42,570 nucleotides of DNA from K189A clade bacterium (GTDB lineage Bacteria > Pseudomonadota > Gammaproteobacteria > Pseudomonadales > Azotimanducaceae). The notes under the pieces were generated by a model, which ran no database searches, was not told the DNA's origin, and was given only the letters and a program-made list of their open reading frames with translations. Position numbers and translations under genes: made by a program. Positions 1-42,570 of this stretch are shown here, one piece after another; the first letter of the stretch is position 1; each line of letters starts with the position of its first letter. Location: positions 1 to 42,570 of the forward strand of contig JABBAY010000132.1 in the NCBI GenBank assembly GCA_018607725.1. Reading direction: 5' to 3'.

Positions 1-121
1 TCAACAGTGTGCTGTAAGGAAATTTGACCCCCATAAGGATGTTAGCCCACTGGGTGAGGCCATAGCGGGACAAAGCACCTAGCGCGCCCCCGAGGCCAAT
101 GGCGATGAGTTCAAAGGTCAT
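1..121 (-). CDS. crcB: Fluoride channel CrcB/FluC, N-terminal part
   Basis: The reverse complement opens with ATG at 121 and reads through the window edge for 40 codons. The translated start (MTFELIAIGLGGALGALSRY) carries the GGxxGAxxRY signature of the Fluc/CrcB family, small dual-topology inner-membrane proteins that export fluoride. The gene is cut by the window edge, so its C-terminal half cannot be seen. It lies 83 bp downstream of rarA on the same strand, matching the rarA-crcB order common in gammaproteobacteria. No fluoride riboswitch was recognised in the short gap upstream. Identification rests on the N-terminal motif and on context. Confidence 0.88.
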   Translation of the reverse strand, partial: MTFELIAIGLGGALGALSRYGLTQWANILMGVKFPYSTLL

Positions 122-204
122 CGCAGGATTTCACAGTGACTTGAGTCTCGGGGCTTGGGCTTTGCGCCTTGGATCGTTGATCAATGACTGACATATTGAG
201 TCGC

Positions 205-1548
205 TCAATTCTTGGGGCTGCGGGGTTTTGCATAGCGCTGGAAATCACTGGCTTGATTTTGATCCGTCAGGCGTTGCAATTTCTCTCGAATCTGAATTTC
301 CAAGCCGCGATCCACAGGCTCATAGTATTTTCGAGCAGCAATTTCTTCAGGAAAATAAGACTCCCCAGCGACAAACGCATCATCAAACTGGTGCGCATAA
401 CGATAGTCGTCGCCATACCCCATGTCCTTCATCATTGTCGTAGGCGCGTTGCGTAAATGCAGGGGCACGTCCAGTGATGGCAAACTTCTGACATCTGCCA
501 GAGCTCGATTATAAGCGGTATAAACCGCGTTACTCTTGGCCGCGGCAGCACAATAAACAATGGCCTGGGCGATCGCCAGCTCACCTTCAGGGCTTCCCAG
601 ACGCTCTTGCACCGACCAGGCATCGAGGGCCATTTGTAACGCGCGGGGATCAGCATTGCCAATGTCTTCCGTGGCCATACGCACCACCCGCCGAGCAATA
701 TAAAAGGGGTCACAACCACCATCGATCATGCGCGCAAACCAGTAGAGCGCAGCATCAGGTGCGCTGCCGCGAACTGCTTTATGCAAAGCCGAAATCTGCT
801 CATAGAAGATGTCCCCGCCCTTATCGAAGCGGCGCAAATCAGCGCCTAGCACTTCAGCCAGGATGGTCTCGCTGACCTGATCATCGGTGGCCAGATCAGA
901 GGCAATTTCCAGCAGGTTCAAGCTGCGTCGCGCATCACCATCGGCCGCCTTTGCCAAGGTCACTAGCAGATCTGCCGAGATCTCAATCTGGCGTTCGCCT
1001 AATCCCCGTGGATCTGCCAGGGCGCGACGCATCAGCGCGGTAAGATCATCGATCTCCAGTGATTTCAAACGATAGATGCGCGCCCGAGAGAGCAACGCGT
1101 TGTTCAACTCGAAAGATGGATTCTCCGTAGTAGCGCCGATAAAAATGACGGTGCCATCCTCAACGTAAGGCAGAAACGCATCTTGTTGGGCTTTATTGAA
1201 ACGATGCACCTCGTCGACGAACAACAAAGTCTTGCGCCCGGACCGAGATTGATTCTGGCGCGCAATCAGGATCGCGTCGCGAATATCTTTAACCCCCGCC
1301 AATACTGCTGAAATGGCCTGGAAATCCACCTCGCAAATATCGGCAATCATTCGCGCAATCGTTGTTTTACCCACACCCGGGGGGCCCCACAGGACCATGG
1401 AATGCAGACTGGAGGTTTCGATGGCGGCGCGCAGCGGCTTGCCTTGGCCCAGCAGATGGGCTTGACCGGCAAACTCATCGAGGCTGCGGGGTCGCATCTT
1501 CGCTGCGAGCGGCTGATACACCGGTTGTTGCTCGAATAATGACTTCAA
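205..1548 (-). CDS. rarA: Replication-associated recombination protein A (AAA+ ATPase)
   Basis: This 447-residue protein matches the usual RarA/MgsA length. It is a clamp-loader-like AAA+ ATPase acting at stalled replication forks. Visible motifs are Walker A GPPGVGKTT near residue 55, Walker B LLFVDEVHRF near 110, and sensor-1 GATTENPSFELN near 140 followed by LLSRARIYRL. The C-terminal half has the tetramerisation-type helical region, including DIGNADPRAL. The start MKSLFEQQPVYQPLAAKMRP is the family's normal N-terminus. It lies 17 bp after lolA in the minus-strand run ftsK-lolA-rarA-crcB, most likely one operon. Confidence 0.97.
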   Translation of the reverse strand: MKSLFEQQPVYQPLAAKMRPRSLDEFAGQAHLLGQGKPLRAAIETSSLHSMVLWGPPGVGKTTIARMIADICEVDFQAISAVLAGVKDIRDAILIARQNQSRSGRKTLLFVDEVHRFNKAQQDAFLPYVEDGTVIFIGATTENPSFELNNALLSRARIYRLKSLEIDDLTALMRRALADPRGLGERQIEISADLLVTLAKAADGDARRSLNLLEIASDLATDDQVSETILAEVLGADLRRFDKGGDIFYEQISALHKAVRGSAPDAALYWFARMIDGGCDPFYIARRVVRMATEDIGNADPRALQMALDAWSVQERLGSPEGELAIAQAIVYCAAAAKSNAVYTAYNRALADVRSLPSLDVPLHLRNAPTTMMKDMGYGDDYRYAHQFDDAFVAGESYFPEEIAARKYYEPVDRGLEIQIREKLQRLTDQNQASDFQRYAKPRSPKN

Positions 1549-1565
1549 CTCAGCTCAACCTGCGG

Positions 1566-2222
1566 TCAGCGATCATCAATGACGTCCACTTCAGTGGGCG
1601 GTATAAACGTAAATGTCGTCTCCGGTATCTGTTGATTGCGGTCAACATCCATCAACTCGATCTGAGTGCGCTGACCTAGGCTGTCACGGAGCACAATCGA
1701 AACCGGTAAGTCTGCGGCGAAGGCAATGGTCAAGGACTCAAACAAACTACCTTCTTGCCGCGGCTCGAGGACGAAAAAATCGTGCTGATCTTCAGCGTAA
1801 TACACCACCAGATATTCATCGGTGATGGCCTTCGCATCACCACCCAATAGCAATATCGGCACTTGCGTAATATCGCGCTGCAACCGAGTGATAATTACCT
1901 GCTCCAAATCGCTATCGAAGGACCAAAAGGTATCGCCATCTGACACCAGGGTTTGGCTTGCCGGCTCAAGGGTTTCAAGCCGAAATTTACCGGGTGTGCT
2001 GACCCAGAGTTGGCCCCGGGCCTGCTGGACAACGTGCTGCTGACTATTCATGGTGGTCTGGATAAAGCTCGCCGACAACGTCTGCAATTGATCGAGCTGC
2101 CGAATCAATTGCGCGCTCCGATCCATAGCCTGAGGCTTGTCAGCTGCGCCGTCAGCGATTGCAGCTTGGCCACCGATGATCCAAGCGAGCATCAACCCCA
2201 ACCATCGTCTATTGAGGCGCAT
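1566..2222 (-). CDS. lolA: Outer-membrane lipoprotein carrier protein LolA
   Basis: The 218-residue protein has a Sec signal peptide (residues 1 to about 23; MRLNRRW, a hydrophobic stretch, then AIADGAADK). Its mature part has LolA features: [44 protein letters not shown] and ILLLGGD. LolA is the periplasmic chaperone that receives lipoproteins from LolCDE and passes them to LolB. The start codon lies inside the 3' end of ftsK (14-bp overlap), which implies translational coupling, and ftsK-lolA-rarA is a conserved gammaproteobacterial order. Nothing is unusual apart from a somewhat acidic C-terminus. Confidence 0.95.
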
Positions 2223-4533
2223 TAACCAGCACCTCCCGCGAGCCGTTACTGTTCATTTCACTCACAAGGCCGGCCTGCTCCATGGTTTCGATCATCCTTG
2301 CCGCCCGGTTATAGCCAATCCGCAGTTTACGCTGGACGGCTGAAATAGACGCTCGACGGGATTCCATGACGAATTGCACCGCTTCGTCATAAAGCAAATC
2401 CTGCTCACCATCGTCGTCGTCCTGAGCACCAGCGACGCCGGGCAACAGCTCATTATCTGATCGAGGATCGAGAATCTCGTCGAGATAATTCGGCGCGCCT
2501 AATTCCTTCCAGCTTTCAACCACTCGATGCACTTCATCATCATCCACAAAGGCACCGTGGACCCGCACCGGTAGCGCAGAGCCCGCTGGCAAGTAAAGCA
2601 TGTCGCCATGACCGAGTAGCTGCTCAGCGCCGCCCTGATCCAGAATCGTCCGTGAGTCGATCTTCGAAGATACCTGAAAGGCAATTCGAGTCGGGACGTT
2701 GGCTTTAATCAGCCCCGTAATCACATCCACGGAAGGTCGCTGCGTGGCAAGGATCAGGTGGATACCAGCGGCCCGGGCTTTTTGCGCAATCCGCGCGATC
2801 AATTCTTCCACCTTTTTGCCAACGATCATCATCATGTCGGCAAACTCGTCAATAATCACGACAATGAATGGCAGGGTCTCAAGATCAGGCGCGGTCTCTT
2901 CCAAGGCCTGCAAGGGAGACGGCTGCCACAATGGATCTTTGAGCGGCGTTCCGGCTTTTGCAGCGTCTTTGACCTTACGATTAAATCCACCAACGTTCCT
3001 GACGCCCATTGCGGCCATCAATCGATAGCGACGTTCCATTTCAGCCACACACCAACGCAGCGCGTTGGCCGCATCCTTCATATCGGTCACGACCGGTGTT
3101 AACAGATGCGGGATGCCCTCGTAAACAGCAAGCTCCAGCATCTTCGGGTCGACCATGATCAGCCGAACATCCTGCGGCGATGCCTTGAACAGCAGCGAGA
3201 TGATCATCGCATTCAAGCCTACTGACTTGCCCGAACCCGTTGTGCCGGCAACCAGTAAGTGTGGCATCTTGCCCAGGTCCACCACCACTGGCTCGCCAGC
3301 GATATCGTGACCCAGCGCAAGACTCAGCGGTGAAGTCGCTTCATCATAGGCGTTGGAACTCAGGACCTGGCTTAATTTGACGATTTCACGGTCAACATTG
3401 GGAATTTCAATGCCAACCACCGATTTACCGGGAATCACTTCTACTACTCGAACACTGATCACCGCCAAAGAGCGGGCCAGGTCTTTCACCAGACTGGTGA
3501 TCTTGCTGACTTTGACCCCGGGCGACGGCTTAATTTCAAACCGCGTAATAACGGGGCCAGGGAAAACTGCCTCAACCTGGGCCTCAATGCCATAGTCCAT
3601 CAGCTTTAGCTCCAACAGACGAGACATGGCTTCAAGGTCATCGGCTGAATAACCCCGAGAATCGTCTAACACCGAGGCATCGAGCAGATGTAAGGCGGGT
3701 AACCCATCCACAGCAGCGACCTTGAATAGATTGCCCTGCTTCTCACGAGCCACTCGAGCGCTGATTTCCGGCGGTTTTGGCGCTGCCTGAAGGATCTTCA
3801 CCGGTTCTCGAGTGAGTTTCTTCTCGACCTCACGCGCCAGTGCTTCATGGCGCCTGCCCGTGACTTCCTTAACCTCGGCGCGCTCACGCCAATAGGTTCG
3901 CAAGCGTTGCCAATTAAGCTGCGCTTGATCAACTGCCAGCAGAAACCAGTGCCCTGCGGTGTCTATGACCTTTAGCCAGGAGATATCAATAAAAGCAGTT
4001 AAACCGAACAGGAAGCTGGCCAGCGATATCAGAGTAGCGCCCACATAACTGAAAGAGGGTTCCAGCAACTGCGCCAACTGACTGCCCAAAACGCCGCCTG
4101 TACCCTCGCGCAGATGCAAGCCTGCACCGTAAAAGTGCAGGCTGGCAATCCCAGCGCCGGCGGTTAACGTCAGCAGCAAACCCAACACTCGAAAGGCAAA
4201 CAGCGGCCAATTGAACGCAATCTCACGGCCGCGCACTCTGAACACAAGCCATGCCTGATAGCCAAGCATCATGGGAAAGATGAATGCCATGTAGCCAAAC
4301 AGAAAAAACAGAACATCAGAGATCCAGGCGCCGGTCTTACCCACCAGATTACTGACCTCGCTGTCCGCGCCTGTATAACTCCAGCCCGCATCCGCGGGAT
4401 CGAAGCTAAACAGCGCAAGACACAGATAAATACACAACGCCACCAAGGCAATCAGTGCACCTTCTTTCAATCGTGGCTGCAAATGGTCCATGATTTCTTC
4501 AGGTGTTTGTGCTTTTATCTTTTCTTCTGCCAA
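2209..4533 (-). CDS. ftsK: DNA translocase FtsK
   Basis: This 774-residue protein is in the range of compact FtsK proteins and much shorter than E. coli FtsK because its linker is short. About four transmembrane segments lie in residues 24-190, followed by a charged linker (about 210-260). The motor has Walker A GTTGSGKS near residue 430, Walker [15 protein letters not shown], and the [17 protein letters not shown] stretch. The C-terminal winged-helix gamma domain, which reads KOPS and activates XerCD at dif, contains [18 protein letters not shown]. The start [18 protein letters not shown] has no strong competing start upstream. It is the first gene of the minus-strand run and is divergent from the small gene at 4726. 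Confidence 0.97.
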
Positions 4534-4725
4534 AACACATTCCTCGATACACCCTACACCGGGTTAATTATTGTTACTAATCAATCTGTTAGGTTACAAG
4601 TCGATCATATATCGTCAGGTAAGAATGTTAAATCCTTTTATTCTAAGACCCTGCCCAGATCAGCTATCCCGAACTCGCTGTCTACTGTATCATTTACTGA
4701 CATTCTAGCGGCAGAAAACACCATC

Positions 4726-5013
4726 ATGGCAGGACCCACACAGCCCCAGGTTACTGACGAAGTCTGGGACGACGACCGAGTTAAGAGCTTTCTCAATATG
4801 CAATCCTACGGTGACGAGTCAGAAGACTTTCATATTCTGCTTAAGGCTTATCGTGGTATGCGACCCGCAGACTTCAAACGCTTTCTGACCTTCTTCATTG
4901 AGGCTGGACGCCAACCAGACGCCACGGACAAAGATGGCCGAACCCTGTGGGACATCGCCGAAAAGCATCGACAAGGTGCGGATTTTATTAAAATCAGAGC
5001 CCAGGCTGGATAA
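4726..5013 (+). CDS. PA4642-like small conserved protein
   Basis: This 95-residue soluble protein starts MAGPTQPQVTDEVWDDDRVK. The reading frame stays open upstream to 4483 across the ftsK start, but ATG 4726 is preferred because conserved-looking sequence begins there and the upstream part is AT-rich and biased unlike coding DNA. Features are a helical YRGMRPADFKRFLTFFIEAG and a C-terminal TDKDGRTLWDIAEKHRQ that resembles a single ankyrin-like helix pair. I recall similar proteins annotated as PA4642 family, of unknown function; that name is from memory. It sits between divergent ftsK and trxB, where Pseudomonas has no gene. Confidence 0.75.
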   Translation: MAGPTQPQVTDEVWDDDRVKSFLNMQSYGDESEDFHILLKAYRGMRPADFKRFLTFFIEAGRQPDATDKDGRTLWDIAEKHRQGADFIKIRAQAG

Positions 5014-5046
5014 AGACACACAGCGCCAGTCTGGTCTAGCACAGGA

Positions 5047-6076
<1,030 letters not shown>

Positions 6077-6098
6077 CCCTGCTCGACCGGAGTCGATG

Positions 6099-6806
6099 AT
6101 GACGGTGACCTGGCTGAACTCTGATCAACTGGACTTTCCGCCCGTAGCCTCGGCAATGCAGGAACCCAACGGGTTGGTTGCGGCCGGCGGCGACCTCAGC
6201 CCAGAGCGGTTGTTACTGGCCTACCGGCGCGGCCTCTTCCCCTGGTATAACCCAGGAGAACCGATTCTATGGTGGTCCCCCGATCCGCGCGGCGTATTGT
6301 TCGCCGACGAGCTCAAAATCAGTCGCAGTCTTGGCAAATTATTGAACCGACACCCGTTCTCTGTGCATGTAGATCGGGACTTCGCCGCTGTGATTCACCA
6401 CTGTAGTCAGCCTCGAGTCTATGCAGCGGATACCTGGATCAATCCAGAGATGCAAGCCGCCTACATCCGCTTGCACGAACTCGGGTATGCGCACTCCATT
6501 GAATGTTACCAAGACGATATACTTGTGGGTGGCTTGTACGGCATTGGACTTGGCAAGCTGTTCTTTGGTGAGTCTATGTTCCACACCGTCACAGATGCTT
6601 CTAAAGTGGCTTTCGCGCACCTTAATCGATTGATGTTGGCCCTCGGCAGTCCGATGATAGATTGTCAGATGGATAATCCCCACCTGCGAACTCTGGGTTT
6701 ACGAGAAATCAGTCGTGAAGACTTTATCGCGATCGTCGATGTTTATGCCCAACCTGACCTGCAGATCGACTGGCAGCAGGTGCCAGCGATGCTACCGCCA
6801 TGGTAA
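6099..6806 (+). CDS. aat: Leucyl/phenylalanyl-tRNA--protein transferase
   Basis: Aat adds Leu or Phe to proteins with N-terminal Arg or Lys, making them N-degron substrates for ClpS-ClpAP, both encoded 2-5 kb downstream here. The 235-residue product has the family landmarks FPPVASAMQEPNGLVAAGGDLSP, YRRGLFPWY, WWSPDPRGVL and GGLYGIGLGKLFFGESMF. Two ATGs lie back to back (6096 and 6099); CGGAG at 6088-6092 is better spaced for 6099. An open frame continues upstream to 5892, but it lies in the shadow of trxB. The 22-bp gap after trxB suggests co-transcription. Confidence 0.95.
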   Translation: MTVTWLNSDQLDFPPVASAMQEPNGLVAAGGDLSPERLLLAYRRGLFPWYNPGEPILWWSPDPRGVLFADELKISRSLGKLLNRHPFSVHVDRDFAAVIHHCSQPRVYAADTWINPEMQAAYIRLHELGYAHSIECYQDDILVGGLYGIGLGKLFFGESMFHTVTDASKVAFAHLNRLMLALGSPMIDCQMDNPHLRTLGLREISREDFIAIVDVYAQPDLQIDWQQVPAMLPPW

Positions 6807-6816
6807 CTTAATCATC

Positions 6817-7542
6817 ATGAGCCATGACCCTTTAGCCACACTCGCGAAGCTGCGATTCTATACGACCCCTGGTCACCCTTGCAGCTATCTCGAGAATCGC
6901 GAGGCCGTCACGCTGTTTGCCGACCCACACGCGGAAATTGATACGGCCACCTACTCGGCGCTGTCTGCGGTTGGTTTTCGACGCAGTGGTTCGCATATTT
7001 ACAGACCTCACTGTCAGTCATGTCAGGCCTGCGTTCCGGTCCGTGTCGTGGTTGCAGACGCGACTATGAATCGTCGACAGCGACGAATTTGGAAGAAGAA
7101 TCAAGATTTGACTGTCAGCATCGAGCAGCCACGATTAACCGCCGAATACTTTGCCCTGTATGACCGCTATATCACCGAACGTCATGCTGACGGCGATATG
7201 TTCCCGGCAGAGGCCGAACAATTTCAAACTTTTCTGGTGGACGGCCGCAAGGAAGCTCGCTTCGTTGAGTTTCGTCTGGATGGGCGGTTGCTGGCGGTTG
7301 CCGTCAGCGATGAACTCGACAACGCGCTATCAGCCGTCTACACCTTTTTTGCGCCAGAACAAGATCAGCGCAGCCTCGGGACCTTTGCCGTGTTATGGCT
7401 GATCGAAGCCGCCCGTCAACAGCAAAAAACCTGGCTGTATCTAGGCTATTGGATCAAAGAATGCCAGAAGATGAGCTACAAAACCGAATACCAACCGATT
7501 GAACTGTATCTCGACAATCGTTGGCTCGCCTTGCAGCCCTGA
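6817..7542 (+). CDS. bpt: Aspartate/glutamate leucyltransferase (Ate1/Bpt type)
   Basis: This second N-degron transferase of the bacterial Bpt type (often annotated ate) puts leucine on N-terminal Asp or Glu. ATG 6817 (MSHDPLATLAKLRF) gives 241 residues, the normal length. Visible hallmarks are CSYLENREAVTLFADP, the Cys cluster HCQSCQACVPVRV near residues 67-75, RRIWKKNQDL, and YLGYWIKECQKMSYK near the C-terminus. It begins 10 bp after aat. Having aat, bpt, clpS and clpA within 5 kb makes this an almost complete N-degron locus. Confidence 0.95.
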   Translation: MSHDPLATLAKLRFYTTPGHPCSYLENREAVTLFADPHAEIDTATYSALSAVGFRRSGSHIYRPHCQSCQACVPVRVVVADATMNRRQRRIWKKNQDLTVSIEQPRLTAEYFALYDRYITERHADGDMFPAEAEQFQTFLVDGRKEARFVEFRLDGRLLAVAVSDELDNALSAVYTFFAPEQDQRSLGTFAVLWLIEAARQQQKTWLYLGYWIKECQKMSYKTEYQPIELYLDNRWLALQP

Positions 7543-7607
7543 TCCACTGCAGCTAATGGCTGGCTCGAAGATCGGATTCCGGCTTTGTGAACAATAGTGA
7601 CAGTGCT

Positions 7608-7636
7608 TTGCTAAGCCCTGGGTTTTCGTGCAAAAT
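7608..7636 (+). promoter_or_regulatory. Candidate infA promoter overlapping a small palindrome
   Basis: TTGCTA (7608-7613) and CAAAAT (7631-7636) have a 17-bp spacer in the 135-bp gap between bpt and infA. The -10 region lies inside the inverted repeat CGTGCA-AAA-TGCACG (7627-7641). The predicted start near 7643 leaves about 35 nt before the initiation codon. This is read by eye; relatives often have a separate infA promoter. Confidence 0.4.
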
Positions 7637-7677
7637 GCACGCCTTTTCAACATGCACTTCGGTACAGAGGACTTAAA

Positions 7678-7893
7678 TTGGCAAAAGAAGAACAGATTCA
7701 AATGGTCGGCACGGTAGTTGATACCTTACCGAATACCATGTTCAAGGTGGAACTGGAGAATGGGCATAAGATTATCGCGCACATTTCCGGAAAAATGCGG
7801 AAGAATTACATCAAAATTCTTACTGGCGATAAGGTGAAAGTCGAACTGACACCTTACGATTTGACCAAAGGTCGTATTACTTTCCGCGAATAG
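7678..7893 (+). CDS. infA: Translation initiation factor IF-1
   Basis: The 71-residue protein is a full-length IF-1, an S1/OB-fold protein that occupies the ribosomal A site during initiation. The sequence ([18 protein letters not shown]...[24 protein letters not shown]...[13 protein letters not shown]) is nearly invariant in bacteria. The start codon is TTG at 7678: it gives exactly the canonical N-terminus, no ATG lies in frame before Met9, and AGAGGA at 7666-7671 is correctly placed for it. A TTG start on this essential factor is unusual. It lies between bpt and convergent clpA, as in Pseudomonas and E. coli relatives. Confidence 0.97.
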
Positions 7894-8177
7894 CCCCCGC
7901 CCGGGTAGCGCCTGCTATCCGTATGCGTTTATCTGGCCCTTGGTTCTTGTTAGGAAATTTTTCACGCAACACAACAAGCAACGGGTCAGCACACCGATCT
8001 ACCACTACACTATGCATATCCGCCGTTAAAAGCCGGCCTCGCTGAGCCCTGCCTGACAATTAAACGACGCCTACTGCTTACCGGCGCCCAACAGACGCGC
8101 CAGCCTAACAACTCTTTAACACCTGTTAGCCATCCGCCGATGGCTAACCATGTCAAAAGCCGCAGAACAACAGTAAC
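7894..8177. other. Gene-free region between convergent infA and clpA
   Basis: These 284 bp contain no convincing ORF, tRNA or family RNA. They hold a weak hairpin just after infA (GGTAGC/GCTATCC, no T-tract) and the strong 10-bp palindrome listed separately. Its position between two converging genes makes transcript ends the most likely content. Confidence 0.6.
8125..8148. repeat. Perfect 10-bp inverted repeat, 4-nt loop
   Basis: GTTAGCCATC and GATGGCTAAC are perfectly complementary around the loop CGCC. The repeat lies 30 bp after the clpA stop (minus strand) and 232 bp after infA. Neither strand continues with a T-tract, so it is not a canonical intrinsic terminator. It may be a 3'-end-stabilising hairpin or a protein-binding site. 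Confidence 0.7.
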
Positions 8178-10439
8178 TCAGGCAGACACAGGCTCATCAA
8201 TCTCCAGCACTAGGTCATCAGCCCGCACCACGACGTGGACCACGCCACCGTTGTTCGACAATCGACCGAAGAGAATATCTTCTGCCAGCTCCTTCTTGAT
8301 TTTCGACTGAATCAAGCGCTGCATAGGTCTTGCGCCCATGGTCTTGTCGTACCCGTGTACAGCGAGCCAGGCACGCGCTTCGTCGCTGATTTCCAACACA
8401 ACTTTCTTACTATCCAACTGAACCTGAATTTCAACCAGGAACTTATCGACCACGGTTTTAATCACCTCGGGCGACAAGGCATCAAACTGAATAATCGAAT
8501 CCAGACGGTTACGGAATTCTGGCGTGAACATTTTCTTCAACACCTCCATGCCATCGGTGGCATGATCTTGATGCGTAAAGCCAATGGAGGATCGACCCAT
8601 TTCCTGGGCGCCGGCATTGGTGGTCATGACAATGATGACATTCCGGAAATCAGCCGCGCGACCGTTATTATCCGTCAGCGTACCGTGATCCATCACCTGC
8701 AACAGCAAATTAAAGACTTCAGGATGTGCTTTTTCAATTTCATCGAGCAGCAATACACAGTGCGGATGCTTGGTGACTTCTTCGGTCAACAAGCCACCTT
8801 GATCAAAACCGACATATCCAGGCGGTGCACCAATCAAACGAGAAACTGTATGTCGCTCCATGTATTCAGACATATCGAAGCGAATTAACTCGATCCCCAT
8901 GATGCTGGCAAGCTGTCGACAGACTTCGGTCTTACCAACGCCAGTTGGGCCAGCAAACAGGAACGAACCAATCGGCTTATCGCTGTCCTTGAGACCCGCC
9001 CTTGACAGTTTGATGGCACTGGCCAACGTATTGATCGCTTCATCTTGACCAAAAATAACCATCTTAAGATTCGTTTCAAGATCTTTTAGTGCTTTTTTAT
9101 CGGAAGACGACACTGTGCTTGGTGGTATACGCGCTATTTTGGCCACCATTTTTTCAACGTCAGTCACATTAATCACTTTCTTGCGTTTGTTCGCTGGCTG
9201 AATTTGCTGAAAAGCACCGGCCTCATCGATAACATCGATTGCCTTGTCTGGCATAAACCGGTCATTGATATAGCGGTCAGCCAACTCTGCAGCCACCCGT
9301 AGTGCCTTATCCGTATACTTGAGGTTGTGGTGCTCTTCGAACCGCGATTTCAAACCTTTCAATATCTGATAGGTGTCTTCCACGCTGGGTTCTATCACAT
9401 CGATTTTCTGAAACCGGCGTGACAGCGCCCGATCTTTGTCAAAGATACCGCGGTACTCTTGATACGTTGTTGATCCCATGCACCGCAGGTCACCTGATGC
9501 CAACAGCGGCTTGAGCAGATTCGATGCATCCATCACACCACCAGACGCCGCACCGGCACCGATGATGGTATGAATTTCATCGATAAACAAAATTTGGTTT
9601 TGCTTTTTAGTTAACTCCGCCAGAAGATTTTTCAGGCGTTTTTCGAAGTCACCACGGTATTTAGTCCCTGCCAGAAGCGCACCGAGATCCAGCGAGTAGA
9701 CGACACTGTCTTTGATGACATCGGGCACTTTGCCATCAACTATCATCTTTGCCAGGCCTTCGGCGATGGCCGTCTTACCGACACCGGACTCACCAACCAG
9801 CAAGGGGTTGTTTTTGCGGCGTCGAGACAGCGTTTGAATAACTCGCTCAACCTCGTCCTGACGACCTACCAGAGGATCAATCAAGCCCTTACGTGCTTGC
9901 TCATTGAGATTACTGGCAAATTGCTCTAACGAACTGGGTGCCTTCTCCTCAGCGTTACCGTCTTCGTCGACCTGCTCACCGGATTCAACATCTTCTTGGC
10001 CAGCGACTTTAGGTGTGCCGTGGGCGATAAAATTCACCACATCAATTCGATTTACTTCCTGTTGCTTGAGGATATAAACCGCATGACTTTCCTGCTCACT
10101 GAAGATCGCCACCAGCACACTGGCACCTGTGACCTCTTTTCGACCGGACGACTGAACATGAAACACAGCACGCTGAAGAACACGCTGAAATCCTAGTGTC
10201 GGTTGAGTCTCACGATCGGTCTCGTTCGCCGGGATAAGGGGCGTGGTTGCATCCAAGAAATCCTGCAACTCTTTGCGTAACGCGTCGAGATCCGCACCAC
10301 AAGCACGCAACACGTCAATAGCGACGGCATTATCCAGCAGCGCCAATAACAAATGCTCGACCGACATCAATTCATGCCGCTTGGCTCGGGCGTCCTTGAA
10401 CGCTAAATTCAGTGTTACTTCAAGGTCTCTACTAAGCAT
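8178..10439 (-). CDS. clpA: ATP-dependent Clp protease ATP-binding subunit ClpA
   Basis: ClpA is the hexameric AAA+ unfoldase that feeds substrates to ClpP. The 753-residue length matches E. coli (758). The order is an N-domain (about 1-145, start [23 protein letters not shown]), an acidic linker (about 147-170), AAA-1 with [13 protein letters not shown], and AAA-2 with [12 protein letters not shown] and [24 protein letters not shown]. The ClpP-docking loop reads IGF where E. coli ClpA has IGL. No ClpB-type middle coiled coil is present. clpS lies upstream on the same strand across a 276-bp gap, so clpA may have its own promoter. Confidence 0.97.
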
Positions 10440-10715
10440 TTACTTTTTCCTGATTAAGACTTTCTCAGCCCTACTGGGCCATTGACCGGTTGATGCCAGG
10501 AGACCCAACAGCGGGTTAATCCAGGACTTTTTGCATCGACGTAAGGTACTACGCACTTTTGTACTGTTCTGCTCTATTTCGCAGCGCCCTATTTCGCAGC
10601 GCTCTACTTCGCAGCGCTCTACTTTTTATCTCTCTACTGTGTGCTTCTCAATCGCGCTGCTTGTTTTAAAAAGTCTGCTTGCACTTGAGAGTATTTCTTA
10701 TTCGCTGTTCACAAT
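10440..10715. other. clpS-clpA intergenic region with tandem repeat
   Basis: This 276-bp gap separates co-oriented clpS and clpA. It contains the 15-bp tandem repeat listed separately and otherwise T-rich plus-strand sequence. The open frame on the plus strand (10531-10719) is a low-complexity by-product of the repeat and has no ribosome site. The clpA promoter must lie here or upstream of clpS; I cannot assign it. Confidence 0.6.
10572..10628. repeat. 15-bp direct tandem repeat, about 3.7 copies
   Basis: Three complete units occur at 10572-10586, 10587-10601 and 10602-10616 with consensus CTCTAYTTCGCAGCG, followed by a partial copy CTCTACTT that decays into T-rich sequence. Copies differ at one or two positions. 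The array lies 132 bp upstream of the clpA start. A unit of 15 bp keeps frame but no gene is supported here. The array could vary in copy number by slippage. Confidence 0.85.
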
Positions 10716-11141
10716 TTAATCTTCTACCGCTTCAACATCCGACACCAGCGGATGCTGGTTGTCCTGCGCGAATTGATTGACTTGTGCCGACTTGGTCTCA
10801 GCAATATCCCGGGTATAAATCCCACAGGTTGCTCGACCCGCCGTATGTACTACCAACATAATCTGAGTGGCTTTCTCTCGATTCATGGCAAAGAATGTTT
10901 GCAGCACCTCGATGACAAATTCCATCGGCGTATAGTCGTCATTAAGCAAAATGACCTTGTACATTGACGGTGACTTTAATTGTGGTTTTGCCCGCTCAAC
11001 CACCGTATCGATGCCCCGGTGATTACCATCCTGGTCGCTATCATCACCACTATTCGTGGGCCCCGCGACTTCAGGCAATAGCCGCTTCAACGACATTACG
11101 TTTTGGGGTCGGATTATTTGGATATCATCTACCTTACTCAT
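10716..11141 (-). CDS. clpS: ATP-dependent Clp protease adaptor ClpS
   Basis: ClpS binds N-degron substrates and delivers them to the N-domain of ClpA. The core is clear: [20 protein letters not shown], then [29 protein letters not shown] and a C-terminal HPL. At 141 residues it is about 30 longer than typical; the extra N-terminal segment is polar ([12 protein letters not shown]). An internal Met at residue 16 ([12 protein letters not shown]) could be the true start, giving 126 residues. ClpS needs a long flexible N-terminus for function, so either start is workable. Confidence 0.94.
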
Positions 11142-11624
11142 GCCACTCTTAGTCCATAACGACGCAGATCATCTTCTCAACAGCTTCCTGTCAATTACCA
11201 GGTCTGACCATTCCAGCAGAAAATCGACTGGGATAAAACCATTTCTTTGTAGGGTGATTTCAAAACGGACTGCAATCGCCTAGTGACAGAGATATGGCGG
11301 TTTTTCTAAATTAATCAAGGGTTTTGCATTTAATGAATCACGAATTGCCAAACATGGGGCTGCACTTGGCGCCAAGCTCAACGCCTGGAGATCCGCGTAC
11401 AGCCCATATTAGCTGCCGCCGTCCCGGCTTCGTCGACACACAGCCGGAATCTACCCTGCTAAAAATATTTGGGGTCCAGCGGTCTATTCAGCTAGCGGGC
11501 ACATGGCCAACTCGCGTCCTTAAAAAACCGCTGATAACTGCCGGCCAAAGACGTTATCATTGCGCTCCAACCTAACTTTGGCCTTTTACGTGCCACGCCA
11601 GCTACTGACATTCAGCGAACCCTC
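11142..11624. other. Gene-free 483-bp region where cspD and icd are expected
   Basis: No convincing gene was found in either direction. The longest plus-strand frame (11324-11575, 83 codons) has no family resemblance and no good ribosome site. Visible structure is the inverted repeat TGATAAC (11532-11538) and GTTATCA (11553-11559) with a 14-bp spacer, about 65 bp before rluE. The region must carry the divergent promoters of clpS and rluE. In Pseudomonas this position holds cspD, icd and idh; in E. coli, icd is next to rluE. Confidence 0.6.
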
Positions 11625-12176
11625 ATGTCGACTCTGATTGCGTTTAACAAACCCTTTGATGTCCTGAGTCAGTTTCGGCCCATTGTGGGTCGGTCAACCC
11701 TGAAGGACTTTATCACTGTGCCCGCTGTTTATCCGGCTGGGCGACTTGATCGAGACTCGGAGGGACTGCTGCTGCTCACCGATGATGGGCAGCTACAAGC
11801 TCGAATCAGTAATCCCCGATTCAAACTCGCGAAGACCTATTGGGCCCAGGTGGAGGGCAGTATTACGCCACAAGCGCTGGCCCAACTGCGCAAGGGCGTC
11901 CTGTTGAAGGATGGTATGACTCGCCCAGCTGAAGCCAGACTCCTGGAGACTGCGCCCCTACCGCCTCGCGTACCGCCCATTAGGCAACGAAAACACATTC
12001 CGACCTCCTGGATCGCCTTGACCATTCGAGAAGGCCGAAACCGGCAAGTTAGACGCATGACAGCGGCCGTCGGCTTCCCGACGCTGCGCCTGTATCGCTA
12101 TCAAATTGGTGACTGGACGACGGACGGCATTGCGGTGGGCAGCTATCAACCGCTCAGCGTAACCTCATTAACTTAA
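11625..12176 (+). CDS. rluE: 23S rRNA pseudouridine(2457) synthase RluE
   Basis: This 183-residue enzyme of the RsuA/RluE family isomerises a uridine in 23S rRNA (U2457 in E. coli). The catalytic motif [17 protein letters not shown] starts near residue 42, with the first Asp as nucleophile. [13 protein letters not shown] and [26 protein letters not shown] are the other family blocks. There is no N-terminal S4 domain, as expected for RluE. ATG 11625 gives the normal N-terminus ('[17 protein letters not shown]'). Its stop overlaps the moaE stop region on the opposite strand by 4 bp. Confidence 0.94.
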
Positions 12177-12643
12177 CCTTCCGTTGAGCGCCAGGTCTTG
12201 GCCGTCTCGACATCACTAGCTCGCGTAGTGAGCCAACGGGGCCCGTCTACAGATTGCTCTTTCTTCCAGAATGCTGCTCGAGTCTTGAGAAAGTCGATAA
12301 TATATTCACAGGCGTTAAATGCGTCGCCCCGATGAAGGCTCGCAACGCCGACAAAGACGATGGGCTCTGAGGGCAACAACTCACCCACTCGATGGATCAC
12401 AGTGACCGCCAGAACCTGCCAACGCTCGCCGGCTTCAGCGATAATTTGCGCAATCTGCTTTTCCGTCATGCCCGGGTAATGTTCCAAAAACAGGCCGCTG
12501 ACGCCAGCGTTTTCGTTTATATCACGTACCAGTCCCGTAAAACTCGTAATCGCGCCCACCTGCTTCGAGACTCGCCCCAGCTCTAGAGTCTCGTCCCCTA
12601 CATCGAATGCGGCTTCCTGAACGCTGATCTTGATGTGCATCAC
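12173..12643 (-). CDS. moaE: Molybdopterin synthase catalytic subunit MoaE
   Basis: MoaE transfers sulfur from MoaD thiocarboxylate to precursor Z (cPMP), forming molybdopterin. At 156 residues it is full length. Hallmarks are [71 protein letters not shown] (catalytic Lys region) and a C-terminal RW. Translation may start at GTG 12643 or the adjacent ATG 12640; the GTG overlaps the moaD stop by one base (TAGTG). It is the last gene of moaCDE and is convergent with rluE. Confidence 0.95.
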
Positions 12644-12894
12644 TAGCCGCCTGTCACAGGTGGAAAGAAGGCCACTTCGTCGCCGGCATGGATGGTATGT
12701 TGATCATCCACCATCGTCTGATTCACCGCCACCAACGTGTTCTCACGACTCAAGGCCTCGGACCACTTGGCGCCGTGGCATTCGACCAGCAACTTGACCA
12801 GATCGGCCACCGTCGATGGGCCATCCAGCGCCACCTCAGTCTCATTTAACCCAAGATCCTCACGGATACTGGCAAAAAAAATTACTTTAACCAT
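12643..12894 (-). CDS. moaD: Molybdopterin synthase sulfur carrier subunit MoaD
   Basis: This 83-residue ubiquitin-fold protein ends in the obligatory Gly-Gly (FFPPVTGG), which is adenylated and thiocarboxylated for molybdopterin synthesis. ATG 12894 ([15 protein letters not shown]) is chosen because it gives the compact MoaD length; the frame runs open to 12987 inside moaC but without MoaD similarity. The start overlaps the moaC stop by 8 bp and the stop touches the moaE start, so the three genes are translationally coupled. Confidence 0.94.
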
Positions 12895-13375
12895 TGGCCT
12901 GCCAATCTCCTGATTTTCCGCCTGACTTTGCCAAGACCCTGATGCCATTGATCGCCATTGTTTTATCAACCGCTTTACACATGTCAAACACCGTCAGGGC
13001 GGCCACGGATGCTGCCGTCAAGGCTTCCATCTCAACCCCGGTCTGACCACTGAGTTTGCAGGTCGCTTGAATCAGGACCCGGTTTTGGACGACATCCACG
13101 TCAAACTCAACCGCTACCGAGCTTAAGGCTAATGGATGGCAAAGAGGGATCAGATCAGCGCATTTCTTGGCCGCCTGAATACCAGCGATTCGCGCAACGG
13201 CCAAAACATCGCCTTTCTTGTGTCCGCCCGCCTGGATCAATGCCAGTGTCGCCGCCTGCATGCTGATGTTCGCCTCGGCGACCGCGACCCGCGTTGTCAC
13301 TTGTTTCTCGCTGATGTCGACCATGCGAGCGTTTCCTGCAGCGTCGAGATGAGTCAATTGATTGGCTTCGGCCAT
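12887..13375 (-). CDS. moaC: Cyclic pyranopterin monophosphate synthase MoaC
   Basis: MoaC converts the MoaA product into cyclic pyranopterin monophosphate. The 162-residue length is standard. Clear blocks are [23 protein letters not shown] at the N-terminus, the active-site [10 protein letters not shown], and [26 protein letters not shown]. It is the first gene of the minus-strand moaCDE run and is divergent from nudJ. moaA, which makes its substrate, is not in the window and must be elsewhere if the pathway is complete. Confidence 0.96.
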
Positions 13376-13388
13376 GGCTAATATCCAG

Positions 13389-13419
13389 TTGATTTATTCG
13401 CGTTCGATCGCGTTACAAT
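13389..13419 (+). promoter_or_regulatory. Candidate nudJ promoter
   Basis: TTGATT (13389-13394) and TACAAT (13414-13419) are 19 bp apart in the divergent moaC-nudJ gap. The predicted start near 13426 leaves about 55 nt before the nudJ ATG. The spacer contains the direct repeat CGCGTT twice (13400-13405 and 13409-13414). The long spacing lowers confidence. Confidence 0.35.
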
Positions 13420-13480
13420 GTTTGTTGAAACCCAGGTTAGCGCGAGCCCAGCTCAACATTACCTAAACGGAGTCTATTCT

Positions 13481-13921
13481 ATGGCCTGGCCGCCGCATAT
13501 AACAGTCGCAACCATCGTTAAAGACGCTGATCGTTATCTCATGGTCGAAGAGTGGATTGCTGGCGAGCTGGTTTTGAACCAACCTGCGGGGCATCTTGAG
13601 CCCAATGAAACCCTGCACGCTGCGGCCTTACGCGAAACCCTCGAGGAGACCGCCTGGCAGGTGCAACTTACCAGCCTCACCGGCATTTATCACTACTACG
13701 CGCCCAATGTCGATATCGTTTATCAGCGTCTGACATTTGCCGCCGTCCCGTTGCATCTGACTTCAGCGTCCCTTGATCCAGCCATCCACAGTGTTCAGTG
13801 GCTCAGCCTCGACGCCATTCGGCAGAGACGTTTGCGCAGCCCCCTGGTTCTGCAGTGTATCGAGGACCATGCGGCGGGCCAGTCTGCACCACTGGATTTT
13901 ATCAAGCACCTGAGCGCATAG
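13481..13921 (+). CDS. nudJ: Nudix hydrolase NudJ-like phosphatase
   Basis: This 146-residue Nudix protein belongs to the NudJ type, which hydrolyses nucleoside di/triphosphates and HMP-pyrophosphate in E. coli. The Nudix box is GHLEPNETLHAAALRETLEE with Ala in place of the usual Gly after EEx. ATG 13481 is preferred over 13418 because ACGGAG at 13467-13472 is well placed for it and MAWPPHITVATIV is the family N-terminus. Position before mnmA-hflD-purB matches E. coli and Pseudomonas. Confidence 0.9.
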   Translation: MAWPPHITVATIVKDADRYLMVEEWIAGELVLNQPAGHLEPNETLHAAALRETLEETAWQVQLTSLTGIYHYYAPNVDIVYQRLTFAAVPLHLTSASLDPAIHSVQWLSLDAIRQRRLRSPLVLQCIEDHAAGQSAPLDFIKHLSA

Positions 13922-14096
13922 ACGCCGGCTCAACTTCTTGCCTCTCAAGCCCTACCTGCTCGCTTATTTGCAGCGCTAACCTGAAAGGAAGGCATGTCGA
14001 TTTGCCAAACCGCTGACTCAACCATGGATGTCAGACGGCTGCTGGCGTAAAATAATTTTTTTATCCGATTCATCTTTAAAAGGCCGATTCGACCTT

Positions 14097-15221
14097 ATGC
14101 AGTACCCACGACTCAATAAACCCGTCGCAGATACAACGGTAATAGTCGGCATGTCTGGTGGTGTCGACTCGTCTGTCGCTGCCCTGTTGCTGCGCGACGC
14201 CGGCTTTCGAGTCGAAGGTCTGTTTATGAAAAACTGGGAAGAAGATGACGGCAGCGAGTACTGCACGGCCCGCGAGGATCTTGAAGACGCCCGCCAGGTT
14301 TGCGACCGATTGGGCATCAAGCTCCATGAAGCCAATTTTGCCGCCGAATACTGGGATAACGTGTTCGCGCATTTCCTCAGCGAATATCAACAAGGACGGA
14401 CGCCAAATCCAGATATCCTCTGCAATCGGGAAATCAAATTTAAAGTGTTTCTTGAATATGCTCAGGTATTGGGCGCAGAACTGATTGCCACCGGGCACTA
14501 CGCGCGCCTTGAACATGGTGAAAACGAAACGCGCCTTCTGAAGGCGATCGATGGCAACAAAGATCAAAGCTATTTTCTGCAGTCCGTGGCCGGTAGCCAA
14601 TTCAGACACTGCCTGTTTCCGCTGGGCGAGCTAGAAAAAACTGAGGTCAGGCGAATCGCCGAAGCCCATGACCTGGTGACCTTTGATAAGAAAGACTCAA
14701 CGGGCATCTGCTTTATTGGTGAGCGCCGCTTTAAAGACTTTCTCGAGCAATATCTGCCGGCTCAGCCTGGCGACATCAAAAACCTCGACCATCAAATCCT
14801 CGGCCAACACCAAGGGCTGATGTACTACACACTGGGCCAACGCCAAGGGCTGGGCATCGGTGGGGTACAACAAGCGGCTGAGGCCCCCTGGTATGTGGTC
14901 GAGAAAGACCTGACTGGCAATATCCTGCGAGTCGCCCAGGGGAACAGTCACGACGCGCTGTATTGTGTAGCCCTAGCTTGCCGCGAGATTCAATGGGTCA
15001 ACGAGCCACCCGCATTGCCCTGCCAATTAGCCGTCAAGGTGCGTTATCGCCAGGCCGATCAGATTGCGAGGTTGGCCGCGACCGACGAGGGCTACAGCGT
15101 AGTGTTCGATACGCCCCAGCGGGCCGTCACGCCTGGCCAATGGGTGTGCTTTTATCAGGCTGATGTGTGCCTCGGTGGCGGCATCATTGACTCCACGACG
15201 CCCTTGGCACCTTTCCATTGA
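14097..15221 (+). CDS. mnmA: tRNA-specific 2-thiouridylase MnmA
   Basis: MnmA thiolates U34 of tRNA-Lys, -Glu and -Gln. From ATG 14097 the protein has 374 residues, close to E. coli (368). The PP-loop [15 protein letters not shown] is near residue 20. The two catalytic cysteines are Cys109 (in [12 protein letters not shown]) and Cys205 (in [15 protein letters not shown]). GHYARLE and [11 protein letters not shown] complete the pattern. The frame continues upstream to 14028 but without family residues, and no strong ribosome site is visible for 14097. It overlaps hflD by 4 bp. Confidence 0.96.
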
Positions 15222-15844
15222 GTACTTACTGGCAGGAGCGCACGCTGGCGCTGGCAGGCTTGATTCAGACAGTTCACCAGGTCTCGAGTATCGCCAGAAC
15301 CGGCCTGCTTGCGAGAGACTCCATGGAACAGAGCCTGGCGAGTATTTTTGTCCAAAACCCGAGCACCGTTAACGATGTGTACGCGGGTGAGCGCGGCGTA
15401 CGCACTGGCCTAGGTGCGCTCGGCGACATGCTCAAAGGCTTTAACCTGCAGGATCACGGCGACCTGTTGCGCTATATGTTCGCTGTGATCAGCCTGGAGC
15501 GCGCATTATCCGCTGACCCTGTCATGCTCAAGACGCTGGGCGAGCGGATTACCAGCATTGAAGAACAACGCCTATTCAGGCAGCAGTATCAGCCAGGCAT
15601 TGACGACGCCACCATCGTCGAACTCGCCGAGCTTTACCAAGCAACCTTGGGCAAAATAGAACCCAGAATTAAAGTGTCCGGGAGCCGCCAACAACTGCAA
15701 ATTCCGGCGAATATCAATCGAATTCGAGCGTTATTGCTGGCCGCGGTGCGCGCCGCCGTGCTCTGGCGCCAAGTGGGCGGAAGACGCTGGCAGTTCCTGA
15801 CCAGCCGCGGACGAATGCAAGAAGCCTTATACAATATTCATTAA
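15218..15844 (+). CDS. hflD: High frequency lysogenization protein HflD homolog
   Basis: This 208-residue, mostly helical protein is of the HflD family. In E. coli HflD is membrane-associated and affects lambda CII stability, but its conserved cellular role is unclear. Family blocks include [43 protein letters not shown] and [23 protein letters not shown]. The start is TTG 15218, which overlaps the mnmA stop (TTGA) and gives the expected N-terminus; no in-frame ATG occurs before Met36. The mnmA-hflD-purB order is conserved. Confidence 0.93.
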
Positions 15845-15871
15845 TATCATAAACTTAAAACTATATCTTAA

Positions 15872-17275
<1,404 letters not shown>

Positions 17276-17311
17276 TTTAGCTTTGCGGCCCACCGAATCG
17301 ATCAATCCATC

Positions 17312-18436
17312 GTGACTTGGTTCGAACAAGCCGACATTACCTATACACAATTCCAGCAGCGCTACTGGCGCAAGCGCCCGTGGCACGGCAAAAAATTATT
17401 CGATAACACTTTAACTAAAATTGATAAAGCACTGAATAATAATAACTTATTTTTACTTGCCGGAGATTCTCTCATCGAATCTCGGGTCATCAGTGGCGCT
17501 CCTGCAGATTATCAGCTGGAACTCGGTCCTTTCGATATCGAGGGCCTGACTAGCGGGGAAATGTTGATGATTCAGGGGCTGGAACAACACCTTGAGGTCA
17601 TCAGTGATCTGTTGACCCGCCATTTTGGGTTCCTGCCCCGCTGGCGTATTAACGATGTTATGGCCAGTTACGGTCATAGTGGTGCCAGCTGCGGTCCTCA
17701 TTTTGACCATTATGACGTCTTTCTGCTCCAGATCCGCGGCGAAAAACACTGGCAACTGGCGCCCGGGCCCTTTACCGACGATGACCTGTTGGCGGATGCA
17801 GACATCCGCTTACTAGAGACTTTTCCCACTACCGAAACGCTGACTCAGTGCGCTGGAGATATACTGTACATACCACCGGGTGTTGGCCACTACGGGATCG
17901 CCTCAGAAGACAGCCTGACACTCTCTATTGGTCTTCGAAATCCGACCCTCGCCGAAATGATATCCAGCCTGGCGGACCAAATTACCGATGAACTCGTGGA
18001 TACCAAGACCCTCGATGATCGTCTTGGTGAACCGACCAGCGGGCTGATGCCCGATGATATCCAACAATTACAGGACAAGTTAATACCCGAATTAACCCGC
18101 GCGGGCACCATCAGCCGCTGGTTCGGCTGCTACATGACTCAGCTGCAGGAACCGGATCTGATCACACCGGATGACAATGCGGTGGTCCACTGGCCAACGG
18201 CTAAGGGCACCTTAGTCTGTCATCTGCCAACGCGTCTTTGCCATCAGCAAGGCGCAGACTCCGGGATGATCTTCGTCAACGGTACCGCCAGCGAGGTGGA
18301 CTCTGCAGTGCTCAGCTGGTTTACCGTTTTAGAAACACTGCGTAGAATTGATCTGGCGGATATTCCTGCCGCACCAGCACACCGGTCGGTGATCGACTGG
18401 TTGTTCCAGGAGGGTGCCGTTGCGCTCATCCCTTAA
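17312..18436 (+). CDS. roxA: Ribosomal protein L16 arginine hydroxylase (YcfD/RoxA type)
   Basis: This 374-residue JmjC-type cupin is an Fe(II)/2-oxoglutarate oxygenase. E. coli YcfD (RoxA) hydroxylates Arg81 of ribosomal protein L16. The predicted iron ligands are His130 and Asp132 (GPHFDHYDVFLLQIRGEKHW) and His193 (YIPPGVGHYGIA). The C-terminal part fits the family's dimerisation and winged-helix regions. The start is GTG 17312; no in-frame ATG occurs before Met84. It follows purB by 36 bp, as in relatives where a cupin gene neighbours purB. The exact substrate is inferred from family membership. Confidence 0.88.
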   Translation: MTWFEQADITYTQFQQRYWRKRPWHGKKLFDNTLTKIDKALNNNNLFLLAGDSLIESRVISGAPADYQLELGPFDIEGLTSGEMLMIQGLEQHLEVISDLLTRHFGFLPRWRINDVMASYGHSGASCGPHFDHYDVFLLQIRGEKHWQLAPGPFTDDDLLADADIRLLETFPTTETLTQCAGDILYIPPGVGHYGIASEDSLTLSIGLRNPTLAEMISSLADQITDELVDTKTLDDRLGEPTSGLMPDDIQQLQDKLIPELTRAGTISRWFGCYMTQLQEPDLITPDDNAVVHWPTAKGTLVCHLPTRLCHQQGADSGMIFVNGTASEVDSAVLSWFTVLETLRRIDLADIPAAPAHRSVIDWLFQEGAVALIP

Positions 18437-18466
18437 CCTCCCCCTTAACCTCCCCCTTAACCACCC
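18431..18466. repeat. 12-bp tandem repeat, three copies
   Basis: Units CCTTAACCTCCC at 18431-18442 and 18443-18454 are identical, and the third (18455-18466) differs by one base (CCTTAACCACCC). The array begins inside the last codons of the L16 hydroxylase gene and supplies its stop (TAA). On the minus strand each unit contains GGGAGGTT, resembling a ribosome site, but no minus-strand gene follows. Confidence 0.9.
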
Positions 18467-18534
18467 AGCCACGCGTCTTGTATCGATGCATGTCGAGCAA
18501 GCGTCGAATCGCTGGGTCTGTCGAAGGCTTCGAT

Positions 18535-20055
18535 ATGCCAAATGATCTCCAGCTTAACCGGTTCCAGATAACCCACGTTGACTGGCTGGTGGCACAGAAC
18601 ACCTTGTCAAACTTGCGCCGACAAGTATTCATCATTGAGCAAGGCGTGTCCCAAGAGGAAGAATGGGACGGCCAAGACGCAACCGCTCAGCACTGGCTAG
18701 CCACAGACGCCACTGGCAAAGCCATCGGTACCGCGCGTCTGCTACCAAGTGGGCAGATTGGCCGAATGGCAGTACTTAGCGACTATCGTGGCACTGGCAC
18801 CGGGGCCGCGTTACTTCAAGCGGCGGTGAACCATGCTCGAGACACAGGGTTTTCGACGGTTTTTCTCAATGCCCAGAGCCACGCCCTGGGCTTTTATCAA
18901 CGAGCGGGCTTTACCGCCGATGGCGCTGAGTTCATGGAAGCGGGCATCCCCCATTATCATATGACCCAGTCACTGATCACCACTGAAAACTCACCTGTGC
19001 GCACAATCGAGGCACCGGATATCGCCCTGCTCGAGTTTGACACCCTCGAGGCTGATTGGTCCGCTGACGGCGCAATCATCACCGCGGTACGAGACCTGGT
19101 GCTTGGACAAGAGCTCGGTCAAGCACTCGATCAAGAGCTTAGTCAGGAACTAGGGCTGCCGGCAGATAGGCTCAGTGACGATACTGACAAGACAAGCTTG
19201 CACTGGCATGCCAAGAACTCATCGGGCGAGACCATCGGTGTCGTGCGTATGGATCTGAAGGGCAATATATCGCGCCTGGCAGTCTTGCCTGAACATCGCA
19301 ACCAGGGTGCCGGTCGCGCACTTTTGGACGCCGCAGTCGCTAGAGCCACCCGTTACGGGTTGCCCGCGGCTCAATTAGCGGGCCTACAGAACCTGAATCG
19401 CTTATTTATCCACAGCGGTTTTACCCCTATTGGCGAGTCATTCATGCTTCACGGTCATCCGCACCAGATTTACCGAAAAGACCTGACTGGCAACAACATA
19501 GAGCGTCAGCGCCAGGCACTAAGCATCAGCGACGACGATGACGGCGTTGCGGGTCACGCCGACAAATTGCGACAAGACCATCAACTGCTGCGACTAAGAC
19601 GAGAGGCCGATTTCCGCCAGGTCATTCTCCACATGTGCCAGCAGGCCCAGCAATCCATTCGAATCTGGTCACCAATGCTTGATCACAAGCTATTCCACTC
19701 CGATGACCTCAGTGAATGTATCTCTGCCCTGGCCCGCCGCAATCGCTACACCAAGATCGAGATACTGCTGTATGACAGCCATCGTGCGGTTAAGACCGGC
19801 CATGCACTCGTAGATATCAGCCGCAAACTGTCGTCTTCTATCAGCATCAAGATCGTCGACCCGGAACTCCGCCATCTGAATGACGAATTTGTCCTGGTGG
19901 ATAACGCGGGCGTTATCTACCGGTCGGATTTCGAGCAGTATGAGGGCTTCGCCAACTTCAGGGATATCACGGAAAACAGTCGCTTGGGTCGCCAGTTCAA
20001 GTCAGCCTGGGAAACCGGCTTGCACGACCCTAATCTGCGTCAACTGAAAATCTAG
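18535..20055 (+). CDS. Double GNAT acetyltransferase fused to a PLD-like DUF7931 domain
   Basis: This 506-residue protein has three parts. GNAT domain 1 (about 1-150) has the acetyl-CoA loop MAVLSDYRGTGTGAALL and FYQRAGF. GNAT domain 2 (about 200-325) has LAVLPEHRNQGAGRALLDAAV. The C-terminal part (about 365-506) resembles the phospholipase-D-like DUF7931 module (name from memory), with VDPELRHLNDEFVLVDNAGVIYR. ATG 18535 is preferred over TTG 18478 because GAAGG at 18522-18526 precedes it. A linker repeat of four 12-bp units encodes LGQE/LGQA/LDQE/LSQE. Its substrates are unknown. Confidence 0.85.
   Translation: MPNDLQLNRFQITHVDWLVAQNTLSNLRRQVFIIEQGVSQEEEWDGQDATAQHWLATDATGKAIGTARLLPSGQIGRMAVLSDYRGTGTGAALLQAAVNHARDTGFSTVFLNAQSHALGFYQRAGFTADGAEFMEAGIPHYHMTQSLITTENSPVRTIEAPDIALLEFDTLEADWSADGAIITAVRDLVLGQELGQALDQELSQELGLPADRLSDDTDKTSLHWHAKNSSGETIGVVRMDLKGNISRLAVLPEHRNQGAGRALLDAAVARATRYGLPAAQLAGLQNLNRLFIHSGFTPIGESFMLHGHPHQIYRKDLTGNNIERQRQALSISDDDDGVAGHADKLRQDHQLLRLRREADFRQVILHMCQQAQQSIRIWSPMLDHKLFHSDDLSECISALARRNRYTKIEILLYDSHRAVKTGHALVDISRKLSSSISIKIVDPELRHLNDEFVLVDNAGVIYRSDFEQYEGFANFRDITENSRLGRQFKSAWETGLHDPNLRQLKI
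19102..19149 (+). repeat. In-gene 12-bp repeat encoding L-x-Q-E units
   Basis: Four imperfect units (19102-19113, 19114-19125, 19126-19137, 19138-19149) encode LGQE, LGQA, LDQE and LSQE in the linker between the two GNAT domains. The repeat preserves frame and predicts a helical, polar linker. It probably arose by slippage. Confidence 0.8.
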
Positions 20056-20062
20056 CGACAGC

Positions 20063-20551
20063 TCAACCGGGCATCGACAGGGCGTCGACCGAGACTAAAA
20101 CACCATTGTTGTCGGCATAGAGATACTCGCCAGGAACACACTCGATGCCTCCGAAGGTGACTCGCTCATTCAGCAACCCGATATCGCGCTTGACACTTTT
20201 CATGGGGTGACACGCCAGAGCCTGAACACCCAGACCAATTAAACCTATAATATCCACATCACGAATGCAGCCATTGATCACGATCCCCTGCCAATGGTTC
20301 TCAAAGGCTTTCTGGGCGAGGTTATCCCCCAGCAAGCCGCAACGCAGGCTACCGCCTCCATCCACGACCAATACCTTGCCATGCCCCGGCAGAGCCACCT
20401 GCTGGGCCACCAGGGAATTGTCTTCATGGCATTTGATCGTGACGATCTGACCTCCAAATGCTCGGCGGCCGCCAAAGTTTTGAAAGATCGGCGCAGCTAC
20501 CCGCACGAGATCCGGGTAAGCATCGCATAGATCGGGTAATACAATTTCCAT
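20063..20551 (-). CDS. rraA: RraA family protein (RNase E inhibitor or HMG/CHA aldolase)
   Basis: This 162-residue protein aligns well with E. coli RraA (161): [49 protein letters not shown] and [24 protein letters not shown] 20551 is preferred over 20623 because GGAGAG precedes it. It carries the Arg-Asp pair (GCIRDVD) that class II HMG/CHA aldolases use in catalysis, where E. coli RraA has Arg-Gln. So it could be an aldolase, an RNase E regulator or both. It is convergent with the GNAT gene, with a 7-bp gap. Confidence 0.88.
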
Positions 20552-20670
20552 GTCACTCTCCGTCGCTATCAAAAGGTCATTAAGCCGGTCAAGCCCACCG
20601 CCTGTAGGGAATATAATTTTCACACCGGGGGGAAACCGCTAGACTCAGCCTAAACTGACTAAATACCGCC

Positions 20671-21390
20671 ATGAAGCCTCTGCCATTGCGTCAATCTCCA
20701 CGCGCCAGCGCCCCGCTTACGTCAGCGGGATTACCCCGGCTTGCCTGGCGTTTTTTGGTTCTATGCCTGATCCTTGCCACACTGCCAGTCGCAGCTGACG
20801 TTTACATCTACCGTGGTCCTGATGGCGAGCGCTTATTGTCCGACAAGCCGGTTTTGACCTCAGCCCACCAATATACCTTGCTTCGCCATCGTCGAACCCT
20901 GAAGAACGCCGGCCATATTCTCGCTAATCGCCAGGTAAAAGCCGAGACTCGGCGCAACAGTGCAGCAGACTATCGCAACTTTATTGAGGACGCCAGTCAG
21001 CAATACCAGATTGATCCGTTGCTCGTCGAGGCGGTGATCCAAATCGAATCAGGCTTCAACCCGAATGCGGTATCCCGTAAAGGCGCCACCGGTCTGATGC
21101 AATTAATGAAAGATACCGCGTCCCAATATCAAGTCAGCGATCGGTTTGATCCCCGTAAAAACATTGGTGCCGGCGTTCAGCACCTGCGCTATCTGATGGA
21201 CCGTTACAACGGCCAGATCCCGCTGGTATTGGCCGCCTACAATGCGGGGGCCGGTAACGTTGATAAGTATCACGGTATCCCGCCGTTCCCCGAAACTCGC
21301 CGCTACGTCAAGAAAGTGCTTGAGCATCAGATTCAACTCCGAGCCACAAACCTGAATAGTCTTGGCATCGTCGGCGCCGGCGGTCGATGA
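20671..21390 (+). CDS. Lytic transglycosylase, SLT domain, with N-terminal DUF4124-like segment
   Basis: This exported protein of 239 residues cleaves peptidoglycan glycan strands. A signal peptide with a long charged n-region lies in residues 1 to about 42 (LVLCLILATLPVAADV). Residues 43-60 (VYIYRGPDGERLLSDKP) resemble a DUF4124 strand. The SLT domain begins near 105, with catalytic Glu126 in VIQIESGFNPNAVSRKGATGLMQLM, then AAYNAGAGNVDKYHGIPPFPETRRYVKKV. No lipobox Cys is present, so it is probably soluble and periplasmic. Its stop abuts that of the convergent Lrp gene with no gap. Confidence 0.93.
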   Translation: MKPLPLRQSPRASAPLTSAGLPRLAWRFLVLCLILATLPVAADVYIYRGPDGERLLSDKPVLTSAHQYTLLRHRRTLKNAGHILANRQVKAETRRNSAADYRNFIEDASQQYQIDPLLVEAVIQIESGFNPNAVSRKGATGLMQLMKDTASQYQVSDRFDPRKNIGAGVQHLRYLMDRYNGQIPLVLAAYNAGAGNVDKYHGIPPFPETRRYVKKVLEHQIQLRATNLNSLGIVGAGGR

Positions 21391-21828
21391 TTAACGGCGG
21401 AATTTGGTTTCCAAAATCAGCGATGAGTTGGTTCGCTCGACCCCTTGCAGATTACCGATCAAGTCCAGCACCTGACTAATTTCAGCCGTTGAACCAGCGG
21501 CGATCTCCGCCATCAAGTCATAATCACCACTCACCGCATACAGGGCGTTGACCTGCGGGATATTGCGTAATTCCAGGTGGGTACGACCTGTCAGCTTCTG
21601 ATTGACCGTGATCAGCACATGGGCTGAGACCTGCTGATCAGCATATTCTGCGCCAAACAACACCGTATATCCCTGGATCGTACCCAAGGCCTCAAGGCGT
21701 TTGATTCGACTATTGATGGTAGAGCGTGAGACCCCCAGCTTGCGAGCGATCTCCGAGGTACTACTGCGGGCATTGTCACGCAGGCTGGCGATTAATTGCT
21801 GATCGAGATATTTCACTAATTTGCTCAT
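21391..21828 (-). CDS. Lrp/AsnC family transcriptional regulator
   Basis: This 145-residue regulator has an N-terminal winged HTH (LDQQLIASLRDNARSSTSEIARKLGVSRSTINSRIKRLEALGTIQGYTV) and a C-terminal RAM ligand-binding domain (VNALYAVSGDYDLMAEIAA). ATG 21828 is preferred; the frame extends to 21870 into the intergenic region. It is divergent from the saccharopine-dehydrogenase-like and semialdehyde dehydrogenase genes, so it is likely their lysine- or aminoadipate-responsive regulator (inference). A TATAAT on the minus strand (21851-21856) could be its -10 box. Confidence 0.92.
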   Translation of the reverse strand: MSKLVKYLDQQLIASLRDNARSSTSEIARKLGVSRSTINSRIKRLEALGTIQGYTVLFGAEYADQQVSAHVLITVNQKLTGRTHLELRNIPQVNALYAVSGDYDLMAEIAAGSTAEISQVLDLIGNLQGVERTNSSLILETKFRR

Positions 21829-21950
21829 AGGTGTCGTTATTCTGCACCATATTATAACCAATACTGGCATATCATCTATTCATTCTGTACGAGATCTTCG
21901 TGAAACTGGCTCAGTACCCAATATGCGCACGACCCGCCCAGGAGCACTGT

Positions 21951-23063
21951 ATGACCCAGCCAACCCCGATTGCCATCATCGGCGCCGGCAAGATCGGCGA
22001 AACGATCGTTGATTTACTACTCGAGACCGGTGATTACAGCGTCACCTTGATCGATGCCTCGGCCGAGACACTGAATCAGTTTGAGGACCATCCCTTGCTC
22101 AAACTCGTCCAGCAGGATGTGAAAGACGCCCCTATGCTCGAAAAATCCATGGCGGGGCATTTTGCTGTTCTGAGCTCGACGCCGTTTTTTCTGACAAAAG
22201 TGATTGCCGAGGCAGCACTGAACGTTGGCTGTCACTATCTTGATCTGACGGAAGATGTGGATAGCACCAACTTTGTTCGAGAAATCGCCAAAACTGCCAC
22301 ATCAGCGTTTATTCCACAGTGCGGCCTCGCGCCGGGTTTTATCTCCATCGTCACCCAACACATTGCCAATGGCTTCGATGAACTGGACTCAATCCGCATG
22401 TGTGTCGGTGCCCTACCCCTGTATCCATCGAATTCTCTTAACTACAATTTGACTTGGAGTACGGACGGTGTCATCAACGAGTATTGTGAACCCTGCATCT
22501 GTATTGAGGATGGCAAGGCGATACACGCAGCCGCATTGGAGAACCTGCAACATTTTTCTATGGATGGCATTAATTATGAAACCTTCAATACCTCTGGCGG
22601 GATCGGCTCACTGGCAGAGTCTATGGCGGGCAAGGTCAAAAGCCTGAGTTATCAGACCATTCGTTACCCGGGTCACCGCGATATCATGAAAACCCTGCTC
22701 CACGACCTGCGGCTCAAAGATCGTCGAGACCTGCTCAAGGACGTTCTGGAGAATGCCGTTCCGGCCACCCTGCAAGATGTTGTCTTGATTTTCGTCACCG
22801 TTAGCGGCAAGAAAAACCGCCATCTCATTCAAGAAACCTATGCCAACAAAATCTATAGCAAGCAGATCAAGGGCGTGCAACGCAGTGCCATTCAAGTCAC
22901 CACAGCTTCCAGTATCTGTGCCGTGCTCGATCTGCTCCACAACGGCCAGATTCCAACCGAGGGCTTTGTCATTCAGGAAGAGATTGATTTGGATCTGTTT
23001 CTAGGCAATCGATTTGGTCGTGTTTACGCTGTTCAGGCACAGGCCAAAAGCTGCTCACACTAA
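21951..23063 (+). CDS. Saccharopine dehydrogenase family protein, likely lysine catabolism
   Basis: The 370-residue protein has an N-terminal Rossmann fold (IAIIGAGKIGETIVDLLL, residues 6-23) and the saccharopine dehydrogenase family blocks GCHYLDLTED and PQCGLAPGFISIV, followed by a catalytic domain. It could be a saccharopine dehydrogenase or a lysine 6-dehydrogenase; the sequence alone does not let me choose. ATG 21951 has a perfect ribosome site (AGGAG, 21940-21944), so the longer frame from 21900 is rejected. The next gene, 15 bp downstream, encodes a 2-aminoadipate-semialdehyde-type dehydrogenase, which points to lysine breakdown. Confidence 0.85.
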   Translation: MTQPTPIAIIGAGKIGETIVDLLLETGDYSVTLIDASAETLNQFEDHPLLKLVQQDVKDAPMLEKSMAGHFAVLSSTPFFLTKVIAEAALNVGCHYLDLTEDVDSTNFVREIAKTATSAFIPQCGLAPGFISIVTQHIANGFDELDSIRMCVGALPLYPSNSLNYNLTWSTDGVINEYCEPCICIEDGKAIHAAALENLQHFSMDGINYETFNTSGGIGSLAESMAGKVKSLSYQTIRYPGHRDIMKTLLHDLRLKDRRDLLKDVLENAVPATLQDVVLIFVTVSGKKNRHLIQETYANKIYSKQIKGVQRSAIQVTTASSICAVLDLLHNGQIPTEGFVIQEEIDLDLFLGNRFGRVYAVQAQAKSCSH

Positions 23064-23078
23064 AATGACCAGGAGTTA

Positions 23079-24596
23079 ATGATGAAAATCCAAACTGCGA
23101 TAGCCCATACACTAACAGCCATTGGCGTAGCACCGACGCGCTACACCCATGGTGACCTGGCGGTCACGAGCCCTGTGGATGGTCGGGTTGTGGCCCAGGT
23201 TCATACCACCCCCCTAGCCGAGGTGGACACCATTATCGATCAAGCCAGCACGGCCTTTCAGGCCTGGCGCCAGGTTCCCGCGCCTCGCCGAGGCGAATTG
23301 ATTCGTCTGCTGGGCAATCATTTACGCTTACAGAAGGACAACCTGGGTCGGCTAGTCAGTCTTGAATCCGGCAAGTTGCTCCAAGAGGGGTTGGGCGAAG
23401 TCCAGGAGATGATCGACATCTGTGATTTCGCGGTAGGCCTGTCTCGCCAGCTCTATGGTTTGACCATCGCATCGGAACGACCAGAGCATAAGATGCAGGA
23501 AAATTGGCATCCGCTGGGGCCGGTTATGGTCATCTCGGCATTCAACTTTCCTGTCGCGGTATGGTCCTGGAATACGACGCTGGCGATCGTCTGCGGCAAT
23601 AGTGTTATCTGGAAGCCATCAGAAAAGACCCCACTGACAGCCCTTGCCTGCCAAGCCATCTTCAGTGCGGCAATCGCTGAATTTGGTGATGCACCTGAGA
23701 ACCTGAGCCAGCTGCTCATTGGCGATGCCAGCATTGCCAGCAAAGCATTGGATAATCCTCGAATACCTTTGGTCAGTGCCACCGGCAGCTCGGCTATGGG
23801 TCGCGCCGTGGCGCCCAGAGTAGCTGCTCGCCTGGGGCGTACGATTCTCGAACTGGGTGGTAACAATGCCATCATTGTCTGCCCAAGCGCAGACCTTGAC
23901 ATGGCGGTACGCGCCATCGTCTTCGGGGCTGTGGGTACGGCAGGGCAACGTTGCACATCCACTCGACGGCTGTTTGTTGAGGAATCCATCCATGCCGAAT
24001 TGTGCCAGCGACTGCAAGCGGCCTATGCCTCCGTCGCGGTTGGCAATCCCCTGGATGAGGGCACACTGGTAGGGCCGCTGATCGATCAACAGGCCTTTGA
24101 GCAGATGCAAGCTGCGCTGCAGACCGCCGCCGCTACTGGCGCCAACATCACCGGTGGTGACCGCGTGGCCGTCGCTGGCCTCGAAGCCGCTTTCTATGTC
24201 CGACCGGCACTGGTCGCCATGCCAACCACGGAAGCCAACGTCAGCGTCGAAACCTTCGCACCGATATTGTATGTCTTCAGCTACACGACATTGACTGCGG
24301 CGATCGCTGCCAACAATGCGGTTCCCCAAGGTTTGTCTTCTGCTATCTTCACTAACGATGTCCGCGAGGCGGAGCGTTTTACTTCGGCGACTGGCAGCGA
24401 TTGCGGTATCGCCAACGTCAATATAGGCACCAGCGGCGCAGAAATTGGCGGCGCATTCGGTGGCGAGAAAGACACAGGCGGTGGTCGCGAATCAGGTTCG
24501 GACGCCTGGAAGGGCTATATGCGCCGCAGCACCAATACTATCAATTACTCATCGGAGCTGCCCCTCGCCCAGGGGATCAAATTCGACCTGGCATAA
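23079..24596 (+). CDS. amaB: ALDH7-type aldehyde dehydrogenase (2-aminoadipate semialdehyde dehydrogenase)
   Basis: This 505-residue NAD-dependent dehydrogenase is of the ALDH7A1/AmaB type, which oxidises 2-aminoadipate 6-semialdehyde (or its cyclic form P6C) to 2-aminoadipate. Catalytic Cys292 lies in GTAGQRCTSTRRL, and the Glu block is ILELGGNNAIIV. The ALDH7-specific C-terminus GGAFGGEKDTGGGRESGSDAW is clear, as is ISAFNFPVAVWSWN. Two adjacent ATGs (23079, 23082) follow AGGAG at 23071-23075; the second has better spacing. It is in an operon with the preceding dehydrogenase and convergent with prpC. Confidence 0.9.
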   Translation: MMKIQTAIAHTLTAIGVAPTRYTHGDLAVTSPVDGRVVAQVHTTPLAEVDTIIDQASTAFQAWRQVPAPRRGELIRLLGNHLRLQKDNLGRLVSLESGKLLQEGLGEVQEMIDICDFAVGLSRQLYGLTIASERPEHKMQENWHPLGPVMVISAFNFPVAVWSWNTTLAIVCGNSVIWKPSEKTPLTALACQAIFSAAIAEFGDAPENLSQLLIGDASIASKALDNPRIPLVSATGSSAMGRAVAPRVAARLGRTILELGGNNAIIVCPSADLDMAVRAIVFGAVGTAGQRCTSTRRLFVEESIHAELCQRLQAAYASVAVGNPLDEGTLVGPLIDQQAFEQMQAALQTAAATGANITGGDRVAVAGLEAAFYVRPALVAMPTTEANVSVETFAPILYVFSYTTLTAAIAANNAVPQGLSSAIFTNDVREAERFTSATGSDCGIANVNIGTSGAEIGGAFGGEKDTGGGRESGSDAWKGYMRRSTNTINYSSELPLAQGIKFDLA

Positions 24597-24623
24597 GCGC
24601 GGCTCAGGTCCAAACCCTTGGAT

Positions 24624-24663
24624 AAAAAAACGGCGGACAGATTCATAAAGGTTCTGCCCGCCG
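24624..24663 (-). terminator. Intrinsic terminator after prpC
   Basis: On the minus strand, CGGCGGGCAG and CTGTCCGCCG form a 10-bp stem with one mismatch around a 13-nt loop, followed by seven T residues (24630-24624). It is 28 bp past the prpC stop. On the plus strand the hairpin is followed by a weaker CTTATTTT, so it may also end the dehydrogenase operon. Confidence 0.85.
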
Positions 24664-24691
24664 CTTATTTTACTGCCTGAACGAAGCCGCT

Positions 24692-25819
24692 TTAGCCTCG
24701 TTGGTCGATGCTCGTATAAGCTCTGTTTTCTGGCCCAATATAATCCGCACTGGGGCGGATCAAGCGATTATTGGAACGCTGTTCGATCACATGAGCAGCC
24801 CAGCCGGTAACGCGAGACATGACAAAGATGGGAGTAAATATCTTGGTTGGAATGCCCATATAGTTATAGGCCGAGGCGTGGAAAAAATCCGCATTCGGAA
24901 ACAGCTTTTTCTCGTCCCACATGGTCTTGGCAACCGCCACTGAAATATCAAACAAGGTCGTGTCGCCAGCTTCATCAGCGAGCTTACGCGCCCATTCCTT
25001 AATAATATCGTTACGAGGATCGTGGGTGCGATAGATCGCATGACCAAAGCCCATGATAGTTGCTTTACTCTCAAGCATAGCCAGGATACCCGTTACAGCT
25101 TCTTCCGGTGTCTTGAACTTCTCGATCAGCTCCATCGCCGCTTCATTCGCACCGCCATGGAGTGGGCCACGCAGAGTTCCGATGGCGGCAGTCACGCAGG
25201 AATACATATCCGACAGGGTTGCGGCACAGACTCTTGAAGCAAATGTGCTGGCATTAAATTCATGTTCTGCATACAGAATCAGCGAACAGTTCATCACTTG
25301 ACGATGCATCTCAGAGGGCGTATCGCCGCGCAGCATCTTCAAAAAGTGACCGCCAATACTGGCTTCGCCGGTATCCGTATCAATCCGTACACCATCGTGG
25401 GTAAAGCGATACCAGTAACAGATAATGGCCGGCAACGCAGCCAACAGACGGTCCGCCGCCTCTTGTTGCTCAGCAAAACTTTTCTCTGGTTCCAGGTTGC
25501 CTAGCATGGAACAACCAGTTCGCATTACATCCATGGGATGAGTGTCTTTCGGAATCAACTCCAGCACGGCCTTCAAGCTGTCAGGCAAACCACGCATCGC
25601 CGTTAGCTTATCTATATAGCCGGCTAGCTGCGACTTCGATGGTAACTCGCCGTACAACAGCATGTAGGCAACTTCCTCGAATTGTGCGTTCGCCGCTAAG
25701 TCATCGATGCCATAACCTCGATAAGTCAAGCCAGAGCCTTCCTTGCCGACCGTACACAGGGCCGTTTCGCCTGCAGACTGACCCCGTAAGCCAGCGCCTC
25801 CCAGTTTTTTCTCAGCCAT
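24692..25819 (-). CDS. prpC: 2-methylcitrate synthase
   Basis: PrpC condenses propionyl-CoA with oxaloacetate, the first committed step of the 2-methylcitrate cycle. The 375-residue length fits the methylcitrate synthase clade rather than longer gammaproteobacterial citrate synthases (about 430). Landmarks are LTYRGYGIDDLA, YAEHEFNASTFASRV, GALRGP-like GTLRGPLHGGANEAAM, GFGHAIYRTHDPR and the C-terminal EQRSNNRLIRPSADYIGP. It is 49 bp downstream of prpB and ends at a strong terminator. Confidence 0.93.
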   Translation of the reverse strand: MAEKKLGGAGLRGQSAGETALCTVGKEGSGLTYRGYGIDDLAANAQFEEVAYMLLYGELPSKSQLAGYIDKLTAMRGLPDSLKAVLELIPKDTHPMDVMRTGCSMLGNLEPEKSFAEQQEAADRLLAALPAIICYWYRFTHDGVRIDTDTGEASIGGHFLKMLRGDTPSEMHRQVMNCSLILYAEHEFNASTFASRVCAATLSDMYSCVTAAIGTLRGPLHGGANEAAMELIEKFKTPEEAVTGILAMLESKATIMGFGHAIYRTHDPRNDIIKEWARKLADEAGDTTLFDISVAVAKTMWDEKKLFPNADFFHASAYNYMGIPTKIFTPIFVMSRVTGWAAHVIEQRSNNRLIRPSADYIGPENRAYTSIDQRG

Positions 25820-25868
25820 CTGATTTTCCCCTATTCATCCATTGATATAAAAAGATTGCAGCGAACCG

Positions 25869-26753
25869 CTACGAATTGGTCGATTCTTTAGTAAACAATT
25901 GGTCCAGTTTGTCTTCATAGTCGTGGTAACCCAGAAACTCGTACAAATCGTTACGGGTCTGCATAGTCTCAATCACCGCTTGCTGAGACCCATCTTTACG
26001 CAAGGTCTGGTAAACGTTGAGCGCTGCGGCATTCATCGCCCGAAACGCTGACAGTGGATACAATGCCATCTTAATACCAACCGACGCCAGTTCCTCGGTG
26101 GTATAACAGGGCGTTGCACCGAATTCGGTAATGTTGGCTAACACCGGGATCTTCACCGCGTCGACGACTTGCTGATACATGTCGAGACTGGTCATCGCCT
26201 CGGCGAAGATGGCATCGGCGCCAGCCGCTTCAAAAATTCTGGCGCGTTCGATTACCTCTTCAAGGCCGACAACCGCCAAGGCGTCGGTGCGCGCCATGAC
26301 GACGAAGGCATCATCAGTCTTCGCATCAACTGCGGCTTTGATGCGGTCGGCCATCTCTGCACGGCTCACAATTTCCTTATTCGGACGATGACCACAGCGT
26401 TTCTGCGCCACCTGATCTTCAATATGCACGCCGGCGGCACCAGCCCTGATCATTTCTTTGACGGTTCTGCTGATATTAAAAGCACCACCCCAACCCGTAT
26501 CGATATCGACCAGCAATGGCAGAGTCGATGCGGCCGTAATCCGGCGGACGTCTTCCAGGACGTTATCCAGCGAGGTCATGCCCAGGTCGGGCAAGCCATA
26601 GGAGGCATTCGCCACTCCCGCACCAGACAGGTAAATACATCGGTAGCCAGACGCCTCAGCCATAATCGCTGTATAGGCATTGATGGTCCCCACCACTTGC
26701 AGTGGACTCTCCTGCTCGATCGCTAGCCTGAATTTTTGCCCCGCAGTTGTCAT
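25869..26753 (-). CDS. prpB: 2-methylisocitrate lyase
   Basis: PrpB cleaves 2-methylisocitrate to pyruvate and succinate. This 294-residue enzyme shows the isocitrate lyase superfamily signature with catalytic Cys ([11 protein letters not shown], near residue 119), [28 protein letters not shown] at the N-terminus, [12 protein letters not shown], and [14 protein letters not shown]. Its length and the [14 protein letters not shown] block mark it as PrpB rather than AceA. GAGGG precedes the ATG. No prpR- or GntR-type regulator or dehydratase gene lies next to it. Confidence 0.95.
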
Positions 26754-26884
26754 TCTATTACCCTCTTTTGTCTGTCTTCAAAAACCGCCAAGTATACAGA
26801 AAATTGGTCTTCCGTGGCGTAAATATTAGCCCTTGAGCTTCGCCGACGTTAGACTGCCCTCCCTCAATCGACGCAGAATATGCC

Positions 26885-28264
26885 ATGCCCTGGAGTATAG
26901 AAAAACTGCCTTACGAAACCGACGCTTTCGCTTGGTTTCGGCGACTGGAGGAACAACATCTGCCCTTTCTGCTCGAGAGTCATGGCGCCGAACAGCAGCG
27001 TTACGACATTATCGGCGCCAACCCTAGCAAAACTATCGAGGTTAACCAGGGTCACGTGCGGGTAGACCAGGTGCTCACGACGCTGGATGCCTTTGATGCG
27101 ATCGAACAGACAGTCCGAGCAATGGCGCCAGATTCACCTTGCCCGCTGGATCTGCCGTTTCAGGGCGGCGCGGTTGGCTTTTTCGGTTACGAGCTCACTC
27201 ATCGTGCGCAAAAACTCCCGGAGCTCGCGGACGCAGAGATTGATTTGGCGGACATGCTGGTGGGTATTTATGACATCTTTATCGTTATCGACCATGAACT
27301 ACACGAATCTCACCTGGTCTGCACGCCAGAGGCACCCGCTAACACCAAGGCACTGTGGGCCAAACTGTTAGCGCCAGCTCGCAAACTGGCTGAGCTGGAT
27401 TTTCAGAGCACCAGCGCCGTTCAAATGAGCATGTCAGCCTCGCAGTATTATGCGGCGTTTGAAAAAATAAAAACCTATATCGAAGCTGGCGACTGCTACC
27501 AGGTTAACTTTGCTCAACGCTTCAGCGCAACTTATCAAGGCAACCCGCTAGGGCTCTATCAAGCTTTAAGGCAAACCCAGCGGGCGCCATTTTCTGCCTG
27601 TATAAGGACACCGGCGGCCGACATTCTGAGTTTTTCGCCGGAACGTCTGGTGCGGGTTGCAGATCGACAGATTCTCACCCAACCCATCAAAGGCACACGA
27701 CCCAGACATCCACATCCGAGCGAAGACCTGCGTCTCGCAGAGGAACTACAGAGCAGCGAGAAGGATCGAGCCGAGAACCTCATGATTGTCGATCTGCTCC
27801 GTAATGACCTGGGCAAGACCGCGGTGCCAGGTTCAATTGCCGTGGACTCGCTGTTTGAGCTAGTCTCCTTCGCCAATGTTCATCACCTTGTGAGCTCGGT
27901 GAGTGGCAAGCTGCGCCCGGGTGTGAGTGCCATGGATTTGTTACGCGCCTGTTTCCCTGGCGGCTCAGTGACCGGCGCACCCAAACATCGGGCTATGCAA
28001 ATCATCGCTGAGCTTGAGCCTGTCAAACGGCAGGTTTATTGTGGCGCTATCGGTTACTACAGTTACCACGGCAACCTCGATACCAACCTGCCTATACGCA
28101 CCATCATCTGCTCGAACAGCAGGCTTCACTATTGGGGTGGCGGCGGTATTGTCGCTGATTCTGAGGCGGCGCAGGAATACGAGGAAACGCTCACCAAGGT
28201 CAATTTCATCAGTCACGCACTGGCGTCTTTGACCCATAAGACCAAGGCTCTCGCCCGCAACTAA
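26885..28264 (+). CDS. pabB: Aminodeoxychorismate synthase component I
   Basis: PabB makes 4-amino-4-deoxychorismate, the precursor of p-aminobenzoate and folate. The 459-residue protein is full length. Diagnostic blocks are GGAVGFFGYELTHR, the PabB-type PIKGTRPRH (active-site Lys), SSEKDRAENLMIVDLLRNDLG, CFPGGSVTGAPKHRAMQII and GGGGIVADSEAAQEYEET. The PIKGT motif supports PabB over TrpE. It is divergent from prpB (131-bp gap) and convergent with thrH; pabB beside thrH is also the P. aeruginosa order. Confidence 0.94.
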   Translation: MPWSIEKLPYETDAFAWFRRLEEQHLPFLLESHGAEQQRYDIIGANPSKTIEVNQGHVRVDQVLTTLDAFDAIEQTVRAMAPDSPCPLDLPFQGGAVGFFGYELTHRAQKLPELADAEIDLADMLVGIYDIFIVIDHELHESHLVCTPEAPANTKALWAKLLAPARKLAELDFQSTSAVQMSMSASQYYAAFEKIKTYIEAGDCYQVNFAQRFSATYQGNPLGLYQALRQTQRAPFSACIRTPAADILSFSPERLVRVADRQILTQPIKGTRPRHPHPSEDLRLAEELQSSEKDRAENLMIVDLLRNDLGKTAVPGSIAVDSLFELVSFANVHHLVSSVSGKLRPGVSAMDLLRACFPGGSVTGAPKHRAMQIIAELEPVKRQVYCGAIGYYSYHGNLDTNLPIRTIICSNSRLHYWGGGGIVADSEAAQEYEETLTKVNFISHALASLTHKTKALARN

Positions 28265-28279
28265 AAACGCTCCGAGCGT
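28263..28279 (-). terminator. Small hairpin-T5 terminator between pabB and thrH
   Basis: ACGCTC (28267-28272) and GAGCGT (28274-28279) form a short stem; on the minus strand it is followed by TTTTT, directly after the thrH stop. The loop is too tight for the full stem, so a 4-bp stem with a 5-nt loop is realistic. It may be a weak bidirectional terminator. Confidence 0.4.
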
Positions 28280-28281
28280 AA

Positions 28282-28896
28282 TTATACGCCGGCGGTCGTT
28301 GCCGCCTCATCGATGTATTGACGCAACTCAGAGTAATCGTTAGTGACACGAAACTGCGGGAATTCCTCAATGACATTCTTCGGCGCACGGAACAAGAAGC
28401 CCGCATCGGCTTCTGCCAACATCGTTGTGTCGTTATAGGAATCCCCTGCCGCATAGATTCGATAGTTCAACGCATGCAGCGATTGCACCGAGATTTTCTT
28501 GGGGTCCTTCTGGCGGAGTTTATAGCCGGTGACATTACCTGCGTCATCTACGATCAGCCGATGGCAGAACAGGGTCGGCCAGGCCAGTTGTTGCATCAGT
28601 GGTTGAGCGAATTCATAAAAGGTGTCCGATAAGATAATTACCTGATAACTGGCGCGCAGAGAATCAAGAAAATCTTTCGCGCCATCCATGGGCGCCAGCG
28701 TTTGGATCACGTCTTGGATGTCATCCAGCTTGAGCTTATGTTCCGCCAAAATTCGCAAGCGTTGCTGCATAAGCACGTCGTAGTCGGGAATATCACGTGT
28801 GGTGGCGCGCAATGACTCGATACCGGTTTTATCAGCGAATGCAATCCAAATTTCCGGAACTAAAACGCCTTCGAGATCTAAACAAACGAGATCCAT
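28282..28896 (-). CDS. thrH: Phosphoserine phosphatase/homoserine phosphotransferase ThrH
   Basis: ThrH is a HAD-family enzyme with phosphoserine phosphatase and phosphoserine:homoserine phosphotransferase activity in P. aeruginosa. The 204-residue protein has the unusual HAD motif I DLEGVLVPEIW (nucleophile Asp7, then Glu9 instead of Asp), motif II VIILSDTFYEFAQPL, motif III Lys in QKDPKK, and motif IV AAGDSYNDTTML. This matches ThrH rather than SerB. It lies between pabB and cysB; in P. aeruginosa cysH lies between thrH and cysB, but here it is missing. Confidence 0.93.
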   Translation of the reverse strand: MDLVCLDLEGVLVPEIWIAFADKTGIESLRATTRDIPDYDVLMQQRLRILAEHKLKLDDIQDVIQTLAPMDGAKDFLDSLRASYQVIILSDTFYEFAQPLMQQLAWPTLFCHRLIVDDAGNVTGYKLRQKDPKKISVQSLHALNYRIYAAGDSYNDTTMLAEADAGFLFRAPKNVIEEFPQFRVTNDYSELRQYIDEAATTAGV

Positions 28897-29063
28897 GACC
28901 TATCCTATTGATGAGTATAACGGTCGCAGTCACCACTGGCAGACTCACCAGTGCGCTGCAAAGAACCCAAATTGTTTCATGGCCGACTTGGGTTTAGCAA
29001 GAAAAATTCTTGCCGACGATGGTTTTGATGCGCAGGCGATGCTGATAAAAACCAGCAAAAATA

Positions 29064-30128
<1,065 letters not shown>

Positions 30129-30264
30129 TCAGATCCTTAAGCGAGAACTCATTATAGGCGCGAATCGTCTAAAAATGTCATCAATTATTCTATTTGTCTC
30201 TAACGATCCATCGTCCTGAGGAAGGTTCGTCACTTAAGCGACCCGCTCATGGAATGCAGCGTCA

Positions 30265-31164
30265 TTACCGCCTGTTCGTAATGCCATGGGGTACGTGTCC
30301 GGTCGGCACAAACTCACTGGCGAGACGGCAATGCTCAGCCTGATCATCGAAGAACACATCCGCCCCAAATGCCTTAAGGAACTCCGCCTTGCTCATGCCA
30401 CCCAGGAACAAGGATTCATCGATACGAATATTCCAGGCCCGCAGTGTCTTGATCACCCGCTCGTGAGAAGGCGCCGCTCTGGCAGTTACTAACGCCGTTC
30501 GAATCGGGCACTCTCCTGTTGGGAACTCACTCTGCAGATCATGCAAGGCTGCCAGGAATGGTTTGAACGGGCCGCCCATCAGCGGCTCATTGGCTGCCTG
30601 TTGCTCATTGGCGGTAAATGCCTGCAACCCCGCTGCCTGATAGATTTGCTCTGACTCGTCAGAAAACAACACCGCATCGCCATCGAAGGCAAACTGCAGT
30701 TGATCCGACTGTCGGGGTTGTTGTGGTGCCGGCAGGATACTGGCGGCCGCCATGCCATTGTCGAGAGCCTCGCGGACATCTTCCGGATTGGTAGAGAGGA
30801 ACAGGTGGCAACGAAACGGCCGCATATAACGAAACGGCGGTGAGCCGCCGGTAAATGCCGCCCTGGAAATCGGCAAAGCATGATGTTGAATTGAATTAAA
30901 CACCCGCAGACCAGTATCTGCGGTATTTCTCGACAGTAATATCACCTCAACCTGCTCTTCTCCTGCGAGCAGTTGATTCAAGTGCAGCAGCTTTTTCACT
31001 AGTGGAAATGCATCACCGGGCGCCAGCGGCTCTGACTCGCGAGCTATCTGATAAGCCGCATAGGCAGCGACCCCTTCTTCGCGATAAACTCTGTCACTCT
31101 CGCTGAGATCGAACAGGGCACTGCTTGATGTTGCGACCACCAGCTTTTTTAATTTGCCCGCCAT
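30265..31164 (-). CDS. Cytosolic-type 5'-nucleotidase (pfam06189-like)
   Basis: This 299-residue protein resembles the bacterial relatives of eukaryotic cytosolic 5'-nucleotidase I. Supporting stretches are VYREEGVAAYAAYQIARESEPLAPG, VILLSRNTADTGLRVFNSI, ISRAAFTGGSPPFRYM, LFLSTNPEDVREALDNGMAAA, and FAFDGDAVLFSDESE (HAD-like catalytic region). The second ATG, 31164, follows AGGGG at good distance and is preferred over TTG 31170. It appears monocistronic; its physiological nucleotide substrate cannot be read from the sequence. It is divergent from the vWA gene. Confidence 0.85.
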   Translation of the reverse strand: MAGKLKKLVVATSSSALFDLSESDRVYREEGVAAYAAYQIARESEPLAPGDAFPLVKKLLHLNQLLAGEEQVEVILLSRNTADTGLRVFNSIQHHALPISRAAFTGGSPPFRYMRPFRCHLFLSTNPEDVREALDNGMAAASILPAPQQPRQSDQLQFAFDGDAVLFSDESEQIYQAAGLQAFTANEQQAANEPLMGGPFKPFLAALHDLQSEFPTGECPIRTALVTARAAPSHERVIKTLRAWNIRIDESLFLGGMSKAEFLKAFGADVFFDDQAEHCRLASEFVPTGHVPHGITNRR

Positions 31165-31244
31165 CCTCAAAACCCCTAACCTTGGGACTGCAACGTTAAC
31201 CTTTCATCCACAGAAGTCAATCAGGCTAACCAGCAACAGGAATT

Positions 31245-31952
31245 ATGAGCAAGGACCCTAATCTTCCCGGCAAGCCCTCCCAAGCCGTCAGTCAGTTTCT
31301 TGACCGAGTGGCTCGAACGCCGGTCAAGTCTAGCGGCACCGGCGCCGGGCGGCTGATTTTTGCCTTGGACGCCACCGCCAGTCGCGAACCTATGTGGGAC
31401 AGTGCCTGCCGAATCCAGGCAGAGATGTTTGCCGAGACGGCCAGCCTGGGTGGCCTCCAGGTTCAGCTATGTTATTACCGGGGCTTCCAGCAATTTCACT
31501 GTGATAGCTGGTGTACTGACACCACCCGCTTGCAGGAGCAAATGGCCCAAGTTCGATGCCTCGGTGGTGCCACCCAAATTGGCCGCGTGCTAGAGCATTG
31601 CGTCGTTGAGGCACGCCAACACAAGGTTCAGGCGCTGGTGTTTGTCGGTGACGCCATTGAGGAGGCCACCGATCCCCTATGCGCGACCGCTGGCCAACTG
31701 GGCCTGCTGAACGTACCTGTTTTCATTTTTCAGGAAGGCCGCTCAGCGCAAGTCACTCGCGTATTTCAACAAATAGCCCAACTGTCAGGCGGGGCCTGCG
31801 TACCCTTTGATCACCACAGCGCCAATGAACTTCGCGACCTGTTAACCGCTGTGGCGGTGTATGCCGCCGGCGGCCGCAAGGCACTGGAGAATTTCAGTCA
31901 ACGTGCAGGGCCAGGCGTTGCCCTGCTCACCCGCCAATTTAAGGATCAGTAG
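31245..31952 (+). CDS. von Willebrand factor A-like domain protein
   Basis: This 235-residue, probably cytoplasmic protein has no signal peptide. Residues about 37-200 form a vWA-like fold, with a MIDAS-like first motif DATAS (FALDATASREPMW) where Thr replaces the usual first Ser, LGGATQIGRVLEHCV as the MIDAS Thr region, and VQALVFVGDAIEE as the third Asp loop. Its function is unknown. AGGA precedes the ATG. Its stop codon is directly followed by the start of the J-domain gene with no spacer, so the two products probably act together (inference). Confidence 0.8.
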   Translation: MSKDPNLPGKPSQAVSQFLDRVARTPVKSSGTGAGRLIFALDATASREPMWDSACRIQAEMFAETASLGGLQVQLCYYRGFQQFHCDSWCTDTTRLQEQMAQVRCLGGATQIGRVLEHCVVEARQHKVQALVFVGDAIEEATDPLCATAGQLGLLNVPVFIFQEGRSAQVTRVFQQIAQLSGGACVPFDHHSANELRDLLTAVAVYAAGGRKALENFSQRAGPGVALLTRQFKDQ

Positions 31953-32684
31953 ATGTTACAGCTGACCCTGGCTATCGTTGTTTTGATTATTTTGTTTGTT
32001 GGCTTACGAATCACCCTCGGCAGCCGACGTTTGAGTATTCGGCAATTCATGCTCATTTACGCTAGCGTCTTGATCGGCGGCATGCTGATTTTTCTGGGTC
32101 TGACCGGTCGTCTGAATTGGTTATTTGCCCTGCTCGGCGCTGCGCTGCCTTTTCTGACCCGGGTACTACCTTGGATCACTCGCAGTCTCGGTGTCGCCAG
32201 TCTCTATCGTCGACTGCGCGCCTTAACCGGCTTTGGTGCACCGGCCCAGCCTGCTAGCGGCCAAACTTCAGCGTTGGATACGCGGTTTTTTGCCATGACG
32301 CTGGAGCATGACAGCGGCGCCATGAACGGCATGGTCCTGGAAGGCCAATTTTCAGGCCAACAGCTATCCCAGCTGAACCAAAAACAATTGCAGCAATTAC
32401 TCGACGAATGTCGGGTAGATAATGATTCCCTCAACGTGCTGACGGCTTATCTTGATCGGCATTATCCAGATTGGCACACGCATTTCGAAACGCCAGCCAC
32501 GACGGCAGCCATGGATGCAGCACAGGCCTATGAGATTCTGGGGCTGCAACCCGGGGCGACACGAGAAATGGTGATTGCGGCCCATCGAAAACTGATGCAG
32601 AAATTTCACCCTGATCGAGGCGGCCCCACCTACCTAGCAGCGCAGATTAACCTGGCCAAAGACCTACTCATGGAGCATTTGTAA
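31953..32684 (+). CDS. Membrane-anchored J-domain protein, Pam18/Tim14-like
   Basis: The 243-residue protein has two or three N-terminal membrane segments (about 2-22, 32-52, 56-72), a middle cytoplasmic region (about 95-170), and a C-terminal J domain (about 190-243) with AYEILGLQPGATREMVIAAH and an intact HPD in FHPDRGGPTYLAAQINLAKD. That last stretch strongly resembles the mitochondrial Pam18/Tim14 and DNAJC19 type. J domains stimulate DnaK/HscA-type Hsp70 ATPase; the partner here is unknown. It is sandwiched with zero spacing between the vWA and RDD genes. Confidence 0.85.
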   Translation: MLQLTLAIVVLIILFVGLRITLGSRRLSIRQFMLIYASVLIGGMLIFLGLTGRLNWLFALLGAALPFLTRVLPWITRSLGVASLYRRLRALTGFGAPAQPASGQTSALDTRFFAMTLEHDSGAMNGMVLEGQFSGQQLSQLNQKQLQQLLDECRVDNDSLNVLTAYLDRHYPDWHTHFETPATTAAMDAAQAYEILGLQPGATREMVIAAHRKLMQKFHPDRGGPTYLAAQINLAKDLLMEHL

Positions 32685-33173
32685 TTGCCAGCGGCAACCC
32701 CGACCTATGTGGGCTTTTGGTTCAGGTTCCTGGCTTTTTTGATCGACAGCCTGGTGGCGTCCATGTTCCTCTATCCGCTTTCGCTGTTGTATGATCCCGC
32801 TCTGGCGATGAACCTAGATCCCACTCAGACCAAGGCGGTCATTGACGAGTTGCTCACCAAAATGGTGCTGGAAATGCTCCTGATTGGTATGATCTTTATC
32901 GCCTTCTGGATCTATTTTGGTTCCAGCCCGGGGAAAATGCTATTCAAGGGTTTTATTGTCGATGCCAGAACCCTGGGGCCGGCTAGCCGTAAACAGCTGT
33001 TGCTTCGTTACTTGGGTTACTATGTCAGCTTGCTACCCGTTGGCCTGGGCTTCTTTTGGATAGGACTCGATCGTCGCAAACAAGGCTGGCACGACAAGTT
33101 GGCCGGTACATTAGTCGTCAATCAACAGACCCGCGATGCCTTCCGCGTCGAATCCACCAGCGACAGCCCATGA
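32685..33173 (+). CDS. RDD family membrane protein
   Basis: This 162-residue integral membrane protein has the RDD pattern: GFWFRFLAFLIDSLVAS (Arg and Asp of the first helix), hydrophobic segments near 18-38, 60-80 and 105-125, PGKMLFKGFIVDARTLGP, and the closing DRRKQGWHDKLAGTLVV. RDD proteins have diverse or unknown transport roles. The start is TTG 32685, which directly follows the preceding TAA and has GGAG at 32672-32675; the first in-frame ATG (Met27) would remove part of TM1. Its stop overlaps the next start (ATGA). Confidence 0.85.
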   Translation: MPAATPTYVGFWFRFLAFLIDSLVASMFLYPLSLLYDPALAMNLDPTQTKAVIDELLTKMVLEMLLIGMIFIAFWIYFGSSPGKMLFKGFIVDARTLGPASRKQLLLRYLGYYVSLLPVGLGFFWIGLDRRKQGWHDKLAGTLVVNQQTRDAFRVESTSDSP

Positions 33174-33652
33174 CACCTTTCGAACAATTGACCGCAGACC
33201 ATCAGCAACTGGGCAGACTCATTGTCAGCCAAGCGCTGGACGCAGACCCAGACATTACCCCTAGACTCACAGCCCTCGACATTCAGCTGAGCGGCCTCGC
33301 AGTCACTGCGGCGCGGGCAGAACACAGCGCTGCCCTTGCCGCGATGCTGGCCCTGCAGATTCAAAAGACCAGCCAGGAGATCTATTGCCTTGCCCATTGC
33401 GCGCTAGGTTATCTGGCGCTGGTAGACGAGCTGCCAGGTACCAATGAGCCCTTGCTGGTGCCCGCAGAATTCAGGCGACTCAGTCAGTTGTACCTGAACC
33501 CCCAGATTCCAGCACTCGAAAACAGCGATGACCCAAGGCAATATCTGATCGATCTCTTGTTAATGAATCCTTCGCCGATGTTAGACACTGCAAACTCGGA
33601 CAGAATTATCGCAACACAAGCTACGCACCTTGAGCAGGAGCAGAAACGATGA
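33170..33652 (+). CDS. Unknown soluble helical protein
   Basis: I do not recognise this 160-residue protein. It begins MTPFEQLTADHQQLGRLIV and is predicted by eye to be mostly helical, with an Ala-rich middle (AALAAMLALQIQKTSQEIY) and a short Cys/His stretch (YCLAHCALGYLALVDEL). No signal peptide or membrane span is visible. It is linked by ATGA overlaps to both the RDD gene upstream and gph downstream, so it is clearly translated in that run. The longer frame from 33056 lies in the shadow of the RDD gene. Confidence 0.7.
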   Translation: MTPFEQLTADHQQLGRLIVSQALDADPDITPRLTALDIQLSGLAVTAARAEHSAALAAMLALQIQKTSQEIYCLAHCALGYLALVDELPGTNEPLLVPAEFRRLSQLYLNPQIPALENSDDPRQYLIDLLLMNPSPMLDTANSDRIIATQATHLEQEQKR

Positions 33653-34347
33653 CGCGCCATGCGCCTACCGGCTCTCGAAGCCGTGACCCTGAACCCATTG
33701 AGGCCTATATTTTTGACCTGGATGGCACCCTGCTGAACACATTGCAGAACCTGGCCAATTGTTATAACCGTGTCTTGGTCGAGTTGGGCTATCCAACCCA
33801 CCCGACAGATGCCTATCGATACTTCATTGGCGACGGCGCCCGACGTTGCGTCGAGCGTTGTCTGCCCGCCAGCGCCCAAAGCCCTGCTATCGTTGATCAG
33901 ATGCTGGCGTTGCAACAATTGGACTATGTTGCTACTTGGCAGCTCGACGCCCAGCCGTATGCCGGCGTCATTGCCATGCTGGCGACCCTGGTCGACCAAG
34001 GAATACCTTTGGCGGTCCTATCAAACAAAGACCAGCGATTTACGCAGGCCTGTGTCGAATTTTTCTTCCCGAACACGCCTTTTCAACATATCGTCGGCTA
34101 TTCAGACTCAGTACCCCATAAGCCCGACCCCACGGGGGCCAAAATGATCGCGACCGGCTTCAAAATACCCCCCGCGCGCATTGCCCTAGTAGGCGATACA
34201 GCCATGGACATGCAAACTGCGGTAAGCTGCGGTATGCAGGGGCTGGGCGCCTTGTGGGGCTTTCGTGACGCAGCGGAACTTAATGCCGCTGGGGCCCAAC
34301 GTTTACTTGCCGCACCACAGGATCTAACCCACATTTCGGGAGCATAA
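33649..34347 (+). CDS. gph: Phosphoglycolate phosphatase, HAD family
   Basis: This 232-residue HAD hydrolase has motif I YIFDLDGTLLNT (Asp23, Asp25), a helical cap, motif II AVLSNKDQRFTQ, the Lys region HKPDPTGAKM, and motif IV VGDTAMDMQTA. It resembles Gph, which removes 2-phosphoglycolate formed during DNA repair or photorespiration-like chemistry; related HAD phosphatases cannot be excluded. The N-terminus has about 15 extra polar residues. Its start overlaps the preceding stop (ATGA). Confidence 0.85.
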   Translation: MTRHAPTGSRSRDPEPIEAYIFDLDGTLLNTLQNLANCYNRVLVELGYPTHPTDAYRYFIGDGARRCVERCLPASAQSPAIVDQMLALQQLDYVATWQLDAQPYAGVIAMLATLVDQGIPLAVLSNKDQRFTQACVEFFFPNTPFQHIVGYSDSVPHKPDPTGAKMIATGFKIPPARIALVGDTAMDMQTAVSCGMQGLGALWGFRDAAELNAAGAQRLLAAPQDLTHISGA

Positions 34348-34351
34348 CTCG

Positions 34352-35698
34352 ATGAGCACCACAGACAAAAAAAAGCTGGGACATAACAGGGTACCGAATG
34401 ATCTCGAAAGTTACTGGATGCCCTTTTCCGCTAATCGAAAGTTCAAGCAAGACCCGCGCTTCATGGTTTCCGCTCGCGGTATGTACTACACAGACAGCAA
34501 CGATAAGGAAGTAATGGATGGGTCGGCCGGACTATGGTGCGTCAACGCCGGTCACTATCGTGAAGAGATCAACCAGGCCATTGCCGAGCAGCTCGAACAA
34601 CTGGATTTTGCCCACAGCTTTAATGCCGGCCATCCACTGGCATTTGACTATGCCAGCCGACTGGTAAAACATTTTCCAGACCCACTGAACCATGTATTTT
34701 TCACCAACTCTGGCTCAGAATCCGTCGACACCGCTCTGAAGATTGCCTTGTCATACCATAAACTCCGAGGCGAGGGTTCACGGCAACGGTTGATCGGCCG
34801 CGAAAAGGGCTACCACGGCATGGGCTTCGGCGGCATTTCCGTGGGTGGCCTGATGAAGAATCGCAGTTCATTCGGCATGCTGCTGCCGGGCACTGACCAC
34901 CTTCGACACACCCTCGACATTGAGCGCAACGCTTTCTCGGCCGGGCTGCCCGCCCACGGGATCGAATTCGCGGACGACTTGACGAGGTTGGTCGAACTCC
35001 ATGGCGCCGATAATATTGCCGCCGTGATCGTCGAGCCCATCGCTGGTGCAGCAGGCGTGATTTTGCCACCCCAAGGTTACTTACAAAGACTGCGCGAGCT
35101 CTGCACCCAGCATGGCATTTTATTGATTTTTGACGAGGTGATCACTGCCTTCGGCCGGCTCGGCGCAAGCTGTGCTGCGAGTCGCTTCGGCGTTGTACCC
35201 GATATCATGGCGACGGCTAAAGGCATCACGAATGCCACCGTACCCATGGGGGCGGTATTCGTCTCCGATGCGATCTTTAATACCTTTATGGGTGTTGAAG
35301 ATCAGGGCATCGAATTAAGTCACGGCTATACGTACTCGGGTCATCCACTGGCTTGTGCCGCAGGTATGGCGACCCTCGACATCTACGAACGGGAAGGTTT
35401 GCTCGATCGTGCCGCCGGCCTTGAGCAGCATTGGAACGAAAATGCCATGCGTCTTCAAGGCCAACCGAATGTCATCGATGTCCGCTGCCATGCGCTAATC
35501 GGCGCGATTGAGCTAGCGCCACGTCCCGACGCGCCAATGGCCCGAGGCGCAGAAGTCGCCAAACGCTGCTATGAACTAGGACTGTGGAGCCGAAATATTG
35601 GCGATATGATTGTCATGTCTCCGCCACTGATCATCAGCGAAGCGGAGATCACTCGAATGTTTGATATTATCTGCAAAGCGGTGGCGGCCACGCCCTAG
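34352..35698 (+). CDS. Class III aminotransferase, beta-alanine--pyruvate type
   Basis: This 448-residue PLP enzyme of the omega-amino acid:pyruvate transaminase (BauA-like) clade has the N-terminal ESYWMPFSANRKFKQDPR, FFTNSGSESVDTALKIA, KGYHGMGFGGISVGG, LIFDEVITAFGRLG, and PLP-binding Lys290 in ATAKGITNATVPMGAV. Typical substrates are beta-alanine and similar omega-amino acids. GGGAG precedes the ATG, 4 bp after gph. Whether it belongs functionally with the gph cluster or with the SDR downstream is unclear. Confidence 0.88.
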   Translation: MSTTDKKKLGHNRVPNDLESYWMPFSANRKFKQDPRFMVSARGMYYTDSNDKEVMDGSAGLWCVNAGHYREEINQAIAEQLEQLDFAHSFNAGHPLAFDYASRLVKHFPDPLNHVFFTNSGSESVDTALKIALSYHKLRGEGSRQRLIGREKGYHGMGFGGISVGGLMKNRSSFGMLLPGTDHLRHTLDIERNAFSAGLPAHGIEFADDLTRLVELHGADNIAAVIVEPIAGAAGVILPPQGYLQRLRELCTQHGILLIFDEVITAFGRLGASCAASRFGVVPDIMATAKGITNATVPMGAVFVSDAIFNTFMGVEDQGIELSHGYTYSGHPLACAAGMATLDIYEREGLLDRAAGLEQHWNENAMRLQGQPNVIDVRCHALIGAIELAPRPDAPMARGAEVAKRCYELGLWSRNIGDMIVMSPPLIISEAEITRMFDIICKAVAATP

Positions 35699-35842
35699 CC
35701 TGGCGGCTAGGCCGCAGATTAGAGATTCAACGGTTAACATATAGACGGCTTCGCTGGCCGGCTCAAATCTCACAAACGCCCTTTGATCGCGGCCAAGTCT
35801 GCAACTCTAGGGCCTTAGCGCATTTTACTCAGGATAAGAACT

Positions 35843-36625
35843 ATGAAATTACACGACAAAATCGCCATCGTCACTGGCGCTGGCAGCGGTATCGGCCGCG
35901 CCATGGCGAAACGCTTTATCAAAGAAGGCGCTCGTCACGTCATTATCGCCGACCTGCATGCTGACAGCCTGACATCACTGGCTACTGAGATTGGCGCCAG
36001 AGCGATCAAGACCAATGTCGCCAACGAACAGGAAGTCATTCACTTGATCCGTACCGTGGAACAGGATTATGGCCAGATTGACCTGCTCTGTAACAACGCC
36101 GGTATCGGCGTCGGTGGTGGCCCAGAAACCGCCAACGAAGATTGGCAGAGAATCTGGGAGATCAACGTCATGGCGCATATCTACGCCACCCGTGCGGCAC
36201 TGCCGAACATGCTCGAACGGGGAGAAGGCTATATTTTAAATACCGCCTCGGCTGCAGGTCTGCTCACCCAGATCGGTTCTGCGCCTTATGCCGTGACGAA
36301 GCATGCGGCCGTGGCCTATGCCGAGTGGTTAGCAGTGACTTATGGAGATCGCGGCATCAAAGTCTCGGCGCTTTGCCCGCAGGCGGTCAGAACGGCCATG
36401 ACGGCGAATACTGAAGGCGGCGGCGTGGCCGGTGTGGACGGCATGATGGAGCCCGAAGAATTGTGCGATACGGTGATTGAAACCCTAGACGCCGAAACGT
36501 TCCTGGTCTTGCCGCACAAGGAAGTATTAACTTACATGCAGCGCAAAACAGCAGACTACGATCGTTGGATCAAGGGAATGATGCGTCTGCAGGCAGCCTA
36601 TGGTGTAGACTCCTTTCCTGATTGA
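35843..36625 (+). CDS. Short-chain dehydrogenase/reductase
   Basis: This 260-residue classical SDR has the nucleotide-binding IVTGAGSGIGRAMA (about residues 9-22), LLCNNAGIG near 84, the catalytic Ser in ILNTASAAGLL, and Tyr-x3-Lys in APYAVTKHAAVAYAEW. The Asp after beta-2 (IIADLHAD) suggests NAD(H) preference. The substrate is unknown. AGGATAAG precedes the ATG. It is 144 bp after the aminotransferase, and its stop codon is embedded in the -35 box of the metA promoter. Confidence 0.88.
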   Translation: MKLHDKIAIVTGAGSGIGRAMAKRFIKEGARHVIIADLHADSLTSLATEIGARAIKTNVANEQEVIHLIRTVEQDYGQIDLLCNNAGIGVGGGPETANEDWQRIWEINVMAHIYATRAALPNMLERGEGYILNTASAAGLLTQIGSAPYAVTKHAAVAYAEWLAVTYGDRGIKVSALCPQAVRTAMTANTEGGGVAGVDGMMEPEELCDTVIETLDAETFLVLPHKEVLTYMQRKTADYDRWIKGMMRLQAAYGVDSFPD

Positions 36626-36649
36626 TATCCCGCTTCAATGGCCTATAAT
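36622..36649 (+). promoter_or_regulatory. Strong sigma-70 promoter of metA
   Basis: TTGATA (36622-36627) and TATAAT (36644-36649) have a 16-bp spacer. The -35 box overlaps the stop codon of the upstream SDR. A transcription start near 36656 would give a leader of about 125 nt holding the riboswitch and attenuator. The -10 box is a perfect match and the -35 box matches 5 of 6 bases. Confidence 0.8.
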
Positions 36650-36672
36650 GGGCGTTGAGAAACCAACAATAC

Positions 36673-36723
36673 AGCGCCGATTTGAGTTCAGCTTGCGGGC
36701 GCTATATAAATACTGCTAAAGAG
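36673..36723 (+). promoter_or_regulatory. SAM-II-like riboswitch aptamer upstream of metA
   Basis: Stem P1 is AGCGCC (36673-36678) with GGCGCT (36698-36703), a perfect 6 bp. The conserved SAM-II loop element GATTT follows immediately (36679-36683). CTTGC (36692-36696) can pair with GCTAAAG (36715-36721), leaving the unpaired U that contacts SAM in the known structure. TAAA (36707-36710) lies in the expected linker. These elements occur in the right order and spacing for the H-type pseudoknot of SAM-II, a class known to control metA/metX. The call is by eye, from remembered consensus. Confidence 0.82.
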
Positions 36724-36727
36724 TATT

Positions 36728-36766
36728 AAACCTGCTTTAGCGCTAATGCTGAGCAGGTTTTTTTTT
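36728..36766 (+). terminator. Attenuator: intrinsic terminator in the metA leader
   Basis: AAACCTGCT (36728-36736) pairs with AGCAGGTTT (36752-36760), an inner AGC/GCT pair extends the stem, and nine T residues (36758-36766) follow. The ribosome site GAGGA (36767-36771) starts right after the T-tract and the metA ATG is at 36781, so this terminator must regulate metA rather than end an upstream gene. Its element CTTTAGC (36735-36741) is the exact complement of GCTAAAG in the aptamer. Confidence 0.88.
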
Positions 36767-36780
36767 GAGGACGAACCACC

Positions 36781-37731
36781 ATGCCATTGCGGATTCCAGA
36801 CAATTTACCCGCGTCTCAGGTACTCGAGCTAGAGAACATATTTTGTATTTCCGACGCCCAAGCCCAACATCAGGACATTCGGCCTCAGAAAATACTGTTG
36901 TTGAATCTGATGCCGAAGAAAATCGACACTGAGATACATCTGCTGCGCATGCTCTCGAACACGCCCTTGCAGGTGGAAGTCGACTTGATGCGAATCTCTG
37001 ACAAACCGTCAAAAAACACACCTGTGGCCCATATGGATGCGTTTTATAAAGATTTCAGCGCAATACGCAGCAACAAGTATGACGGCATGATCATTACCGG
37101 CGCGCCCCTGGGTCAAGTACCGTTTGAGGACGTTTATTTCTGGCAGGAGATGACTGAGATTATGGATTGGACGCTGACCAACGTCACGTCAGTCATGTAT
37201 CTTTGCTGGGGAGTACAGGCCGCCATGTACCACCTCTATGGCATCGACAAAGTCGTATTACCTAAGAAGATGTCCGGTGTTTACCCGCACCATCTTGTTA
37301 AACCTTTTTCGCCTATCGTCAGAGGCTTTGACGACACCTTTGACGCACCGCACTCGCGCTATGCAGAGGTGCCGATGAGTGCTATCCAGCAGATCCCCGA
37401 GCTCGAAATTATTGCCGCCTCTGAGATCGCCGGCGCTTACATCATTGCAAGTTCCGATGGCCGCCAGCTATTTGTCACCGGCCATTCCGAGTACGAACCA
37501 TTGTGTCTGAAAGATGAGTATGAGCGCGATCTGGCAGCCGGTCATCAGCCCGCGATACCAGAGCACTACTTTCCCCACGACGACCCGGCGCTGCCACCCA
37601 TCGTCAACTGGAAAAGCCACGGCAGCCTGCTGTTCTCCAACTGGCTCAACTATTATGTTTACCAACTAACTCCCTTCGATATGAATAACATCGGCGAGCA
37701 GCTCGGCGAGACCAAAATGACCCTGGTCTAA
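36781..37731 (+). CDS. metA: Homoserine O-succinyltransferase MetA
   Basis: MetA acylates homoserine, the first committed step of methionine synthesis. The 316-residue protein is full length and keeps E. coli numbering: catalytic Cys142 (CWGVQAAMYHLYG), His235 and Glu237 (TGHSEYEP). Residue 111 is Gly (ITGAPLGQV); in this family Gly111 goes with succinyl-CoA and Glu111 with acetyl-CoA, so a succinyltransferase is predicted. The C-terminal SHGSLLFSNWLNYYVYQLTP is typical. It has its own promoter and SAM-II-type leader and appears monocistronic. Confidence 0.95.
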   Translation: MPLRIPDNLPASQVLELENIFCISDAQAQHQDIRPQKILLLNLMPKKIDTEIHLLRMLSNTPLQVEVDLMRISDKPSKNTPVAHMDAFYKDFSAIRSNKYDGMIITGAPLGQVPFEDVYFWQEMTEIMDWTLTNVTSVMYLCWGVQAAMYHLYGIDKVVLPKKMSGVYPHHLVKPFSPIVRGFDDTFDAPHSRYAEVPMSAIQQIPELEIIAASEIAGAYIIASSDGRQLFVTGHSEYEPLCLKDEYERDLAAGHQPAIPEHYFPHDDPALPPIVNWKSHGSLLFSNWLNYYVYQLTPFDMNNIGEQLGETKMTLV

Positions 37732-37767
37732 TAAAAACCTGATGCGCCTCTTATCGTCCAGACCGCA

Positions 37768-38589
37768 CTAGCTAAGGAGTTTCGCAGGTTCCAACTTATA
37801 GTCTGTCATCATATCTGCCGCGTACGCAATCTTGCCCGTCATCTCCTGGGGATCACCGTGAACCAGATGCAGACAAGCCTCCGCCATATGTTCTACAGGG
37901 GTGATGCGATCCTCTGGGGTCTCGTCCGTAACTAATTTGTGATGTAAAACCCCCGGAGTTGCTACCAGACCGGGCGAGATTACATTGACCCCTATATTAT
38001 CGACATAAACCTCAGATGCCAGCCCAGTCGTGAAGCGCTCCAAAGCCGCCTTGCACATGCCGTAGACCGTGCTTCCACGACCCACTAAGGTCTTGTCAGG
38101 ATGCAAAGCAGCATGGGAAGAAATGTTCAGAATCCAACCCGACTTTCGGCTACGCATGTTCGGCAGTATCAGTTGGGCTAGATGGAATGGCGCATAAACC
38201 TGCACTTCCAACATCAGGTCGAAGTGCTTCTTTTGAAACTTTTCTACTGGCGTGAAATAGGTGACAGCGGCATTGTTCACCAAGATATCCACTGGGCCAA
38301 AGACAGCTTGCGTTTCCTCGATCAGCTTTTGTCGATGCTCTGCCAGGGACAAGTCGCAACGAATCGCATGAGCCTCACCACCCGCCGCCCGAATACGCCG
38401 GACCACTGAGTTGATACTGCCGGGTAAGACGTGCTCGCCCTCCTCTACCGTACGTGCCGAGACGACAACTTTTGCACCTTCCATTGCGTAGCGAATAGCA
38501 ATCGCCTCACCGATACCACGGCTGGCACCGGTTATGATCGCCACTTGCCCTGCCAGTAATCCTTTAGTATTCACTTTCGCTTGTGTCAT
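37768..38589 (-). CDS. Short-chain dehydrogenase/reductase
   Basis: This 273-residue SDR has IITGASRGIGEAIA near residue 18, VVVSARTVEE (an Arg after beta-2 that suggests NADP(H)), ILVNNAAVTYF, the catalytic Ser in ILNISSHAAL, and VYGMCKAALERF (Tyr-x3-Lys). ATG 38589 is chosen because CAGGAGAGG precedes it; the frame is open to 38709 but upstream residues are not SDR-like. The substrate is unknown. It is convergent with metA (36-bp gap) and divergent from the exporter genes. Confidence 0.87.
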   Translation of the reverse strand: MTQAKVNTKGLLAGQVAIITGASRGIGEAIAIRYAMEGAKVVVSARTVEEGEHVLPGSINSVVRRIRAAGGEAHAIRCDLSLAEHRQKLIEETQAVFGPVDILVNNAAVTYFTPVEKFQKKHFDLMLEVQVYAPFHLAQLILPNMRSRKSGWILNISSHAALHPDKTLVGRGSTVYGMCKAALERFTTGLASEVYVDNIGVNVISPGLVATPGVLHHKLVTDETPEDRITPVEHMAEACLHLVHGDPQEMTGKIAYAADMMTDYKLEPAKLLS

Positions 38590-38801
38590 CTCTGCCTCTC
38601 CTGAATCTAGCTGGGTAGCAAAATTTGCTTTGCGCTGAGTTAACCTCAGCAACACCCGACTATAAACCAGCCTGGCGGCTCGGCGCAAAGGCTGCCACAG
38701 TAAACGCACAGCATTGGCTTACGCGCTCTACGGTCAATCGCCCTTGGTCGTCCAGGGATCGAGGCGCCATATTGTCGACTCCAACAAGAGGCAGCCTCGC
38801 T
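38590..38801. other. Divergent regulatory region, SDR / exporter
   Basis: About 212 bp between the SDR start and the short ORF (337 bp if that ORF is not real). It holds the ribosome site of the SDR, the inverted repeat at 38634-38650 and a TATAAA at 38661-38666 that could be a -10 box for the plus strand, with no good -35 partner. Nothing else is recognised. Confidence 0.5.
38634..38650. repeat. Operator-like inverted repeat
   Basis: GCTGAG (38634-38639) and CTCAGC (38645-38650) are perfect 6-bp arms around TTAAC. It lies 45 bp before the SDR start and 11 bp before TATAAA at 38661, i.e. over the expected -35 region of a plus-strand promoter. A repressor site is plausible but unproven. Confidence 0.45.
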
Positions 38802-38927
38802 ATGCAAGACCTGCACACAGCAACTGGGATACAGCGGCAAAATAAATTGTCCGACACCGATGCACGCTGCTGCGGGATTTTCACCGGGTTAGCCATCGGC
38901 CAACCATTACCCTGGTGCGCCCACTAA
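38802..38927 (+). CDS. Possible 41-residue peptide ORF coupled to the exporter
   Basis: ATG 38802 opens a 41-codon frame ending in TAA that overlaps the adaptor ATG by one base (TAATG). AAGAGG (38786-38791) lies 10 nt before the ATG. The peptide starts MQDLHTATGIQRQNKL and later has SDTDARCCGIFTG and a terminal PWCAH: three Cys in 41 residues. It lacks the double-glycine leader that C39 exporters cleave. It could be a precursor, a translation-coupling leader or chance; the frame is also open upstream to 38625. Confidence 0.3.
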   Translation: MQDLHTATGIQRQNKLSDTDARCCGIFTGLAIGQPLPWCAH

Positions 38928-40201
38928 TGCCTGACACTGCTTACCAGTCTACGAACACAGAACCACTGTTCACAGCCAAATCCTTACTTTTTCGCCAACA
39001 ACAGAATATCGGTCAGGCACGTTTGATTGGCCCACCTCACCTCACGACGATCGTTATTTTGCTGGCCATTATTTTAGTCACTGCGATGATATTTCTTACC
39101 CGCTTCGACTACGTACGTAAACAAAGCGTACCCGGCTTCCTTGAATACAGCGTCACGACCAAACGTCTGTACCCCGAACGTTCTGGCAAAATAGAGCGGC
39201 TCAACGTGCAGCCCGGAGATGTCGTTAGTGCCGGTGAGATATTGGCAGTTGTCAGCTCTGACTTACCCCAACAAGTTGAATATGGCAGGAACGCGATGGC
39301 TGACTTCGAACGGCTGATTGTTCACCAGCACCAAGCTCGAAAAGACTTTACCGCAGACAATAAGACTCTGATGAAGAAAATGCAGGCACAAATCGACGCA
39401 CTGACGACTGCCGGCACGCTGCAGCAAGAGATGATTAACATTCAGCTATTGAAGGAAGATCAAGCCGGGCAGATCCGCAAGGCATCGCTGGCACTGTTGC
39501 AAGCAGGCCAGATTTCACCATTAAACTTTAGCGAGCGTGAGGAACGTTGGCATTCTATCCGCCAAACCACTACCGAGTTAAGGTCGACGCTAGCAAATTT
39601 ACATGCGCAGAAGATCCAGTTGCAGATTACAGTGGCCAACAATGCTGTAACCCAGCGGGTCAGGCTGCTACCGATGAATGCCGAAATTGTCCGCCTGGAG
39701 CAGAGCCGCAACAATTACCAAAGGGAGATACGCCAGGAACTGATCGCCCCGCTCGATGGCCGTATCGCAACACTACTGCACGAACCCGGCGAACATGTCT
39801 CACCAGATATGCCGATTCTCACCCTCGAGCCCAATACTGGCATCCTTCAGGCCAAGCTCATGATTGCGAGCCACGCTATCGGGTTTATACGGCCCGGGCA
39901 GGCAGTCAACTTGCTGTATGACGCCTTTCCACATCAACAATTCGGTAGTTATCCAGGACAGGTTGTCGATGTCTCGCGCCATCCGTTGACCGCACTCGAC
40001 CAAACCAGTTTGCCACGGGGCGCTCCACCCGTGTACCTGGCAACCATTGCTCTGAATGAGCATCACATCACAGCCTACGGCAAGGCCATACGCCTGCGCG
40101 AAGGCATGACACTTAAGGCCGATATTCTGCTTGAATCTCGCAGCTTGATGGCTTGGCTATTCGAGCCCCTGTTTATTATGCGCGGTCGAGGTAGTTCCTG
40201 A
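38927..40201 (+). CDS. HlyD-family membrane fusion protein of a peptide exporter
   Basis: This 424-residue periplasmic adaptor is of the CvaA/HlyD type. It has a cytoplasmic N-terminus, one membrane span (about 37-58; TTIVILLAIILVTAMIF), a lipoyl half-motif (RSGKIERLNVQPGDVVSAGEILAVV), a long coiled-coil hairpin (about 115-265), the second lipoyl half (LIAPLDGRIATLLHEPGEHV) and a beta-barrel (FIRPGQAVNLLYDAFPHQQFG). ATG 38927 is preferred; an in-frame GTG at 38915 would add four residues. Its stop overlaps the ABC transporter start (TGATG). It should bridge the exporter to a TolC-like channel, which is not in view. Confidence 0.9.
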   Translation: MPDTAYQSTNTEPLFTAKSLLFRQQQNIGQARLIGPPHLTTIVILLAIILVTAMIFLTRFDYVRKQSVPGFLEYSVTTKRLYPERSGKIERLNVQPGDVVSAGEILAVVSSDLPQQVEYGRNAMADFERLIVHQHQARKDFTADNKTLMKKMQAQIDALTTAGTLQQEMINIQLLKEDQAGQIRKASLALLQAGQISPLNFSEREERWHSIRQTTTELRSTLANLHAQKIQLQITVANNAVTQRVRLLPMNAEIVRLEQSRNNYQREIRQELIAPLDGRIATLLHEPGEHVSPDMPILTLEPNTGILQAKLMIASHAIGFIRPGQAVNLLYDAFPHQQFGSYPGQVVDVSRHPLTALDQTSLPRGAPPVYLATIALNEHHITAYGKAIRLREGMTLKADILLESRSLMAWLFEPLFIMRGRGSS

Positions 40202-42309
40202 TGGAATTGCTTCGGACGTTACATCTCGGCGGTCGTCGACAGTTACCGATTGTGCTTCAAGCAGAATACTCAGAATGCGGCCTTGCCTGTCTCGCGATGG
40301 TCGCCGCCTACCATGGCCAGCAAGAAAGTTTATTAAGTTTGCGCGAACGCTTTCAAACGAGCCAGCAAGGGGTCAACTTGCATCACTTAATGATGATGGC
40401 CAGGCGTTTCAGCCTGACTAGCCGCGCCCTGCGTTGCGAGATCGACGAAATCTGTAAGCTTGAGCTACCGGTCATTATTCACTGGGACTTCAACCACTTT
40501 GTGGTCGTCGCCCAAGCCAGTCGTTCCAGTGTCACGATTCACGACCCAGCACTGGGACAGCGAAAGTATAGCCTGAGTGCTGCTGCCCGCCACTTTACCG
40601 GTATTGCCCTGGAGCTGACTCCCGACTCGCAATTTAAAGCCACCGACAGCCCCACGAAGCTATCCTTACGGCAGTTCCTGGGTAACCTGCCGGGGATGGT
40701 GCCGATACTCGCACAGATTCTATTTCTATCCGTGATCTTGCAATTTGTCGCCCTGGCCAGCCCGTTTTACATGCAACTCGTTGTCGACGAAGTATTGGTC
40801 AAACAGGATGTAGACCTGTTGATATTACTAGCCATGGGATTTTTGGCTATCACGTTAATCTCGTTGATTACCCAAGCAATTCGCGGCTGGACTAGTATAT
40901 ACCTAACGAATCAACTCTCCCTTAAGTTTGGTAGCCGCTTGTTTCACCGACTGCTGAGTCTCAAAGGCGACTATTTTATGAAACGCCATTTAGGTGATAT
41001 CGTTTCACGCTTCGCTTCTCTGCGCCCGGTACAGGAATTTCTCACCAGTAGCGCCATCACGGTTCTATTAGATAGTGTCATGGCCTTAAGCACACTCACG
41101 ATGATTCTAATCTACTCGCCGTTGTTAGCGGGTGTCGTGGTGCTGGCTCTACTCTTATATCTGGTGAGTCAGATGGCATTCTACTTACCCACAAGGAATA
41201 GATCTCACGAACAGATCACCGCCAACGCCAAGCTCGATTCGAATTTCATGGAATCCATTCGATCCATCAGCGCCATTAAACGCTTTGGCGCTGAACAACA
41301 GCGCGAGAGTGAATGGCAAAACCGCTTCAATGAAGTGATCAATGCCAACATTCGGCTTAGCTGGCTGTCCTTAGCACGAGACATTCTGAATAATGGTATC
41401 TCTGGTATCTCGCAGATACTGGTCATATTTTTAGGTGCCAAGCAGGTTCTCAGTGGTCAAATGAGTATCGGTATGCTGTACGCGTTTATGGCTTATCGCA
41501 GCCATCTAGTCAGCGCTGCGACCTCCCTGGTCAATGAGTTGATTCGTTTTTTAATGCTATCACTTCACCTTGAGCGCTTGAGCGATATTCAATTAGCCGC
41601 AGCCGACGCACCACCATCGATGCAAGCAGCACCTGCTATCAGCGGACGAATACGACTCGACGGTGTGGGCTTTCGTCATACCGATGATCAACCTTGGATA
41701 CTGCAACATATCAAGCTGGACATTCAACCCGCAGACCGACTCTGTATTCTCGGACCCTCAGGTTGCGGCAAAACGACCTTGCTGAATGTCATGCAAAATT
41801 TATTGCCTGCCAGTCACGGAGAAATTTACATAGATGAACTTCCCCTGAGCGGCGCCGGTAGTAGCGCACTAAGAACCCACAGCGCGAGCGTGATGCAAGG
41901 CGAGGCGCTGCTATCTGGCAGCATTTTATCAAATATCGCGTTTAACGATCCTGAGTTCGACTATGAACGCGTCGAGTCTGCGGCCAGGCTCGCGATGATT
42001 CACGACGATATTGTGGCGATGGCCATGGGCTACGAGAGCCTGATTGGCGATATGGGCACGATTTTGTCTGCGGGGCAGCAGAGTCGAGTTCTCATCGCTC
42101 GAGCCTTATATCGTCGTCCCAAGATCTTGTTTCTTGACGAGTGCACAGCGCATTTGGACGAAGCGACAGAAGCCCAGGTCATGCAGGGCATTATCGACCT
42201 GAAAATCACCTGTATCTTTGTGACCCACAATACTCGACTCACTCATTACGCCACTGCAGTACTGCATTTAACTCCAAGCGGTTATCCACTGGTTTCCGGC
42301 AATCCGTAA
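40201..42309 (+). CDS. Peptidase-C39 ABC exporter (bacteriocin/microcin type)
   Basis: This 702-residue bifunctional exporter of the CvaB/LagD type removes double-glycine leader peptides and pumps out the product. The N-terminal C39 protease (1 to about 140) has an intact triad: Cys26 in QAEYSECGLACLAM (oxyanion Gln20), His99 in HWDFNHFVVVA and Asp115 in IHDPALG. A six-helix membrane domain spans about 165-450. The nucleotide-binding domain has Walker A GPSGCGKTT (from 518), signature LSAGQQSR (from 622), Walker B ILFLDE (Glu647) and H-loop His676. The post-Walker-B stretch reads CTAHLD rather than ATSALD. Confidence 0.93.
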   Translation: MELLRTLHLGGRRQLPIVLQAEYSECGLACLAMVAAYHGQQESLLSLRERFQTSQQGVNLHHLMMMARRFSLTSRALRCEIDEICKLELPVIIHWDFNHFVVVAQASRSSVTIHDPALGQRKYSLSAAARHFTGIALELTPDSQFKATDSPTKLSLRQFLGNLPGMVPILAQILFLSVILQFVALASPFYMQLVVDEVLVKQDVDLLILLAMGFLAITLISLITQAIRGWTSIYLTNQLSLKFGSRLFHRLLSLKGDYFMKRHLGDIVSRFASLRPVQEFLTSSAITVLLDSVMALSTLTMILIYSPLLAGVVVLALLLYLVSQMAFYLPTRNRSHEQITANAKLDSNFMESIRSISAIKRFGAEQQRESEWQNRFNEVINANIRLSWLSLARDILNNGISGISQILVIFLGAKQVLSGQMSIGMLYAFMAYRSHLVSAATSLVNELIRFLMLSLHLERLSDIQLAAADAPPSMQAAPAISGRIRLDGVGFRHTDDQPWILQHIKLDIQPADRLCILGPSGCGKTTLLNVMQNLLPASHGEIYIDELPLSGAGSSALRTHSASVMQGEALLSGSILSNIAFNDPEFDYERVESAARLAMIHDDIVAMAMGYESLIGDMGTILSAGQQSRVLIARALYRRPKILFLDECTAHLDEATEAQVMQGIIDLKITCIFVTHNTRLTHYATAVLHLTPSGYPLVSGNP

Positions 42310-42469
42310 ACCATCATCAAAAAATACAACACCGTCGTTCTTGCCATTAGTCAGTCCGGCATCTCACGCTATGGCGGCGCACAGACCCACTGGGCAGAAC
42401 CGGTGGTGTTTGGTCAACAAGTCACACCAGGGCCTCGACGACGGGTTATTCAGCATTCGATGGACAGCG

Positions 42470-42499
42470 ATGACTCTCAGACACTAGCATAGGTACAAT
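42470..42499 (+). promoter_or_regulatory. Candidate promoter for the gene entering the right edge
   Basis: ATGACT (42470-42475) and TACAAT (42494-42499) are 18 bp apart, just before the GTG at 42526 with GGAG at 42515-42518. Both boxes are imperfect, so this is tentative. Confidence 0.3.
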
Positions 42500-42525
42500 A
42501 TGAACAAGCTGATCGGAGATACAAA

Positions 42526-42570
42526 GTGAGAATCGTTGGACTGACCTATTTATCGTTCCGGTTATCGTTC
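42526..42570 (+). CDS. Possible gene start, cut by the window edge
   Basis: GTG 42526 opens a frame of 15 codons (MRIVGLTYLSFRLSF) to the window edge, and GGAG (42515-42518) stands 7 nt before it. The hydrophobic start could be a signal peptide or membrane helix, but nothing more can be read. If real, it follows the exporter by about 215 bp and might belong to the same system. Confidence 0.3.
   Translation, partial: MRIVGLTYLSFRLSF

Follow-up and report, generated by a model that had tools for sequence, protein, structure and literature searches.

A SAM-II-class leader upstream of gammaproteobacterial metA and a proposed GCUAAAG/CUUUAGC antiterminator

The metA gene of a gammaproteobacterial contig is preceded by a leader that quite probably acts as a SAM-II-class riboswitch and turns the gene off by transcription attenuation, the putative antiterminator being formed by GCUAAAG of the aptamer and CUUUAGC of the terminator arm. 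This reading is based on SAM-II homology, a terminator, a conserved and covarying complement and the methionine-gene contexts of the leaders, from which we infer that the metA leader binds SAM, in which direction it switches and that its control is kinetic. The riboswitch class itself is an ordinary one and its host range was already known. What the analysis adds to the original prediction is the coupling of the terminator to the aptamer and the commonness of the subtype.

The metA leader and its aptamer

The features discussed below lie in the window, i.e., the whole stretch of 42,570 nucleotides that was analysed, except for the last one, which belongs to the same genome.

36622-36649, plus strand: promoter-like site TTGATA-16-TATAAT, sigma-70-like (consensus scan, 11/12)
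36673-36678, plus strand: 5' strand of aptamer helix P1, AGCGCC (sequence; P1 covariation in 54 leaders)
36679-36683, plus strand: conserved loop GATTT (RF00521 alignment), invariant in 54 aligned leaders, which is partly built in by a motif search requiring G[AG]TTT
36689-36696, plus strand: CAGCTTGC, presumed 5' strand of the P2 pseudoknot core, after the known SAM-II fold
36692-36696, plus strand: CTTGC (sequence)
36698-36703, plus strand: 3' strand of P1, GGCGCT (sequence; P1 covariation in 54 leaders)
36715-36723, plus strand: GCTAAAGAG, 3' strand of P2, by analogy the region that binds SAM; also the proposed strand of the antiterminator
36730-36758, plus strand: intrinsic terminator hairpin (fold -14.9 kcal/mol, z -3.8)
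36735-36741, plus strand: CTTTAGC, within the 5' arm of the terminator, proposed to pair with the antiterminator strand
36758-36766, plus strand: nine-T tract of the terminator (sequence)
36767-36771, plus strand: GAGGA, likely ribosome-binding site, 3' of the terminator and outside the aptamer (sequence)
36781-37731, plus strand: metA, homoserine O-acyltransferase, 316 aa (ATG at 36781; profile scores)
L002 (G000:C243), 1509-1562 and 1683-2930: second SAM-II leader and metZ-like gene

The elements named in the original prediction (P1, GATTT and CTTGC among them) were all found in the order and at the places given there. The predicted terminator was found as well, with a nine-T tract that reaches the ribosome site of metA, GAGGA following directly on its 3' side, and none of 200 shuffles was as stable as its hairpin. 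The promoter-like site is one of three in the scanned region, both strands included, where 1.5 are expected. The ORF that begins at 36781 scores above the cut-off of Pfam PF04204 and below those of TIGR01001 (466.4 bits, cut-off 495) and NF047918 (439.7 bits, cut-off 460.5), and judged by these profiles it is MetA. A small predicted hairpin, AAUACU/AGUAUU, surrounds GCUAAAG in the window. Further downstream, at 38915-42309, genes for an HlyD-like adaptor and a peptidase-type ABC exporter score below NCBIfam cut-offs and are probably related to type I secretion or bacteriocin export.

The proposal that the aptamer is of SAM-II type held when the Rfam SAM-II model, RF00521, was run on the leader. 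The model matches 36664-36740 over its full length (model positions 1-79) at E = 1.4e-6; the score, 34.6 bits, is 1.4 bits below the gathering score of 36 bits, which is the search threshold of the curators and not a biochemical definition. Since the score falls under that threshold, a default Rfam scan of the window returns nothing. The SAM-II long loop family (RF01726) has a similar core, but its model gives the window only 20.9 bits (cut-off 44, E = 0.06).

When 54 related leaders were aligned, P1 showed compensatory change at four of six pairs, which none of 500 shuffles equalled, and 96.9% of its cells are paired; further pair types are not in excess in P1 (8 vs. 7.2 in shuffles, 179/500). 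GATTTG, TTGC and GCTAAA are invariant in these 54 leaders, which had been picked by motif for most of those letters, and in the same motif-picked set the positions of CAGCTTGC are mostly invariant or conserved to at least 90%. The GCTAAA invariant in this set lies within GCTAAAGAG, the strand complementary to 36735-36741. The core strands of P2 are too conserved to covary. The distal extension of P2 is unsupported in the subtype, with a Watson-Crick helix of at least four pairs in 11% of 88 leaders and in 14% after permutation. Among 31 alphaproteobacterial leaders such a distal helix is found in 68%, against 58% after permutation, a test that separates observed from permuted leaders poorly, probably because the leaders are alike.

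Taken by its sequence, the leader is most likely a SAM-II-class aptamer and likely senses SAM. It has P1 and the GATTT, CTTGC and GCTAAA core in common with the SAM-II of RF00521 (Corbino 2005), and both are found with methionine genes and with a terminator 3' of the aptamer. The window subtype differs from RF00521 SAM-II in that its P1 is of GCGCC type and not of CGTGG type, the distal P2 lacks support, the proposed antiterminator is GCTAAAG itself and many of its matches fall under the RF00521 cut-off.

Pairing of the aptamer core with the terminator arm

The 5' arm of the terminator contains CUUUAGC, the exact complement of GCUAAAG, the 3' strand of the aptamer core. The generality of this pairing was assessed in a family set of 103 loci (101 from the family of the window and two from other families of its order), two of which lack the motif, leaving 101 leaders (99 + 2). 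A terminator is present in 86 of the 101 and was not detected in 15; removal of duplicates leaves 98 leaders, 83 of them with a terminator. The comparison included 30 loci from elsewhere in the class, one without the motif, and 39 alphaproteobacterial loci, the class-sample loci of both groups being the best-scoring RF00521 matches and not a random draw. Four of the alphaproteobacterial loci lack the motif and four were set aside, so that 31 leaders remain, 27 of them with a terminator. Those set aside after inspection, being unlike the rest, are L151, L158, L162 (G257, labelled Alphaproteobacteria) and L159 (G250, labelled Proteobacteria); none of the four has the full complement described below, and they are omitted from the helix profile.

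A 7/7 complement of GCTAAAx, by Watson-Crick or G-U pairs, was sought between the aptamer and the T tract, with the expectation taken from shuffled platforms. It is present in 61 of the 83 non-identical terminator-bearing leaders of the family set, where 4.6 are expected, and in 17 of 23 leaders elsewhere in the class (2.1 expected). The full complement is missing from the other 22 leaders of the family set, and none of the 27 terminator-bearing leaders of Alphaproteobacteria contains it (0.2 expected). A helix profile, i.e., the longest helix between the 3' part of the aptamer and the terminator arm, shows that all seven positions of GCTAAAx tend to fall within the predicted antiterminator helix in the family set (77-92% of leaders, depending on the position) and in the class (68-86%), but seldom in the alphaproteobacterial leaders (4-19%). 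The six positions that follow GCTAAAx are in the helix in 67-89% of alphaproteobacterial leaders and in 1-25% of family-set leaders. The profiles thus suggest that the antiterminator strand is taken from a different part of the aptamer in each of the two groups.

An antiterminator made of the distal P2 strand was considered for the family set and rejected, since the corresponding 7-mer test gave 3 of 83 leaders with 3.6 expected. The same test is negative in the alphaproteobacterial leaders (3 of 27, 2.8 expected), for which the use of the distal strand is indicated by the helix profile and not by the 7-mer count.

Covariation was examined in 88 leaders of the family set and the class, by a permutation test that ignores relatedness. 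The base before GCTAAAG is paired in 48 of the 88 leaders (31.5 +/- 3.9 permuted, six pair types) and the second base after GCTAAA in 31 (18.1 +/- 2.6 permuted), values reached in 0 of 2000 permutations in either case. Positions of the inner core are almost constant and give little or no covariation signal, and there is no excess at positions -8 to -10, where 33, 34 and 48 of the 88 leaders are paired vs. 34.2, 32.9 and 49.6 permuted. One genus, placed in a different family of the order, has GCTAAACAG as its core and CTGTTTAGC as the partner in all six leaders read (L260-L265), which precede metK and differ among themselves in their terminator 3' arms; this compensated change may be a single event. 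By sequence alone, then, the terminator arm contains a complement that is conserved and covaries, which points to a mutually exclusive antiterminator. The terminator and this conserved complement agree with the transcription-attenuator platform that had been predicted, and in the gammaproteobacterial subtype it appears to be the sensing strand of the aptamer that keeps the terminator from forming.

Folding energetics and the proposed switch

Folding calculations indicate that the antiterminator of the window has a pairing probability of 0.98-0.99 once CUUUAGC has emerged and before the terminator 3' arm is made, and that it loses to the terminator after about 15 more bases have been transcribed. 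Among 94 leaders with at least six of the seven pairs, the pairing probability exceeds 0.5 at the emergence of CUUUAGC in 89. The energies of the final states, calculated as secondary structure free of pseudoknot and ligand, are -17.1 kcal/mol for the terminator and -9.9 kcal/mol for the antiterminator in the window, i.e., the terminator is 7 kcal/mol more stable. The averages over the 94 leaders are -15.7 kcal/mol for the terminator and -14.7 kcal/mol for the antiterminator, which is the lower of the two in 39. Blocking of the core strand in the folding, which mimics the presumed effect of SAM, lets the terminator form. Given the more stable terminator state in the window, switching would have to be kinetic, or else metA would be mostly off; the modelled switch leans toward termination and would need to rely on timing. 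The metZ-like copy (L002) has a much stronger predicted antiterminator than the metA copy, and there it stays ahead as far as it was followed.

The following course of events is proposed. Transcription would start near 36656, as judged from the promoter-like site, and the aptamer would be made first. At low SAM, GCUAAAG (36715-36721) would pair with CUUUAGC (36735-36741) as soon as the latter emerges, the terminator 5' arm would be occupied and metA would be read. With SAM present, GCUAAAG would be held in the P2 pseudoknot, leaving CUUUAGC free to pair with the terminator 3' arm, and transcription would stop at the nine-T tract. The ligand-binding strand would in this way be the antiterminator strand of the gammaproteobacterial subtype, a role that would be taken by the distal end of P2 in Alphaproteobacteria.

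It might be argued that the aptamer binds SAM while the terminator is constitutive and unswitched, most transcripts ending there as a small RNA. The thermodynamic dominance of the window terminator fits such an arrangement, and so does metA of S. meliloti, for which the available text describes a terminator 3' of SAM-II with no predicted riboswitch-driven antiterminator (PMC9373788). A constitutive terminator, however, needs neither the complement to GCTAAAG that most leaders carry, far above expectation, nor covarying flanks, and we consider this explanation unlikely.

The GCUAAAG/CUUUAGC coupling of terminator arm and aptamer core strand looks new. No description of it was found in the literature covered on SAM-II distribution and expression platforms, which consisted mainly of open papers, in part as excerpts.

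Abundance in the class

The class, as delimited by genome taxonomy, includes the former Betaproteobacteria. At E 0.001, RF00521 matches 107 of 321 class genomes, only 26 of them over its cut-off. A model built from 54 leaders of the subtype, R1, matches at the same E-value 164 of the 321 genomes and 123 of 243 genera; in the order of the window it matches 45 of 283 genomes and 24 of 119 genera, among them 11 genomes of the genus of L260-L265 (family f27, genus g63). The R1 alignment takes 54 of 63 chosen leaders, 16 of which belong to the class sample, while several others belong to order-sample genomes against which R1 was later run. The best R1 match has E of 1e-10 or less in 142 of the 164 class genomes and a weaker one in 22, and in 8 of the 45 order genomes it is weaker than 1e-5; these E-values are rough and some of the weak matches may be false.

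Twenty places were picked by hand from the listed strong R1 matches, none of them an RF00521 match (one genome, G420, has an RF00521 match elsewhere). Eighteen precede methionine or SAM genes, i.e., a member of the Cys/Met PLP family in 11, metE in three, and metK, metN, metX and a homocysteine-methyltransferase-like gene in one each, several of these genes scoring under NCBIfam cut-offs as partial or distant members. An ORF search gave no gene at the remaining two places.

SAM-II elements also occur in tandem or in clusters. One genome (G617) has five RF00521 matches, and in its leader L202 a terminator separates two aptamer cores; three others (G257, G292 and G365) have two RF00521 matches each, 43-83 bases apart.

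Host, distribution in the family and comparison with Alphaproteobacteria

The MetA of the window shares 99% identity with its counterpart in Gammaproteobacteria bacterium UBA4475, which is in the genus of the window, followed by genomes labelled Pseudomonadales (81, 74, 71, and 70%) or Gammaproteobacteria and by OM182 bacterium MED-G24 (68%), which is in its family. Each placement comes from a pair of genome records with identical match places, G242 and G004 for UBA4475 and G245 and G032 for MED-G24. Judged by these sequences the host is gammaproteobacterial, as originally proposed. The same genome carries a second SAM-II copy (L002, listed above) before a metZ-like gene of the cystathionine-gamma-synthase family.

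RF00521 matches 64 of 206 genomes of the family, 39 of them over the cut-off, and MetA (PF04204) is present in 57. A SAM-II match is found in 56 of the 57 genomes with MetA vs. 8 of the 149 without it. When 40 named MetA loci were checked by motif search only, the SAM-II core motif was found upstream of all 13 that are at least 67% identical and of none of the 27 more distant ones, some of which have less than 450 bases upstream. The switch thus seems to track one MetA lineage. The 101 readable leaders precede metA (55), metZ homologues (40) or something else or an unread gene (6), and the pair taken from outside the family stand before metK (L020) and metN (L027). Exclusion of MetJ was tried and proved uninformative: none of 97 relatives has MetJ (the E. 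coli control was positive), and the 71 of them without a SAM-II match lack it as well. In one genus (g32), two SAM-II-like matches with no terminator detected, L021 and L138, may represent decayed elements or act on another target; Pfam gave no match for the ORF that follows L021.

The original prediction saw a taxonomic and mechanistic surprise in this leader, which did not survive comparison with the literature. SAM-II in Gammaproteobacteria and SAM-II with terminators have, by the available text of these papers, been known since 2005-2007: other proteobacterial lineages and many terminators were reported in Corbino 2005, and sporadic cases, gammaproteobacterial ones included, were thought to be possible transfers (Barrick and Breaker 2007). 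The SAM-II switch of S. meliloti metZ is, as excerpted, predicted to terminate transcription, so that it resembles the window in its SAM-dependent leader terminator, but it is alphaproteobacterial (PMC9373788). In the portion available of another survey, SAM_alpha is placed in two alphaproteobacterial lineages and apparently in no gammaproteobacteria (Leyn 2014; PMC4239095).

Recent horizontal spread from Alphaproteobacteria, which had also been suggested, would mean that switch and expression platform were acquired as one. SAM-II is frequent among the would-be donors (53 of 115 sampled genomes of an alphaproteobacterial class), but a recent transfer is unsupported, because the platform differs and the switch tracks one MetA lineage. 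P1, the extent of P2 and the antiterminator strand are not those of the alphaproteobacterial type, MetA identity is 67-99% within the clade and 40-45% between the clade and alphaproteobacterial loci, and R1 matches extend over about half of the genomes sampled from the class of the window (164/321). Such an acquisition is very improbable.

Translational action, with the ribosome site hidden in P2, is the mechanism described for metX SAM-II in the available part of PMC10907184, and one family member (L031, G029:C56), with no terminator detected, AGAGGAG at the aptamer end and ATG 14 bases after GCTAAA, is probably a translational version. In the window, however, GAGGA (36767-36771) follows the terminator and lies outside the aptamer, which gives translational control of this metA an even smaller chance than a recent transfer. 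Least credible of all is drift of the aptamer to another ligand, which would suit the unsupported distal P2 and the low RF00521 score, but not the presence of the GATTTG, CTTGC and GCTAAA core or the contexts of methionine and SAM genes.

Orphan elements and implications

Two elements described earlier may be the same attenuating SAM-II leader as that of metA. The Rfam family RF02424 (Bp2_287) is classed as an sRNA of Burkholderia and modelled on the opposite strand, and its matches overlap the SAM-II subtype of the window; according to the excerpted source, Bp2_287 lies upstream of methionine genes in most genomes (PMC3521395). The model matches the minus strand of the window at 36652-36763 with 30.7 bits, below its cut-off of 70. 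In the class it has 40 places in 39 of the 321 genomes, with no genome over the cut-off; 29 of the 40 overlap an RF00521 match on the opposite strand, three being not comparable by position. Eight of the remaining 11 overlap an opposite-strand R1 match, and the SAM-II core was seen on the opposite strand in all five of those 11 that were inspected. Apparently, RF02424 is the leader of the SAM-II subtype modelled on the wrong strand. No link between RF02424 and SAM-II was found in the literature covered, mainly open papers and in part excerpts.

The second element is the betaproteobacterial metXZ element, for which the available text of Leyn 2014 (PMC4239095) gives a pseudoknot formed by regions 1-4 and 2-6, a terminator after it, a position upstream of metX or metZ and a speculated antiterminator. 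It was reported as new, with no link to SAM-II in that text. We infer from its description, and not from its sequence, that it may be the same switch as the window subtype.

On balance we lean toward the broader view that Gammaproteobacteria, taken as broadly as genome taxonomy takes them, possess a distinct SAM-II subclass as a common SAM sensor for met genes, in which the distal P2 was lost and the SAM-binding strand doubles as antiterminator, the metXZ element and RF02424 being the same switch. The subtype is apparently a real variant of the expression platform and much commoner than default annotation shows. Since RF00521 at its cut-off reports 26 of the 321 class genomes and R1 reports 164, the regulation of methionine genes in the class looks under-annotated. 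The SAM-II literature, as far as the available texts go, treats transcription termination largely as a prediction. The GCUAAAG/CUUUAGC pairing offers a simple and testable account of how a compact SAM-II aptamer could drive it. If the account is true, ligand and antiterminator would be in direct competition for one set of seven bases. An identity would be given to the orphan metXZ element, and a correction to the Rfam family RF02424.
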